64,000 nt of DNA, taken from NCBI GenBank assembly GCA_004297465.1, contig SCUB01000010.1, positions 62,001-126,000 on the forward strand, given 5' to 3'. This DNA is from Xanthobacteraceae bacterium (GTDB lineage: Bacteria; Pseudomonadota; Alphaproteobacteria; Rhizobiales; Xanthobacteraceae). The first letter of the stretch is position 1; each line of letters starts with the position of its first letter. The notes under the pieces are model-generated. The model had not been told where the DNA came from. It worked only from the letters and a program-made list of their open reading frames with translations, and did not search any database. The position numbers and the translations under genes were made by a program. Below are positions 1 through 64,000 of this stretch, in pieces.

Positions 1-108
1 CTGGCATTAAGTGAATCCAGCGATCGAGGTCGAAACAACGCGGCAGGCATGGTAAAGGCCGCCGACGCGACGCAACTTTTTAAGCCTTTTCTCTGTCCCT
101 TGAAGCCG

Positions 109-1260
109 ATGACGATGACCGCCGCCCGCACCGAACCGACCCTTCCCGTCAGCCGCGCCGAGGCCCTGCTCGCCTCCTACCGGCGGGCCGGCTATGCGCG
201 CGCGGAGCCTGCCATCCTGCAGCCGGCCGAGCCGTTTCTCGACCTCTCCGGCGAGGACATCCGCAACAACCTCTATCTGACCACCGACGCGGCAGGCGCC
301 GAACTGTGCCTGCGGCCGGATCTCACCATCCCGGTGGCCCGCGACTATCTCGCCTCGGCCCGAGCCGGACAGAACGCCGGCTTCTGCTATCTCGGCCCGG
401 TGTTCCGCTATCGCGGCGCGGCCGGGCGCTGCGAATTCCTGCAGGCCGGCGTGGAATCGTTCGGACGCGCCGACCGCACCGCCGCGGACGCCGAGATGCT
501 GGCGCTCGGCCTGGAAGCCACCGCCGCGTTCGGCATCGGCGCCACCGAGATCAGGGCCGGCGACGTCGCGCTGTTTGCCGCGCTGACCGAGGCGCTGAAA
601 TTGTCGCCGGCGTGGAAGCGGCGGCTCGCCAAGGATTTCAACCGCAAGATCAGCCTGGCTCAGGATCTCGACCGCATGACCTTAACGGTCGCGGCGCAGC
701 GGCCGGAATACGAGGGCGTGCTGGCGGCGCTGGCGGGGTCCGACCGCAAGGCGGCGCTGGCGCTGGTCACCGACCTGATGTCGATTGCCGGCGCCAGCAA
801 TGTCGGCGGCCGCACCGTGGCCGAGATCGCCGACCGCTTTCTCGAACAGTCGACGCTCGGCGGCGGCACGCTGCCGGCCGAGACGCGCATGCTGATCGAA
901 CGCTTCCTCGCCATCGCCGGCGATCCCGGCGAGACGCTGGCGCAGTTGCGCGGGCTCGCCGCCGATGCCCGGCTCGACCTTGCCGCGGCGCTCGACCAAT
1001 TCGAGAACCGCATCGGCCTGATGACCGCGCACGGCATCGAGGTTGGCGCCATCCGCTTCGCCACCGCGTTCGGGCGCGGGCTCGACTATTACACCGGCTT
1101 CGAGTTCGAGATCGCCGCCGCCGGCAACGGCGCCGAGCCGCTGGTGGCCGGCGGCCGCTATGACGGCCTGATGACCCGGCTCGGCGCGCGCGAACCGATC
1201 GCCGCCGTCGGCTTCGCGGTCTGGATCGACGAACTCGCGAAAATGGGGAAAGCGCCATGA
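109..1260 (+). CDS. hisZ: ATP phosphoribosyltransferase regulatory subunit HisZ
   Basis: Class II histidyl-tRNA-synthetase paralogue that does not charge tRNA but activates and regulates HisG in the first step of histidine synthesis. Visible are the synthetase-like motif 2 region (LGPVFRYRG...EFLQAGVE, about residues 100-120) and the motif 3-like [14 protein letters not shown] followed by VAGGRYDGL near the C-terminus. The frame is open from position 49, but the N-terminal 20 residues of the longer form look unstructured and the family start fits ATG at 109 (ATG at 115 is an alternative). The stop overlaps the hisG start (ATGA), indicating translational coupling. 383 aa, usual for the family. 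Confidence 0.93.
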
Positions 1261-2234
1261 CCGCGCCGTTCGTTCTCGCGGTTCCCTCCAAGGGACGCTT
1301 GCAGGAAAACGCCGACGCGTTCTTCGCTCGCGCCGGCCTCGCGCTCGCCAAGTCGGGCGGCGCGCGCGACTATCGCGGCACCATCTGCGGCCTTGAAAAT
1401 GTCGAGGTCGCCTATCTTTCGGCCGCCGAGATCGCCGCCAACCTCGCGCGCGGCACCATCCACATGGGCATTACCGGCGAGGACCTGGTGCGCGAAACCA
1501 TCGCCGACGCCGACCGCCGCGTCGCGCTGATCGAGGGCCTCGGCTTCGGCCAGGCCAACGTCGTCGTCGCCGTGCCGCAGGCCTGGATCGACGTGCGCGC
1601 CATGGCCGACATCGACGACGTGGCGAGCGCCTTCCGCGCCCGCAACAACCGGCGCATGCGCGTCGCCACCAAATACATCAACCTGACGCGGATGTTCTTC
1701 GCCAGGCACGGCATCGTCGACTACCGCATCGTCGAGAGCGCCGGCGCCACCGAAGGCGCGCCGGCCGCCGGCACCGCCGAGTTGATCGTCGACATCACCA
1801 CGACGGGGGCGACGCTCGCCGCCAACGGCCTCAAGGTGGTCGACGACGGCGTCATGCTGCGCTCGCAGGCGAACCTCGTGGCCGCGCGCGAGGCCGACTG
1901 GTCGGAGGGCGCGCGCGAGACCGCCCGCGTCATCCTCGACCACATCGCCGCCCGCGCCCGCGCCACCGCGTTCCGCGAGGTGCGCACCCGCTTTCCCGGC
2001 TGCGACGCCGCGCTCCTGGGCGAGGCGCGCGAACGCTTCGGCGTGGTGGCGCCGTTCGGCGGCCCGACGTCCTCGGGCATGCTGACGCTGCACTGCCCGC
2101 CGGGCCAGCTGTACGCGCTGGCGAGCTTCCTGCGCGGGCACGGCGCCGAGGCGGTTTCCGTCGCCGCGCTCGATTACGTGTTCGCGCGCGCCAATCCGCT
2201 GTTCGCCAAGCTCGAGGCCTTCCTGCGGCAGTGA
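1257..2234 (+). CDS. hisG: ATP phosphoribosyltransferase HisG
   Basis: Condenses ATP with PRPP to give phosphoribosyl-ATP, the committed step of histidine biosynthesis. The N-terminus (VPSKGRLQE), the GITGEDLV segment and the PRPP-binding loop region ([13 protein letters not shown]) are those of HisG. At 325 aa it is far longer than the roughly 210-aa short form normally paired with HisZ; about 100 residues after the catalytic core are extra and do not obviously match the long-form regulatory domain. It overlaps hisZ by 4 nt, so both subunits come from one transcript. Confidence 0.95.
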
Positions 2235-2323
2235 CCACCGCCCCCGCGGGTCGCCGGGGTGGCGACAGCGGCCGTCGAACCACATATGATTGCAATGGCC
2301 AATCACGATCCGGGACGCGTGAA

Positions 2324-3397
2324 ATGAATCTGGGCGCCGATCTGTCGCCATTGTCCGCCGACCTCCGGCCGGCCAGCCGGCAGGGCCTGTCGGTCGTCGT
2401 GCCGGTCTTCAACGAGGCCGGCGGCCTCGCCCGCCTGCACGAGCGCATCAGCACGGTGGCGCGCCGGCTCAAGGCCGAGCGCGGCCTTGTTTGCGAGGTC
2501 GTCTATGTCGACGACGGCAGCCGCGACGACACGCTCAAGATCGCTGGCCAGCTGCCCGCCGCCGACCTCGACATCCAGATCGTGTCGCTGTCGCGCAATT
2601 TCGGCAAGGAGGCGGCCCTGATCGCCGGCCTCGATCACGCCCGCCTCGGCGCCGTGATGTTCATGGACGGCGATGGCCAGCATTCGCCCGACCTGATCGA
2701 CACGCTGGTCCATCACTGGATCGACGGCGGCTACGACGTCGTCTACACCGCCAAGGCGCATCGCAAGCACGAATCGGCCTTGCGCCGCTTCGCCGTGCGC
2801 AGCTTCTATTCGCTGATCAACTGGGGCGCGCGGCAGAAGATCCCCGAGGACGCCGGCGATTTCCGCCTGCTGTCGCCGCGCGCGGCGGCAGCGCTGCGCC
2901 AGCTGCCCGAGCGCAACCGCTTCTTCAAGGGCCTGGCGAGCTGGATCGGATTCCGCCAGATGCGGGTGGACTACGAGCCGGAGCCGCGCGCGCACGGCAA
3001 CACCACGTTCTCGCTCGGCGGGCTGATCGGGCTGTCGATCGAAGGGCTGACGTCGTTCTCGGTGGCGCCGCTGCGGCTCGCGAGCTGGCTCGGCCTGATG
3101 TTCGCGCTTGTCGCGCTGCTCTACGGCGTGTGGATCCTGTGGGAGACCTGGATCTATGGCCGCTCGGTGCCCGGCTATCCATCGATCATGGTCGGCCTGA
3201 TGGTGGTCGGCGGCATCCAGCTCATGATCATCGGCATCGTCGGCGAATACATCGGCAAGATCCTGTCCGAGATCAAGGCGCGGCCGATCTACTTCATCGC
3301 CGAGCATAGCGTGAGGACTTCGGCCGACCACAGCAAGACCGCGCCTGACTCCAGGCCCGACGCAAAGCCCGATTCCACCCGCTCCGCCGCCGAATGA
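2324..3397 (+). CDS. GT2 glycosyltransferase, polyprenyl-phosphate sugar type (GtrB/ArnC/DPM-like)
   Basis: Probably transfers a sugar from a nucleotide donor to undecaprenyl phosphate at the inner membrane. The catalytic GT-A domain shows VVPVFNEAG, YVDDGSRDDT and MDGDGQHSPD (DXD-like metal site) in the first 140 residues. Two membrane helices lie near the C-terminus (LASWLGLMFALVALLYGVWIL and an IMVGLMVVGGIQLMIIGIVGEYIG segment), the GtrB/ArnC arrangement. The ATG at 2324 is chosen over a start at 2231 because it begins just before the conserved domain. Its stop overlaps the next gene by 4 nt. The sugar cannot be deduced; ArnC-like or HpnI-like roles are alternatives. Confidence 0.82.
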   Translation: MNLGADLSPLSADLRPASRQGLSVVVPVFNEAGGLARLHERISTVARRLKAERGLVCEVVYVDDGSRDDTLKIAGQLPAADLDIQIVSLSRNFGKEAALIAGLDHARLGAVMFMDGDGQHSPDLIDTLVHHWIDGGYDVVYTAKAHRKHESALRRFAVRSFYSLINWGARQKIPEDAGDFRLLSPRAAAALRQLPERNRFFKGLASWIGFRQMRVDYEPEPRAHGNTTFSLGGLIGLSIEGLTSFSVAPLRLASWLGLMFALVALLYGVWILWETWIYGRSVPGYPSIMVGLMVVGGIQLMIIGIVGEYIGKILSEIKARPIYFIAEHSVRTSADHSKTAPDSRPDAKPDSTRSAAE

Positions 3398-4239
3398 CCG
3401 CGACCGCTCCGCCCCGGCGCCTGTGGCTGTGCGCCGACGACTACGGGCTGAGCCCCGGCGTCAACCGCGCCATCCGCGACCTGATCGGGCGCGGCCGCCT
3501 CAACGCCACCTCCATCATGGTGCTGGCGCCAGCCTGCGACCGCGCCGAGATCGGCGCGCTGCAGCACGTTGCGGCGGCGAGCGAACGCTGCGCGATCGGA
3601 CTGCATGTGACGCTGACCGCCCCGTTTCGTCCGCTGACGCTGCACATGCGGCCGCTGACGGACGATGCCCTGCCGTCGCTGGGGCGGCTGCTGCGGCTTT
3701 CGCTGCTGCGCCGGCTCGACGCCGAAATCGTGCGCGCCGAAATTGCCGCTCAGATCGCGCGCTTTGTCGAACTGCTCGGCCGCGTCCCGGATTTTGTCGA
3801 CGGCCATCAGCATGTGCAGCTGTTTCCGCAGATCCGCGACGGCTTCATCGCTGCGGTACGCGAGGCGGCGCCGCGCGCCTGGGTGCGTCAGGGCGGCAGC
3901 ACCAGGCCGTGGCCCGAGCTGCTCGGCGATCCCAAGGCGCTGCTGCTCGACCTGCTGAGTCGCGGTTTCCGCCGTCGCGCCGCGCGCGCCGGCCTTGCCA
4001 CCAACAGCGCGTTCGCCGGCGCCTATGATTTCTCGATCGGCACCGACTTCGCCGCGCGCGCCGCCGGCTTCCTGGCGGCGCTGCCGGACGGCGGGCTGAT
4101 GATGTGCCACCCCGGTTTCGTCGACGACACGCTGATCGGCCTCGATCCGGTGACGACAGCGCGCGAGCACGAATATGCCTATTTCGCCGGCGACGACTTC
4201 CCCCGCCTGCTGGCGGCGCAAAATGTGACCCTGATTTGA
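3394..4239 (+). CDS. ChbG/HpnK (YdjC) family carbohydrate deacetylase
   Basis: Metal-dependent N-deacetylase family that removes acetyl groups from amino-sugar substrates (chitooligosaccharides for ChbG, a hopanoid N-acetylglucosamine for HpnK). The metal ligands typical of the fold are visible: CADDYG (D15/D16), GLHVTL and DGHQHVQLFP. 281 aa. It is translationally coupled (ATGA) to the preceding polyprenyl-sugar glycosyltransferase, so a plausible job is deacetylating the sugar that enzyme places on a lipid carrier. The pairing is an inference; neither the substrate nor a hopanoid link is shown by the neighbourhood. Confidence 0.8.
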   Translation: MTATAPPRRLWLCADDYGLSPGVNRAIRDLIGRGRLNATSIMVLAPACDRAEIGALQHVAAASERCAIGLHVTLTAPFRPLTLHMRPLTDDALPSLGRLLRLSLLRRLDAEIVRAEIAAQIARFVELLGRVPDFVDGHQHVQLFPQIRDGFIAAVREAAPRAWVRQGGSTRPWPELLGDPKALLLDLLSRGFRRRAARAGLATNSAFAGAYDFSIGTDFAARAAGFLAALPDGGLMMCHPGFVDDTLIGLDPVTTAREHEYAYFAGDDFPRLLAAQNVTLI

Positions 4240-4348
4240 CCGGCGGCGGCCGATGCCGCGTTGCGAATTTTTGCCGCACCGGCTTTGCGCCGCCGCGTCC
4301 GCGCCTACATGGGGGAAAGCCGGGCCAGACCCCGCCAGGAGGAAGCCG

Positions 4349-5113
4349 ATGACCCCGCAGGAACGTCAGTTGATCGACGAGCTGTTCGACCGCCTTGCCG
4401 GCCTCGACCGCGCGCCACGCGATGCCGAGGCCGAGCGCGCCATCGCGCGCGGACTGGAGCGCGCGCCCAACGCCCCCTATGCGCTGGTGCAGACCGTGCT
4501 GGTGCAGGACGAGGCGTTGCGCCGCGCCAATGCGCGCATCGAGGAACTCGAAGCCAGCGCTGCGGCGCCTTCAGGCGGCTTTCTCGATTCGATGCGCGAG
4601 ACGCTGCTCGGCAAGAGCCGCGGCTCGGTGCCGAGCGTTGGCTCGGAACAGCCCGCGCGGCCGGTGTGGAACTCCGGCCAGGCCGCCGCCGCGGCGCAAG
4701 GCCAGCAGGCGCAAGGCCAGCCGATGCCTGCCGGCGGCATGACCGGAGGCGGTGGCGGATCGTTCCTCGGCACCGCGGCCGCCGCGGCGGCCGGCGTGAT
4801 CGGCGGCTCGCTGCTGCTGGGCGGCATCCGCTCGATGATGGGCGGCTCGCAGGCATTCGGCGCATCCGACGCGCTCGCGCGCGGCGGCGGGGAATCGTCA
4901 TCGAAACCATGGGGCGCGACGGAAGGCGCGCGTGGCGATCTCGCCCGCGAGGCCGGGCTCGACGACATCGGCTCGTCGACCAAACGCGACACCCAGCCGG
5001 CGTCCAACCGCAACGAAGATACCGCGGATGAATCCGGCTATGACGATTCCGGGGACGACGATTTCGGCGAAGATGATCTCGGCGGCGACGACTTCGGCGA
5101 CGACAGCATCTGA
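4349..5113 (+). CDS. DUF2076 domain-containing protein
   Basis: Conserved alphaproteobacterial protein of unknown function. The N-terminal 70 residues (MTPQERQLIDELFDRL..., then a coiled-coil-like VLVQDEALRRANARIEELE) define the DUF2076 family. The middle is Gln/Ala/Gly rich with a hydrophobic Gly-Ala stretch (SFLGTAAAAAAGVIGGSLLLGG) that could insert in a membrane, and the C-terminus is a low-complexity Asp/Gly tail (repeated DDFGEDD-type units). The start is fixed by AGGAGG at 4337-4342, six bases before the ATG. 254 aa. Followed by a bidirectional hairpin terminator. Confidence 0.8.
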   Translation: MTPQERQLIDELFDRLAGLDRAPRDAEAERAIARGLERAPNAPYALVQTVLVQDEALRRANARIEELEASAAAPSGGFLDSMRETLLGKSRGSVPSVGSEQPARPVWNSGQAAAAAQGQQAQGQPMPAGGMTGGGGGSFLGTAAAAAAGVIGGSLLLGGIRSMMGGSQAFGASDALARGGGESSSKPWGATEGARGDLAREAGLDDIGSSTKRDTQPASNRNEDTADESGYDDSGDDDFGEDDLGGDDFGDDSI

Positions 5114-5128
5114 CGCTGCAAAAGCGAA

Positions 5129-5150
5129 GAGGCCGCCCCGAGGCGGCCTC
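5129..5150. terminator. Hairpin between convergent genes
   Basis: Perfect 9-bp stem (arm GAGGCCGCC, 5129-5137, loop CCGA, partner 5142-5150) midway between the DUF2076 gene and the convergent L,D-transpeptidase gene. On the minus strand it is followed by a short T-rich stretch (CTTCGCTTTTG), so it can serve both genes. Confidence 0.7.
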
Positions 5151-5179
5151 CTGCCGTTCCGTGGTGTCCTGTTTGGGTT

Positions 5180-5983
5180 TCAGATGACGACCACGCGAGC
5201 TCCCACGCTGACCCGTCCGTAAAGATCGATGACGTCCTCGTTGCGCATGCGGATGCAGCCGGACGACACCGCGTGTCCGATGGTCCATGGCTCGTTCGAG
5301 CCGTGGATGCGGTAAAGCGAGGAGCCGAGATACATGGCGCGCGCGCCGAGCGGATTGTTCGGCCCGCCTTCCATGTGGCGCGGCAGGTCGGGACGGCGCC
5401 TGAGCATCTCCGGCGGCGGCGTCCAGTCCGGCCATTCGCGCTTCTGGGAAATATGTTTCACGCCGGCCCAGGCGAAGCCGGGGCGACCGACGCCGATGCC
5501 ATAGCGGATCGCCCGCCCGTTGCCCTGCACCAGGAACAGGAAGCGGCGCGGCGTGTCGATGATGATGGTGCCGGGCTTTTCCGCGCCGCTGTAATCGATC
5601 ACCTGCCTGTCGTAGCGCGGATCGAGCGCCGGCCGCGACGGCTCGCTGCCGTCGTCGGGAACGCGCATCGCCTGCTCGGGCGGCAGCGCGCGGATGTAGG
5701 GCGCGCTCGTCGCCGGCTCGGCGGAGTAGCGCGGCGCCATGGCCGGCGCGGCGCCGCCACCGAAGATGAATTCGATGAAGCCGCCGCCCATGTTTCCACC
5801 CACGTCCCCGCCCATGCCGGGACGTTCGTTATAGGCGACGCGGACCGGCGCGCCGGCCTCCGCCGCCTGCGGCTCGCCGGATAGTCGCTCGGCGGGATCG
5901 AGGCCGAGCGGATTGCTGGATGCGGCGCAAGGAATGATGAGGCACGCGCCCGCGATGAGCGCCGAGGCAAATTGCTTGGTCAT
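5180..5983 (-). CDS. L,D-transpeptidase (ErfK/YbiS/YkuD family), secreted
   Basis: Periplasmic peptidoglycan cross-linking enzyme or anchor of envelope proteins to peptidoglycan. The C-terminal YkuD domain carries the catalytic signature HGSNEPWTIGHAVSSGCIRMRN, with Cys nucleophile in SSGCIR. The start at 5983 gives a signal peptide (MTKQFASALIAGACLIIPCAASS); an in-frame extension to 6100 has no secretion signal and is rejected. A Pro/Gly-rich linker precedes the catalytic domain. 267 aa. It is transcribed divergently from cheZ. Confidence 0.92.
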   Translation of the reverse strand: MTKQFASALIAGACLIIPCAASSNPLGLDPAERLSGEPQAAEAGAPVRVAYNERPGMGGDVGGNMGGGFIEFIFGGGAAPAMAPRYSAEPATSAPYIRALPPEQAMRVPDDGSEPSRPALDPRYDRQVIDYSGAEKPGTIIIDTPRRFLFLVQGNGRAIRYGIGVGRPGFAWAGVKHISQKREWPDWTPPPEMLRRRPDLPRHMEGGPNNPLGARAMYLGSSLYRIHGSNEPWTIGHAVSSGCIRMRNEDVIDLYGRVSVGARVVVI

Positions 5984-6134
5984 CGACGTACTCTTGTATG
6001 TTTCGCCGGTCCGGCGGCGCACAACCCACGCATCGCCTGACCAAGAGTAAATCCGGCAAAGGCCAATGGTTTGGTAAACGGCAAGGCGTTGCGCGTTCAT
6101 CGCGCCGCGCGAAGGCCCGCTTTGTTGCGCTTAG

Positions 6135-6153
6135 CGTTTATTTTCGATAAACG
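6135..6153. repeat. Short inverted repeat in the divergent L,D-transpeptidase/cheZ region
   Basis: CGTTTAT-TTTCG-ATAAACG, 7-bp perfect arms, 151 bp from the transpeptidase start and 124 bp from the cheZ start. It stands out as AT-rich in a GC-rich background and could be an operator; no known consensus is recognised. Confidence 0.35.
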
Positions 6154-6276
6154 GACACCGCATGGTTAATCGCCGGTCACCATCATCGCCGTCGGCCACG
6201 CGCAATTTTTTCTCGCGTGAACCTCACGTTAAAACACGCTGACATAAAACCCGTGAGTTTCGAGGTGGGGGAAATC

Positions 6277-7041
6277 ATGGCCATTCAACGCAAGCGATTT
6301 CGTATCGAGGAAATTCATGGCGCGATGCCGGAACTGCCGGATGTCATCGCCGATGCCGCCCCCGCTCCGCATCATCATGCCATCATGGCCGAGCTGCGCG
6401 CCATCCGCGAGCAGATGGCGCGCCCCGCGAACGCGGACATTCCGGTCCAGTCCTCCGACAAGGCACCGACCGACGTGCTGGCCATGCTCGATTCCTACCG
6501 CGCGCAGATCGAGCAGTGCGAGAAGCTCAAGGTCGAACTCGACCTCATCCACGAGGCCATCGCACGCACCAAGCAGGAAATCGCCGCGCTGCACGGCAAG
6601 AGCTTCGACGGCAGGGAAATGGCCAAGGTCACCGGCGAACTCGGCGCCGTGGTCGGCGGCACCGAGCAGGCCACGCAGCAAATCCTCGAAGCCGCCGAGG
6701 AAATCGATCAGGCCGCCAGCGCCCTCGCCAAGACGAATTCGGCCGACCAGCAGGCGCGGCTGAGCCAGGACATCCAGGAGCGGGTGATCTCGATCTTCGA
6801 GGCCTGCAACTTCCAGGACCTCACCGGACAGCGCATCAACAAGGTGATGACGACGATGAAGTTCATCGAGCATCACATCAACGTCATGATGGAAATCTGG
6901 GGCGGCGTCGACGCCATCAAGGTTCACGCCCCGGCGGTGCTCGACGAGCGCGAGGGCGATGCCCGCCTGCTCAACGGCCCGAAGGGGCACGACGACGAAG
7001 GCCACGCCTCGCAGGACGACATCGACGCGCTGTTCAATTGA
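6277..7041 (+). CDS. cheZ: Chemotaxis protein phosphatase CheZ
   Basis: Dephosphorylates CheY-P to end the chemotactic signal. The long helical middle ends in the family signature FQDLTGQRINKVM (about residues 190-202), whose Asp-Gln pair provides the active-site residues, and the last residues (SQDDIDALFN) match the C-terminal CheY-binding helix of CheZ. The ATG at 6277 follows a GGTGGGGGAAATC leader with a purine-rich ribosome site; an upstream in-frame ATG at 6217 lacks one. 254 aa. It stands alone, without other chemotaxis genes in the window apart from a soluble receptor at 40.4 kb. Confidence 0.88.
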   Translation: MAIQRKRFRIEEIHGAMPELPDVIADAAPAPHHHAIMAELRAIREQMARPANADIPVQSSDKAPTDVLAMLDSYRAQIEQCEKLKVELDLIHEAIARTKQEIAALHGKSFDGREMAKVTGELGAVVGGTEQATQQILEAAEEIDQAASALAKTNSADQQARLSQDIQERVISIFEACNFQDLTGQRINKVMTTMKFIEHHINVMMEIWGGVDAIKVHAPAVLDEREGDARLLNGPKGHDDEGHASQDDIDALFN

Positions 7042-7056
7042 GCCGGCGGCGAAAGA

Positions 7057-8238
7057 TTATCCCCGCCGCAGCATCACAAAGCATGCCAGAGCCACCAGCG
7101 CGCAAGCCGCGGCGAACGCCAGCGCGGCGCCGTCGGAGGCATGCTCGATCACCAGCGCCATGACCAGCGGCGCGCCGGCCTGCATCGTCAGGAACGGCGT
7201 CGCGATGCGGCCCATCATCCGCCCGTAGCCCTGCGAGCCGAACAGCTGCAGCGGCAGCACGCCACGCATGATGGTGATGAGCCCGTTGACCGCGCCGAAC
7301 ACCGCCATGAACGCCGCCGCCATCGGCGCCGAAGTGCCGACGACCTGCAGTGCCGCGAACCCGACGACCAGCAGGGCGAGCGCCGCGCGCGTCAGCCGCA
7401 GCGGATGGGTCTGGCCGCCGAACATGAATTCGATCAGCCGCGCCGTCACCTGCGCCGGGCCGAACAGCGCTCCGACCATGACCGCCGTCGCGGCATCGAG
7501 GCCGTGGCGCTGGAACAGCGCCAGAAGATGCGCCGACAACGCCGAAGGGATGAAGGCGTAGCAGGCAAAGCCTGCGGCAACGAGCGCGAACGGCAGGCCG
7601 CGCGGCGGCAGGGCCGCCGTGGCGTCGGGAATGGCGGCGACCGGATGTGCCGCGGCGCGGCCGCGCGGCAGCAGGAACGCGTGCAACGGGGCGGCGACCA
7701 GCATGAACAGTCCGGCATAGACAAGGTAGGTGCCGCGCCAGCCCTGCGCCGTCAGCAGCAGGTGCGTGACCGGCCAGCTCACCGTCGAGGCGAAGCCGCC
7801 GATCAGCGTCAGCGCGGTGATCGGCTGACGCGACGCGGGGCCGAACAGGCGCGCCAGCGTGGCGAAGGCGGGATCATACAGCGCGCAGGCGATGGCGAGC
7901 CCAAGCACCGCCCAGGCGGCGAAATAGGCCAGCGGATCAGCCAGCGTCACCAGCAGCACGAGCCCGCAGGCCGCGATCAGCGAGCCGAACGTCATCACCA
8001 CATGGCCGCCGAAGCGGTCGACCGACCTGCCGGCATAAGGCGACGACAGGCCCGCCACCATGAGCGCCAGGGAGAAGCCGGCCATCGTGAACGACAGCGA
8101 CCAGCCGCGATCGGCGGCGATCAGCGGCACCGTCAGCACCGGCGTGTAGAAGATCGCGCCCCACGAGATGATCTGGGTGACGCCGAGCACGGGCACCGCC
8201 CGCCACGGCCCGGTCGTGAAGTCACGCAGCGTGGGCAT
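7057..8238 (-). CDS. MFS transporter in the arsC-GNAT operon
   Basis: Twelve-helix-type major facilitator, 393 aa, starting MPTLRDFTTGPWRAVPVLGVTQIISWG; the loop 2-3 signature region reads SPYAGRSVDRFGGH. An upstream in-frame extension is Arg/Cys rich and non-membrane, so ATG at 8238 is used. It lies 61 nt downstream of the GNAT gene and is the last gene of an apparent arsC-GNAT-MFS operon, which suggests efflux of an arsenical or related oxyanion. The family alone does not show the substrate. Confidence 0.8.
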   Translation of the reverse strand: MPTLRDFTTGPWRAVPVLGVTQIISWGAIFYTPVLTVPLIAADRGWSLSFTMAGFSLALMVAGLSSPYAGRSVDRFGGHVVMTFGSLIAACGLVLLVTLADPLAYFAAWAVLGLAIACALYDPAFATLARLFGPASRQPITALTLIGGFASTVSWPVTHLLLTAQGWRGTYLVYAGLFMLVAAPLHAFLLPRGRAAAHPVAAIPDATAALPPRGLPFALVAAGFACYAFIPSALSAHLLALFQRHGLDAATAVMVGALFGPAQVTARLIEFMFGGQTHPLRLTRAALALLVVGFAALQVVGTSAPMAAAFMAVFGAVNGLITIMRGVLPLQLFGSQGYGRMMGRIATPFLTMQAGAPLVMALVIEHASDGAALAFAAACALVALACFVMLRRG

Positions 8239-8299
8239 CGGCCATGCCCTTATGCGGCGACCGCATCGTCGCGCCCTTGCGTGAGCACCAACCCGCCCC

Positions 8300-8746
8300 T
8301 CACAGCGCCTTGACCATGATGTCGGCCACCGGCGGACATAGCAGCGCGAATTGCCGCGAGCCGCGGATCGCGTCCGGCACATCGAGATCAACCTGATAGC
8401 CGAGGCGCTCGAAATAGCGCCGCGCCGAAGTGGTCAGCAGCCACATCTGCGAGCAGTTGTGGGCGCGCGCCTCGTTCTCGAGGCTGGCGACGATGGCGTC
8501 GCCGAACCCGTGCTGGCGCACCACAGGCAGAACCACCACCGAACGCAACAGCGCCAGATCATCGTGGACCTCGAGACCGCCGAAGCCGGCGGGCGTGTCG
8601 TCGGTCGCGCTGAAGCGCCAGAACAGCGGCCCCTTCTCGCGCACATCGTCGGCGGGAAGCCCGGCTCCGGCCAGCGCGGCGGCAAGACCGTCGCGCTCCC
8701 ATGTGGCCAGCGGCGTTGCGATGAGTAGCGGCAGGCTGTTCGGCAT
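8300..8746 (-). CDS. GNAT N-acetyltransferase, ArsN2-like
   Basis: GNAT-fold acetyltransferase, 148 aa. The acetyl-CoA pyrophosphate-binding loop is degenerate (VVRQHGFGDAIVASLENEARAHN in place of a canonical R/Q-x-x-G-x-G/A), followed by MWLLTTSARRYFERLGYQ typical of the family. Proteins of this shape next to arsC are named ArsN2 and are presumed to act in arsenic resistance. The ATG overlaps the arsC stop (TAATG), so it is translated with arsC. Confidence 0.8.
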   Translation of the reverse strand: MPNSLPLLIATPLATWERDGLAAALAGAGLPADDVREKGPLFWRFSATDDTPAGFGGLEVHDDLALLRSVVVLPVVRQHGFGDAIVASLENEARAHNCSQMWLLTTSARRYFERLGYQVDLDVPDAIRGSRQFALLCPPVADIMVKAL

Positions 8747-9093
8747 TACAAAATCTCTTCCACGCGTTCGACCGGGCGACACAGCCGCGTGCCCTTGGCG
8801 GTGCGCACCACGGGACGCTCGATCAGCACCGGGTGCGCGGCCATGGCGGCGACAAGCTCGGCCTCGCTCCATTTCGGATCGGCCAGTCCCAGCGCCTCAT
8901 ACGTCTCGCCTTTCCGGCGCATGAGGTCGCGCGCCGAAAGCCCGGCCTCGGCCAGCACGGTCCGGATCGCCGCGGCGTCCGGCGGCGTCTTGAGATAGTC
9001 GACGATCTCGGGCGCGATGCCGCGCTGGCGCAGCAAGTCTAGCACCTTGCGCGAGGTCGAGCAGTTGGGATTATGCCAGATCGTCGCCTTCAC
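8746..9093 (-). CDS. arsC: Glutaredoxin-dependent arsenate reductase ArsC
   Basis: Reduces arsenate to arsenite using glutathione/glutaredoxin. The N-terminus IWHNPNCSTSRKVL places the catalytic Cys at residue 11, and the RPVV and LCRP segments (residues about 93-107) carry the arginines that bind arsenate. 115 aa, close to the usual length for the ArsC/YfgD group; YfgD-like proteins of other function are an alternative, but the ArsN2-like and MFS neighbours favour arsenic. No ars regulator is adjacent. Confidence 0.88.
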   Translation of the reverse strand: MKATIWHNPNCSTSRKVLDLLRQRGIAPEIVDYLKTPPDAAAIRTVLAEAGLSARDLMRRKGETYEALGLADPKWSEAELVAAMAAHPVLIERPVVRTAKGTRLCRPVERVEEIL

Positions 9094-9144
9094 TCGGATG
9101 CCGCCCTTCGTCCGTTCGGCCGCCGATATCGCTGCCTGCGGAAA

Positions 9145-9663
9145 TCAGGCCCGCGGCGCGCAGCGCACATAGACGCCGGTACCGTAACGCGTGGCGGCGT
9201 CCTTGTCGACGAAGCGCATGATGATGACGCGGCCGTCGAACGACACGATCTCGCGGTCCTTCTCGCCGCCGGGCGGGCCGGACGGGCCGATGTAGTTCTT
9301 GCCGCCGCGGCTGCCCTTGAGCCGCAGTTCCTGCGGCTGGGCTTCGTCGGCCAGATGCATGATGACGCCGCCCGACGTTCCGGGATTGATGACGTAGGGC
9401 TGCCGGCACTGGTTCTTGGCCGCCGCCTCGGTGCGGGCGCGGTCGTCCGGCTTGTGGTACGCGGCATAGCCCCAGCGGCCGACGATTTCGTCGGCGCGGA
9501 TCGAGGCCGGCAGTTCCGGTTCCGGCGGCGGCTCGGCCGGCAGCGGCGGCGCGCTCGGGCCGAAGCTCGGCAAGCTGAACGTCTCGCATCCCGCCAGCAC
9601 GACGGCGAGCGCCAGCGGCACCGCCCATCCCAGCACGCGCCTCGCCCGACCAGCCTGCGTCAT
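9145..9663 (-). CDS. Putative outer-membrane lipoprotein, conserved hypothetical
   Basis: 172 aa with a type II signal peptide: positively charged start, hydrophobic core and lipobox LAGC with the lipidated Cys at residue 26. A Pro-rich linker (about 30-50) leads to a soluble domain beginning EIVGRWGYAAYHKPDDR; this GRW start resembles small beta-barrel inhibitor or lipocalin-like folds (for example AprI/Inh-type), but no catalytic motif is recognised. It precedes the divergently placed groESL operon. Confidence 0.72.
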   Translation of the reverse strand: MTQAGRARRVLGWAVPLALAVVLAGCETFSLPSFGPSAPPLPAEPPPEPELPASIRADEIVGRWGYAAYHKPDDRARTEAAAKNQCRQPYVINPGTSGGVIMHLADEAQPQELRLKGSRGGKNYIGPSGPPGGEKDREIVSFDGRVIIMRFVDKDAATRYGTGVYVRCAPRA

Positions 9664-9808
9664 TGGACCTCCTCGACCCCGCGATTCAATGGACGCGCCA
9701 GCCCGGCAGGCGCAATCCTCAACCCATCGCATCGTTGCCCGATGTTGTGGCCTTGCGATGGTTTCCAAACCGTTTCAATGCCTATTTTCATGCCGGATTT
9801 GCGGCTTG

Positions 9809-9838
9809 CTTGACAGAAACGCCGCTTGCCCATATGTC
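9809..9838 (+). promoter_or_regulatory. Predicted heat-shock (RpoH-type) promoter of groESL
   Basis: TTGACA at 9810-9815 preceded by GC (CTTGAC is the alphaproteobacterial RpoH -35 core) and, after 17 bases, TATGTC at 9833-9838 inside CCCATATGT, close to the RpoH -10 form CCTATNT. It also reads as a housekeeping promoter. It sits just upstream of the CIRCE operator. Confidence 0.65.
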
Positions 9839-9851
9839 CCGGGACGATTTC

Positions 9852-9878
9852 CTAGCACTCCCATCGATCGATTGCTAA
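9852..9878 (+). promoter_or_regulatory. CIRCE operator (HrcA site) of groESL
   Basis: CTAGCACTC-N9-GATTGCTAA matches the CIRCE consensus TTAGCACTC-N9-GAGTGCTAA at 16 of 18 positions with exact spacing. It begins about 14 bases after the predicted -10, where bound HrcA would block transcription, and lies 75 bases before groES. Confidence 0.9.
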
Positions 9879-9953
9879 TGACGGATCGCCCCGGGGCTCG
9901 CGGGCGCCGCCGAAGTCTCCAAAATCCCCGAACCCGCATCCAGAGAGGATCCC

Positions 9954-12015
<2,062 letters not shown>

Positions 12016-12068
12016 CGCCAGTCAGAACCCACCCTGACGCCAAAGTCCATTCCAGCACTTCACGTTAG

Positions 12069-12097
12069 AAAAGGCGGCCTTCGCGGGCCGCCTTTTT
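12069..12097 (+). terminator. Intrinsic terminator of groESL
   Basis: Stem GGCGGCC/GGCCGCC (12073-12079 with 12086-12092) extended by AAAA/TTTT pairs and followed by a five-T run. Confidence 0.9.
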
Positions 12098-12121
12098 CAT
12101 TCGCGCCGGTAGAGGCTCGTC

Positions 12122-12547
12122 CTAGTTGGTGTTGACGCGGAACCGCAGCGAGGCGGCGCCGCTCAGGGTCAGGATGTCGCCCTGCCGCTTCCAGCCGGTC
12201 GCCGCGGTGAGCGCGCCGATGAGCGCCTCGTCGGCGGCCGCGCGGCCCGCCGGGCAGCCGGGATCCTGTAGCGGACCGGGAATGAAGATGACGGTGTCGT
12301 TGGCGACCGAGAATTGCGCCTGCATCGTCTTGCACCACAACCCGATGCGGGATTCGCCGTTGGGTCCGATCTCGAGCGTCGGCAGCCGTTTGGAGCCCTG
12401 CATCGGGCGGGCATCAAGCGTGAGCTCGGTGTTGAAGGGAAACTCCGTGTCCGCGGCCAGCACCGGCCCGCACGCGACCACCGCGACGAGCGCCAGCCCG
12501 CCAAGTCCTGTTCCAAGCCCTGTCACAAATCCTGTCACCAGCCGCAT
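12122..12547 (-). CDS. Secreted META/HslJ-like domain protein, hypothetical
   Basis: 141 aa, exported: MRLVTGFVTGLGTGLGGLALVAVVACGPVLA is a signal peptide. The mature part (FPFNTELTLDARPMQGSKRLPTLEIGPNGESRIGLWCKTMQAQF...DILTLSG) has the strand pattern of META/HslJ-type small beta proteins, a family linked to the envelope and motility or stress, without enzymatic motifs. The ATG at 12547 is preferred to a TTG at 12619, which would place extra residues before the signal peptide and run into the terminator hairpin. Confidence 0.65.
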   Translation of the reverse strand: MRLVTGFVTGLGTGLGGLALVAVVACGPVLAADTEFPFNTELTLDARPMQGSKRLPTLEIGPNGESRIGLWCKTMQAQFSVANDTVIFIPGPLQDPGCPAGRAAADEALIGALTAATGWKRQGDILTLSGAASLRFRVNTN

Positions 12548-12606
12548 TCCGTAGCTTTCCTGTCCTGAAGAAATGATCGCAAAGAACCCCCGCGGGAGGC
12601 CAAAGC

Positions 12607-12638
12607 GAAGCCCCCGCAAGCTGCCTTGCGGGGGCTTC
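12607..12638 (-). terminator. Terminator hairpin downstream of the lactate/glycolate permease gene
   Basis: Perfect 14-bp stem (arm GAAGCCCCCGCAAG) with a 4-base loop, 24 bases after the permease stop. No clear T-run, so it may act together with Rho. Confidence 0.7.
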
Positions 12639-12661
12639 TCCTGTCAAACAGCCGATTGCGG

Positions 12662-14326
<1,665 letters not shown>

Positions 14327-14601
14327 GTGGCAGTTCCTCCCAGCCCTATGGTGCAATGCAAAGAATGGAGCGATGGACTACGCGGCAATGTGGATATTTG
14401 GTTTGCTTGCATCACCGCATGTCAAGGGATTCCCCAAAAATTGGATGGGAAAACCCGATCAACATCGCGGCATGACACGGCATGACGCCAGACCAGCCAT
14501 GCCGGCCCCCTGTGCGGAACGAAGAGATGCGGACAAAGAAAAAGGGCGGCGGATCGCTTCGGATCCGCCGCCCTTCGAGGCCAAGGCCTCAAGGAGGAAC
14601 G

Positions 14602-15543
14602 TTACTTGAGGGCCGCCAGCGTGGAGTCGACCGAGAGCTTGGCGATGAACGCGTCGCCGCACCATTTCGAACCGACGCCCGACGGATTGATCGCCGAGAA
14701 CGAGCCGTTGAAGGTGGCCTGGAAGTCGCTGGTGAAGGCGTTGCAGTTGGCCTGCGACAGGTCGGTTCCCGAGTAGCGCAGGTCGAGCGTGAACACCTTG
14801 TAGGTCAGGCCGGCACCGATGTTCCAGGTGTTGTAGTCGGCGAAGTTGATGTTGCCGTAGAACGCGTCGGACGTGCCGAGCCACTGGCGGCCGAACTCGC
14901 CCGACACATACCAGCCGATGCCGTTGGCCATAGCCGGGCCGGTGAACTTCGCGGTCACCGAGGCGTAGGTGCCATCGGCGCCGGTGTTGAGGAAGTTCGG
15001 CGAATAGTAGGCGTTGCCGCCGACGGTGAACATGTCGTTGAAGGTGTAGGAGGCCTTGGCGTAGACCTCGTAGAAGCTGACGTCGGCCTTCATGACGTTG
15101 CCATTGGGCAGCGCCGCGGACCCCAGCGGACACAACACCCCGCCGCCCTGCACCGTGTCGATGCACTGGCCGCCCGGATAGCCGTAGTACCAGAAGCCGA
15201 AATCGAGGGCGAACGCGCCGAGCGTCGGGCGGATGCCGAAGTAGCCGTCGATCTCCGCCGAGGCGCGGTTGGTGAAGGAGATGCTGGAGCCGGCGAGACC
15301 GGCATAGAGCTGCAGGTTCGGGTTGATGTTGTAGCGCGGCTCGAAATAGGCGTTCACCGACGGCTTGTGGTTGGACTGGGTGACGCCGCGGAAAACGTAG
15401 TCGTTGGTGATGCCGGCGCCAAACGCGATATCCCACGGCGACACCACCACCGGCGCGACCGCCTTGACCGGCATGTCGGCGGCAAGCGCCGAACCGGCGC
15501 CGAGCGCGATGAGCGCGGCGACCGAAAAAGCCATCTTCTGCAT
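14602..15543 (-). CDS. TorF-like outer-membrane porin
   Basis: Outer-membrane beta-barrel, 313 aa, resembling the TorF family putative porins. Signal peptide MQKMAFSVAALIALGAGSALAADMPVKA, then WDIAFGAGITNDYVFRGVTQSNHKPSV, the conserved start of this barrel family, and alternating aromatic strands (SVNAYFEPRYNIN, FALDFGFWYYGYPGG). The protein ends in LAALK rather than a terminal aromatic residue. Several in-frame starts exist (15543, 15555, 15570, TTG 15579); 15543 is chosen for the GGGGA ribosome site five bases upstream. Substrate unknown; it neighbours the lactate/glycolate genes. Confidence 0.82.
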   Translation of the reverse strand: MQKMAFSVAALIALGAGSALAADMPVKAVAPVVVSPWDIAFGAGITNDYVFRGVTQSNHKPSVNAYFEPRYNINPNLQLYAGLAGSSISFTNRASAEIDGYFGIRPTLGAFALDFGFWYYGYPGGQCIDTVQGGGVLCPLGSAALPNGNVMKADVSFYEVYAKASYTFNDMFTVGGNAYYSPNFLNTGADGTYASVTAKFTGPAMANGIGWYVSGEFGRQWLGTSDAFYGNINFADYNTWNIGAGLTYKVFTLDLRYSGTDLSQANCNAFTSDFQATFNGSFSAINPSGVGSKWCGDAFIAKLSVDSTLAALK

Positions 15544-15856
15544 TGCAGTCCCCATTGTCGCAAATCCCATTTTTCTCAAGCCTGCCCCGTCGAACCCGGG
15601 CGCCGGAACCGACGCTGCCGGGTATCCCTTGCGATAGGTCTAATTCGCTGCGGCCGAGGGATTTTAACAAGGCGAAAGGGCGGGCAATTGCCGCCTTTTT
15701 AGGCGCCGCGTCGCGTGGAAATCAGATTGTTGAAAAGTGTTGCGCCCGGATCACAGACAACGATCCTGACATCCCCGCCACACGGGCGTGGGAAACGCGA
15801 ATGGCCGCGACACCAGCGGCGTCGCGGCCATTCGACGAACTGCGGCAGAAAGAGAA
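15544..15856. other. Intergenic region between porin and H1-like genes
   Basis: 313 bp without a convincing gene. It holds the porin leader and presumed promoter and, at its far end, the hairpin behind the H1-like gene; a weaker hairpin with a T-run lies at about 15671-15700. Confidence 0.5.
15798..15834 (-). terminator. Hairpin downstream of the H1-like gene
   Basis: Perfect 14-bp stem (arm CGAATGGCCGCGAC, 15798-15811, partner 15821-15834, 9-base loop) 22 bases beyond the stop of the H1-like gene. No T-run. Confidence 0.6.
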
Positions 15857-16222
15857 TCAGTTGTTGCCTTCGCCGGTGCCCCAGGACGAGGTCCACGGCG
15901 CGGGAGACGGCGTCGGTTCCGGAGCGGGGGCCGCCTTCTTGCGCGGCGCGCGGCGGACCTTCCGTTTGGCCGGCGCGGCCTTGGCGGCCTTCTTGGCTGC
16001 CTTCCGGCCTTTCTTGGCTGACTTCTTGGCCGCCTTCTTGGCTTTCTTGGCGGCTTTCCTGGGCGCCTTGCGCGCCATCTTCTTGGCCGACTTCCTGGCG
16101 CCCTTGCGCGCCGTCTTCTTCTTGGCGGTCTTGGACTTCTTGGCCGCCTTCATCGACATTTTCTTCTTGCTCGCTTTCTTGCTTGCCTTCTTGCTCTTCT
16201 TCGCTTTCTTCGCTTTAGCCAT
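15857..16222 (-). CDS. Histone H1-like Lys/Ala-rich protein
   Basis: 121 aa, almost entirely Lys, Ala, Arg and Ser for the first 95 residues (MAKAKKAKKSKKASKK... with repeated AKK/KKA units), then a short Pro/Ala tail ending WGTGEGNN. This is the composition of bacterial H1-like DNA-binding proteins (AlgP, HctA/Hc1-like tails) that condense DNA or RNA non-specifically. AGGAGAACGATA precedes the ATG. The repetitive coding region is prone to length variation. No fold can be assigned beyond composition. Confidence 0.75.
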   Translation of the reverse strand: MAKAKKAKKSKKASKKASKKKMSMKAAKKSKTAKKKTARKGARKSAKKMARKAPRKAAKKAKKAAKKSAKKGRKAAKKAAKAAPAKRKVRRAPRKKAAPAPEPTPSPAPWTSSWGTGEGNN

Positions 16223-16677
16223 TATCGTTCTCCTGTTGTCTTGGAGCCGGATCACGCAATCCGGATGAAAATCCTGGATGAAACGCATTGGCGATCGATA
16301 CCGCGTACCTCGCCGTTAAACCGCACATCGCCCGAAATAAGCCGGACGTCTTAAACCGGGAGCCACCCCGGCCATGGCGGAAGCGCTGCACGCGTGTCCG
16401 CACCTCCGGCATGACGACAAGCTCATCGTCAACTTCACGCCGGACAAGGCGCCGCGCCGTTTCTGGACAACCGCGACCGCACCCGATCACCCCCCGCGCA
16501 TTTGCGTTCCAACGACGCACCTGCGCGGATGGCGACAACGCCACGGCCGCCGCTCCATATCCAACGCGGCGGAAGCACATGCTTGGAGATTCACGAACCC
16601 GGCGCTTGGCCCGACGCCCGGCGATCGAAGCCCGCCGGATCGTTGGCCCATCACGTCGATCGCTGTCATCGCAGAGG
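16223..16677. other. Intergenic region upstream of the H1-like gene
   Basis: 455 bp between glcF and the H1-like gene. No coding region with protein-like composition on either strand, no RNA gene and no strong hairpin recognised; it should contain the H1-like promoter. Confidence 0.5.
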
Positions 16678-18042
16678 TCATCGGCTGCCGCCGGAGGAAA
16701 GTGCCGCCACTGGAAGGGCTCCCGCTGGGAGCGCCGCCGGTGGTGGCCCGCCTGTCGCCCAATCGATAAGCTGGATCGTGTGGACGACGGGAGTGGACGT
16801 GCCGCTGGCAATCTGAACCATGCAACCGATATTGCCCGTGGCGATCACATCCGGCTCGACCGATGCGATGTTGACGACCTTGCGTTCGCGGAGCCTCCTC
16901 GCGATGTCCGGCTGCAGGATGTTGTAAGTACCCGCGGAGCCGCAACACAAATGTGCTTCGGGTATATCTTTCACCACGAATCCAAACTTGAAAAGCAATT
17001 CTTTCGGTTGGCGCGTGATTTTCTGTCCGTGCTGAAGCGAACATGCGGCGTGATAGGCGACGGTGAGAGGTCGCGGCGGCGATGTCGCGGGCGGATCGAG
17101 CCGCGCCACGTATTCGGTGACGTCGCAGGCTAGCGCCGACACCCGGGCCGCCCGCTCGGCATAGACCGAATCGCCGCGCAGCTGGAATCCATAGTCCTTC
17201 ACCATGGTGCCGCAGCCCGACGCGGTGATGAGGATGGCGTCGAGTTCCCCTTGATCCGCCGCATCAAGCCAGACGTCGATGTTGGCGCGCGCGTTGGCCA
17301 GCGCCTCGGATTCGCGGCCCATGTGATGGACCAGCGCGCCGCAGCACTGCTCATCCGCGGCCAGCACCACCTCGACGCCGTGGCGCGTCAGCAGCCGGAT
17401 CGTCGCCTCGTTGATGTCGGGGGCGAGCACCTGCTGGACACAGCCCTGCATCAGCAGGACACGGCCGCGGCGCGGTCCCTGGGCCGCGATCACATGGCCC
17501 GCCGGCGTTCCTTTCGGCGGCAGCCGCCCCGGCGCCAGCGTCAGCACGGCGCGCAGGCGGTCGGCCAGGCTGGGCGAGGTCGCGCCCTGCCGCGAGGCCG
17601 GTAGCAGCGCGGCGAACGGACGCGCCAGCCGCGCCAGGGCAAAGCTCAGCCGCATCCACGCCGGACTGGGCAGCACCAGCGCCAGCACCGCGCGCAACAG
17701 CCGCTCGCTTGGCGGGCGGCGGTAGGTGGTCTCGATATGCAGCCGGGCATGATCGACCAGGTGCATGTAGTGCACCCCCGACGGACACGTCGTCATGCAG
17801 GCCAGGCAGGACAGGCAGCGGTCGATGTGCTTGACCACCTCGGCGGTCGCCGGGCGGTCGTTCTCCAGCATGTCCTTGATCAGGTAGATGCGGCCGCGCG
17901 GACTGTCGAGTTCGTCGCCCAGCAGCACATAGGTCGGACAGGTCGCGGTGCAGAAGCCGCAATGGACGCAGGCGCGCAGGATCTTCTCGGACGCGGCGAT
18001 CGCCGGATCGGCCAGTTGCGAGGGCGTGAAATCGGTTTTCAT
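16678..18042 (-). CDS. glcF: Glycolate oxidase iron-sulfur subunit GlcF
   Basis: Electron-transfer subunit of glycolate oxidase, passing electrons from the flavin subunits to the membrane quinone pool. Two 4Fe-4S motifs near the N-terminus (CVHCGFCTATCPTY and CLSCLACMTTCPSG) are followed by two CCG domains (CCGALVHHMG and CCGSAGTYN). 454 aa. The start overlaps the glcE stop by 4 nt. Third gene of glcD-glcE-glcF. Confidence 0.95.
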   Translation of the reverse strand: MKTDFTPSQLADPAIAASEKILRACVHCGFCTATCPTYVLLGDELDSPRGRIYLIKDMLENDRPATAEVVKHIDRCLSCLACMTTCPSGVHYMHLVDHARLHIETTYRRPPSERLLRAVLALVLPSPAWMRLSFALARLARPFAALLPASRQGATSPSLADRLRAVLTLAPGRLPPKGTPAGHVIAAQGPRRGRVLLMQGCVQQVLAPDINEATIRLLTRHGVEVVLAADEQCCGALVHHMGRESEALANARANIDVWLDAADQGELDAILITASGCGTMVKDYGFQLRGDSVYAERAARVSALACDVTEYVARLDPPATSPPRPLTVAYHAACSLQHGQKITRQPKELLFKFGFVVKDIPEAHLCCGSAGTYNILQPDIARRLRERKVVNIASVEPDVIATGNIGCMVQIASGTSTPVVHTIQLIDWATGGPPPAALPAGALPVAALSSGGSR

Positions 18043-19277
18043 GACGCCTCCGTCATGGCATGCAGGCGTCCGCGGTTGAACAGGTCATGCGGATCGAAGC
18101 CCACCTTGACGCGGCGGTTGAGCGCGGCAAGGCCGCTGGCGAGCGGCGGGAACACCGCGACGGACGCGCGCAAGGGGGCCGCGGCGCGGAACAGCATGGC
18201 GTGGCCGCCGGCGGCGCCGGCGCGCGCGTGCACCAGCGCCGCTCCCGCATCGGGCAACGGCGGCAGCGCCAGCCAGATCAGCCCGCCGCCGCAGTCATAG
18301 ACCGCCTCACCGCCGCTCTCGCGGGCCAGTTCCTCGCCGAGCGCGCAGCCGCGGGCCGGCGGACAGACGATGCGCCACACCGGCCAGGCGCCCAGCGCGC
18401 CGCCCGCGGCGAACGGCACGACGTCGCGGATCGCCTGCCAGGCCGCCTTCGAGGGTTCGCCTTCGATCGCCTCGACGGCGCCGAAGCCGGCAAGCTCACG
18501 GCGCAATGCGGCGACGCGGTCGGCGACCGAGACGTCGATGCCTTCGACGCGGACCAGTGTCGTCGCGGCGCCGGCGGCAAGGCCGGCGCACGGACCGCGC
18601 AGGCCCGAGGCCGGCAGGTGCGCGGCGCCGGACACGTCGTGCGGCGAGCCGAGCGCCGCGGTCATGGCGCGGTTCGCCGTGGCGGCATCGAGGCCGCGCA
18701 GCATCAGCGTCGTCTCGGCCTCGGCCTTCGGCAGCACCTTGAGCGTCACCTCGGTCATGACCGCGAGCGTCCCCCACGACCCGGCCATCAGCTTGCACAG
18801 GTCGTAGCCGGTAACGTTCTTGACCACGCGGCCGCCGGCCTTGAAGGTTTCGCCGAAGCCGGACACCGCGGAAAAGCCGAGGAAATGATCGCGCGCGCCG
18901 CCGGCCTTGATGCGGCGCGGACCCGACAGCGCCGCCCCCAGCATGCCGCCGATGGTGCCGGCATCCTCGCCGCCGAGAAGCGGCCGCACGTCCATCGGCT
19001 CGAACGCCAGTTGCTGGCCGTGATCGGCGAGCAGCGTCACGACATCGGTCAGCGCGGCGCCGGCGGCCACCGTCAGCACCAACTCATGCGGCTCGTACAG
19101 CGTCACCGCAGCGAGCGCGGAAAGATCGAGCACGGCCGCGGCGTCAACCGGACGGCCAAGCACGCGCTTGCTGCCATGGCCGACGATCTCCAGCGGCCGT
19201 CCGGCCGCAAGCGCCGCGCGCACGGCATCCTCGACATCGCTGGCATCGCGTACCTTGAGAATGTCCAAGTCCATCAT
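18039..19277 (-). CDS. glcE: Glycolate oxidase FAD-binding subunit GlcE
   Basis: Second flavin-type subunit of glycolate oxidase. FAD_binding_4 (PCMH) features are visible: EIVGHGSKRVLGRPV, LAFEPMDVRPLL and AGTIGGMLGAALSGPRRI, then VVKNVTGYDLCKLMAGSWGTLAVMTEVTLKVLP. 412 aa, somewhat longer than the E. coli protein (about 350). Lies 6 nt after glcD and overlaps glcF by 4 nt. Confidence 0.93.
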   Translation of the reverse strand: MMDLDILKVRDASDVEDAVRAALAAGRPLEIVGHGSKRVLGRPVDAAAVLDLSALAAVTLYEPHELVLTVAAGAALTDVVTLLADHGQQLAFEPMDVRPLLGGEDAGTIGGMLGAALSGPRRIKAGGARDHFLGFSAVSGFGETFKAGGRVVKNVTGYDLCKLMAGSWGTLAVMTEVTLKVLPKAEAETTLMLRGLDAATANRAMTAALGSPHDVSGAAHLPASGLRGPCAGLAAGAATTLVRVEGIDVSVADRVAALRRELAGFGAVEAIEGEPSKAAWQAIRDVVPFAAGGALGAWPVWRIVCPPARGCALGEELARESGGEAVYDCGGGLIWLALPPLPDAGAALVHARAGAAGGHAMLFRAAAPLRASVAVFPPLASGLAALNRRVKVGFDPHDLFNRGRLHAMTEAS

Positions 19278-19283
19278 CCGTCA

Positions 19284-20777
19284 TCAGAACCGCGGCAGGT
19301 CGGGAAAGGCAAGCTTGCCGCCATGGACATGCATGTAGCCGAGTTCGGCGCAACAATGCAGCGTCGGGAACACCTTGCCCGGATTGAGCAGCCCGCCGGA
19401 ATCGAAGGCGCATTTGAGCCGCTGCTGCTGCTTGAGGTCGATCTCGGAGAACATCGTCGGCATCAAGTCGCGTTTCTCGATGCCGACGCCGTGCTCGCCG
19501 GTCAGCACCCCGCCGAGATCGACGCAGGCGCGCAGGATGTCGGCGCCGCAGGCCTCGGCGCGGTCCATCTCGCCGGGCACGTTGGCGTCGTAGAGGATGA
19601 GCGGGTGCAGATTGCCATCGCCGGCATGGAACACGTTGGCGACCTGCAGTCCGTATTTCACCGACAGTTCGCGGATGCGCGCCAGCGCCTCCGGCAGCTT
19701 GCCGCGCGGAATGGTGCCGTCCATGCACAGGTAATCCGGTGAGATGCGTCCGACCGCCGGGAACGCCGCCTTGCGCCCGGCCCAGAACAGGAGCCGCTCC
19801 TCCTCCGAATGCGAGACCTGCACCGTGGTGGCGCCGCAGCCGCGCGCGATCGCCTCGACCCGGCCGATCAGCGCGTCGACCTCGGCCACCGGGCCGTCCA
19901 ACTCAACGAGCAGCAGCGCCTCGACGTCGAGCGGATAGCCGGCATGGACGAAGGCTTCGGCGGCGTGGATCGCCAGCCGGTCCATCATCTCCATGCCGCC
20001 GGGGATGATGCCGCCGCCGATCACCTCGGCGACGCACGCGCCGGCCGCCTCGACCGAGGCGAACCCCACCATCAGCGCGCGCGCCGTCGCCGGCTTCTGC
20101 AGGATGCGCACCGTGATCTCGGTGATGACGCCAAGCAGCCCCTCCGAGCCGTTGACGACGCCAAGCAGGTCGTAGCCGGGCTGCTCGCAGCCCTTGCCGC
20201 CGATGCGGACGATCTCGCCGTTCATCAGCACAATCTCGCAGCCGAGCACGTTGTTGCTGGTGACGCCGTATTTCAGGCAATGCACGCCGCCGGCGTTCTC
20301 CGCCACGTTGCCGCCGATGGTGCAGGCGATCTGCGACGACGGATCGGGCGCGTAATAGAAGCCGGCATGGGCGACCGCCTGGCTGATGGCCAGATTGGTG
20401 ACGCCCGGCTCGGTCACCACGACGCGGTTGTCGAAGTCGATGTCGCGGATGCGCTTGAACTTGCCCAGGCCCAAGAGCACGCCGTCGCCGAGCGGCAGCG
20501 CGCCGCCGGAAAGCGAGGTGCCGGCGCCGCGCGGCACCACCTTGATGCCGTTGTCATGGCAATAGCGCAGCACCGCGGCGACCTGCGCGGTGGTCTCCGG
20601 AAGCACCACCACCAGTGGCGGCTGCCGGTAGGCGGTCAGACCGTCGGTCTCGTAGGGAACGAGTTCGCGGCTCTCGCAGATCACGCCCTCGCCCGGCACG
20701 ATGGCGCGCAACGCCGTCACGATGTCGCCGCGGCGCGCCATCACCGCCTTGTCAAATTCAGGCATGAGGATCGACAT
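19284..20777 (-). CDS. glcD: Glycolate oxidase catalytic subunit GlcD
   Basis: FAD-dependent oxidation of glycolate to glyoxylate. N-terminal FAD domain (VVPRGAGTSLSGGALPLGDGVLLGLGKF, then CTIGGNVAENAGGVHCLKYGVTSNNVLG) and C-terminal FAD-linked oxidase domain (VFHAGDGNLHPLILYD, GVLTGEHGVGIEKRDLM). 497 aa, full length. First gene of the operon; the 237 bp upstream, shared with the divergent cytochrome c gene, must hold its promoter. D-lactate dehydrogenase of the same family is the alternative, but glcE and glcF settle it. Confidence 0.95.
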   Translation of the reverse strand: MSILMPEFDKAVMARRGDIVTALRAIVPGEGVICESRELVPYETDGLTAYRQPPLVVVLPETTAQVAAVLRYCHDNGIKVVPRGAGTSLSGGALPLGDGVLLGLGKFKRIRDIDFDNRVVVTEPGVTNLAISQAVAHAGFYYAPDPSSQIACTIGGNVAENAGGVHCLKYGVTSNNVLGCEIVLMNGEIVRIGGKGCEQPGYDLLGVVNGSEGLLGVITEITVRILQKPATARALMVGFASVEAAGACVAEVIGGGIIPGGMEMMDRLAIHAAEAFVHAGYPLDVEALLLVELDGPVAEVDALIGRVEAIARGCGATTVQVSHSEEERLLFWAGRKAAFPAVGRISPDYLCMDGTIPRGKLPEALARIRELSVKYGLQVANVFHAGDGNLHPLILYDANVPGEMDRAEACGADILRACVDLGGVLTGEHGVGIEKRDLMPTMFSEIDLKQQQRLKCAFDSGGLLNPGKVFPTLHCCAELGYMHVHGGKLAFPDLPRF

Positions 20778-20921
20778 CGCGGGGGGTGCTCCGGCTGCTT
20801 GAAACGGAGAAGCATCGGGGAAGCCGCCGGCCAGGTCAATTCACCATGGCGAAAACATCCGCTGAGATAGAGGCCACCCAAGGCTTTACAGCGCGTCACA
20901 GACCAAGCCAAAATTAGACGA

Positions 20922-20950
20922 TTGACACCGGACCATGCCATGTTCATGTC
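20922..20950 (+). promoter_or_regulatory. Possible promoter of the cytochrome c gene
   Basis: TTGACA at 20922-20927, 17-base spacing, CATGTC at 20945-20950; good -35, weak -10. About 60 bases before the start codon. Confidence 0.35.
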
Positions 20951-21014
20951 CCTTCGGTGCGCATCCGCCGATCTCCTCGGCCGCGCCATTACCCCCCTCT
21001 ACTGGAGAGCCAAA

Positions 21015-21398
21015 ATGAAAACTTTTGTGGTTACTGCAATTGCCCTGGCGGCCTCGGCCGGCGCGGCATTCGCTCAGGACGTCGCCGCGGGCGAAACCTC
21101 GTTCAAGAAGTGCCTGGCCTGCCACGCCATCGGCGCGGGCGCCGCCAACAAGGTCGGCCCCGAGCTCAACGGCCTCGACGGCCGCAAGTCGGGCTCGGCT
21201 CCCGGCTATAACTATTCGGCCGCCAACAAGAATTCCGGCATCACCTGGGATAAGGCCAACTTCCTGGAATATATCAAGGACCCCAAGGCCAAGGTCCCCG
21301 GCACCAAGATGGTGTTCCCCGGCATCAAGAACGAGAAGGAAGCTAACGACCTGTGGGCCTACGTCGCCCAGTTCCAGGCCGACGGCAAAAAGAAGTAA
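21015..21398 (+). CDS. Class I c-type cytochrome (c2/c550-like), periplasmic
   Basis: Soluble electron carrier. Signal peptide MKTFVVTAIALAASAGAAFAQ, haem site CLACH (about residues 34-38) and methionine ligand in GTKMVFPG (about residue 97). 127 aa, Lys-rich C-terminus typical of cytochromes c2 that dock to oxidases or reaction centres. GGAG at 21004-21007 fixes the start. It diverges from glcD; glycolate oxidase donates to quinone, so a direct link is not implied. Confidence 0.93.
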   Translation: MKTFVVTAIALAASAGAAFAQDVAAGETSFKKCLACHAIGAGAANKVGPELNGLDGRKSGSAPGYNYSAANKNSGITWDKANFLEYIKDPKAKVPGTKMVFPGIKNEKEANDLWAYVAQFQADGKKK

Positions 21399-21420
21399 GC
21401 CTTCGCCTTCCCGAGCCTTC

Positions 21421-21453
21421 CGCAGCCCGCGCTTTCAAAAGCCGCGGGCTGCG
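21421..21453 (+). terminator. Terminator-like hairpin after cytochrome c
   Basis: Perfect 11-bp stem (arm CGCAGCCCGCG, 21421-21431, partner 21443-21453). No T-run follows. Confidence 0.6.
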
Positions 21454-21509
21454 GTAACGCCTGCCCGGTCAGTTGCCAGATAGCACGGCCGCACACATCG
21501 GATGGCGGA

Positions 21510-21526
21510 TTACTTGACTCAAGTAA
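21510..21526. promoter_or_regulatory. 17-bp palindrome upstream of the FixK-type promoter
   Basis: TTACTTGA-C-TCAAGTAA, perfect 8-1-8 dyad, centred 33.5 bases upstream of the FixK/FNR-like box. Its spacing excludes a standard FNR/FixK site; it may bind another regulator of the stress-protein gene. Confidence 0.45.
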
Positions 21527-21544
21527 TGCAATGCAGCGTATAAA

Positions 21545-21558
21545 TTGACTTGCCTCAA
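21545..21558 (+). promoter_or_regulatory. FixK/FNR-type box of the universal stress gene
   Basis: TTGA-CTTGCC-TCAA, an exact match to the half-sites and six-base spacing of FixK2/FNR boxes (TTGA-N6-TCAA). A TATGAT -10 lies at 21580-21585, which places the box centre near -40.5 of the inferred start at about 21592, the class II activator position. Suggests induction at low oxygen. Confidence 0.75.
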
Positions 21559-21699
21559 CGCCGGTTGATCGGACCAGCGTATGATTTTCCAGAATTTTCC
21601 GCAGTAGGGCGTGCGATCCTTCAGGACAGCGGCCAGGCGACACGGTCGCATCCAGGATGGCGGCTTATTTGCGTCCGTCTTCATGAGAGGAAGTGCAAC

Positions 21700-22527
21700 A
21701 TGCTGAAAGACATTGCGGCCTTTATCCCCCTCGGCAATCCAAAATCCGTCGTCGATTACGCCGTCTCGATGGCCGAGACATTCAATGGCCATGTCGAGGG
21801 CATGGCCTTCGTCTACCAGCCGGTCATCACCTCGATGGCCTATGGCGCCATTCCAGCCGACGTCATCGCCTGGCAGCGCCAGGAAGGCGAGCGGCAGGCC
21901 AACGCGGCGTTCGACGAATTCACCCGCGCCGCCAAGAGCGCCGGCGTGTCGTTCGGCACCCAGTCGTTCCAGGCCGTTCCCGGCACCGCCGGAGACATCT
22001 TCGGCGAGGTGGCGCGGCGCTACGACCTCACCATCGTCGGCCAGCCCGATCCCGAAAAACCGAATTTCGACGACGTCGCCGTGGAAGGCGCCCTGTTCGG
22101 CTCCGGCCGGCCGACGATCGTGGTGCCCTATATCCACCGGGGACCGCTCAAGCTCGACCGCATCGCCGTGTGCTGGGACGGCAGCCGGGCCGCCGCGCGC
22201 GCCATCGGGGACGCCATGCCGCTGCTGAAGAAAGCCAAGGCGATCGACATCGTCATGGTGACCAAGGAACGCGCCAAGAGCGACGACGTGCCCGGCGCCG
22301 ACCTCGCCACCCATCTCGCGCGCCACAACCTGCCGGTCGAGCTGCACCGCCTGAGCGCCGGCAACATGGACGTGTTCTACACCATCCTGTCCTACGTCGC
22401 CGACGCCGGCTCCGACTTCATCGTCATGGGCGGCTACGGCCATTCGCGGCTGCGCGAATTCGTGCTCGGCGGCGTGACCCGCGGCATCCTCAAGTCACTG
22501 ACCCTGCCGGCGCTGATGTCGCACTGA
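21700..22527 (+). CDS. Universal stress protein (UspA family)
   Basis: 275 aa. The C-terminal half carries the nucleotide-binding signature GGYGHSRLREFVLGGVTRGIL (the G-2x-G-9x-G-S/T type), and the N-terminal half resembles a second, degenerate Usp domain, so this is a tandem or elongated Usp. GAGAGGAAG at 21685-21693 precedes the ATG. The FixK/FNR-like box 142 bases upstream predicts microoxic expression, as is known for rhizobial usp genes. Next to a TetR gene and a COG2187-type kinase. Confidence 0.9.
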   Translation: MLKDIAAFIPLGNPKSVVDYAVSMAETFNGHVEGMAFVYQPVITSMAYGAIPADVIAWQRQEGERQANAAFDEFTRAAKSAGVSFGTQSFQAVPGTAGDIFGEVARRYDLTIVGQPDPEKPNFDDVAVEGALFGSGRPTIVVPYIHRGPLKLDRIAVCWDGSRAAARAIGDAMPLLKKAKAIDIVMVTKERAKSDDVPGADLATHLARHNLPVELHRLSAGNMDVFYTILSYVADAGSDFIVMGGYGHSRLREFVLGGVTRGILKSLTLPALMSH

Positions 22528-22544
22528 CCGCGGAACGAAAGCCA

Positions 22545-23252
22545 TCACGTCCGCGGGACGACATCGCCCGCGGACGCGCCGGGCTGAGGCGAGGCGAACG
22601 CCGGCATGGTGATCTGCACCACCAGGCCACGGGCCCGGGCATCCATCACGCCGACGGCGCGCAGCGCGAACAGCGCCAGCGTCTGCACCGCGTCGCGGGT
22701 CTTGGCGGCGTCGCGCGCATCCTCGGGCGACAATGGCCCGATCAGCCCTTCATAGAGCGCGCCAAGCACGGCGGTCGCCGACAGGATCGCCTCCTGCGCC
22801 GGCAGATGGCCGCCGCGCATCGCCGCCTCGATGCGGAACGCGATTTCGGCGACCAGGTCGCGGCGGCTGGCGACGCGCGCGGCGCTGACATCGACATCGA
22901 CCGGCTCGGCCATCACCGCCCAGGCGAGGCGCCGGTTGCTCATGATGCGCAGCGCGACGGTGGTCACCGCCACCGCCAGCGCCGACAGCGGCCCCGGCGC
23001 GGCATTGGCGGCGCGGCGGATGGCGGCCAGTTCGGTGCGCGTCACGTCGGCGATCAGCTCGGCGATCAGCTCGGCCTTGGCGGGGAAATAGCGATAGACC
23101 GTGCCGGCGGCGACGCGAGCGCGCCGCGCCACCGGCGCGATCTGCACCGCGTCCATGCCGCCCTCGGCGGCGGCGGTGCGCGCGGCGGCGAGGATGGCGT
23201 TGCGTCGCGCGGTCAAGCGGCGGATGACCTGATCGGTGCGGCGATACGCCAT
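22545..23252 (-). CDS. TetR/AcrR family transcriptional regulator
   Basis: 235 aa. N-terminal helix-turn-helix: RRNAILAAARTAAAEGGMDAVQIAPVARRARVAAGTVYRYFPAKAELIAELI. The C-terminal ligand domain is not assignable. GGAGAGAAGCC before the ATG at 23252 supports this start over a TTG at 23273. Convergent with the stress-protein gene (17-nt gap) and divergent from the phosphotransferase/kinase fusion; it may control the latter, but no clear operator was seen between them. Confidence 0.88.
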   Translation of the reverse strand: MAYRRTDQVIRRLTARRNAILAAARTAAAEGGMDAVQIAPVARRARVAAGTVYRYFPAKAELIAELIADVTRTELAAIRRAANAAPGPLSALAVAVTTVALRIMSNRRLAWAVMAEPVDVDVSAARVASRRDLVAEIAFRIEAAMRGGHLPAQEAILSATAVLGALYEGLIGPLSPEDARDAAKTRDAVQTLALFALRAVGVMDARARGLVVQITMPAFASPQPGASAGDVVPRT

Positions 23253-23386
23253 GGCTTCTCTCCTTGCAGCCAATCCGCGGCAGCGAAAGAAATGAAGAAT
23301 AATTCACGCTTTATTGCAAGCAGCCCTTGTGGCGCGTCGCGGCAAGGCCGTAACGTTCCCGGCACAGTCCGGCCCGATACGTCCCC

Positions 23387-24931
23387 ATGCTGATCGACGA
23401 TCCGACCAATGCCGAGGTGCTGGCGTTTCTCGCCACTCCCGCCGCCCACGGCATGACCGGGGGCGACGCCGTCACCCGTATCGATACCCATGCCGCCGCC
23501 GTGTTCCTGGCAGGCTCGCGCGCGCTCAAGGTCAAGCGCGCGGTGCGCTTTCCATTTCTCGACTTCAGCACGCTGGCGCTGCGCAAGGCCGCCTGCGAGG
23601 CGGAGATCGAGGCCAACCGGGCTTTCGCGCCCGGCCTCTATCGCGGCGTCATCGCCATCACGCGGGAGGCCGGCGGCAGCCTCGCCATCGGCGGCCACGG
23701 AGCGGCGGTCGAATACGCCGTCAACATGGCGCGGTTCGACGAGACACGCACGCTCGACCGGCTGGCCGGGACCGGACCGCTCGATGACACATTGGCGGAA
23801 GCGCTCGGCCATGTCGTGGCTCACGGCCATGCCGCCACCCCGCCGGCCGACGGCGCGGCATGGATCGCCGCGCTCGAAAGCTATATCGCCGACAACGACG
23901 CCGCGTTGCGCGCCACGCCCGGCCTGTTCGCGCCGTCCGAAGTCGACAGCCTGACCGCCGCGTGCCGCGCCGCGCTTACCCGCGTGACGCCGCTGTTGCG
24001 GCGCCGCGCCGATGGCGGCCTCGTCCGGCGCGGCCATGGCGACCTGCATCTCGGCAACATCGCGCTGATCGACGGCCGCCCACTCCCCTTCGACGCGCTC
24101 GAATTCGATCCGCTGGTGGCGTCCGGCGATCTCCTTTACGACCTCGCCTTCCTGCTGATGGACCTATGTGAGCGCGGCCAGCCGCGCGCGGCCAGCCTCG
24201 TGTTCAACCGCTATCTCGCCGAGACAGGCCGCGATAGCGATCTCGACGCGCTGGCGGCGCTGCCGCTGTTCATGGCGCTGCGCGCCGCGATCCGCGCCAA
24301 GGTGACCATGGCGCGTCCCGCGTTTGCCGCCTCTCCCACGCTGCGCGACGATACGCGGAATTACTTCGCCTTTGCCCGCCGCGCGATCGCACCGCCGCGC
24401 CCACGCCTGGTTGCCATCGGCGGCCTGTCGGGCACCGGGAAATCGGCGCTGGCGCGCGCGTATGCAGGCCTGTTGCCGCCGCTGCCTGGCGCGGTGGTGA
24501 TCCGCTCCGACGTCGAACGCAAGGCGCTGTTCGGGATTGCCGAAACCGGCCGCCTGCCGCCGGCGGCCTACGCCCCGGAGATGACGGCGCGGGTCTACGC
24601 CAGGGTCGCCACCAAGGCGCGCCGCGCCGTCATGGCCGGACACAGCGCGATCGCCGACGCGGTGTTCGCGCGGCCCGACGAGCGCGCCGCCATCGAGGCC
24701 GCGGCGCGAGAGGCCGGCGCGGCCTTTCTCGGCCTCGTGCTGGAAGCCGATCTCGCGACGCGGCTTGAGCGCGTCGGCGGCCGCGTTCATGATGCCTCCG
24801 ACGCCGACGCCGCGGTCGCGCGGCAGCAGGAGAGTTACGATTTCGGCCCCTGCGGATGGACCCGCGTCAGCGCCGCCGGCACGCCGGACCAGACGCTGGC
24901 GAACGTGACCAGGGCCGTCGACCCAGTATGA
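23387..24931 (+). CDS. Aminoglycoside-phosphotransferase-like / P-loop kinase fusion (COG2187 + COG0645)
   Basis: 514 aa with two domains. The N-terminal half is a protein-kinase-like phosphotransferase with the catalytic Brenner motif VRRGHGDLHLGNIALI (about residues 215-230) and the metal-binding ALEFDPLVASGDLLYDLAFL. The C-terminal half is a P-loop ATPase/kinase with Walker A GLSGTGKSALARA (about residues 347-359). This fusion is widespread in proteobacteria, often near universal stress genes, as here; the substrate is unknown and antibiotic resistance should not be assumed. Confidence 0.85.
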   Translation: MLIDDPTNAEVLAFLATPAAHGMTGGDAVTRIDTHAAAVFLAGSRALKVKRAVRFPFLDFSTLALRKAACEAEIEANRAFAPGLYRGVIAITREAGGSLAIGGHGAAVEYAVNMARFDETRTLDRLAGTGPLDDTLAEALGHVVAHGHAATPPADGAAWIAALESYIADNDAALRATPGLFAPSEVDSLTAACRAALTRVTPLLRRRADGGLVRRGHGDLHLGNIALIDGRPLPFDALEFDPLVASGDLLYDLAFLLMDLCERGQPRAASLVFNRYLAETGRDSDLDALAALPLFMALRAAIRAKVTMARPAFAASPTLRDDTRNYFAFARRAIAPPRPRLVAIGGLSGTGKSALARAYAGLLPPLPGAVVIRSDVERKALFGIAETGRLPPAAYAPEMTARVYARVATKARRAVMAGHSAIADAVFARPDERAAIEAAAREAGAAFLGLVLEADLATRLERVGGRVHDASDADAAVARQQESYDFGPCGWTRVSAAGTPDQTLANVTRAVDPV

Positions 24932-24936
24932 AGACT

Positions 24937-25260
24937 TCAGCCGCTGACGCCGGCCGCGCGCGCCAGCGCCGCCACGAGCATGCCCGCCACCACCGCGACG
25001 AAATCGTTGCGCTGCCAGATCATCGCCAGCACCGCCGCGACGATGGCCAGGATGCCGACCGCGCCGCCATTGACCGCCACCGGCACCACCGAGGCGACGA
25101 TCACCGAACCGGGCAGCGCGTCGATCATGCGCTGCACGCGCGGCGTGACCCGCACGAACCGCATGATCCAGAACCCACCGAGCCGCAACGCCACCGTCAC
25201 CGCCACCATGACGGCGATCCCGGTCGCCATGTGCGCGGACATGAAGCTAGTCGGCGTCAT
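24937..25260 (-). CDS. azlD: AzlD-family branched-chain amino acid exporter small subunit
   Basis: 107 aa with three to four hydrophobic helices (MATGIAVMVAVTVALRLGGFWIM, VIVASVVPVAVNGGAVGILAIVAAVLAMIW, VAVVAGMLVAALARAAG), the size and shape of AzlD. It partners AzlC to export branched-chain amino acids or analogues. The start at 25260 lies 14 nt inside the azlC reading frame, indicating coupled translation. Confidence 0.85.
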   Translation of the reverse strand: MTPTSFMSAHMATGIAVMVAVTVALRLGGFWIMRFVRVTPRVQRMIDALPGSVIVASVVPVAVNGGAVGILAIVAAVLAMIWQRNDFVAVVAGMLVAALARAAGVSG

Positions 25261-25960
25261 CGATGAAGCCTCCGGCCACGCTGCCGGCAACCGCGCCGGC
25301 GACGATGAACCACCAGCCGGAAAACAGCCAGTTCACCGCGACCGCGACGCAGCCCGCCACCAGCCACGCCAGCGCGCGGCGATATCCACGCCACACCGTC
25401 ACCAGCATCGCCGCGAAAAACGCCACCATGATCATGTCGATGCCGAAGGTTTTCGGATCGGACAGCGACGAGGCGAGGAAATAGCCGGGAATGACGGCAA
25501 TGACCCACACCACGTAATTGAGCAGCGCCATGCCGTAATAGAACCCGGCGTCGTGACCGCCCTCGGCGCGGTAGCGCAGCGCCAGCAGCCAGCTGCCGTC
25601 GGTCATCAGCGCCAGCGACGGATAGGATTGCCACGGCGGGATGGCGCCGAGCCATGGCCGCAGCGAGGCGCCCATCAGCACGAAGCGCAGGTTGATCGTC
25701 ATGGTCACCGCCGCGAGCGCCGCGATTTCGCCGAGCGTGAAATGGTCGGGCCACGTCTGCAGGGCGACGAACTGCGACAGCCCGGCATAGACGGTCGCCG
25801 TCATCACCAGCGACTCGCCGAAACTCAGGCCCTTCTGCGCGGCCACGGTGCCGAAGGCCAGGCTGAAGGCGACGATGCCGGGCAACAGCGGCGTCATGGC
25901 GCGCGCGCCGGCGCGCATGCCGTGCCAGGTCCAGTGCGATGCGGTGGTGGGCTCAGTCAT
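25247..25960 (-). CDS. azlC: AzlC-family branched-chain amino acid exporter large subunit
   Basis: 237 aa, AzlC signature near the N-terminus (MTPLLPGIVAFSLAFGTVAAQKGLSFGESLVMTATVYAGLSQFVALQ) and NLRFVLMGASLRPWLG. Integral membrane protein with six to seven helices. Operon with azlD downstream. No leucine-responsive regulator gene is adjacent. Confidence 0.92.
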   Translation of the reverse strand: MTEPTTASHWTWHGMRAGARAMTPLLPGIVAFSLAFGTVAAQKGLSFGESLVMTATVYAGLSQFVALQTWPDHFTLGEIAALAAVTMTINLRFVLMGASLRPWLGAIPPWQSYPSLALMTDGSWLLALRYRAEGGHDAGFYYGMALLNYVVWVIAVIPGYFLASSLSDPKTFGIDMIMVAFFAAMLVTVWRGYRRALAWLVAGCVAVAVNWLFSGWWFIVAGAVAGSVAGGFIDDAD

Positions 25961-26134
25961 TTCCGATGCGGGCGGGGCTTGCCGAAGCGAATTTCGTGTT
26001 CTCGACGGAAACGCATGCCGCGCGAAAACAAAAAGAGTCGCACCAAGCCTACGGCAGGCCCCGACGAAGGAAAGTCATTTCCCGCCGGCATCACGCATGG
26101 CCGCAGTCGTCGGAAAGCATGACTGGAACGGACC

Positions 26135-26172
26135 CGCAAAAAGCACCGACGCCCGCCGGAAGGGCGGGCGTC
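26135..26172 (-). terminator. Intrinsic terminator of ftsH
   Basis: Perfect 10-bp stem (arm GACGCCCGCC, 26148-26157, partner 26163-26172) followed on the minus strand by GGTGCTTTTTGC. Lies 25 bases beyond the ftsH stop. Confidence 0.85.
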
Positions 26173-26196
26173 GATAGCGTCGGCAAAAGCCAAAGC

Positions 26197-28119
<1,923 letters not shown>

Positions 28120-28444
28120 CTAATGTCCTTCAGGGCAGCGCCAGCGCGGCCCGGGTCTCGGCTTTATCTTTAACGGGCCCGCGGATCGCGGTCCCTTGTT
28201 TGTCGCGTGGCCGCCCTTTCCGGCTTGGCGCGCTTGTCATCCGGGCATCAAGGGGGGCCCGCCGGTGTTCTCAATCTAGGTGGCCCTCCGGCATCTGCCA
28301 AGGGAAGCGCCGCGCCAAACAGGCCGGCGGCATGAGACCGATTGGCGCATTCTCAGGGCGGAAGTTGGGTTCTAGCCCCATTTGGTGGCGAAAACACGAT
28401 GCCCGGAGCGGCTTGAGCGGCCAAGACGCCAAGATATTTTCTGG
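28120..28444. other. ftsH upstream region
   Basis: 325 bp between tilS and ftsH without an open reading frame of protein-like composition. It must carry the ftsH leader; CTTGATG at about 28248 (minus strand) resembles an RpoH -35 but no convincing -10 follows. Confidence 0.45.
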
Positions 28445-29467
28445 TTAAGGGATTTTTCTCCGTGCCGGCGCCGGTTCGACGGTCAGGTGGTCGGCGCCGA
28501 GCGAAACCACCGCCCCGGCAAGCGTGCGCTTGAGCCGCCCTACCCCCGGCGCGGCATCGAGCGCGGCCATCAGCCGCTCCAGCTTGGCCAGTTCCACCGG
28601 ACCCTCATGACCGAGGCGATCGACGGCCCGGCCGACGAGCCGCAGCCGCACCTCCTGCGGCAGCCGCGCGAAACCGTCGCGCGCGATGCGCCAGCGCGAC
28701 GGCGGCAGCCGCTGCACCAAACTGTCGAAGGCGGCGTCGGTGGCCGCCTCGAGCGCGGCGTCGGCGCGCGAAAGGCGAGAGGCGAGCCGCGTCAGCGTCC
28801 GCGCGTCGAGCCCTTCGGCCGCAAGCTGCGGCATCAAGGCCCGCCAGCGCACCCGCGCATAGCGCGGATCGCGGTTGGAACTGTCCTGCGCGCAGGCGAT
28901 GCCGGCCTTTTCCAGCGTCGCCATGAGCCGCGCCTTGGACACTTCGATGAGCGGACGGCCCAGCATAAGCCCCTCGCGCGGGCTGTCCGCGGCCATCGCG
29001 GCGAGCCCGGCAAGGCCGCTGCCGCGCGCCATCCGCATCAACACGGTCTCGGCCTGATCGTCGCTTGTGTGAGCGGTGAGGACGTGGCTGGCGCCACTTG
29101 CGCGAGCGACCCTGGCGAGCAGGCGATAGCGCGCCGCGCGCGCCGCGGCCTGGATGCCGCTCGCCGGCTTGGGCCCGGTCCATTTCACGGTGCGGTGGCT
29201 GATGCCGAGCGCGGTGGCCTGGCGCTTCACCAGCCGCGCCTCGCAAGCGGCCTCGGCGCGCAGGCCGTGATCGACGGTGACGGCGACCAGCTTGGGACCC
29301 CGCTTAAGCCCCGCCCGCCAGCGCGCGGCGAGCCACATGAGCGCCATCGAATCCGGCCCGCCCGACACCGCGAGCACGAGGGCGGGACATTTCCGGTAGC
29401 GCGCGAACAGCGCCCGCGCCTCGGCCGCGCTCAGCGCCGCGTCAGCAGCCGAGGCGCTTCTGCTCAC
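28445..29467 (-). CDS. tilS: tRNA(Ile)-lysidine synthase TilS
   Basis: Modifies C34 of the tRNA that reads AUA to lysidine, an essential decoding step. PP-loop ATP pyrophosphatase motif LAVSGGPDSMALM (about residue 35) and conserved HTSDDQAETVLMRMARGSGL and GLMLGRPLIEVSKARLMATLE. 340 aa; the C-terminal domain is shorter than in E. coli, as usual in this order. The GTG at 29467 has AGGGGG six bases upstream and is preferred to the TTG at 29473. Overlaps cpoB. Confidence 0.92.
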   Translation of the reverse strand: MSRSASAADAALSAAEARALFARYRKCPALVLAVSGGPDSMALMWLAARWRAGLKRGPKLVAVTVDHGLRAEAACEARLVKRQATALGISHRTVKWTGPKPASGIQAAARAARYRLLARVARASGASHVLTAHTSDDQAETVLMRMARGSGLAGLAAMAADSPREGLMLGRPLIEVSKARLMATLEKAGIACAQDSSNRDPRYARVRWRALMPQLAAEGLDARTLTRLASRLSRADAALEAATDAAFDSLVQRLPPSRWRIARDGFARLPQEVRLRLVGRAVDRLGHEGPVELAKLERLMAALDAAPGVGRLKRTLAGAVVSLGADHLTVEPAPARRKIP

Positions 29468-30410
29468 GCCCAACCCCCTGCTTCACGTTCGCCGAGGCAC
29501 GCGGATATTTGCGCCCGACCTCGCCAAGCGTCGCGCAGGCGGCTTCCTTCTCCTTCAGCGCGGCGAGCGACTGCCCAAGCCGCAACAGCGAATCCGGCGC
29601 CTTGGGCGCCTGGGCGAATTTCGTCGTCACAGCGAGGAAGGATTCCGCCGCCTCGCGATATTGCCGGCGCTGGAACAGGCTTTCGCCGAGCCAGTACTGG
29701 GCGTCGGCGACCTGCGGATCGCCGGGATATTTCTGCAGGAAGCCGCGCAGCGTCTGCTCGGCGAGCGCGTAGTCGCGGCGCAGCACGTAGCCGTAGCCAA
29801 GGTCGAACTCGTCGCGCGGGCTCCCCGCCGGCGGCGCGGTGGCGAGCGCGGGCGTACCTTGCGGCGCCGGCTGGCCGGCCGGCGGCACGTTTTGCGGAGT
29901 GAGATGGGCCAGATCGAGCGGGTCGCCGGAGGCGCGGCCGCCGGGAGCGCCGACATCGGGCTCGGCGACAGGGCCTCCCGTGCCGAGCCCGCGCGGGGCG
30001 CCGGGAGCGCCCGGATGGCCGGCGGGATCGAACGCATCGGAGCGGCGGCCGGGCGCGGGCTGTGTCACAGGCGCGGGCTGCATCGCGGGCGCGGGCGCGA
30101 CGGGCGCCGGAGCCGCAGCGGCCGGCGGCGATGCCGGATGCGGCGCGGCCGGCTGGCCCGGCCTTGCGGTGGCCTGGCCGCCCTGCTGCAGGCGGAACTC
30201 GATATCCTCCTGCAGCCGCTTGAGCTGCTGCTCAAGCTGCTGGTTGCGGAACTGCAGCTGCTCGATAGCCCCGGTCATGTGGCGCAGCTGGTTCTCCAGC
30301 CGCTCGACGCGCAGGATGGCCTCGCCATCGGCGTCTTGCGCCAGCGCCGGCATGGGCAGCGCCAGCACCGCAAGACACGCCCATACCCGCAACGAAAAGG
30401 AAGCTGTCAT
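29442..30410 (-). CDS. cpoB: Cell division coordinator CpoB (YbgF), Tol-Pal system
   Basis: Periplasmic partner of TolA that couples peptidoglycan synthesis with outer-membrane constriction. Signal peptide MTASFSLRVWACLAVLALPMPALAQ, a trimerising coiled coil (VERLENQLRHMTGAIEQLQFRNQQLEQQLKRLQ), a long Pro/Ala/Gly linker (residues about 75-195) and C-terminal tetratricopeptide repeats starting EFDLGYGYVLRRDYALAEQTLRGFL. 322 aa. Last gene of the Tol-Pal cluster before tilS. Confidence 0.93.
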   Translation of the reverse strand: MTASFSLRVWACLAVLALPMPALAQDADGEAILRVERLENQLRHMTGAIEQLQFRNQQLEQQLKRLQEDIEFRLQQGGQATARPGQPAAPHPASPPAAAAPAPVAPAPAMQPAPVTQPAPGRRSDAFDPAGHPGAPGAPRGLGTGGPVAEPDVGAPGGRASGDPLDLAHLTPQNVPPAGQPAPQGTPALATAPPAGSPRDEFDLGYGYVLRRDYALAEQTLRGFLQKYPGDPQVADAQYWLGESLFQRRQYREAAESFLAVTTKFAQAPKAPDSLLRLGQSLAALKEKEAACATLGEVGRKYPRASANVKQGVGREQKRLGC

Positions 30411-30490
30411 CGGCCGGCCCCGTGAGAGAGTGACAAACCGTGGGTGAAACTAGCACGATCCGCAACGCGGACAGCAGTTTTCGGTAAGGC

Positions 30491-30522
30491 ATCAAACAAA
30501 ACCGGCGCCTCGTGGGCGCCGG
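30491..30522 (-). terminator. Intrinsic terminator after pal
   Basis: 8-bp stem CCGGCGCC/GGCGCCGG (30502-30509, 30515-30522) followed on the minus strand by TTTTGTTTG. Lies 28 bases after the pal stop and would separate pal from cpoB. Confidence 0.75.
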
Positions 30523-30550
30523 AAATATCAATGCGTGCCCGCCATTCGCG

Positions 30551-31045
30551 TCACGAACTGGCGTTGAGCACCGTCACCGCGCGGCGGTTCTGCGACCAGC
30601 ACGAGATGTCGTTGCACACCGCGACCGGACGCTCCTTGCCATAGGCGATGGTGCGCATGCGGCTGGCGGCGATGCCGCGCGAGGCCAGATAGTCGCGCAC
30701 CACCTGGGCGCGGCGGGCGGACAGCGCGATGTTGTATTCGCGGGTGCCGCGCTCGTCGGCGTGTCCTTCCACGGTGAAGGCATAGCGGTTGTAGGACTGC
30801 AACCACTGCGACTGCTTGTCGAGGGTCGCCACCGCCTGCGGCGTCAGTTCGGTGGAATCGGTCTCGAAGAACACGCGGTCGCCGACATTGACGACGAAAT
30901 CCTGCTGGCTGCCCGGCGTTGCCGCGCTCGCCAAGGCGCCATTGGGGTCGGTCGCGGTGTTGCTGGCGCAAGCCGCCAGCGACAGCGCCACGGCGACGGC
31001 CGCGGCCAGCTTCAATCCCTGAAACAGACGCGATGTGGTGTTCAT
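30551..31045 (-). CDS. pal: Peptidoglycan-associated lipoprotein Pal
   Basis: Outer-membrane lipoprotein that binds peptidoglycan and TolB. Signal peptide with lipobox LAAC (Cys about residue 26), OmpA-like domain DRVFFETDSTELTPQA...VEGHADERGTREYNIALSARRAQVVRDYL with the diaminopimelate-binding Asp/Arg. Two further cysteines (VCNDISCW) may form a disulfide, common in rhizobial Pal. 164 aa. Confidence 0.97.
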   Translation of the reverse strand: MNTTSRLFQGLKLAAAVAVALSLAACASNTATDPNGALASAATPGSQQDFVVNVGDRVFFETDSTELTPQAVATLDKQSQWLQSYNRYAFTVEGHADERGTREYNIALSARRAQVVRDYLASRGIAASRMRTIAYGKERPVAVCNDISCWSQNRRAVTVLNASS

Positions 31046-31302
31046 TCGGAGCCTCCGCGCTCACGTTTTTTCAGACATGAACCCGGTCTACAGGGCGATG
31101 GTTAAGCGAAGGTTCCGTCAACCTTAGCGAGACCTTGTTCAGGACGTTCAAATGCACCGAATTGGCGTAAAGCGATTGGAATGGTTAATGCGGTGTAAAT
31201 GAGGCGCGGCCTGAAATCGGCCCCCGCACCTTCGCAAAAGCTGGCCGGTGCGGCTTTTGCGCCACGCGTTTTGCCGACAATATTCCTAAATCGGCGGCGA
31301 CG

Positions 31303-32670
31303 TTACGACAGCAGCGGCGACCACGCCGGATCGGACGCGAAGCCCGGCGTCGGCACGCGCTGCTCGTTGCGCCCGGAAATATCGACCGTGAAGAGCGCCG
31401 GACCGGCATTGCCGCCGGGATCGCGGAAGAACATCAGCACGCGGCCGTTGGGCGCGAACGTCGGCCCCTCGTTGTGGAAGCCGGAGGTGAGGATGCGCTC
31501 GCCCGAGCCGTCCGGCTTCATGATGCCGATGGAGAACTGGCCGCCGCCCTGCTTGGTGAAGGCGATGTAATCGCCGCGCGGCGACCACACCGGCGTCGAA
31601 TAGCTGCCCTCGCCGAAGCTGATGCGCTGCGCCGCCCCGCCGGCGGCGCCCATCACGTAGATCTGCGGCTTGCCGCCGCGATCGGACTCGAAGCAGATGC
31701 GCGCGCCGTCCGGCGAATAGGACGGCGAGGTGTCGATGGCGGCGGTGTCGGTGAGCCGCGTCGTCGCCTTGGAGCGCAGGTCCATGACGAACAGGTTGGC
31801 GTTGCCGGCCTGCTGCAGGCTCATGATGACGCGCTGGCCATCGGGCGAGAAGCGCGGCGCGAACGTCATGCCGGGAAAATTGCCGACGATCTCGCGCTGG
31901 CCGGTCTCGATGTTGAGCAGGAGCACGCGCGGATCGCCCTGGCCGAACGCCATGTAGGTGATTTCCTGCGTCGAGGGCGAGAAGCGCGGGGTGAGCACCA
32001 GCTCGTCGCCGCGCGTGAGATACCGCACGTTGGCGCCGTCCTGGTCCATGATGGCGAGCCGCTTGACGCGGCGCTCCTTGGCCCCGCTCTCGTCGACGAA
32101 CACCACCCGGCTGTCGAAATAGCCCTTCTCGCCGGTGAGACGCTCGTAGATCTGGTCGGAGATGATGTGGGCGATGCGGCGCCAGTTGTCGGGCGTGGTG
32201 AAATACTGCTGGCCGGTGAGCTGCTGGCCGGCGAACACGTCCCACAGCCGGAACTCGGACTTGAGGCGGCCGTCGCCCTGCTTGGTGAGGCGGCCGGTGA
32301 CCAGCGCCTGGGCGTTGATGGTGCGCCAGCTCTGGAATTCCGGCAGCGCGTCGATGGTGGCGATCTTCTGGATGTAGGCCGCCGGGTCGATCGGCGCGAA
32401 CAGGCCGCTGCGCTTGAGATTGTTGGTGATGACCTGGGTGATGCCGCCGGCGACCTCGCCGTCCGACGGCGTGCCGGCGACGAAATTGGGGATCGCGATC
32501 GGCATCGGCTGCACGTTGCCCTGCGTGACGTCGAGCTTGACCACGGCGCGCGCGGCGCGCGGCAGCATCAGGCCGGCTGTGGCGCCCGCGGCTCCCACAA
32601 GCAGCGCGCGCCGGCGCGACAGCGCGAAGGCGGCGGGATCAAGCGGCAGGCGAATCACGGGTTCGGTCAT
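31303..32670 (-). CDS. tolB: Tol-Pal system beta-propeller protein TolB
   Basis: Periplasmic beta-propeller that links Pal to the TolQRA motor. The D1 domain ([37 protein letters not shown]) and several propeller blades ([71 protein letters not shown]) are clear. 455 aa. The export signal reads [27 protein letters not shown], with a twin-arginine-like SRRRALL, so Tat rather than Sec export is possible. Start at 32670. Confidence 0.96.
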
Positions 32671-32716
32671 CGGTCGGCGGTCCGGAATGCGAAAAAAAGG
32701 AATCGTGTGGGCAGGG

Positions 32717-33658
32717 CTAGCCGCGGAACATGTCGCGCGGGTCGAAGGTAACTTCAATGTCTTTCCAGGTCTCGTAGGTTTCCTTGCGCAGCATGTTGTA
32801 GGGCTGGGCCCGGAACACGGCGCGGATGGCGCTGTCGCGCGCGGTCTGGAACCGCACCGAGCGGCCGCTGGTGAGCACCATCGGCGGCCCGGACAGCTTG
32901 CCGTCGGGGGTGAGCTGGATGCGCACGCGCACGATCAGCTCCTCCGGGTTCTCGTTGCCGACCGGCGGATTCCACAACTGCATGAGGCGCGCGCGCAAGG
33001 CGTCGAGCTCGGACTGCGACAGTTGCGCCGCGTTGCCGCGCGCGGTGCCCAGGCTGGGCGCCATGTTGAGCGCGGCGCCGGACGCGGCCTGGCGCTGCGG
33101 GTCGCGCTTGTCGAGCAGCGCGGCGATGCGGGTGGCGTCGAACTTCTGCTCCTGCTTCGGCTGCTGGGGCTGGGGCGGCGGCGTCCTGGCCTCGGCTTTC
33201 GGCTTCGGCTTCTTGGCCTCGTCCTTCTTCAGCGCCTCGGCGATCGGATCGACCTTGGGCTCGGGCTTCTTCTCGACAGGCTTGGCCTCGTCCTTCGGCT
33301 TCGGTTCGGGCTGCTTCTCGACCGGCTTGGGCTCGGGCTTCTTCTCCGGCGGCTTCTCGACGGGCTTGGGCGGCGGCTCGGGCGCCGAGGCGGTGGTGAT
33401 CTCCTTCTTCTCGGAGATCTTGCCCATCGGATCGTCGACCGGCTTGGGTTCCGCGATCTTCTCGACCAGCGGCTTGGCCTTGTCCTTGTCGCCGGTCTTG
33501 GCTCCGGCGGTGATCTTGGAGAGCTGGTCGGCGGAGATGATGTCGATCGGCATCGACTCGACCGGCACCGGCTCGTGCAGCCGCGTCGAGAAGCTGACCA
33601 GTCCCCAGCCGATCGCGACCGCGTGGGCCACCGTGGATATGATCAGCGCGCGCCTCAT
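32717..33658 (-). CDS. tolA: Cell envelope integrity protein TolA
   Basis: Inner-membrane rod that spans the periplasm to reach TolB/Pal. N-terminal helix [20 protein letters not shown], a Lys/Pro/Glu-rich extended domain (residues about 60-180 with repeated [11 protein letters not shown] units) and a C-terminal TolA/TonB domain ([28 protein letters not shown]). 313 aa. Nine bases after tolR. Confidence 0.93.
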
Positions 33659-33666
33659 TGCGTCAC

Positions 33667-34116
33667 TTAAGACCCCTGCTCCACTTCCGTCACCAGCGCG
33701 ACGCGCCGGAACCCCGCCGATGACAGGCGGCCCATCACCTTCATGACCGTGCCGTAATCGACCTTGCGGTCGCCGCGCACATAGACGCGCTCGTCCGCGC
33801 CGCCGCGCGCGTCGGTGATGGCCTTGAGCTTGGGCACCAGTTCCTCGACGCCGATGGCGGTGTTGTTGAGGAACACCTCGCCCTTGGTGTTGACCGACAC
33901 CGTGAGCGGCTCCTTGTCCTGATCGAGGCTTTTAGCCTGGGTCTGCGGCAGGTCGAGCGGCACGCCGACGGTGAGAAGCGGCGCCGACACCATGAAGATG
34001 ATCAAGAGCACCAGCATCACGTCGACCATCGGCGTGACGTTGATCTCGGCCATGACCGGCGCGCGGCGGCGACGACGGCCGCCGCCTCCCGATGCCGCTC
34101 CCATGTTCATCGCCAT
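33667..34116 (-). CDS. tolR: Tol-Pal stator protein TolR (ExbD family)
   Basis: Forms with TolQ the proton channel that energises TolA. Basic N-terminus, single helix with the proton-carrying Asp in INVTPMVDVMLVLLIIFMV, then a periplasmic domain (VYVRGDRKVDYGTVMKVMGRLSSAGFRRVALV). 149 aa. The ATG at 34116 is used; ATG at 34110 is equally possible. Confidence 0.95.
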   Translation of the reverse strand: MAMNMGAASGGGGRRRRRAPVMAEINVTPMVDVMLVLLIIFMVSAPLLTVGVPLDLPQTQAKSLDQDKEPLTVSVNTKGEVFLNNTAIGVEELVPKLKAITDARGGADERVYVRGDRKVDYGTVMKVMGRLSSAGFRRVALVTEVEQGS

Positions 34117-34132
34117 GATCGCATCGCCCCCA

Positions 34133-34846
34133 TCACGCGCGTTCGTCGATCTGCCGCGACAGGATCGCCGCGAACTCGTCGGCAAAGCCTTCCAGACGCT
34201 GGCTCTGGCGGTTCACCTCGGAAATGAACTTGTTGTAGAAAATCGTCGCCGGAATGGCGGCAATCAGGCCGACGGCGGTCGCGAACAGCGCCTCCGCGAT
34301 GCCCGGCGCCACCACCGCGAGCGAGGTGTTCTTGGACGCGGCGATCGACTGGAAGCTCGACATGATGCCCCACACCGTGCCGAACAGGCCGACGAACGGG
34401 CCGGCCGAGCCGACGGTGGCCAGCACCAGGAGGCGGCGCTCGAGGCGCTCGACCTCGCGCGCGATGGTGACGTTCATCACCTTCTCGATGCGCATCTGCA
34501 GGCCGGCGAACGACTTGCCCTGGCTCTCGAAACTGCGCTTCCATTCGCGCATGGCGGCGACGAACAGCGCCGCCATCGAATGGGTCGGCCGCGCCGCCAG
34601 CGAGCGGTACAATTCCTCGATCGACTGGCCGGACCAGAATGCCTGCTCGAAGCGGTCCATCGCGCGCCGCGTGCGCGAGAACAGGATCAGCTTGTCGATC
34701 GCGATCGCCCACACCCACACCGAGCAGGCCAGGAGCCCGAGCATCACCGCCTTGACGATCCAGTGCGCCTGCCAGAACAGCGCCAGCAGCGATACGTCGG
34801 CATTGGCCAGCGGCAGGGCTGACTGCGCCACGTCGGATGGATTCAT
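34133..34846 (-). CDS. tolQ: Tol-Pal stator protein TolQ (ExbB/MotA family)
   Basis: Three-helix inner-membrane channel subunit: LFWQAHWIVKAVMLGLLACSVWVWAIAIDK, LVLATVGSAGPFVGLFGTVWGIM and a third helix VVAPGIAEALFATAVGLIAAIPATIFYN, the second and third carrying the conserved stator residues. 237 aa. First gene of tolQRAB-pal; the 420 bp upstream separates it from DUF2852. Confidence 0.96.
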   Translation of the reverse strand: MNPSDVAQSALPLANADVSLLALFWQAHWIVKAVMLGLLACSVWVWAIAIDKLILFSRTRRAMDRFEQAFWSGQSIEELYRSLAARPTHSMAALFVAAMREWKRSFESQGKSFAGLQMRIEKVMNVTIAREVERLERRLLVLATVGSAGPFVGLFGTVWGIMSSFQSIAASKNTSLAVVAPGIAEALFATAVGLIAAIPATIFYNKFISEVNRQSQRLEGFADEFAAILSRQIDERA

Positions 34847-35190
34847 GAGCTAGTCCCCTTACGGCCCCCGTGTCCGGTGTTGAGCCGGGCGCGACAAGCC
34901 GGTCTCGCCGCGATTCCATCGGCGATGCGGGCCCGTTTCCCCATCACCCCGCGCCGGCCGGCGTCCCGCGGCAAGGACACCCTTCAAGGCCGCTTGGCAA
35001 GCCGGCCTGATGTCCCCGCGAAACGTGTCCAAACTAGGGCTTGCGGCCGATTCCCGCACCCTTCCTGACGCCATTTCAGGGCTTTTGGATGACGAACTGT
35101 CCCATCCGCGACCCCATCCTAACAAACGCTCGGGAGGGTTAAGGAGTGGTTACCAGGCTTTTCCCCGCATGACAGGCTTTCCGCCTTGTC
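34847..35190. other. Region upstream of tolQ
   Basis: Non-coding stretch between the tolQ start and the DUF2852 terminator. It must hold the tolQRAB promoter; no consensus box stands out, and no small gene or RNA is recognised. Confidence 0.45.
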
Positions 35191-35223
35191 AAAAACAAGC
35201 CGCCCGCCAGGGCGGCGGGCGGC
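35191..35223 (-). terminator. Intrinsic terminator of the DUF2852 gene
   Basis: Perfect 10-bp stem (arm GCCGCCCGCC, 35199-35208, partner 35214-35223), followed on the minus strand by TTGTTTTTG. Separates the DUF2852 gene from tolQ. Confidence 0.85.
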
Positions 35224-35266
35224 GTCTCGATCAGGGGCATGGGCGTCTCAGAAGCGGGAGGCGCTG

Positions 35267-35731
35267 TCAGCCGTGAGGCTGGTCCGCCGGCGGTTGCGGG
35301 CGGCGCTCGCTCATGAACTGGTCGAACTCGGCCTTGTCCTTGGCGTGGCGCAGGCGCTGCAGGAAGTCGCGGAACTCGCGCTGCTCGTCCTCGAGGCGGC
35401 GCAGCGTCTCGGCGCGGTATTCGTCAAAGGCGCGGTTGCCGCTCGATGGCGCGAAGCCGAAGCCCTGCCCCTCGAAGCGCGACCGCATGCGGTCCATCTT
35501 GTCCTGCAGGCGCTCCATCTTGCCCTGCCAGGGTCCATGTCCGTGATTGCTCCAGCATCCCATCTTGCGGCTCCATAATGTGTAGAACAGAAGGGCCAGT
35601 CCGACCGGCCACCAGAAAACGAATCCGAGCACCAGAATGGCGATCCACGCGGGATGCCAGCCCGGCCTGAACTGCGGTGGTGTTTCGTTCCAGACGGGGC
35701 CCCGGTAACCGGCTTCGGCATTGATCGCCAT
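35267..35731 (-). CDS. DUF2852 domain-containing membrane protein
   Basis: 154 aa. A single hydrophobic hairpin or helix (HPAWIAILVLGFVFWWPVGLALLFYTLW) is followed by a charged, coiled-coil-like cytoplasmic region (MERLQDKMDRMRSRF...FDEYRAETLRRLEDEQREFRDFLQRLRHAKDKAEFDQFM), the DUF2852 pattern common in Rhizobiales. Function unknown. GAGGAA precedes the ATG at 35731. A perfect palindrome lies 51 bases upstream and a TetR gene precedes it on the same strand, so regulated expression is likely. Confidence 0.82.
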   Translation of the reverse strand: MAINAEAGYRGPVWNETPPQFRPGWHPAWIAILVLGFVFWWPVGLALLFYTLWSRKMGCWSNHGHGPWQGKMERLQDKMDRMRSRFEGQGFGFAPSSGNRAFDEYRAETLRRLEDEQREFRDFLQRLRHAKDKAEFDQFMSERRPQPPADQPHG

Positions 35732-35781
35732 GGGTTCCTCGCTTGCTTCGTCCGCGTCCAACCGACGCAACTAAGGTGTGA

Positions 35782-35800
35782 ATGTAAATAACATTTACAT
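35782..35800. promoter_or_regulatory. 8-3-8 palindrome upstream of the DUF2852 gene
   Basis: ATGTAAAT-AAC-ATTTACAT, exact dyad in an AT-rich island 51-69 bases before the start codon. The form is that of a dimeric repressor operator. Its sequence differs from the operator-like palindrome of the neighbouring tetR gene, so a different regulator may bind. Confidence 0.65.
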
Positions 35801-35861
35801 AAATAGGGTAAAGCGGCGGCGGCGTCAAGAGGGCTTTCAGGACAGAACGCCGGGCGGCGGA

Positions 35862-36518
35862 TCAGGGCGTGCCGGACGAGGTCGCGGGAAGGATGCCCAG
35901 TCCGCGCAAGTAGACCAGCACGCCGGCCTCCAGTAGATCCTCGGGCGCCATCGGCAGCTTGCGGCGGGCCGCGTCGCCGCGTCCGAACAGCGAGGCGATG
36001 CCATGCGACAGCGCCCAGATATGCAGCGCCATCATCAGCGCCGGCGGCCGCGCGGCGCCGGACGGCAGCAACCCGACCAGCCGTTCGGCGGCGGCGCGGA
36101 TAATGGCGAAGGCGCGGTCGCCGGCGTTCTGCAGCGCCGGATCGACCTCCTGCGGCACGGCGGATTCGAACATCGCCGCGTAGAGCGCCGGCTCGGCGCG
36201 GGCGAAGGCGAGATAGGCGCGCCCCAGCCGGTCGAGCGCGGCCAGTGTGTCGGGCCGGCCATCGTCCCAGGCGGCGGCGAGCGCGGCCTCGAAGCGCTCG
36301 AAGCCGCGCAGCGCGATGCTGGCCATCAGTTCGTCGCGGTCGCGGAAATGGCGGTACGGCGCCGCCGGACTGACGCCGGCCGCGCGCGCGGCCTCGGCGA
36401 AGGTGAAGCCGGCCGGCCCCTTCTCGGCAATCAGCGCCAGCGCCGCGTCGAGCAGCGCCTGCTTGAGATTGCCGTGGTGATAGCCGCGCTCGCTGCGGCC
36501 GTGCCTGCGCCATCCCAT
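35862..36518 (-). CDS. TetR/AcrR family regulator with WHG-type C-terminal domain
   Basis: 218 aa. N-terminal helix-turn-helix (GYHHGNLKQALLDAALALIAEKGPAGFTFAEAARAAGVSPAAPYRHFRDRDELMASI) is of the GYHHG subgroup whose ligand domain is TetR_C_33/WHG. The ATG at 36518 has AAGGTGA upstream; TTG at 36533 is rejected. A perfect palindrome overlaps this leader, predicting autorepression. It splits the usual ybgC-tolQ order together with the DUF2852 gene. Confidence 0.9.
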   Translation of the reverse strand: MGWRRHGRSERGYHHGNLKQALLDAALALIAEKGPAGFTFAEAARAAGVSPAAPYRHFRDRDELMASIALRGFERFEAALAAAWDDGRPDTLAALDRLGRAYLAFARAEPALYAAMFESAVPQEVDPALQNAGDRAFAIIRAAAERLVGLLPSGAARPPALMMALHIWALSHGIASLFGRGDAARRKLPMAPEDLLEAGVLVYLRGLGILPATSSGTP

Positions 36519-36524
36519 CGCGTC

Positions 36525-36543
36525 ACCTTTCAATGTGAAAGGT
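36525..36543. promoter_or_regulatory. Probable TetR autoregulatory operator
   Basis: ACCTTTCA-ATG-TGAAAGGT, exact 8-3-8 dyad 7 bases upstream of the tetR start and covering its ribosome site. Confidence 0.7.
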
Positions 36544-36592
36544 TATTACATCGGCGCCGTGGCGGCGTCGAGCCTGATGCCCGGCTTCGGGC

Positions 36593-37066
36593 TCAGGGCT
36601 GCGCGACATCGGTCTTCATGGCGAGACGCAGCGGCTTGGGGATCGGCCGCGCCCGCCCGGCGGCGACGAACGCCACCTTGACCCGGGCCTCGACCAGCAC
36701 GTCGCCGCCGCGCCGCACCTCCTGCGCCATGGTCACCGAGGCGCCCCCGACCTCGATCGGCACGGTGACGATTTCCAGCACGTCGTCCATGCGCGCGGAT
36801 TTGAGAAACTCGAGCTGCATCGCGCGCACCACGAAGGCAAAGCCTGGCGCCTCGCTCCGCGCTTCGTCGAACAGCGCGCGCTGGTCGGCGCCGAGGAGCC
36901 GCAGATAGTTGGAGCGGCCGCGCTCCATGAAGCGCAGGTAGCTGGCGTGATAGACCACGCCGGAGAAATCGGTGTCCTCGTAATAGACCCGCACCGGCAT
37001 GACGTGGCGGCCGTCGCGGATGACGCCGTCGAGGGGGACGAGATGCTCGGACGGCCCCTCGCTCAT
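36593..37066 (-). CDS. ybgC: Tol-Pal associated acyl-CoA thioesterase YbgC
   Basis: Hotdog-fold thioesterase of the Tol-Pal region, acting on acyl-CoA or acyl-ACP at the inner membrane. [32 protein letters not shown] contains the catalytic Asp of the 4HBT group. 157 aa. Overlaps the ruvB stop by 4 nt, so it belongs to the ruvCAB-ybgC transcript rather than to tolQ. Confidence 0.93.
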
Positions 37067-38109
37067 GCCTCGTCCCCGCCGCCGGCAAACAACCCGAACT
37101 GCGCCGGGTCGCGCGAAGGCTCGGCGAGGCCGAGATGGCGGAACGCCTGGGGCGTCAGCAACCGGCCGCGCGGCGTGCGCTGGATCAGGCCGCTCTGGAT
37201 CAGATACGGCTCGATGATGTCCTCGATGGCGTCGCGCGGCTCCGACAGCGCCGCGGCGATGGTCTCGACGCCGACCGGCCCGCCGCCGTAATTGAGCGCG
37301 AGGGTCGAGAGATAGCGCCGGTCCATGGCGTCGAGGCCGGCCGCGTCGACCTCGAGCGCGCGCAGCGCGCTGTCGGCCAGCGCGCGGTCGATGGCGGCGC
37401 GGTCGGCGACGGAGGCAAAATCGCGCACCCGGCGCAACAGCCGCACCGCGATGCGCGGCGTGCCGCGCGCCCGCCGCGCGATCTCGTTGGCGCCGTCGGC
37501 GGCCATGCCGATGCCGAGCACGCGCGCGCCGCGCTTGACGATCTGCTCCAGCTCGGCCTCGGTATAGAAATTGAGCCGCACCGGAATGCCGAAGCGGTCG
37601 CGCAAGGGATTGGTCAGCAGGCCTGCCCGCGTGGTGGCGCCGACCAGCGTGAACTTGGCAAGGTCGATCTTCACCGAGCGCGCCGCCGGGCCTTCGCCGA
37701 TGATGAGGTCGAGCTGGAAGTCCTCCATCGCCGGATAGAGTACCTCCTCGACCGCCGGGCTGAGGCGATGGATCTCGTCGATGAACAGCACGTCGCGCTC
37801 TTCGAGGTTGGTCAAAAGCGCGGCGAGGTCGCCGGCCTTGGCGATCACCGGACCGGAGGTGGCGCGGAAGCCGACGCCCATCTCGCGCGCCATGATCTGC
37901 GCCAGCGTGGTCTTGCCCAGCCCCGGCGGACCGACGAACAGCACATGGTCGAGCGCCTCGGCGCGCTTCTTCGCCGCCGCGATGAACACCGACAGGTTGG
38001 CGCGCGCCTGCTCCTGCCCGATGAAATCGGCAAGCTGCAACGGCCGCAGCGAGGCGTCGCCGGTGTCGTCGTCGCGGCGCTCGGGCGTGATCAGGCGCGG
38101 TGCGGTCAT
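37063..38109 (-). CDS. ruvB: Holliday junction helicase motor RuvB
   Basis: AAA+ hexameric motor for branch migration. [23 protein letters not shown], Walker [16 protein letters not shown], Walker [17 protein letters not shown], sensor [19 protein letters not shown] and the C-terminal winged helix ([20 protein letters not shown]). 348 aa. Between ruvA (10-nt gap) and ybgC (4-nt overlap). Confidence 0.98.
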
Positions 38110-38119
38110 GTGCTTGCCT

Positions 38120-38737
38120 TTACTTCGCCAGTTCCTTCAGGCCGAGCCGGATGAGCTGCGCGGTCTCGGCATCCTCGCCGGCGCCGCGCGACGCGGCGGC
38201 GATGGCGGCCGCCGCCTGCGGCTGGCCATAGCCGAGATTGACCAGCGCCGAGATGGCGTCGGCCACCGGACGCGGCGCGCGCTTCTCCTCCACCGCGGCG
38301 GCAAGATGCGCGAGCGTCGGATCAATGCCAGCGAACGCCGGCGCCCTGTCCTTGAGCTCGGTGACGATGCGCTCGGCGACTTTCGGTCCGACGCCGGGCG
38401 AGCGCGCCACCGCCGCCTTGTCGCGCAGCGCGATGGCGTTGGCGAGGTCGGCCACGCCGAGCGTGCCGAGCACGGCCAGCGCCACCTTGGCGCCGACGCC
38501 CTGCACGGTCTGCAGCAGGCGGAACCATTCGCGCTCGGCGTCGGTGCGAAAGCCGAACAGGCGGATCTGGTCCTCGCGCACATGGGTCTCGATCGACAGC
38601 ACCGCGGCCTCGCCGGGCGCGGGCAGCGCGGCCAGCGTGCGCGCCGAGCAATGCACCTGATAGCCGACGCCCTGCACGTCGAGGATGACGTAATCCTCGC
38701 CGTAGGAATCGATCAGCCCCTTGAGCTTGCCGATCAT
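38120..38737 (-). CDS. ruvA: Holliday junction DNA-binding protein RuvA
   Basis: Tetrameric junction-binding partner of Ruv[32 protein letters not shown], the helix-hairpin-helix region ([35 protein letters not shown]) and the C-terminal RuvB-contact domain ([19 protein letters not shown]). 205 aa. The stop lies 10 nt before ruvB; its start overlaps the ruvC stop by 4 nt. Confidence 0.97.
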
Positions 38738-39255
38738 GACACGGCCACCCTGAGGCTGCGCGCATCGCGGTGATGGGCGTGGGTGATGGCGACGGCGAGC
38801 GCGTCGGCGGCGTCCGCGGTCCGCGGATCGGCCTTGGGCAGCAGCACGCCGAGCATCATGCCGATCTGCGCCTTGTCGGCGTGACCGGCGCCGACCACGG
38901 TTTTCTTGACCTGGTTGGGCGCGTATTCGGCGACCGGCAGGCCGAGCATCGCCGGCGCCAGCATGGCGACGCCGCGCGCCTGCCCGAGCTTGAGCGTCGC
39001 CGCGCCATCCTTGTTGACGAACGTCTGCTCCACCGCCGCCTCGTCCGGGCGATGCGTGACCAGAACGCGGGCAAGGCCGTCATGGATGGTGACAAGACGC
39101 GCGGCGAGCGGCAGCGCCTCGTCGCTCTCCACCGAGCCGCAGGCGACGAACGTGAGCCGGTTGCCGGTCACGTCGATCACGCCCCAGCCGGTGCGGCGGA
39201 GGCCGGGATCGATGCCGAGGATGCGGACGGCCTGGCGAATCGGGGGCGCGCTCAT
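38734..39255 (-). CDS. ruvC: Crossover junction endodeoxyribonuclease RuvC
   Basis: Resolves Holliday junctions. RNase H-like fold with the acidic residues in [26 protein letters not shown] and [21 protein letters not shown]. 173 aa. First gene of the ruvC-ruvA-ruvB-ybgC unit. Confidence 0.96.
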
Positions 39256-39304
39256 GGGCTAGTGATAACCCCGCGCCGGGAAGCCGCCTAGCGCGGCGAT
39301 GCAC

Positions 39305-39388
39305 CATCGTCATTGCCGGGAGTTCTCCCGATCGTCATGCCGGGCAACCGGGTCTCGCGAGCGGCGAGCCCGGCTGCCCGGCATGACG
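39305..39388. repeat. Extragenic palindromic repeat between yebC and ruvC
   Basis: Inverted 14-bp arms CGTCATGCCGGGCA (39333-39346) and its exact complement (39375-39388), preceded by a degenerate partial copy (CGTCATTGCCGGG, 39308-39320). GTCATGCCGGGC-type palindromes are dispersed in many copies in genomes of the Bradyrhizobium group. It may also serve as a yebC terminator. Confidence 0.7.
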
Positions 39389-39414
39389 ACGGAGAAATCG
39401 AGGCAGTCCCCCGG

Positions 39415-40161
39415 TCAGCCCGCCATGCGCGCCATCAGCGCGTCGGATACCTCGAAATTCGCGTAGACGTTCTGCACATCGTCATGCTCGTTGAGGGTAT
39501 CCATCAGCCTGAGCAGCTTCTCACCGGCCTCGTCATCGACGGCGATGGTGTTTTGCGGCTTCCAGGTCAGCGCCGCCTTGCGCGGCTCGCCGAACCTGGC
39601 CTCCAGCGCCTTGGCGACCTCGTGGAACGACTCCTGCGCGGCGTAGATCTCGTGGCCACCCTCGCCCGAGGCGACATCGTCGGCGCCGGCCTCGATCGCC
39701 GCTTCCAGCATGGCGTCGGGCGAGGCCACGCCGGCGTCGTATTCGATCACGCCGAGGCGATCGAACATGAACGACACCGCGCCGGTCTCGGCGAGGTTGC
39801 CGCCGCTCTTGGTGAAGTAGGAACGCACGTCGGAGGCGGTGCGGTTGCGGTTGTCGGTCAGCACCTCGACGATGACGGCGACGCCGCCCGGCCCGTAGCC
39901 CTCGTAGCGGATCTCGTCGTAGTTCTCGCCCTCGCCGCCCAGCGCCTTCTTGATGGCGCGCTCGATGTTGTCCTTGGGCATGTTCTCGGCCCGCGCGGCG
40001 ATGACGGCGGCGCGCAGGCGCGGGTTCATCGCCGGATCGGGGGTGCCGAGCTTGGCGGCCACGGTGATTTCGCGCGCCAGCTTGCCGAACAGCTTGGACT
40101 TCATCGCGTCCTGCCGGCCCTTGCGGTGCATGATGTTCTTGAATTGTGAATGTCCGGCCAT
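39415..40161 (-). CDS. yebC: YebC/PmpR family protein (TACO1-like)
   Basis: 248 aa. Begins [31 protein letters not shown] and contains [30 protein letters not shown] and [16 protein letters not shown], the standard YebC signature. Long annotated as a DNA-binding regulator; related proteins have been shown to help ribosomes through difficult stretches. The Rhizobiales order yebC next to ruvC supports the call. Confidence 0.96.
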
Positions 40162-40445
40162 GGCGGTCTCTGAAGGATCAGCGGAGAAAAGGATCAGCGG
40201 ATTGCTGCGGTGCGGCGGAGAACCCGGATGGCTTTCGCCGCCGATTCATCGGTTCAAGGCGCGGGCCTTATACGGCGCAACCGGCGCGAAATCAAAGCCG
40301 GCAGGTTGTTTCAGGCATTCTCATACCACCGGAGCCGATAAAAATGTGCTGCCGGCATAATCACTTAAGGGACCGTTCATCATCCAATGGCACTTTAACC
40401 GGCGGTCTTAGGCTTTTTCCTTAATTCTTTCATCGTGAGCGCAGA

Positions 40446-42203
40446 ATGCATTTCGGTTTCTTCAAGCGTGGTTCCGCCGCCGCCGAGCCTGTCGCGGCGC
40501 CGAGCCAGCCGGCCGCCGCCGCCGCCCCGCCTGCCGCCGTGGATACGGACTCCGGCGCGGCCAAGGAAATCCTCGACCTGCTCGAACTCGACCTGATGGC
40601 CATGGTGCGCCATGTCGAGCGCGCCGCCGTGTCGGTGCAGCAGGGCGCCGCCTCGACCGCCGGCACGCTCTCCGCCATCCGCCAGCGCACCGAGGCGCTG
40701 ACCCATCACACCCGCGACGCCCGGCGCACCGCCGAGGGCTTCTCCCACGCCACCGACGAGTTCACCCGTTCAGCGCGGGACATCGCGGCCCAGGTGCGCA
40801 ACGCCGGCGACCTTGCCAATCAGGCCAGCGCCGCGGCGGACGAGGCCAGCCTCAACGTCAACCGGCTGCGTGAATCGTCGGCGGCGATCGGCAACGTCAT
40901 CAACCTGATCTCCACCATCGCCCGGCAGACCGCGCTGCTGGCGCTCAACTCCACCATCGAGGCCGCCCGCGCCGGCACCGCCGGGCGCGGCTTTGCCGTG
41001 GTGGCCTCGGAGGTCAAGGCGCTGGCGATCCAGACCCAGCAGGCCACCGACGAAATCAAGCGCAAGATCGAGACCCTGCAGACCGACGCGCTGTCCTCGA
41101 CCGAGGCCGTGCACCGCATCACCGAGTCCATCAATGCCATCCGGCCGGTGTTCGATACCGTCAACGACGCCGTCGAGCAGCAGAACGCCACCACCATCAA
41201 CGTCACCCGCAACGCCACCACCACCGCCGAATTCGTGATGACGGTGGCCGACGGCGCCAGCGAGATCGACGCCGCCACCGAGGAAGCCGCCCGCCACGGC
41301 AGCGCGGTGACCGAGGCCGGCAACGCGGTCGCGACATTCGCCGAGAAGCTGAAGTCGCGCTGCTCGGTGCTGCTGCGCCAGAACGAGCTTGGCGACCGCC
41401 GCAGGAGCGAGCGCCTGCCCTGTCATCTCAGGGTCGAGATCGACCGGGGCGGCAGGACCATCATCGCCGAAGCCTACGACATCTCGCTGGGCGGCATGCT
41501 GCTGACCGGACCCGGCACGCAGGACCTTCCCGTCGGCGAGACGCTGAAGGCCCGCGTCGAGGAAATCGGCGCGTGCACCATCCGCGTCATCGAGAAGTCG
41601 CAGATCGGCGCGCAAACCGAATTCGTCGCGCAGGACAAGACACTGCTGACCGCCGTCGAGGAGAAGATCTGGTCGATCCGCGAGGAAAACTCCGAACTCG
41701 TCACCCGCGCCATGGAGGCCGGCAACGTCATCGCGCGCATCTTCAACGAGGCGCTGGCGCGCGGCGAGATTTCGCAGGACAACCTGTTCGACACCGAATA
41801 CGCGCCGGTCGAGGGCACCAATCCGGTGCAGTACCGCACGCGTTTCCTCGACTGGATCGAGCGGGCGCTGGTCGATCTCAATGAGAAATTCGGCGCCGAC
41901 GACGAACGCCTGGCGTTCTCGGCGATCGTCGACCGCAACGGCTATCTGCCGGTGCACAGGAAAAAGTTCTCGTTCCCGCAACGCCCCGGCGACGTGGCGT
42001 GGAACACAGCGAACGCGCGCAACCGCCGCATCTTCGACGACCGCGCCGGGCTCGCCGCGGCGCGCAACATCCGCACCTATCTGATCCAGAGCTATCCGCG
42101 CGACATGGGCAACGGCGTCACCGTGATGATGCGCGAGATCGACGTGCCGATCCGGGTCAATGGCGTGCACTGGGGTGCGTTCCGCACCGCCTACAGGCTG
42201 TAA
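40446..42203 (+). CDS. Soluble chemoreceptor: MCP signalling, PilZ and C-terminal sensor-like domain
   Basis: 585 aa without membrane helices. The N-terminal half is the MCP signalling coiled coil, with hairpin tip ISTIARQTALLALNSTIEAARAGTAGRGFAVVASEVKALA (about residues 155-195). Next comes PilZ (residues about 318-395) with both c-di-GMP motifs intact, RRRSER and DISLGG. The last ~170 residues include FSAIVDRNGYLPVHRKK...GDVAWNTANARNRRIFDDRAGLAAARN, a domain seen at the C-termini of rhizobial MCPs and presumed sensory. The order is reversed from classic receptors. Start at 40446; orphan receptor, no che genes adjacent. Confidence 0.88.
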   Translation: MHFGFFKRGSAAAEPVAAPSQPAAAAAPPAAVDTDSGAAKEILDLLELDLMAMVRHVERAAVSVQQGAASTAGTLSAIRQRTEALTHHTRDARRTAEGFSHATDEFTRSARDIAAQVRNAGDLANQASAAADEASLNVNRLRESSAAIGNVINLISTIARQTALLALNSTIEAARAGTAGRGFAVVASEVKALAIQTQQATDEIKRKIETLQTDALSSTEAVHRITESINAIRPVFDTVNDAVEQQNATTINVTRNATTTAEFVMTVADGASEIDAATEEAARHGSAVTEAGNAVATFAEKLKSRCSVLLRQNELGDRRRSERLPCHLRVEIDRGGRTIIAEAYDISLGGMLLTGPGTQDLPVGETLKARVEEIGACTIRVIEKSQIGAQTEFVAQDKTLLTAVEEKIWSIREENSELVTRAMEAGNVIARIFNEALARGEISQDNLFDTEYAPVEGTNPVQYRTRFLDWIERALVDLNEKFGADDERLAFSAIVDRNGYLPVHRKKFSFPQRPGDVAWNTANARNRRIFDDRAGLAAARNIRTYLIQSYPRDMGNGVTVMMREIDVPIRVNGVHWGAFRTAYRL

Positions 42204-42216
42204 GGGGCGCCGCTCC

Positions 42217-43041
42217 TCACGTTTCCCAGAACGTGGGCCGCGCTTCGGCCAGCCGTCCGCCGAGCCGCACCGGAGCCACGCGCGCGGCAAGCCCGGTGGC
42301 GTCGTCGGTCTCCACCACCACGCCGCACAGCGTCGCCGGCCCCGACGCCGGCTCGAACCGCGCCGAGGGAATGCGCCGCGTGAAGCGCCCGAGCGGCTCC
42401 TCCTTGGCCATGCCGATCACCGAATCATAGTCGCCGGTCATGCCGGCGTCGCTCTGGAACGCCGTGCCGCGCGGCAGGATCTGGTGGTCCGCCGTCGGCA
42501 CATGGGTGTGCGTGCCGACCACCAGGCTGGCGCGGCCGTCGCAGAAATGCGCCATCGCCTGCTTCTCGCTCGAAGCCTCGGCATGGATGTCGACGATGAT
42601 CGCGTCGGCCTGCTCGCGCAGGCGGCAGGCATCGAGTTCGCGCTCGATCGCGCTGAACGGATCGTCGAGAGGGTCCATGAAGATGCGGCCCATGGCGTTG
42701 ACGATGAGCGCCTGCGCGCCGTTCTTGGCGGCAACGAGCGCGGCGCCGCGGCCGGGCGTGCCGGCCGGATAATTGAGCGGACGGATGAGGCGCGGAGCAC
42801 GCTCGATGAACACCAGCGCCTCGCGCTGGTCCCAGGCGTGATTGCCGAGCGTGATGGCGTCGGCGCCGGCGTCGATCAGTTCCTGATAGATCGCCTCGGT
42901 GATGCCGAAGCCGCCGGCGGCGTTCTCGCCGTTGATCACCACCAGATCGAGCCGCCAGTCACGCACCAGGCCGGGGAGCCGTTCGCCGACAATGGCGCGG
43001 CCGCTGCGTCCGATGATGTCGCCGATGAACAGGATGCGCAC
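42217..43041 (-). CDS. ymdB: YmdB-family metallophosphoesterase
   Basis: 274 aa, TIGR00282 type. Begins MRILFIGDIIGRSGRAIV and shows the metal site motifs INGENAAGGFGI, TLGNHAWDQRE, VDIHAEASSEKQAM and VVGTHTHVPTAD. The Bacillus homologue is a cyclic-nucleotide phosphodiesterase; the role in this group is not established. Follows the 5-FCL gene by 28 nt on the same strand. Confidence 0.92.
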   Translation of the reverse strand: MRILFIGDIIGRSGRAIVGERLPGLVRDWRLDLVVINGENAAGGFGITEAIYQELIDAGADAITLGNHAWDQREALVFIERAPRLIRPLNYPAGTPGRGAALVAAKNGAQALIVNAMGRIFMDPLDDPFSAIERELDACRLREQADAIIVDIHAEASSEKQAMAHFCDGRASLVVGTHTHVPTADHQILPRGTAFQSDAGMTGDYDSVIGMAKEEPLGRFTRRIPSARFEPASGPATLCGVVVETDDATGLAARVAPVRLGGRLAEARPTFWET

Positions 43042-43069
43042 GGGGGTCGCGCCTTTCGACTTTCCGGTT

Positions 43070-43708
43070 TCACGCCGTGCGCAAATCGATGACCTCGCGC
43101 TCGGTCAGGATGACGTCGAGCCGCTCGTCATGCGGCCCGGCCAAAACTGTTTCGACCTCCTGCGCGGCAAAGGCAAGCCCGATGGCCGTCACGGACTTGT
43201 GCGCGCGCGCATCGAGCAGCGTGCGGTCGTAGAAGCCGGCGCCATAGCCGAGCCGGTGTCCGGCGCGGTCGAACGCGGCGAGCGGCACCAGCACGATGTC
43301 GGGCCCGCACACCGGCGCGTCGGCCGCCGGCTCCAGGATGCCGAACGGACCGGCGACCAGAGCCGCGCGCTCGTTCCAGGCGTGGAACACCAGCGGCGCG
43401 CCGCGCCGTTCCATGCGCGGCAGCGCCAGCTTCGCGCCGCGCCGCGCGAGACGCCGCATCAGCGGCCGCGGATCGAATTCGGAGCGGATCGGATAGTAGC
43501 CCGCGACCACCAGGCCGGCCGTCACGGACACCGGGAACGGCCGCACGGCGACGGCTTCGGCGGCGGCGGCGCGCGCGTCCCCGCTCACGGCATCGCGGCG
43601 GATGAGCGCGGCGCGACGGAGGTCATCCTTGGTGGGGCCGGCGGGAATCTGGCGTGCGCCTTGGATAAGCGGGTCGGAGGATCTCGAAGGGTCGAAGTGC
43701 GAAGCCAC
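43070..43708 (-). CDS. 5-formyltetrahydrofolate cyclo-ligase
   Basis: Converts 5-formyl-THF to 5,10-methenyl-THF with ATP. N-terminal KDDLRRAALIRRDA, substrate region YYPIRSEFDPRPLM and the nucleotide site LVPLAAFDRAGHRLGYGAGFYDRTL. The frame has no ATG before the KDDLRR motif; GTG at 43708 is the nearest start, giving 212 aa, slightly long for the family. That GTG lies in the 3' arm of the predicted 6S RNA. E. coli has the same order zapA-ssrS-ygfA. Confidence 0.85.
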   Translation of the reverse strand: MASHFDPSRSSDPLIQGARQIPAGPTKDDLRRAALIRRDAVSGDARAAAAEAVAVRPFPVSVTAGLVVAGYYPIRSEFDPRPLMRRLARRGAKLALPRMERRGAPLVFHAWNERAALVAGPFGILEPAADAPVCGPDIVLVPLAAFDRAGHRLGYGAGFYDRTLLDARAHKSVTAIGLAFAAQEVETVLAGPHDERLDVILTEREVIDLRTA

Positions 43709-43857
43709 GATGGCCGTTGGAGCGCTCGATCCCGGGTTCCCTACGCAAGTAGGTGGGCGCCATGTGTCCGGACCCACGGGTCCGGCAGGGACAGCTCCCT
43801 TCAGAATCGATAAGGCCCCGGGGATTATGTCTCCTGACGCACCCCGCAGCTTCGCGA
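43697..43857 (-). ncRNA. ssrS: 6S RNA
   Basis: RNA that sequesters the housekeeping RNA polymerase. On the minus strand the ends pair (GCGAAGC at the 5' side with GCTTCGC at the 3' side), an apical hairpin CCGGACCC-GT-GGGTCCGG lies at 43768-43785, and the bubble side carries the hairpin CCTAC-TTGC-GTAGG (43740-43753) characteristic of alphaproteobacterial 6S. Position between zapA and the 5-FCL gene is the conserved one. The ends are estimates from pairing, about 161 nt. Confidence 0.83.
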
Positions 43858-43920
43858 GGCTAATGTAGCGATCCGGCCGGCGCCACGCCACCCTTTGGCG
43901 CGGGAGATGGCGGAGCGGCC

Positions 43921-44304
43921 TCAGCCCATCGCGAGGCCACCGCCGAGAGTGCGGTTGAGCGCCTGCGTCATCGCCTCGATGCGTTCGGCGGCGGAGTTGA
44001 ACGCGGCGGCGACCGCCGCCTGCGTCACCCGGTTGCGCTCGGCGGCGGCGATGCGGGCGTCCTGCAGCGCCTGCAGCTCCTCCTCGAGACGGCGGACGCG
44101 CTGGCCGGTATCGACCAGTTCGTCGGAGATGATCAGCGCCGCCATCACGGTCAGGCGCGAATCGCCGATCTCGCCGAACTTGCCGCGCAGCGCGCCGATG
44201 CGCTGTTCGAGGTGTTCGGCGAGCTGCATCAGGCGCTCCTCCTGCCCCTCCTCGCACGCCATGCGGTATTGCCGGCCGTTGATGCTGACATTGACGTGGC
44301 CCAT
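43921..44304 (-). CDS. zapA: Cell division protein ZapA
   Basis: Cross-links FtsZ filaments at the division ring. 127 aa: MGHVNVSINGRQYRMACEEGQEERLMQLAEHLEQRI is the ZapA dimerisation head, followed by a coiled coil (VRRLEEELQALQDARIAAAERN) and a short tail. Upstream of 6S RNA on the same strand, so the 6S precursor may be co-transcribed with it. Follows the DUF4164 gene by 2 nt. Confidence 0.93.
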   Translation of the reverse strand: MGHVNVSINGRQYRMACEEGQEERLMQLAEHLEQRIGALRGKFGEIGDSRLTVMAALIISDELVDTGQRVRRLEEELQALQDARIAAAERNRVTQAAVAAAFNSAAERIEAMTQALNRTLGGGLAMG

Positions 44305-44306
44305 GC

Positions 44307-44618
44307 CTACTGCTCCTCGGACTCGAGCACGGTGCGGATGGTGGCGATGGCCTGATCCAGTCTCTGCGCGATGTCGGTGTTGGTGCGCTCCAGCGAGCGC
44401 GAGCGCGAGATCATGCCGTCGAGCTCATGGGCAAGCCGCGAACGGTCGGCGCCGAGCGCCTGGATGCGCGCCGCCAGCCGGTCCTCGTCGCGGTCGGCGC
44501 TGCGGCGCTGGTCGACCGCGGCCTCGAGGCCGTCGAGCGCGGCCGCCAGGCGGCGCGTCGCCTGCTCGATGGCGGCAGCCTCGCTGGAGAGGGCGGCAGC
44601 ACTGACGGACTCACTCAT
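44307..44618 (-). CDS. DUF4164 coiled-coil protein
   Basis: 103 aa, almost entirely predicted coiled coil (EAAIEQATRRLAAALDGLEAAVDQRRSADRDEDRLAARIQALGADRSRLAHELDGM), the DUF4164 pattern found before zapA in Rhizobiales. Coupling to zapA suggests a division-related structural role, perhaps analogous to ZapB; that is inference. Confidence 0.8.
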   Translation of the reverse strand: MSESVSAAALSSEAAAIEQATRRLAAALDGLEAAVDQRRSADRDEDRLAARIQALGADRSRLAHELDGMISRSRSLERTNTDIAQRLDQAIATIRTVLESEEQ

Positions 44619-44924
44619 GCGCGACCCTGACAGGGAAAAAGGGAAGGAAATTCAGCGTGAAAGCGACCGGAATGACGGCCTCCCGGCCACGGCAAAACAG
44701 CCGCCCCGGCAAGGATTTAGCACGGGAAGCTTACGTTGCCTCAAGGTCCAGCGTCAACGCCGGGAGCCAGCTATGCACGATTCTGATCACGGCCGTTGCA
44801 TCCTTGCTTTGATTCACCCCGTGCAGATGCTATTCCCCCGCTTTCTCCGGCCCTTCCCGCCGGAAACGCGCCCGATCGCCCGATCGCGGCACGTCATTTT
44901 CAGTGTTTCCAAGGCAAGGTGCCA
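44619..44924. other. Divergent region between the DUF4164 and transketolase genes
   Basis: 306 bp without a supported gene; it must hold both outward promoters. An in-frame extension of transketolase upstream to 44796 has no similarity to the enzyme. No LysR/CbbR-type T-N11-A site stands out. Confidence 0.4.
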
Positions 44925-46919
44925 ATGACCGAGCGCGTCGATCCTTTCCGCATGGCCAACGCCATCCGCGCCCTGGCAATGGACGCGGTCGAACAGGCCA
45001 AGTCCGGCCATCCCGGCATGCCGATGGGCACCGCCGACATCGCCACCGTGCTGTTCACGCAGTTCCTGAAATTCGACGCCACCGCGCCGCAATGGGCGGA
45101 CCGCGACCGCTTCGTGCTCTCGGCCGGACACGGCTCGATGCTGCTCTACGCGCTGCTGTACCTGACCGGCAACGCGACGATGACGATCGACGAGATCAAG
45201 CACTTCCGCCAGCTCGGTTCGCGCACGCCGGGGCATCCGGAGAACTTCCTCACCCCCGGCATCGAGACCACCACCGGGCCGCTCGGCCAGGGCATCGCCA
45301 CCGCCGTCGGCATGGCGATGGCCGAGCGCCATCTCGCCGCGCAGTTCGGCGCCGACCTGGTCGATCACCACACCTATGTGCTGGCCTCCGACGGCGACCT
45401 GATGGAAGGCATCAGCCAGGAGGCCATCGCGCTCGCCGGCCATCTCCGACTCAACAAGCTGATCGTGCTGTTCGACGACAATGGCATCTCCATCGACGGG
45501 CCGCTGTCGCTGTCCGATTCGGTCGACCAGCTGAAGCGCTTCGAAGCCGCCGGCTGGGCCGCCGAGCGCATCGACGGCCATGACGCGAACGCGATCGCCG
45601 CCGCCATCGCCCGCGCGCGAGGAAGCGACCGGCCGACGCTGATCGCCTGCAAGACCACGATCGCGTTCGGCGCCCCGACCAAGGCGGGCTCGGAGAAGTC
45701 GCACGGCTCGCCGCTCGGCGCCGAGGAAATCGCCGGCGCGCGCAAGAAGCTCGGCTGGGACGCGGCCCCGTTCGAGGTGCCGGCCGACATCCTCGCCGCC
45801 TGGCGCGCCGCCGGAGCACGCGGCGCCGTGGCGCGCGAAGCCTGGACCCGGCGCCTCGCCGCCAAGGAGCCGGCCGTGCGCGACGAGTTCACCCGCCGCA
45901 TGGCCGGCGAACTGCCGAAGGCCGCGCTGGCGAAGGCCGTGACCGAGACCAAGGCCAAGCTCGCCGCCGCGCCCAAGGAACTCGCCACCCGCACCGCCTC
46001 CGAGCAGATGCTGGAAGTGCTCACCGCCGCGGTGCCGGAAATGGTCGGCGGCTCGGCCGATCTCACCGGCTCCAACAACACCCGGCCCAAGGGCATGGCG
46101 GCGTTCTCGGAGGCCACCCCGGCCGGCCGCTTCGTGCATTACGGCATCCGCGAGCACGGCATGGCCGCGGCCATGAACGGCATGACGCTACATGGCGGCA
46201 TCATCCCGTATTCCGGCACGTTCCTGATCTTCTCCGACTATCTGCGCCCGGCGCTGCGGCTTGCCGCGCTGATGGGCGAGCGCGCCATCCATGTGCTGAC
46301 CCATGATTCCATCGGGCTGGGCGAGGACGGCCCGACGCACCAGCCGGTCGAGCATCTGGCGGCGCTGCGCGCCATTCCCAACCTCAACGTGTTCCGGCCC
46401 TGCGACGTGGTGGAGACGCTGGAGTGCTGGCAGTTGGCGCTGGAAGCGAAAGACCGCCCCAGCGTGCTGGCGCTGACCCGCCAGAACCTGCCGCAGCTCC
46501 GCCTGGCCAATGACGCCGCCAACCGCTGCGCCGCCGGCGCCTACGAGATCAGTCCGGCGACGGGCGCGGCCCAAGTGTCGATCTTCGCCTCCGGCTCGGA
46601 GGTTTCGCTTGCCGTCGAGGCCCAGAAGCTGCTCGCCGCCAAGGGCGTCGCCGCCCGCGTCGTCTCGGTGCCGTGCATGGACCTGTTCCTGGAAGCCCCC
46701 CCGACCGCGCGCGCCGCCGTCATCGGCAATGCCCCGGTCAAGGTCGCGGTCGAGGCCGCGGTGCGCCAGGGCTGGGACGCCATCATCGGCGCCGACGGCA
46801 TTTTCGTCGGCATGAGCGGGTTCGGCGCCAGTGCGCCCTACAAGCAGCTTTACCAGCATTTCGGCATCACCGCGCAGGCGGTCGCCGACGCCGCCCAGGC
46901 GCGCCTGGCCGGAAAGTAA
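44925..46919 (+). CDS. tkt: Transketolase
   Basis: Thiamine-diphosphate enzyme of the pentose phosphate (and Calvin) pathway. [48 protein letters not shown], the ThDP motif [14 protein letters not shown] (here SDGDLMEG...N-type site continuing [10 protein letters not shown]) and the pyrimidine domain [15 protein letters not shown]. 664 aa. ATG at 44925 with AAGGCAAGG upstream. First gene of tkt-gap-pgk-fba, a glycolytic/gluconeogenic cluster which in some relatives is tied to CO2 fixation; no RubisCO genes are present here. Confidence 0.97.
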
Positions 46920-47022
46920 CCACTGCCGGCAGCCTGCTGCTTCCGGCGCATTGCAAGCACGGCCGATCCGGGGCATTACACCGCCCCATCACCGGTCTTT
47001 TTGAACGTCAGAGGAGTGGGGC

Positions 47023-48030
47023 ATGGCTGTCCGGGTCGCAATTAATGGATTTGGCCGCATCGGCCGCAACGTGCTGCGCGCGATTTACGAGTCCGGCCGC
47101 AAGGACATCGAGGTCGTCGCCATCAACGATCTCGGCCCGGTCGAGACCAATGCCCACCTCCTGCGCTTCGATTCGGTGCACGGCCGCTTCCCCGGCGAGG
47201 TCAAGGTCGACGGCGACGCCATCGACCTCGGCGCCGGCAAGATCAAGGTCACCGCGGTGCGCGACCCGGCCACGCTGCCGTGGAAGGAGCTCGGCGTTGA
47301 CATCGCGCTCGAGTGCACCGGCCTGTTCACCGCCCGCGACAAGGCCGCGGCGCATCTGGCCGCCGGCGCCAAGCGCGTGCTGATCTCGGCGCCGGGCGAG
47401 AACGCCGACCTCACCGTGGTCTATGGCGTCAATCACACCAAGCTGACCAGGGATCACCTCGTCGTCTCCAACGCATCGTGCACCACCAACTGCCTCGCTC
47501 CGGTGGCCAAGGCGCTCAACGACGCCATCGGCATCGACAAGGGCATCATGACGACGATCCATGCCTACACCGGCGACCAGCCGACGCTCGACACCATGCA
47601 CAAGGATCTCTACCGCGGCCGCGCCGCCGCGCTCTCGATGATCCCGACCTCGACCGGCGCCGCCAAGGCCGTCGGGCTGGTGCTGCCCGAGCTCAACGGC
47701 AAGCTCGACGGCTTCGCGATGCGCGTGCCGACCCCGAACGTGTCGGTGGTCGACCTCAAATTCATCGCCAAGCGCGCCACCAGCAGGGACGAGGTCAACG
47801 ACGCCATCCGCCGCGCCGCGCAGCAGGAGCTCAAGGGCATCCTCGGCTTCACCACCGCGCCGAACGTCTCGATCGACTTCAACCACGACCCGCATTCCTC
47901 GATCTTCCACATGGACCAGACCAAGGTGATGGACGGCTCGCTGGTGTCGGTGCTGTCGTGGTACGACAACGAATGGGGCTTCTCCAACCGCATGTCCGAC
48001 ACCGCGGTGGCGATGGGCAAGCTCATCTGA
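47023..48030 (+). CDS. gap: Type I glyceraldehyde-3-phosphate dehydrogenase
   Basis: Interconverts glyceraldehyde-3-phosphate and 1,3-bisphosphoglycerate. NAD-binding [16 protein letters not shown], catalytic Cys in [13 protein letters not shown] (about residue 153), and substrate region [15 protein letters not shown]. 335 aa. GAGGAG ribosome site. Ends at an intrinsic terminator before pgk. Confidence 0.98.
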
Positions 48031-48041
48031 CCGATTGAAGG

Positions 48042-48073
48042 TCCGGCGGCGCGAAAAGCCCGCCGGATTTTTT
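48042..48073 (+). terminator. Intrinsic terminator between gap and pgk
   Basis: 8-bp stem TCCGGCGG/CCGCCGGA (48042-48049, 48060-48067) followed by six T. It probably attenuates rather than abolishes pgk transcription, since the genes are otherwise clustered. Confidence 0.85.
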
Positions 48074-48114
48074 CTTTGAGCCGCACTTTCTAAAAGCGTT
48101 TCGGACTCAAGTTC

Positions 48115-49311
48115 ATGACGACTGCGTTCCGCACCCTCGATGACGTCGACGTGAAGGGCAAGCGCGTGCTGCTGCGCGTCGACCTCAACGTGCCGATGGA
48201 CAACGGCAAGGTCACCGACCTGACGCGCATCGAGCGCGTGGCACCGACCATTACCGAAATCGCCGGCAAGGGCGGCAAGGTGATCCTGCTCGCTCATTTC
48301 GGCCGCCCCAAGGGACGCGATCCGAAGGACTCGCTGAAACCCGTGGCGCTGGCGCTGTCCCATGTCGTCAAGCGCCATGTCGGCTTCGCCGACGACTGCA
48401 TCGGGCAAGCGGCCGAGACCGCCATCGCCGCCATGAAGGACGGCGACATCCTGTGCCTGGAGAACACCCGCTTCCACAAGGAAGAGGAAAGGAACGATCC
48501 GGCGTTCGTCGCGGCGCTGGCCAGGCTCGGCGACATCTGGGTCAATGACGCATTCTCCGCCGCGCACCGCGCCCACGCCTCGACCGAGGGTCTCGGCCAC
48601 AAGCTGCCCGCCTATGCCGGCCGCACCATGCAGGCCGAGCTCACCGCGCTCGGCCGCGCGCTTGACGCGCCGCGGCGCCCGGTCATCGCCATCGTCGGCG
48701 GCGCCAAGGTCTCGACCAAGATCGACCTCCTGGAAAACCTCGTCGGCAAGGTCAACGCGCTGGTGATCGGCGGCGGCATGGCCAACACCTTCCTGCACGC
48801 GCAAGGGGTCGGCATCGGCAAGTCGCTGGCCGAGAAGGACCTTGCCGACACCGCGCGGCGCATCCTCGACAAGGCCGAGACCTCCAATTGTGCCATCATC
48901 CTGCCGGTCGATGCCGTGGTCGCCTATCACTTCGCCGCCAATGCGCCGACGGAAACCTACGGCGTCGACGCCATCCCTCCCGAGGGCATGATCCTCGACG
49001 TCGGCCCGCTGTCGGTCGAGCGCGTCAAGGCCGCCATCGACGACGCCGCCACGCTGGTGTGGAACGGCCCGCTCGGTGCGTTCGAGCTGCATCCGTTCGA
49101 CCACGGCACCGTGGCCGCCGCCAGGCATGCCGCGGCGCGCACCAGGGCCGGCAAGCTGGTGTCGGTCGCGGGCGGCGGCGACACCGTGGCGGCCCTCAAT
49201 CATGCCCATGTCGCCGACGACTTCAGCTATGTCTCGACCGCAGGCGGGGCCTTCCTGGAATGGACGGAAGGAAAAGCCCTGCCCGGCGTTGAGGTATTGC
49301 GGGCAAGGTAA
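48115..49311 (+). CDS. pgk: Phosphoglycerate kinase
   Basis: Transfers phosphate between 1,3-bisphosphoglycerate and [36 protein letters not shown] and the nucleotide region [15 protein letters not shown], then [10 protein letters not shown] and [11 protein letters not shown]. 398 aa. Between gap and fba. Confidence 0.98.
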
Positions 49312-49334
49312 GCCCCCTCTCCCCTTCGCCGGCC

Positions 49335-49374
49335 GGACGGCGTAAAACGGCGGCCGGCATTAGCCGTCCTTTTT
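49335..49374 (+). terminator. Terminator-like structure after pgk
   Basis: Stem GGACGGC/GCCGTCC (49335-49341, 49363-49369) with a GC-rich loop that could form an alternative inner helix, followed by five T. Confidence 0.6.
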
Positions 49375-49428
49375 CAGGGGCGGCAAGACACCAAGACCGA
49401 ACGCATCCAACACGAGAAGGAGACCCCG

Positions 49429-50454
49429 ATGAACCTCGCTGATCTCAACAAGGTGGCCGAGGCCATGGTCGCGCCCGGCAAGGGCATTCTCGCCGCCGAC
49501 GAATCCTCCGGCACCATCAAGAAGCGCTTCGACACCATTGGCGTGGAATCGACCGAGGACAACCGCCGCGATTACCGCGAGCTCCTGTTCCGCTCCAGGG
49601 ACGCGATGGCCAGGCGTATCTCCGGCGTCATCCTGTACGACGAAACGATCTGGCAGAAGGCCAAGGACGGCACGCCGCTGGTCAAGCTGATCCAGGATGC
49701 CGGCGCCATTCCGGGCATCAAGGTCGACGAGGGCACGCAAGCCCTGCCCGGCTGCCCCGGCGAACTGGTCACCGTCGGCCTCGACAAGCTCGCCGAGCGC
49801 CTCAAGAAGTATTACGACCAGGGCGCGCGCTTCGCCAAATGGCGCGCGGTGATCGATATCGGCCGCGGCACCCCGAGCCACACCGCGATCTACGCCAACG
49901 CCCACGCGCTGGCGCGCTACGCGGCGCTGTGCCAGGCGGCGCAGATCGTGCCGATCGTCGAGCCGGAAGTGCTGATGGACGGCGACCACGACATCGACAC
50001 GTGCTGCCGCGTCACCGAGTGGATGCTCAAGGAAACCTTCCAGCAGCTCTACTTCCAGCGCGTCGCGCTCGAGGGCATGGTGCTGAAGCCCAACATGGCG
50101 GTTTCCGGCAAGAAGTGCGCCACCAGGGCCCCGGTCGCCGAGGTCGCGGAAAAGACCGTGCGGCTGCTGAAGAACTGCGTGCCCGCCGCCGTGCCCGGCA
50201 TCGCGTTCCTGTCCGGCGGCCAGTCGGACGAGGAAGCCACCGCCCATCTCGACGCCATGAACAAAATCGGCGGCCTGCCGTGGAAGCTGACCTTCTCCTA
50301 CGGCCGCGCGCTGCAGGCCGCGCCGCAGAAGGCGTGGAGCGGCAAGAGCCAGAATGTCGCCGCCGCCCAGCGCGCGTTCTCGCACCGCGCCGAAATGAAC
50401 GGCCTGGCCTCGCTCGGCCAGTGGAAGGCCGATCTGGAAAAGAAGGCGGCATGA
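49429..50454 (+). CDS. Class I fructose-bisphosphate aldolase
   Basis: Schiff-base aldolase cleaving fructose-1,6-bisphosphate. Eukaryote-like class I signature: GKGILAADESSGTIKKRF near the N-terminus, KWRAVIDIG and the Schiff-base lysine in LEGMVLKPNMAVSGKK. 341 aa. Class I aldolases are less common in bacteria than class II, but are the norm beside pgk in Bradyrhizobium-like genomes. AGAAGGAGA before the ATG. Confidence 0.96.
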   Translation: MNLADLNKVAEAMVAPGKGILAADESSGTIKKRFDTIGVESTEDNRRDYRELLFRSRDAMARRISGVILYDETIWQKAKDGTPLVKLIQDAGAIPGIKVDEGTQALPGCPGELVTVGLDKLAERLKKYYDQGARFAKWRAVIDIGRGTPSHTAIYANAHALARYAALCQAAQIVPIVEPEVLMDGDHDIDTCCRVTEWMLKETFQQLYFQRVALEGMVLKPNMAVSGKKCATRAPVAEVAEKTVRLLKNCVPAAVPGIAFLSGGQSDEEATAHLDAMNKIGGLPWKLTFSYGRALQAAPQKAWSGKSQNVAAAQRAFSHRAEMNGLASLGQWKADLEKKAA

Positions 50455-50464
50455 GCTTTCGCCA

Positions 50465-50487
50465 GGCGCGCGGTCTGCCCGCGCGCC
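50465..50487 (+). terminator. Hairpin after the aldolase gene
   Basis: Perfect 9-bp stem (arm GGCGCGCGG, loop TCTGC) 11 bases beyond the stop; no T-run. Confidence 0.55.
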
Positions 50488-50503
50488 GTTGAGCCTTGAT
50501 GCG

Positions 50504-50540
50504 AACGGCCGTTGCGGGCGCAACCCCCGCAGCGGCCGTT
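50504..50540 (+). other. Second long hairpin between the aldolase and ThiE-like genes
   Basis: Outer stem AACGGCCG/CGGCCGTT (50504-50511, 50533-50540) with inner GCGGG/CCCGC. It lies 68 bases before the ThiE-like start. It lacks the conserved core of a TPP riboswitch (CUGAGA...), so it is probably a terminator or a leader structure. Confidence 0.4.
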
Positions 50541-50607
50541 GACGCGCTTGCGCCCGGCGGAGCCGCGTCGCATGCTCGGCGCCGCATTTTGTTAAGGATC
50601 CTCCGGC

Positions 50608-51261
50608 ATGGCCTCACCATCGAGCTCCGCACGGCCCGTGCCGCGGCTTTACCTCGCCGCGCATGCCGGCACCGAAGTCGCCAGCCTTGCCGAGACGCTG
50701 GCCGGCCTGCTGCCTTCGGCCGACGTCGCCGCCGTGCTGATGCGGTTCGCGCCGGCCGACGACCGCACCCTGATCAGCCGCATCAAGGCGCTCGCCCCGG
50801 CGATCCAGAACGCCGGCGCCGCCTTCATCCTCGACAGCCACTCCGAGCTGGTGGCGCGTGGCGGGGCCGACGGCGCGCATCTCATCGGTCTTGCAGCGCT
50901 CACCGCGGCGCTGCCGGAACTGCGGCCGGAGCGCATCGCCGGCGCCGGCGGCCTGCACACCCGCCACGACGCCATGGTGGCGAGTGAATCGGGGGCCGAC
51001 TATGTGCTGTTCGGCGAACCGGACGAAACCGGCCAGCGTCCGGCGGTGGATGCGATCGCCGAACGCATCGGCTGGTGGGCGGAACTGTTCGAGCCGCCCT
51101 GCGTCGCCTATGCCGCCACGCTCGCCGAGCTCCACACTTTTGCCGCAGCCGGCGCCGATTTTCTGCTGCTCGACGAGGCGGTGTGGAACGATCCGCGCGG
51201 CCCCCGCGCCGCGCTCGCCGAGGCATCCGGCATAATTGCAGGTATGACGCACGCATCATGA
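50608..51261 (+). CDS. Thiamine-phosphate-synthase-like (ThiE/TenI fold) protein, degenerate
   Basis: 217 aa with a ThiE-like start (PRLYLAAHAG), RISRIKALAPAIQ-type helix and the late GAGGLHTRHDAMVASESGADYVLFGEPDETGQ matching the GADY-GP region. The residues ThiE needs are altered: the NDR motif is replaced by LDSHSELV and the HLG/HLGQ motif reads GAHLIGLAAL, and the REK site is absent. Probably not a working thiamine phosphate synthase. Overlaps the Sel1 gene start (ATGA). Confidence 0.72.
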   Translation: MASPSSSARPVPRLYLAAHAGTEVASLAETLAGLLPSADVAAVLMRFAPADDRTLISRIKALAPAIQNAGAAFILDSHSELVARGGADGAHLIGLAALTAALPELRPERIAGAGGLHTRHDAMVASESGADYVLFGEPDETGQRPAVDAIAERIGWWAELFEPPCVAYAATLAELHTFAAAGADFLLLDEAVWNDPRGPRAALAEASGIIAGMTHAS

Positions 51262-52406
51262 GCCAGGCGACGACATGGCGGCCGAGCGCGCTGCTGCTGG
51301 TCTGCGCGGTGACTTGCGCGCTGGCCTGCGCGCTGGCCTGGCCGGCACAGGCCCAGGGAACGAGCCCTGCCCCGCAAGCCACCTACAAGCCAGCCGCCAA
51401 GCAGGCCAAACCCAAAGCCGAATCCAAGGCCAAGGCCCCCAGCAAGGCCAAGGCCGTCAAGGAGAAGGACGACGGCGACAAGGCCGGTTCGGACGTGGTG
51501 CCGTCCTCACCGGCCAAGGGCCCGTTCAGCCGCGCCTCGCAGACCTTCACCCCGGCCGACGCCAGCGATCCGGCGGTCGACGCCGCCTTCGGGGCCTATC
51601 AGCGCGGCTACTATCTCACCGCGCTGAAGATCGCCACCGAGCAGGCCGAGAACGCCGGCAGCACCCAGGCGATGACCCTGATCGGCGAAATCTACGCCAA
51701 CGGCCGCGGCGTGGTGCGCGATGACGCCAAGGCGGTGGCGTGGTATCGCCGCGCCGCCGAGAAGGGTGACCGCAACGCCATCTTCGCGGTCGCCATGTTT
51801 CACATCGCCGGACGCGGCGGACTGTCCAGCCGCGACGAGGGCGCAAAGCTGCTGGCCGACGCCGCCAAACTCGGCCACGGTCCCGCCGCCTACAATCTCG
51901 GCCTGCTTTATCTCGACGGCAACCAGTTCCCTCAGGATCTTGCCCGCGCCGCCGAACTGTTCCGCCAGGCCGCCGATGCCGGGCTCCCCGAGGCGCAATA
52001 CGCGCTCGCCACCTTCTACAAGGAAGGCCGCGGCGTAAAACAGGATGCCGCCGAGGCCGCGCGGCTACTCGGCGCAGCGGCGCTGGCCGATAATGTCGAT
52101 GCCCAGATCGAGCTCGCCATCGCGCTGTTCAACGGCACCGGCATCGTCAAGAACGAACCCGCCGCGGTGACCCTGTTGCGCCGCGCCGCCACGCAGGGCA
52201 GTCCGGTGGCGCAAAACCGCCTGGCGCGCGTGCTCGCCTATGGCCGGGGCGCGCCGATGGACCGTTCCGAGGCGCTGAAATGGCATCTCATCGCCAAGAC
52301 CGGCGGCGCCGGCGATCCCAATCTCGACGAGATGCTGGCCCAGGTCACCCCGGAGCAGAAATCCAAGGCCGAGGCCGCCGCCAGGCGCTGGCTCGGCGGC
52401 CGCTGA
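51258..52406 (+). CDS. Sel1-repeat (TPR-like) exported protein
   Basis: 382 aa. Signal peptide MSQATTWRPSALLLVCAVTCALACALAWPAQAQ, a Lys/Ala/Pro-rich linker to about residue 85, then about six Sel1-like repeats (AMTLIGEIYANGRGVVRDDAKAVAWYRRAAEKGD; PAAYNLGLLYLDGNQFPQDLARAAELFRQAADAG; and similar). Such periplasmic repeat proteins act as scaffolds for envelope or signalling partners. Translationally coupled to the ThiE-like gene. Confidence 0.85.
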   Translation: MSQATTWRPSALLLVCAVTCALACALAWPAQAQGTSPAPQATYKPAAKQAKPKAESKAKAPSKAKAVKEKDDGDKAGSDVVPSSPAKGPFSRASQTFTPADASDPAVDAAFGAYQRGYYLTALKIATEQAENAGSTQAMTLIGEIYANGRGVVRDDAKAVAWYRRAAEKGDRNAIFAVAMFHIAGRGGLSSRDEGAKLLADAAKLGHGPAAYNLGLLYLDGNQFPQDLARAAELFRQAADAGLPEAQYALATFYKEGRGVKQDAAEAARLLGAAALADNVDAQIELAIALFNGTGIVKNEPAAVTLLRRAATQGSPVAQNRLARVLAYGRGAPMDRSEALKWHLIAKTGGAGDPNLDEMLAQVTPEQKSKAEAAARRWLGGR

Positions 52407-52488
52407 CGCCGCACCCTTGACGCGGCGAGCCCCATGGGGCACCCCATCGCCAGCCCGCTCACCCCCTCTCTCGCCGCCGCCGGAAGCC

Positions 52489-53286
52489 ATGCATCCCCAA
52501 TCCGCCCTTCTCAACGTCATGATCAAGGCTGCGCGGCGCGCCGGACGCAGCCTGGTGCGCGACTTCAACGAGGTCGAGAAACTGCAGGTCTCGGTCAAGG
52601 GTCCGGCCAATTTCGTCAGCGCCGCCGACAAGCGCGCCGAAGAGCTGATCTACGACGAACTCACCAAGGCCCGGCCCGGCTACAGCTTCATCGGCGAGGA
52701 AGGCGGCTCCCGTCCCGGCAGCGATCCGTCCCACACATGGATCGTCGACCCGCTCGACGGCACCACCAATTTCCTTCACGGCATCCCGTATTTTGCCATC
52801 TCGATCGGGCTGCAGCGCGAGGGTACCATCGTCGCCGGGGTGGTGTTCAATCCGGTCACCGACGAACTGTATTTCGGCGAGCGCGGCAAGGGCGCGTTCT
52901 GCAACGATCAGCGCCTGCGCGTGGCGGCGCGGCGGCACCTCATGGATTGCGTCGTCGCCTGCGGCCTGCCCCATTTCGGGCGCGGCGATCTCGAACTGTC
53001 GCGCGCCGAGATGATGGCGGTGCAGCCCACCGTGTCCGGCCTGCGCCGGTTCGGCGCCTCGGCGCTCGATCTCGCCTATGTCGCGGCCGGACGGTTCGAT
53101 GCCTATTGGGAGCGCGATCTGGCGCCGTGGGACATGGCGGCCGGCCTCTTGCTGGTGCGCGAGGCCGGCGGCTTTGTCACCGACCTCGACGACGGCGACC
53201 AGATCCTGGAAAAGGGCAGCGTCCTCGCCGCCAACGCCGCCATCCACCGCGACCTTCTGAAAATCCTCACCACGCTCAACCGCTAG
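52489..53286 (+). CDS. suhB: Inositol monophosphatase family protein (SuhB-like)
   Basis: Mg2+-dependent phosphatase acting on inositol-1-phosphate or a related sugar phosphate. Metal sites GEEGGSRPG, WIVDPLDGTTNFLHGIPYFAISIGL and WERDLAPWDMAAGLLLVREAGG. 265 aa. ATG at 52489 is chosen; an upstream start at 52417 adds a Pro-rich non-family stretch. Confidence 0.93.
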   Translation: MHPQSALLNVMIKAARRAGRSLVRDFNEVEKLQVSVKGPANFVSAADKRAEELIYDELTKARPGYSFIGEEGGSRPGSDPSHTWIVDPLDGTTNFLHGIPYFAISIGLQREGTIVAGVVFNPVTDELYFGERGKGAFCNDQRLRVAARRHLMDCVVACGLPHFGRGDLELSRAEMMAVQPTVSGLRRFGASALDLAYVAAGRFDAYWERDLAPWDMAAGLLLVREAGGFVTDLDDGDQILEKGSVLAANAAIHRDLLKILTTLNR

Positions 53287-53294
53287 AAGACGCC

Positions 53295-53720
53295 ATGACC
53301 ACGCGCAGCCTCGACTTCTATCCGCACCGGACGTTCGAGAAGCTGCGCTACGGCGACACCGACCGGCAGGATCACGTCAACAACGCGGTGTTCGCCACCT
53401 TCCTTGAAACCGGCCGCGTCGAGATCCTGTTCGATCAGGTCAATCCGATCAAGCCGCCGGGCACCTCGTTCGTCATCGTGCGGCTCGAACTCGACTACCG
53501 CGCCGAGGTCAACTGGCCCGGCACGGTGGAGATCGGCACGCGGATCATGGGGTTCGGGCGCAGCACGGTGCGGCTCGACCAGTCGGTGTTCCAGAACGGC
53601 CAGTGCGTCGCGACCGGCCAGACCGTCATCGTGCTCACCGACGATACGACGCACAAATCGACGCCGCTGCCGGCCTCGCTGATCGAGCGCCTGTCAAAAT
53701 ACCTGCGCCCCGACGATTGA
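53295..53720 (+). CDS. Hotdog acyl-CoA thioesterase (4HBT family)
   Basis: 141 aa. LRYGDTDRQDHVNNAVFATFLETGRVEILFDQ is the 4HBT/YbgC-FcbC signature, with the catalytic Asp in DTDRQDHVNN; IRVRLELDYRAEVNWPGTVEIGTRI-like strands follow. The gene starts 8 nt after the suhB stop. In the same frame an open stretch extends upstream inside suhB but is only that gene's shadow; ATG at 53295 is the real start. Substrate unknown. Confidence 0.85.
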   Translation: MTTRSLDFYPHRTFEKLRYGDTDRQDHVNNAVFATFLETGRVEILFDQVNPIKPPGTSFVIVRLELDYRAEVNWPGTVEIGTRIMGFGRSTVRLDQSVFQNGQCVATGQTVIVLTDDTTHKSTPLPASLIERLSKYLRPDD

Positions 53721-53858
53721 TCCCCGCCCACGGCTTCAAGTCCGCGTTGCGAATCAATATTCCCGGCGATTTCCCGCGCCCGCCGCTTTTCTCCCGCCAC
53801 CGCTATGCCATTATGCGGGACAAAGCTGTTTCACGCCTCACACGGGTGATCTCCGCAC

Positions 53859-54896
53859 ATGGCGCAGGACGACGTTTTCGACAGGACCGCTTCCGACCGG
53901 CGCGGCGCCGGCCGGCCTCCTCCCGACATCGAGCCGGTGAAGCTGACATCGCCGCGCATTTTCCTCGTCCGCATGGTGGTGTTCCTGATCCTGTGCGGTC
54001 TGCTCGTCGTGGTGCTGTACAGGCAGATCTGGGCCGCCTTCCTCGCCAACCCCGGCCTCAACGGCCTGATCGTCGCCGTGCTCGTCATCGGCATCGTCTT
54101 GGCGTTCCGCCAGGTGCTGCGGCTGTATCCGGAAGTGGCGTGGGTCAACAGCTTCCGCATCGCCGATCCGGGCCTCGTGATCGAGCGCCGCCCGGTTCTG
54201 CTGGCGCCGATGGCCACCCTGCTCGGCGAACGCATCGGCCGCATGGCGATCACGCAGCAGACCATGCGCCACCTGCTCGACTCCATCGCCACCAGGCTCG
54301 ACGAGTCGCGCGACATCGCCCGCTACATGACCGGCCTCCTGGTGTTCCTCGGCCTGCTCGGCACCTTCTGGGGCCTGATCGAGACCGTCGGCTCGGTCGG
54401 CAAGGTGATCGAGGGGCTCAAGGTCAGCGGCGACGCCACCGCGGTGTTCGACACGCTCAAAGAGGGCCTCGCCGCGCCGCTCGGCGGCATGGGCATCTCG
54501 TTCTCGTCATCGCTGTTCGGCCTCGCCGGCTCGCTGGTGCTCGGCTTCCTCGATCTGCAGTCGGGCGGCGCGCAGAACCGCTTCTACACCGACCTCGAGG
54601 ACTGGCTGTCCACCACCGTGCGCGAATACGGCGCGACGCCGGCAACGGCGGGCGCGCTGACGGCGGCCGACCTTCATCCCGTGGTGGAGCGGCTGCGCGC
54701 CGCGGTCGAGGACATGGGCACCAGCCGCGGCGCCACCTCCGCCATGGCCAATCTCGCCGAAGCGATCCAGGGCCTCGTGCATCACATGCGCTCGGAGCAG
54801 CAGATGATCCGCGAATGGGCCGACGCCCAGGGCGAGCAGAACCGCGACATCAAGCGCCTGCTCGAGGCGCTGAACCATCCGCCGGGCGGGGCCTGA
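53859..54896 (+). CDS. MotA/TolQ/ExbB-like proton channel protein of unknown partner system
   Basis: 345 aa. N-terminal two helices (FLVRMVVFLILCGLLVVVLY; GLIVAVLVIGIVLAF), then the stator-family helices TGLLVFLGLLGTFWGLIETV and GGMGISFSSSLFGLAGSLVLGFLD, which carry the channel-lining motif of MotA/ExbB/TolQ. The C-terminal about 80 residues are coiled coil. It is followed after 4 nt by a MotB-like/OmpA protein. TolQ/TolR exist separately at 33.7-34.8 kb, so this is a second ion-driven envelope motor; no flagellar genes are near. Function not established. Confidence 0.82.
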   Translation: MAQDDVFDRTASDRRGAGRPPPDIEPVKLTSPRIFLVRMVVFLILCGLLVVVLYRQIWAAFLANPGLNGLIVAVLVIGIVLAFRQVLRLYPEVAWVNSFRIADPGLVIERRPVLLAPMATLLGERIGRMAITQQTMRHLLDSIATRLDESRDIARYMTGLLVFLGLLGTFWGLIETVGSVGKVIEGLKVSGDATAVFDTLKEGLAAPLGGMGISFSSSLFGLAGSLVLGFLDLQSGGAQNRFYTDLEDWLSTTVREYGATPATAGALTAADLHPVVERLRAAVEDMGTSRGATSAMANLAEAIQGLVHHMRSEQQMIREWADAQGEQNRDIKRLLEALNHPPGGA

Positions 54897-54900
54897 CGCC

Positions 54901-55923
54901 ATGGCCCTCGCACGCGCGCGCCGCAACGACCACGGCTTCAACTACTGGCCGGGGTTTGTCGATGCGCTCTCGACCCTGATCCTCGGCATCATCTTCCTGC
55001 TGTCGGTGTTCGTCGTGGTGCAGTTCTTCCTGACGCAGGAAGTTTCCGGCAAGGACAAGGCGCTGGAGCGCCTCAACGCGCAGGTTGCGCAACTGTCGGA
55101 ACTGCTGTCGCTGGAAAAATCCGGCAAGCTCAACCTCGAGGAGCAGCTTGCTTCGCTGCGCGCCGGCCTTGCCACCGCCGAAGCCGAGCGCGACCGTGTC
55201 CGTGGCCTCTATGACGGCCTCACCAGCGCCGGCACCGCCGGGCGCGCCGGCGAACTCGCCAAGGCGCTGGAGTCGGAAAAGCAGGTGTCGGGCCGCGCGC
55301 TGGCGCAGGTCGAGATCCTCAATCAGCAGATCGCCGCGCTGCGCCGCCAACTCGCCGCGATCGAGGAAGCCCTCGAAGCCTCGGAGAAGCGCGACCGCGA
55401 ATCGCAGGCCCGCATCACCGATCTCGGCCAGCGCCTCAACGTCGCGCTGGCGCAGCGGGTGCAGGAGCTGTCGCGCTACCGCTCGGAATTCTTCGGCCGG
55501 CTGCGCACCATCCTCGGCAACCGGCCCGACATCCGCGTCGTCGGCGACCGTTTCGTGTTCCAGTCGGAAGTGTTCTTCGATACCGGTCAGGCGGTGCTGC
55601 TGCCGGACGGCCGCGTCGAACTCGACAAGCTCGGCGATGCCGTGATCGAACTGGAAAAACAGATTCCACCCGAGATCGCCTGGGTGCTGCGCGTCGACGG
55701 CCACACCGACGTGCGGCCGATCCGCAGCCCGCAATTTCCCTCCAACTGGGAGCTGTCGGCGGCGCGCGCCATCTCGGTGGTTCAGTACCTGATGTCGCGC
55801 GGCGTGTCGCCGCAGCGCCTCGTCGCCGCCGGATTCGGCGAATTCCAGCCGCTCGAAACCGACCGCACCGAAGAAGCCTTCCGCCGCAACCGCCGCATCG
55901 AACTGAAACTGACCGAACGGTAA
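54901..55923 (+). CDS. MotB/OmpA-like peptidoglycan-binding stator partner
   Basis: 340 aa. A single N-terminal helix with an acidic residue at its start (GFVDALSTLILGIIFLLSVFVVVQFF, Asp21) mirrors the proton-carrying Asp of MotB; then a long coiled coil (residues about 45-170) and a C-terminal OmpA domain (VFFDTGQAVLLPDGRVELDKLGDAV...LRVDGHTDVRPI...NWELSAARAISVVQYLMSRGV) that binds peptidoglycan. Coupled to the MotA-like gene. The coiled coil is far longer than in MotB, placing the OmpA domain far from the channel. Confidence 0.82.
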   Translation: MALARARRNDHGFNYWPGFVDALSTLILGIIFLLSVFVVVQFFLTQEVSGKDKALERLNAQVAQLSELLSLEKSGKLNLEEQLASLRAGLATAEAERDRVRGLYDGLTSAGTAGRAGELAKALESEKQVSGRALAQVEILNQQIAALRRQLAAIEEALEASEKRDRESQARITDLGQRLNVALAQRVQELSRYRSEFFGRLRTILGNRPDIRVVGDRFVFQSEVFFDTGQAVLLPDGRVELDKLGDAVIELEKQIPPEIAWVLRVDGHTDVRPIRSPQFPSNWELSAARAISVVQYLMSRGVSPQRLVAAGFGEFQPLETDRTEEAFRRNRRIELKLTER

Positions 55924-55928
55924 TACTC

Positions 55929-56381
55929 ATGACAGGCGCGCTCTTCACGCTGCGCGCCTATCGCGCCGGCGACGAGGAAGCTGTTCTGGCGCTGTGGCTG
56001 CGGACCTGGCAGGCCGCCTATCCCGCGATTGATTTCGCCGCGCGGCTGGCGTGGTGGCGCGCGCGCTGGCGCGACGAGCTGGTGCCGGTGGCCGCCATCA
56101 TCGTCGCCGAGGGCACCGACGCCCTCGTCGGCTTCGTCACCATCGACGCCGCCGGCTATCTCGATCAGCTCGTGGTGGCGCCGGAGGCGTGGGGCACACC
56201 CGCCGCCGCCGCGCTGATGGATGCGGCCAAGGAGCGCTCGCCGCGCGGCATCTCGCTGATGGTCAATGCCGACAACGCCCGCGCCATCGCGTTCTACGCC
56301 CGGCACGGCTTCCGCGAGGCCGGCACCGGCGTCAATCAACTGTCGGGCCGCCCGGTGCTGCGCATGAGCTGGACGCCGTGA
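55929..56381 (+). CDS. GNAT family N-acetyltransferase
   Basis: 150 aa, RimI-like: FTLRAYRAGDEEAVLALWLRTWQAAYP at the start, LDQLVVAPEAWGTPAAAALMDAAKERSP (acetyl-CoA loop) and VNADNARAIAFYARHGFREAGTGVN. Substrate unknown. Begins 5 nt after the OmpA-like gene, so it may be part of that transcript. Confidence 0.88.
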   Translation: MTGALFTLRAYRAGDEEAVLALWLRTWQAAYPAIDFAARLAWWRARWRDELVPVAAIIVAEGTDALVGFVTIDAAGYLDQLVVAPEAWGTPAAAALMDAAKERSPRGISLMVNADNARAIAFYARHGFREAGTGVNQLSGRPVLRMSWTP

Positions 56382-56402
56382 CGCCTGAATTCAGCTGAGG
56401 AA

Positions 56403-58289
<1,887 letters not shown>

Positions 58290-58479
58290 CTTTGAAGATT
58301 CCGCCGCTAGCCAGCCGCGCGTTCCCCTGATATGCCCGGTCGCGGGCCTGCTGGCAAATATGGCGGTGCGGCTTGTTTCGCCATCGGCGCTGGGTTATAG
58401 ACCGCGCGAACCCGATCACCTCAAGCCCCGACCCTTCGAGGCATGACAGCCGGGCGCCCATGCGCCCCAAGGTTTTGCG

Positions 58480-58716
58480 ATGAAAGCCGAGACCCATCCC
58501 GACTACCACACCATCAAGGTCCAGATGACCGATGGTTCCGAGTTCGTCACCCGCAGCACCTGGGGCAAGGACGGCGATACCATACATCTGGATATCGACT
58601 CCAAGTCGCATCCGGCCTGGACCGGCGGCCAGCAGCAGCTGCTCGACCGCGGCGGCCGCCTGTCGCGGTTCCAGAAGAAGTTCTCGGGCTTCATCAAGGA
58701 AGGCGCCAAGAAGTAA
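58480..58716 (+). CDS. rpmE: 50S ribosomal protein L31 (cysteine-free)
   Basis: 78 aa, [71 protein letters not shown]. It lacks the CxxC zinc ribbon, so it is the zinc-independent form usual in alphaproteobacteria. Followed by a strong terminator. Confidence 0.97.
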
Positions 58717-58745
58717 GGCGTCCCGCCCGGCGTTAGGACCATCAC

Positions 58746-58772
58746 AAACCCCCGCCGGCGGCGGGGGTTTTT
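58746..58772 (+). terminator. Intrinsic terminator of rpmE
   Basis: 11-bp stem (arm AAACCCCCGCC, loop GGC) ending in TTTTT. Confidence 0.92.
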
Positions 58773-58828
58773 GTTTGCGGCTTGAGTTGTGATCGCGGGC
58801 TGCGGGCCGGGTTGCAGCCTGGGCGTGT

Positions 58829-59371
58829 CTACTCGACCTTGGTCAGGAACGGCGGCCGCCGCTCGAACGCCGCCTTGAGCTGGCCGAGCTGGTGGACCAC
58901 CGGATTGTCGAGCGCCTGCGCGGCCTTCGTCGCGGGAGCATGAATGGTGGCGTCGAGCCGTCGCACCCTGACCTGCAGCGCCATCGAGCGCGCGATGAGA
59001 CCGCACAGCGATTGCGGCAGCTTCGCCATGACGTCGTCAGCCCCCGGTTCCGGCGCGGACAGCTTCACCTTGGTCTTTTCGCGATTGGCCTGGGCGAGCG
59101 ACATCTCGCCCTCCTTCACCGCGCGGTGCAGCAGCAGCCATGAGGCGAGCTGCATCAGACGCGTGGTCAGCCGCATGCTTTCGGTGGCGTAGGCGAGACT
59201 CGCGGAACGGTCGAGCACCTTGGCGTCGGTGCGGCCCGGTCCGTCGAGATAGGCGGCGGTCTCCTCGACCAGATCCATGCCCTCGCGGAACAGCGTGGCG
59301 AACATGGCGGAGCCCGCGAGCCGCTCGCTGAACGAGATCAGTCCGGGCTGGCGCATGGAATGGTCGGACAT
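58829..59371 (-). CDS. DUF1465 / RcdA-like protein
   Basis: 180 aa, helical: LISFSERLAGSAMFATLFREGMDLVEETAAYLDGPGR... with a Thr/Glu-rich middle. The family (DUF1465) includes Caulobacter RcdA, an adaptor for ClpXP degradation of the cell-cycle regulator CtrA. Equivalence of this copy is inferred from family membership. ATG at 59371 is preferred over 59398. Confidence 0.8.
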   Translation of the reverse strand: MSDHSMRQPGLISFSERLAGSAMFATLFREGMDLVEETAAYLDGPGRTDAKVLDRSASLAYATESMRLTTRLMQLASWLLLHRAVKEGEMSLAQANREKTKVKLSAPEPGADDVMAKLPQSLCGLIARSMALQVRVRRLDATIHAPATKAAQALDNPVVHQLGQLKAAFERRPPFLTKVE

Positions 59372-59420
59372 GGTTAACGCCTCACGCAACTGACGCACGA
59401 CTTATGATGAACAAAACATT

Positions 59421-59442
59421 GACTCCGCGCCGGCGCGGAGTC
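59421..59442. repeat. Perfect short-loop hairpin upstream of the RcdA-like gene
   Basis: GACTCCGCGC followed by CG and its exact complement GCGCGGAGTC, 50-71 bases upstream of the start codon. May be a leader structure or the terminator of something upstream. Confidence 0.4.
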
Positions 59443-59538
59443 CAGCGCCGGCCGCGCGAATGAAGAGATATGGTTTCCGGGCAAGCGGCGAAATCCCGAT
59501 CCGGGACAAGCCTGGGCGCCGCGCGCAAAAAAAGACGC

Positions 59539-59640
59539 CAAAAAAGAGCCGCCGTTTCCGGCGGCTCGAAGTTGATAACAGGGAGGCGTCAAACAGAGTG
59601 GACAGGAGCCACTCGGTGTCCAGAGATGGACATCCACAGT
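59539..59640 (-). ncRNA. Small RNA candidate (possibly suhB/mmgR type)
   Basis: Reading the minus strand, three consecutive hairpins are visible: GTCCA-TCTC-TGGAC, GAGTGG-CTCCTGT-CCACTC and a 9-bp terminator stem GAGCCGCCG (59546-59554 with 59559-59567) followed by CTTTTTTGGCG and a further T-run. The single-stranded GACGCCTCCCTGTTATCAAC between hairpins resembles the CU-rich segment of the alphaproteobacterial suhB/mmgR family, from memory and unverified. No open reading frame fits. The terminator itself is well supported; it could instead simply end the arsR-rhodanese transcript. Confidence 0.5.
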
Positions 59641-59731
59641 AATGAACGAGAAAGCTTAATCGCGCGTAAATGAAAGGGTTTTGCAATATCCTGGTGACGA
59701 TTGCCGCGCGCAAATCATGCTTGCGCTGACT

Positions 59732-60388
59732 TCATTCGACCGGAAGACCACTCGCCTTCCACTCGGGATAACCGTCCTCAAGGCGGCGCGCGTCATAGCC
59801 ATGCTGGCGCAGGAAAGAGACGGCCTGATACGACAAGACACAGTAAGGCCCGCGGCAGTATGCAATGACTGGCCTCTCCTTCGGCAATTCCGTCAGCCGT
59901 GATTCCAGTTGCTGAAGGCTGATGTTCGTTGCGCCCGGCAGATGACCGAGAGAAAATTCGTCCTCGGGACGAACATCGAGAAGCGTGGTGGTGCCGTCGC
60001 GCAATCGCGCGAGCAGTTCCTGCTGACTCACCGGCTCCATCGCATCGAGATTGCCGAAATAGGTTCCGACGACCTCCCTAACCTCGGCGATGTTGTGCTC
60101 CGCAAGTTTTCTTAACACCGCAATGGCCTCGATGATCGGGCCATCCGCCAGCCGGTAGAGAACCTTCTTGCCCTCGCGCCTGGCTGTCACCAGTCCGCCG
60201 CGCCGCAACTGCTGCAGATGCTGGGAGACGTTGGCGAAGGCCAGTCCGGTCAGAGTGGCCAGCGCCTCCACGGAACGCGGGCCCTGGCCGAGATGCTCCA
60301 ACAGTTCAAGCCGGTGTTCATGCCCCAGCGTCCGCGCGAGGGCGGCAAATTGCATATTCAGCAGGCGCTTTGGCGAGATACTTGACAT
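59732..60388 (-). CDS. ArsR-family regulator fused to a rhodanese domain
   Basis: 218 aa. Residues about 10-95 form an ArsR winged helix (LARTLGHEHRLELLEHLGQGPRSVEALATLTGLAFANVSQHLQQLRRGGLVTARREGKKVLYRL); residues about 120-218 a rhodanese with active-site loop CRGPYC. The winged-helix domain contains no cysteine, so the usual ArsR/BigR thiol sensor is absent and the rhodanese is the likely sensory part. Divergent from dsrE-MFS over a 76-bp region with a palindrome. ATG at 60388; ATG at 60355 possible. Confidence 0.9.
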   Translation of the reverse strand: MSSISPKRLLNMQFAALARTLGHEHRLELLEHLGQGPRSVEALATLTGLAFANVSQHLQQLRRGGLVTARREGKKVLYRLADGPIIEAIAVLRKLAEHNIAEVREVVGTYFGNLDAMEPVSQQELLARLRDGTTTLLDVRPEDEFSLGHLPGATNISLQQLESRLTELPKERPVIAYCRGPYCVLSYQAVSFLRQHGYDARRLEDGYPEWKASGLPVE

Positions 60389-60394
60389 CCGATC

Positions 60395-60400
60395 ACTATA
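60395..60400 (-). promoter_or_regulatory. Predicted -10 of the arsR-rhodanese gene
   Basis: TATAGT on the minus strand, with a weak CGTTCA -35 at 60418-60423 (17-base spacing). The palindrome 60404-60421 lies between the two. The inferred start is close to the ATG at 60388, so the mRNA could be leaderless. Confidence 0.4.
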
Positions 60401-60403
60401 TCA

Positions 60404-60421
60404 TTCAATTTAGCAATTGAA
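60404..60421. promoter_or_regulatory. Operator-like palindrome between arsR-rhodanese and dsrE
   Basis: TTCAATT-TAGC-AATTGAA, exact 7-4-7 dyad in an AT-rich 76-bp divergent region, 16 bases from the regulator start and 44 from the dsrE start. A second perfect palindrome, ATATGCATAT, lies at 60436-60445. Confidence 0.65.
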
Positions 60422-60464
60422 CGATATTCTCTGAAATATGCATATCATTTTTGGAGAATGACGC

Positions 60465-60818
60465 ATGCAAATTCTCACCATCCTCAATGATCCGCCTTAC
60501 GGCACGGAGCGAGTCTACAACGGTTTGCGCCTGACCGCCGCTCTCCAGAAGGCCTCCGCGGACGCGATCCCGACCGTGTTTCTGATGGCCGACGCCGTCA
60601 CCGCCGCCAAGCGTGGGCAGAAAACGCCAGACGGTTTCTACAACGTCGAACGGATGATCCGGCACATCCTGTCAGCGTCCGGACACGTGCTGCTTTGCGG
60701 CTCATGCCTCGATGCGCGCGGTCTTGTCATGGGCGACCTGATCGACGGCGTAAGGCGCAGCACCATGGATGAACTGGCGACACTGGCCATCCAGGCCGAA
60801 AAGGTACTGGTGTTCTAA
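60465..60818 (+). CDS. DsrE/DsrF-like sulfur-relay family protein
   Basis: 117 aa. MQILTILNDPPYGTERVYNGLRLTAALQK, VFLMADAV and LLCGSCLDARG are DsrE/YchN-like; the CGSC pair and the rhodanese in the divergent regulator point to persulfide chemistry. GGAG precedes the ATG. The stop overlaps the MFS start (TAATG). Confidence 0.82.
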   Translation: MQILTILNDPPYGTERVYNGLRLTAALQKASADAIPTVFLMADAVTAAKRGQKTPDGFYNVERMIRHILSASGHVLLCGSCLDARGLVMGDLIDGVRRSTMDELATLAIQAEKVLVF

Positions 60819-62020
60819 TGGTGGACCGCACGAGACATCCGCAGCGGCAGGTTTTTCTGCTGGCAACCGCGCAGGCCTTGTTTCAGGCGGTTTCCGTGCT
60901 GGTCATGACCATTGGAGGCCTCGCCGGGAGCGCCATCTCGTCCATCCCGGAACTGGCGACGGTCCCGATCGCCTCCATGTTCATGGGCACCGCCGTCGCA
61001 ACGGTTCCCGCATCGATGTGGATGAGCCGGGTCGGGCGCCGCACCGGCTTCACAGCCGGCGCGATGCTCGGTTTTCTGGGCGGACTTACCGCAGCTTCCG
61101 GCATCTACCTGGAGTCCCTCACGGTCCTGTCGATGGGAACATTCCTGGTCGGAACCTATCAAAGCTTCGCGCAATTCTATCGCTTCGCCGCCGCGGAAGC
61201 CTCCGACGCCGCCTTCCGTTCGCGCGCCATATCACTGGTGCTGGCCGGGGGCGTGGTCGCGGCCTTCCTCGGACCATGGCTTGCCCGTCTCGGCGGTCCG
61301 CTGCTGCACCCCGCCTATACCGGATCCTTCCTCATCCTGGCGGTTCTGTCCCTGCTCGCCGCCGGATTGCTGCAGGGGTTGCGCATCGCCCCGCCGGCCC
61401 CCGCGGCCCAGGCCGCGACGCCGGCCCGCCCGCTACTGATGATTTTCATGCAGCCGCCCTATCTCGTGGCTCTTTTCAGCGCCGCGACGGGTTACGGCAT
61501 CATGATCCTCGCCATGACAGCGACTCCCCTTGCCATGACGGGCCACCACCATAACCTTTCGGACACGGCATCCGTCATCCAGCTCCATGTGCTCGGCATG
61601 TTCCTGCCGTCATTCGTGACCGGCTCCCTGATCGGTCGGTTTGGGGTTTGCCGCGTCATGCTTGCCGGCACGGCGCTGTTTGCCGGCCACATCCTGCTGG
61701 CCATCAGCGGCACCGGTTTTCCATCCTATGCCCTGGCGTTGATGGTGCTGGGGATCGGCTGGAATTTTCTCTATGTTGGCGGCACCACGCTGCTGATGCG
61801 AACCTATAGCGTCGCCGAGCAGGGCCGCGCCCAGGCATTGAACGATCTGGTCATCTTCGTGGTGGGACTGGCCTCGTCGCTTGCGGCTGGAGCCCTGCAC
61901 CAGGCTTTCGGCTGGCAGACGATGAACCTTGTCCTGCTGCCATGGGTTACCTCGACCGCCCTGGCCCTGTTGTGGCTCGCCCGCTCGCAGTATCGGGAAT
62001 TGCTGGTCAGGGCCGGCTAA
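60818..62020 (+). CDS. MFS transporter of the ArsR-rhodanese cassette
   Basis: 400 aa, about 12 helices from AQALFQAVSVLVMTIGGLAGS; loop 2-3 region MSRVGRRTGFTAG; a His-rich stretch TGHHHNLSD mid-protein could bind metal. Coupled to dsrE and divergent from the regulator, so its cargo may be a sulfur compound, sulfite- or thiosulfate-like or a metal; not determinable by sequence alone. Confidence 0.82.
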   Translation: MVDRTRHPQRQVFLLATAQALFQAVSVLVMTIGGLAGSAISSIPELATVPIASMFMGTAVATVPASMWMSRVGRRTGFTAGAMLGFLGGLTAASGIYLESLTVLSMGTFLVGTYQSFAQFYRFAAAEASDAAFRSRAISLVLAGGVVAAFLGPWLARLGGPLLHPAYTGSFLILAVLSLLAAGLLQGLRIAPPAPAAQAATPARPLLMIFMQPPYLVALFSAATGYGIMILAMTATPLAMTGHHHNLSDTASVIQLHVLGMFLPSFVTGSLIGRFGVCRVMLAGTALFAGHILLAISGTGFPSYALALMVLGIGWNFLYVGGTTLLMRTYSVAEQGRAQALNDLVIFVVGLASSLAAGALHQAFGWQTMNLVLLPWVTSTALALLWLARSQYRELLVRAG

Positions 62021-62036
62021 CAGCCATCTCCGCCCG

Positions 62037-62231
62037 TCACGACTTGAAGAACCTGTCAGCGGCTGCGCGCGTGGCGCGCTTCATGGTGAGCGCGCTCGCG
62101 AGCCGTTCGATCTCCGCCGTGAGCAGCGCGATACGCTGCTCCAGTTCCTCGACGGAAAGCAGCGACAGGTCCTGTCCGATCTCGTGGGAAACCTTCTTGC
62201 GCGGGCGCTCGTCGTCGGTGTCGATGGCCAT
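62037..62231 (-). CDS. DUF1192 family small protein
   Basis: 64 aa: DDERPRKKVSHEIGQDLSLLSVEELEQRIALLTAEIERLASAL, the DUF1192 signature with a C-terminal helical coil. Start at 62231; an alternative ATG at 62243 adds four residues. It lies opposite the end of the MFS gene and is divergent from the quinone oxidoreductase (108 bp), the usual Rhizobiales arrangement. Function unknown. Confidence 0.85.
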   Translation of the reverse strand: MAIDTDDERPRKKVSHEIGQDLSLLSVEELEQRIALLTAEIERLASALTMKRATRAAADRFFKS

Positions 62232-62339
62232 GTGCGATCCCATCACGTTGTGAAGCCGGCCCGCGTCACGCGACGGATTGCCAGCGCGCGCCGCGACCGC
62301 TACATCGGGTCGGGCCGCAATGTGCCGCAAGGATGCGCC

Positions 62340-63341
62340 ATGAACAAGCTGCCGACGGAGATGACCGTCATCGCCATCCGCGCATCCGGCGGACCGGAGG
62401 TGCTGGTGCCGGAACGGCGCGGCATGCCGGCGCCGGGACCGGGCGAGATCCTCGTCAGGGTCAGGGCAAGCGGCGTCAACCGGCCCGACGTGATGCAGCG
62501 CAAGGGACTGTATCCGCCGCCTCCGGGCGCCAGCGACATTCCCGGGCTCGAGATCGCCGGCGAGGTCGCCGCGCTCGGCGCCGAGGCGACGCGCTGGCAA
62601 CCCGGCGACCGCGTCGCCGCGCTGGTGTCGGGCGGCGGCTATGCCGAATACAGCCTCGCCCACGCTTCCCACGCGCTGCCGGTGCCGGAAGGCCTGTCGT
62701 GGGTCGAGGCGGCGGCGATGCCGGAGACCTTCTTCACGGTGTGGCACAACGTGTTCGAGCGCGGCGCGCTCCGCCCCGGCGAAACGCTGCTGGTGCATGG
62801 CGGCTCGTCCGGCATCGGCACCACCGCGATCCAGTTCGCCAAGGCAATGGGCGCGCGCGTGATCGTCACCGCGGGCTCCGAGGCCAAATGCGCGGCCTGC
62901 ATCAGGCTCGGCGCCGATCACGCCATCAACTACGCCACCACCGACTTCGTCGCCGCCACCAAGGCGGCGACCACCGGCGCCGGCGCCAATGTCATCCTCG
63001 ACATGATCGGCGGCGACTATATCGCGCGCAATTACGAGGCCGCCGCCCCCGACGGGCGCATCGTCCAGATCGCGTTCCAGCAGGGCGCGAAGGCGACCGT
63101 CGATTTCATGCGCCTGATGCTCAAGCGCCTGACCCATACCGGCTCGACCCTGCGTTCACGGTCCGTTGCCGACAAGGCCGCGATCGCCCGGGCCATCGAG
63201 GACACCATCCTGCCGCTGGTGCGCGCCGGGGCCATCCGGCCGGTCATCGACAGCACATTTACCCTCGCCGAGGCCGCCGCCGCCCACGCCCGGATGGAAA
63301 CCAGCCATCATATCGGCAAGATTGTGCTGTCCGTACCGTAG
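62340..63341 (+). CDS. NAD(P)H quinone oxidoreductase (PIG3-like, zinc-free MDR)
   Basis: 333 aa. GroES-like N-terminus (GEILVRVRASGVNRPDVMQRKGLYPPPPGASDIPGLEIAGEV) and Rossmann fold VHGGSSGIGTTAIQFAKAMGARV. No zinc ligands. Belongs to the QOR/PIG3 branch that reduces quinones with NADPH. ATG at 62340, about 99 bp after the DUF1192 start on the other strand. Confidence 0.93.
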   Translation: MNKLPTEMTVIAIRASGGPEVLVPERRGMPAPGPGEILVRVRASGVNRPDVMQRKGLYPPPPGASDIPGLEIAGEVAALGAEATRWQPGDRVAALVSGGGYAEYSLAHASHALPVPEGLSWVEAAAMPETFFTVWHNVFERGALRPGETLLVHGGSSGIGTTAIQFAKAMGARVIVTAGSEAKCAACIRLGADHAINYATTDFVAATKAATTGAGANVILDMIGGDYIARNYEAAAPDGRIVQIAFQQGAKATVDFMRLMLKRLTHTGSTLRSRSVADKAAIARAIEDTILPLVRAGAIRPVIDSTFTLAEAAAAHARMETSHHIGKIVLSVP

Positions 63342-63440
63342 CCGGAAATCCTTGGTTTTGCTTTCCTTTCATGGCATCTATCGCGCTTCCCCGTGAGGCG
63401 CGCCCCATGGGGGAACGCCATCAATGCTGGGAGAGCAGGT

Positions 63441-64000
63441 TTGGGTCTTGTCAGGTGCCTCGCGCCCGCGCTGATGGGGCTTGCGCTGCTGATCGGCGCT
63501 TCGTCCGCGCGCGCGGTCGAAGCCGTCAACGTGCGCACCGACGCGCCCGCCATCGACCTGACCGGCGTGCTGGAGCTGCAGAAAAGCGAGACCGACCGCA
63601 TCCAGGTCTCCACCGCGCCCGGCCCCGACGGCATCATCCGCCGCATCGAGGTGCGCGCCCGCGAGGGCAGCACCAACTGGGGCGTGATCGCGCTCGCCAA
63701 CAATTCCGACGACCAGATCGACCGCCTGATCGTGGCCCCGCATTACCGCATGGTGTCGTCGGGACTGCTGTGGCCGGACCTCGGCCTGTCGCGCATCGTC
63801 GCCATCACGCCCTCCGTCGGCGACCGCCCGGAGCGGCAGGATAACCCCTCGGCCGACATCTTCCGCGTCACGCTCGATCCCGGCTCGGTGATCACCTTCG
63901 TCCTCGAGCTGCGCACCGACCGCATGCCGCAGCTCTATTTGTGGGAACCCGACGCCTACAAGGACAAGGTCAACAGCTTCACCATGTACCAGGGCATCGT
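63441..64000 (+). CDS. Partial: 7TMR-DISM-type membrane sensor (probable GGDEF/EAL protein), N-terminus only
   Basis: The open frame runs off the window. A signal peptide (GLVRCLAPALMGLALLIGASSARA) begins at TTG 63441 after GGGAGAGCAGG; ATG at 63474 is the alternative. The exported domain (DLTGVLELQKSETDRIQVSTAPGPDG...GVIALANNSDDQIDRLIVAPHYRMVSSGLLWPDLG...FVLELRTDRMPQLYLWEPDAYKDKVNSFTMYQGIV) matches the extracellular part of 7TMR-DISM sensors, which in this order usually continue into GGDEF and EAL domains; those lie outside. Confidence 0.72.
   Translation, partial: MGLVRCLAPALMGLALLIGASSARAVEAVNVRTDAPAIDLTGVLELQKSETDRIQVSTAPGPDGIIRRIEVRAREGSTNWGVIALANNSDDQIDRLIVAPHYRMVSSGLLWPDLGLSRIVAITPSVGDRPERQDNPSADIFRVTLDPGSVITFVLELRTDRMPQLYLWEPDAYKDKVNSFTMYQGI

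Follow-up and report, generated by a model that had tools for sequence, protein, structure and literature searches.

Two adjacent genes in the window (the whole 64,000-nucleotide stretch of Xanthobacteraceae bacterium DNA that was analysed) very probably encode an ion-driven membrane motor that is anchored to the cell wall. Judged by sequence comparison, the nearest relatives of its channel subunit, here called A, are the ZorA proteins of Zorya systems rather than MotA or ExbB. We consider it probable that A and its partner B assemble into a ZorAB-type motor, driven by ions and with a 5:2 stoichiometry, that performs a housekeeping task in the alphaproteobacterial envelope. Both open reading frames are present on the same strand with 4 bp between them, and the pair is not a chance arrangement, given that 29 aligned pairs from the order are 40-77% (A) and 38-79% (B) identical to the proteins of the window. 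The features discussed below are as follows.

52489 to 53286, plus strand: inositol-monophosphatase-family gene (suhB-like, by Pfam); of the genes upstream it is the best conserved, lying close to A in 31 of 44 loci including the window
53859 to 54896, plus strand: gene A, 345 aa, channel subunit of the MotA/TolQ/ExbB superfamily, ZorA clade (Pfam PF01618, E 2.9e-4; 119 of 120 order genomes; tree)
53955 to 54152, plus strand: A residues 33-98, predicted TM1 and TM2 (AF2; hydropathy)
54255 to 54419, plus strand: A predicted helix 133-187 with TM3 (GLLGTFWGL; Thr169 at 54363-54365) (AF2; alignment)
54435 to 54632, plus strand: A predicted helix 193-258 with TM4 (FSSSLFG; Ser217-Ser218 at 54507-54512) (AF2; ZorA-like F-x-[ST]-S signature)
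54633 to 54893, plus strand: A predicted cytoplasmic tail, residues 259-345, with helix 290-339 (AF2; 29-row alignment)
54901 to 55923, plus strand: gene B, 340 aa, MotB/ZorB-like peptidoglycan-binding subunit (NCBIfam PRK09039; NF006545, E 8e-197; OmpA PF00691)
54946 to 55020, plus strand: B membrane helix, residues 16-40, with WPGFVD; Asp21 at 54961-54963 (conservation of WPx[FYW][VI]D)
55021 to 55515, plus strand: B predicted periplasmic helical stalk, residues 41-205 (AF2 helices 16-110 and 113-205)
55534 to 55914, plus strand: B OmpA-type peptidoglycan-binding domain, residues 212-338 (GHTD, NWxLSxxR) (Foldseek; motifs)

Protein A belongs to the MotA/TolQ/ExbB superfamily by a borderline profile match (21.0 bits against a Pfam MotA_ExbB cut-off of 22.9, residues 128-182, in the protein profile search) that is backed by fold and alignment, and its place in the whole-genome search scores 23.5 bits, just above that cut-off. 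The AF2 model (mean pLDDT 81) has helices at residues 33-63 (with short breaks), 65-98, 133-187 and 193-258, which we read as four membrane helices, followed by tail helices at 269-285 and 290-339; between residues 99 and 132 it predicts a single 8-residue helix (116-123). Hydropathy, a crude method, suggests an N-terminal transmembrane pair in the majority of type III ZorA rows and of MotA rows as well. Thr169 is invariant across 29 aligned rows, and the surrounding TM3 pattern is found in 149 of 150 A sequences, the exception (L134) reading GLMGTF. Among the rows viewed, the TM4 signature F-x-[ST]-S appears in 15 of 16 from the family, its paralogs and ZorA, and in none of eight from MotA, TolQ and ExbB. 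In the model only 87 residues follow TM4, such that the long cytoplasmic tail of ZorA is absent, and the tail of A may be its short counterpart.

Fold searches with Foldseek and VIA did not tell TolQ, ExbB, ZorA and MotA apart. VIA returned mostly tied Z scores of 12.0 for TolQ, 11.9 for ExbB, 11.3 for ZorA and 10.2 for MotA, where values under about 13 may mean only a common helical arrangement, and Foldseek gave no match reaching E 0.001 with the A model. The NCBIfam ZorA models score A at 21 bits, far below their cut-off of 100, the PADLOC ZorA matches are partial, and the best BLASTP stretch against one type III ZorA spans 36 residues.

Protein B matches NF006545/PRK09039 over its full length (653.8 bits, cut-off 372) and the OmpA profile at residues 225-331 (E 4.7e-16). 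It is already a named NCBI family, PRK09039 'peptidoglycan -binding protein', although this name refers to B only and says nothing of a motor. The profile is strict, and the fact that Caulobacter vibrioides falls below its cut-off thus does not show that B is absent there. The AF2 model of B (mean pLDDT 78) consists of the two long helices listed above and then an OmpA fold at 212-338, a domain whose closest relatives in both sequence and fold are MotS and MotB (Foldseek E 2.4e-12 against MotS, 9ljl). All 145 B sequences read, many of them from close relatives, contain WPx[FYW][VI]D; its spacing is W-x4-D, as in ZorB, whereas MotB has W-x5-D. GHTD and NWxLSxxR occur together in 139 of the 145. 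In at least one B, that of L032, the end of the contig accounts for the missing wall-binding pattern. The conservation set of 150 A and 145 B sequences includes copies of the window pair and 80 close-relative loci (Bradyrhizobium, Afipia, Tardiphaga and similar), and its members are for this reason not independent; wrong-frame or unrelated B reading frames at L128, L171 and L177 were replaced or left out, and L119 and L120 entered the 29-row B alignment with an incorrect, late start.

Much of the architecture proposed in the initial annotation is borne out by these data, namely the MotA/TolQ-type channel helices of A, the acidic residue at the start of the single helix of B (Asp21) and the peptidoglycan-binding OmpA domain. 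Relatives retain the key Asp and channel residues. Where a long coiled coil was ascribed to B, a long helical stalk is predicted; its coiled-coil periodicity is modest, with shuffled sequences scoring as high in 16 of 1000 cases over residues 41-205 and in 138 and 42 for its two halves.

The placement of A near ZorA comes from a 75-row tree, in which A groups with the ZorA proteins of Zorya systems, apart from MotA, TolQ and ExbB, on a branch with support of 100/98. An initial, quick tree that left out ZorA I and II gave the same grouping (SH-aLRT 96). Joining A to MotA was rejected (AU p 0.0056), as was joining it to TolQ/ExbB (p 0.019), which agrees with the earlier suggestion that the pair is distinct from flagellar MotAB and from TolQR; the latter test also rules out a Tol/Ton duplicate. 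Whether A lies inside ZorA or is sister to it gave an AU p of 0.247 in a tree without an outside root. The tree of B, which drew long-branch warnings, tentatively puts it in a separate clade, with neither MotB nor ZorB.

The A tree took 13 of the 29 A-alignment rows and 12 of 20 class-level loci, with ZorA sequences trimmed to 420 residues; L003_MotA, flagged as long in the quick tree, and L221 (309 aa, unclassified) were left out of the careful version. Group labels were assigned by phmmer, and nine were checked with NCBIfam. L001 and L184 (TolQ), L002 (ExbB), and L209 and L222 (flagellar motor) scored above cut-offs, L003 fell below (best PomA), and the 'ExbB' and 'ExbBlike2' labels of L198, L200 and L205 are loose because these fall below every cut-off. 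L002 sits among the TolQ rows with weak support. The B tree took 12 of 29 B-alignment rows and 11 further family rows, omitting L008 and L239 (copies), L226, L228 and L231 (wrong reading frame), L218 (out-of-frame start) and L234 (E 4.5).

Carriage of A is close to universal in the order, with a match in 119 of 120 sampled genomes (118 at E 1.5e-67 or better). It is also found in 198 of 289 class genomes, including some of only 0.7-0.9 Mb (e.g. G205, G231, G176, G275 and G354), and in five phylum-sample genomes outside the class; 91 of the 289 have no match. The system that the initial annotation put forward as a possibly undescribed, force-generating one conserved in the order is conserved there but is not confined to it. 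No published function of the pair or its relatives was recognised in the literature among the matches listed, and an 'ompA' hit reported in work on A. tumefaciens (PMC11527210) could not be linked to B. However, B is already an NCBI family, and since the nearest relatives of A are ZorA proteins, 'undescribed' applies to the function and not to the kind of machine. The occurrence of A is independent of that of FliG: among the 289 class genomes, both are present in 126, only A in 72, only FliG in 53 and neither in 38 (Fisher p 0.43). Two Zorya type III genes were sought: DUF3348 (ZorF) was found in none of the 79 genomes of the phylum sample that match A strongly, and DUF2894 (ZorG) in 0 of 120 order genomes.

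The locus is syntenic across relatives (44 loci compared). TolQ is encoded elsewhere in the same window (about 34190-34498, minus strand), TolQ and ExbB being separate genes of this genome that both exceed NCBIfam cut-offs, and flagellar-type MotA and MotB sit on another contig, both in keeping with what had been noted from the sequence. The genes scanned downstream encode a GNAT acetyltransferase, an MsbA-related ABC exporter (TIGR02204), DUF1465, an ArsR/rhodanese protein, DsrE and an MFS transporter, and the reading frame at 62333-63844 has no match; as expected, no nuclease or helicase was recognised among them. PADLOC found no Zorya partner among fourteen window neighbours, the scanned set being without ZorC, ZorD and ZorE, and returned only generic matches (mad3/mad8 for the ABC exporter, Csa3/CasR-type regulators for the ArsR/rhodanese protein). 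In a few genomes of the order, paralogous A/B pairs sit directly behind an ABC transporter gene.

In the working model that we favour, five copies of A would form a ring in the inner membrane that encircles a pair of helices, each bearing Asp21, supplied by a dimer of B. Ions would pass along the polar ring of Asp21, Thr169 and Ser217-218, and the ring would turn against this axle. The helical stalk of B would span the periplasm and its OmpA domain would hold peptidoglycan, making B the stationary part, with ion flow allowed only once this domain has engaged the wall. The turning A would carry its short conserved cytoplasmic helix (tail 259-345) as the output to a partner. The analysis itself shows the two genes and their linkage, the fold class, the conservation of ion and wall residues, the distribution, the grouping of A with ZorA and the lack of those Zorya III partners that were sought. 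Stoichiometry, ion flow, rotation and wall gating are features that we infer from the named families, and the output side and the job of the motor are guesses. We read it as a ZorA-type motor because of the 100/98 branch, the AU tests, the TM4 signature, the W-x4-D spacing and, by crude hydropathy, the extra N-terminal helix. The housekeeping role is suggested by its presence in 119 of 120 order genomes and 198 of 289 class genomes including those of 0.7-0.9 Mb, by the suhB-like gene in 31 of 44 loci, and by the independence from FliG and the absence of DUF3348 (0/79) and DUF2894 (0/120). Counted against this explanation are the undiscriminating fold comparison, the sub-cut-off ZorA models, the partial PADLOC matches, the 36-residue BLASTP stretch, the AU p of 0.247 for the position of A relative to ZorA in a tree without an outside root, the likeness of the B domain to MotS and MotB, the separate clade of B and the 91 class genomes without a match.

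A variant that overlaps with this reading, unlikely in our estimate, is that force is delivered outward through the B stalk to peptidoglycan or the outer membrane, as an extra energiser beside Tol-Pal and Ton. The long predicted periplasmic helix before the wall-binding domain would suit such a role, as would the particularly strong conservation within B of the helix adjoining that domain, and the variation in B length between lineages (302-728 aa). However, no outer-membrane partner gene was recognised among the recurrent neighbours (of which the window's own and EF-P were identified), the tail helix of A is conserved too, and B looks like a wall anchor rather than like TolR or ExbD. It is quite unlikely that the pair still serves in defence, as a Zorya-like motor fixed in the core genome that senses phage damage to the wall and whose partners are encoded elsewhere. 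The grouping of A with ZorA and the weak PADLOC matches (ZorA3, E 2.3e-12; ZorB3, 7.6e-21) are what this would predict, but the missing ZorF and ZorG genes, the fourteen neighbours without a Zorya partner, and a near-universal, syntenic distribution unlike the spread typical of anti-phage systems (PMC11890865, in the portion available) all speak against it. A complete Zorya system is rejected on the missing long A tail and the missing partners (ZorF and ZorG in the genome samples, ZorC, ZorD and ZorE among the scanned neighbours).

The wall-binding domain and long stalk would suit a passive tether between inner membrane and wall with no useful ion flow, yet the conservation of Asp21 (145/145) and the TM3 Thr motif (149/150) is hard to explain without ion flow, and we regard this as very unlikely. 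Highly improbable too is a service to a type I secretion machine in the manner of SiiAB, to which the paralogous pairs behind ABC transporter genes would point; the window pair has no secretion operon, and the nearby exporter is MsbA-related. Where a locus has a relative of at least 48% identity nearby (21 cases), that gene is usually (18 cases) found downstream and in the opposite orientation. We give next to no credence to a spare or alternative flagellar stator, despite the four-helix A and the MotS/MotB-like OmpA domain. This reading is rejected by the FliG table, in which 72 of 198 A-bearing genomes have no FliG, by the missing torque loop (one 8-residue helix at 99-132 in the model against at least four in flagellar A subunits, according to PMC12505986) and by the AU test, and B has W-x4-D, not W-x5-D.

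If the placement of A with ZorA holds, most Alphaproteobacteria, including those that lack FliG and those with reduced genomes, would carry as standard a kind of motor that has so far been known from phage defence, and the origin of Zorya would become a testable question. More tentatively, and at somewhat less than even confidence, we propose that the pair is a core, vertically inherited motor of the Zorya lineage with an everyday envelope function, that the anti-phage motors of Zorya are domesticated or sister offshoots of such motors, and that most Alphaproteobacteria have, in addition to Tol-Pal and Ton, one more general envelope machine powered by ions. In a recent stator survey (PMC12505986), flagellar stators have a B subunit with an OmpA domain, generic ones have a B without it, and ZorAB is left out of the tree; the pair falls outside this scheme because it is non-flagellar and yet its B has an OmpA domain.

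Among known systems, SiiAB of Salmonella SPI4 type I secretion (PMC12204202) was compared by gene context, and the likeness is to the paralogs of A and B, which have a motor pair beside an ABC transporter, whereas the window pair lies outside such an operon. TolQ and ExbB have the fold of the superfamily in common with A (over about 190 residues, VIA gives Z 12.0 and 11.9, respectively), but, unlike TolQR and ExbBD, B carries an OmpA domain and the AU test rejects the grouping. MotAB, PomAB and MotPS resemble the pair in the four membrane helices of A and in the wall-binding domain of B, closest to MotS. In contrast to them, the model of A lacks the torque-generating loop, a cytoplasmic domain with four or more helices that separates TM2 from TM3 in flagellar A subunits (PMC12505986), and A has no link to FliG, its grouping with MotA is rejected, and B has W-x4-D.

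The ZorAB motors are those whose channel subunit groups with A. Those of Zorya types I and II (PDB 8VVN, 8VVI and 8QYD) lie on the same side of the 100/98 branch and have the Asp and Ser/Thr positions, but their ZorA rows show two or three hydrophobic segments by crude hydropathy against the four of A, and PMC11890865 gives the tail as residues 236-696 for ZorA I and 100-378 for ZorA II. Type III ZorAB, which comes with ZorF (DUF3348) and ZorG (DUF2894), is alike in that A groups with ZorA, B has an OmpA domain, and GT[FL] in TM3, F-x-[ST]-S in TM4 and W-x4-D in B are shared, as is, by the same crude hydropathy, the extra N-terminal helix in most rows. It differs in size, the type III ZorA rows having a total length of 675-855 aa against 345 aa for A with its tail of about 87 residues, and ZorB3 having 213-225 aa in seven of the eight reading frames listed (the eighth is out of frame) against 340 aa for B. 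It also differs in that the pair is near-universal and syntenic and comes without ZorF and ZorG in the genomes searched. Judged by sequence, the residues expected of a 5:2 motor are in place, with a conserved Asp in the helix of B and Ser/Thr in TM3 and TM4 of A.

The initial annotation proposed a MotA/ExbB-like channel gene coupled to a partner with an OmpA domain, and both parts of this proposal held. The two genes lie 4 bp apart in the window:

53859-54896, plus strand: ORF A, 345 aa
54901-55923, plus strand: ORF B, 340 aa

As a protein, A narrowly missed the curated cut-off of the Pfam MotA_ExbB model (21.0 bits, E 2.9e-4; cut-off 22.9), and its place in the whole-genome search scored 23.5 bits. 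Over its full length, B belongs to the NCBIfam family NF006545/PRK09039, ‘peptidoglycan -binding protein’ (653.8 bits versus a cut-off of 372), and it carries an OmpA domain (Pfam, E 4.7e-16). The source genome (3.1 Mb, 27 contigs) holds four MotA_ExbB matches: A, ExbB, a flagellar-type MotA adjoined by MotB, and TolQ, which had been correctly placed elsewhere and scores above its NCBIfam cut-off:

about 34190-34498, minus strand: TolQ
30602-30871, minus strand: Pal-like OmpA protein

The AF2 model of A (mean pLDDT 81) predicts four membrane helices, with a single 8-residue helix between TM2 and TM3:

residues 33-63 (short breaks) and 65-98: TM1 and TM2
residues 133-187: TM3
residues 193-258: TM4
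residues 269-285 and 290-339: tail helices

The model of B (mean pLDDT 78) comprises helices 16-110 and 113-205 followed by an OmpA fold at 212-338, and among its best Foldseek matches are the domains with which MotS, PomB and a MotB-like protein bind the wall. The acidic residue noted in the initial annotation, Asp21 of B, is retained within WPx[FYW][VI]D in 145/145 B sequences, and 139 of these have both GHTD and NWxLSxxR. Of 150 A sequences, 149 have the TM3 pattern, the remaining one (locus L134) reading GLMGTF, and 144 have the TM4 pattern. Counting L200 as one ExbB-like row, Thr169 and Ser218 of A stand opposite Thr/Ser in the viewed ZorA, TolQ and ExbB rows with almost no exceptions, and MotA rows have Ala at the position matching Thr169.

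Across 29 aligned order pairs, identity to the window pair is 40-77% for A and 38-79% for B, and all but two of the 29 order rows have a B of 338-344 aa. The two exceptions, L119 and L120, come from genomes of about 1.4 Mb; read from its true start, their B is 493-494 aa, versus about 342, with a longer stalk. In the class-level loci read, B spans 302-728 aa. The B proteins of L168 (728 aa) and L169 (617 aa) are so long that a straight helix would outreach the usual periplasm; either a stalk that doubles back on itself or a different periplasm is therefore probable.

Conservation in the order had been suspected, and the profile search matched A in 119/120 order genomes, 118 of them at E 1.5e-67 or better, with stop codons crossed by the alignment in three matched places. 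In the other matched genome, G094, a paralog-type protein is the best match, and what remains of an A-like gene is a fragment where a contig ends. The range proved wider than the order: 198/289 class genomes, some of only 0.7-0.9 Mb, match at E 1e-10 or better, and the 91/289 without a match may include divergent members missed by a model built from the order alone. Among phylum genomes, 94/299 match at E 1e-8 or better. Of these, 79 are strong (E 4.7e-53 or better; five lie outside the class, and one, in G588, is a paralog-type match). The other 15 are weak (E 3.3e-9 to 2.5e-16), 14 of them within long frames of 698-1117 aa.

Linkage is similarly constant. A co-directional B lies behind A at 127/129 order-level loci (the contig ends in the remaining two) and at 19/20 loci from other orders and classes, L177 being the exception. 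The initial annotation also called for a check of the neighbours. Among 44 surveyed loci, counting the window, 31 have a suhB-like gene upstream of A, 21 a ThiE-like gene near it and 19 a Sel1-repeat gene; an EF-P gene, identified through NCBIfam and Pfam on L119, is near A in 23 loci. The conserved gene order and wide distribution favour vertical inheritance of the pair. Further window neighbours are:

53286-53720, directly upstream of A: YbgC-like thioesterase (TIGR02799, E 2.3e-11, below cut-off)
56403-58289, opposite strand to A: MsbA-related ABC exporter (TIGR02204, 877 bits)
58829-59398: DUF1465 gene, often accompanying the exporter (12/44 loci)

Exporter relatives (48% identity or more) occur near A in 21/44 loci, and in 18 of these, the window among them, they lie on the opposite strand downstream of it. 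In other bacteria YbgC is the first gene of tol-pal operons; beyond the window, only L172 among the 44 loci has a YbgC-like gene, 6 kb away on the other strand.

The initial annotation likened the architecture to MotAB and ZorAB; in the tree, A falls with ZorA. Of the 15 weak phylum matches, five were tested, and PADLOC assigns each of them to ZorA type III (E below 1e-200). At one of these loci (L214) Pfam finds DUF3348 (ZorF), OmpA (ZorB) and DUF2894 (ZorG), the Zorya III set given in PMC8565338. In a tree of 75 A-type rows with ZorA types I and II added, which has no outside root and contains long branches, a branch (100/98) parts the family, paralogs and all ZorA from MotA, TolQ and ExbB-like rows. 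Within it, the family and paralogs join ZorA III at 99/87 and each other at 89/90 (family without L177, 84/87). The same split had support 96 in a quick preliminary tree, whose 71 rows lacked ZorA I/II and included two doubtful ones. AU tests, weakened because the groups were named after a first tree was seen, rejected A as a member of MotA (p 0.0056) or TolQ/ExbB (p 0.019). All ZorA as a single group apart from A was not rejected (p 0.247), and therefore A may branch from within ZorA or as its sister. TM4 F-x-[ST]-S occurs in 15/16 viewed family, paralog and ZorA rows and 0/8 MotA, TolQ and ExbB-like rows. Four residues separate Trp from Asp in B of the family (23/23), paralogs (3/3) and ZorB (11/12, one lacking a match). 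By hydropathy, a crude measure, most family and type III ZorA rows would have a pair of N-terminal helices, unlike types I/II.

Other results weigh against this placement. Structure comparison of A gave TolQ 12.0, ExbB 11.9, ZorA 11.3 and MotA 10.2, scores mostly within the tie limit and below the tool's safe level for helical bundles, and Foldseek returned no match under E 0.001. NCBIfam ZorA models scored A at 21 and 14 bits versus cut-offs of 100 and 500; its best PDB sequence match is type I ZorA 8VVN (E 0.012). In its best stretch, pairwise BLASTP aligned 36 residues with a ZorA III (E 6e-5) and 40 with the source genome's MotA (E 0.001). The wall-binding domain of B is closest to MotS/MotB/MotD, and in the B tree the family and paralogs form their own clade (98/97), with neither MotB nor ZorB.

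Second, longer A-like proteins (384-547 aa) were matched in 7/120 order genomes, and four loci were read:

L229, 689-3331: paralog locus
L230, 1441-4129: paralog locus
L232, 3583-5636: paralog locus
L231, 2092-3246: paralog locus, no B found

In the first three, an ABC transporter gene (Pfam ABC_tran) precedes a B-like gene with WPG[FY]VD just upstream of the A-like gene, an arrangement resembling that of the type I secretion pair SiiAB; these B-like proteins match Pfam OmpA weakly or not at all. The paralogs branch beside the window family and, in the 75-row tree, group at 99/99 with L177 (5951-6934, genome G588), a divergent A relative. An ORF beside it reads like EF-P by eye, and other listed members of its taxonomic family (f58) in the class and phylum searches lack an A match.

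We consider it likely, though well short of assured, that A and B form a putative 5:2 motor that is anchored to peptidoglycan and serves a housekeeping function. The observed part of this reading comprises the residues, predicted folds, linkage, distribution and placement of A. By analogy with MotAB and ZorAB, A and B would be arranged as ring and axle, wall binding would open the motor, ions would flow past Asp21 of B and the assembly would rotate; the output might be the short cytoplasmic tail of A, which is a guess. The chief rival, in which force is instead transmitted outward via the B stalk, seems to us unlikely. B is already known as a named NCBI family and the superfamily is well known; among the literature matches listed and the passages covered, no description was found of a ZorA-clade motor without defence partners that is fixed in most Alphaproteobacteria.

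A flagellar stator was rejected, as A and FliG are unassociated: a FliG_C profile hit 179 of the same 289 class genomes (126 with both, 72 with A only, 53 with FliG only, 38 with neither; Fisher p 0.43). PMC12505986 gives flagellar A subunits a torque-generating domain of at least four helices, which A is predicted to lack because of its single short TM2-TM3 helix, and the Trp-Asp interval of B differs from the five residues of 10/10 MotB rows. A complete Zorya system was likewise rejected, since the partners sought were not found, the A tail is short and the pair is near-universal in the order. DUF3348 occurs in 15/299 phylum genomes (14 of the 15 weak ZorA-like genomes, plus G615) and in 0/79 with a strong A match; DUF2894 is found in 0/120 order genomes, and none of the fourteen window neighbours gave a Zorya partner hit. 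PMC11890865 reports C-terminal extensions at residues 236-696 in ZorA I and 100-378 in ZorA II, whereas the modelled A tail runs just 87 residues past TM4. The same paper describes the spread of Zorya types as ‘typical of anti-phage systems’; in contrast, this pair is carried by nearly every sampled genome of its order.
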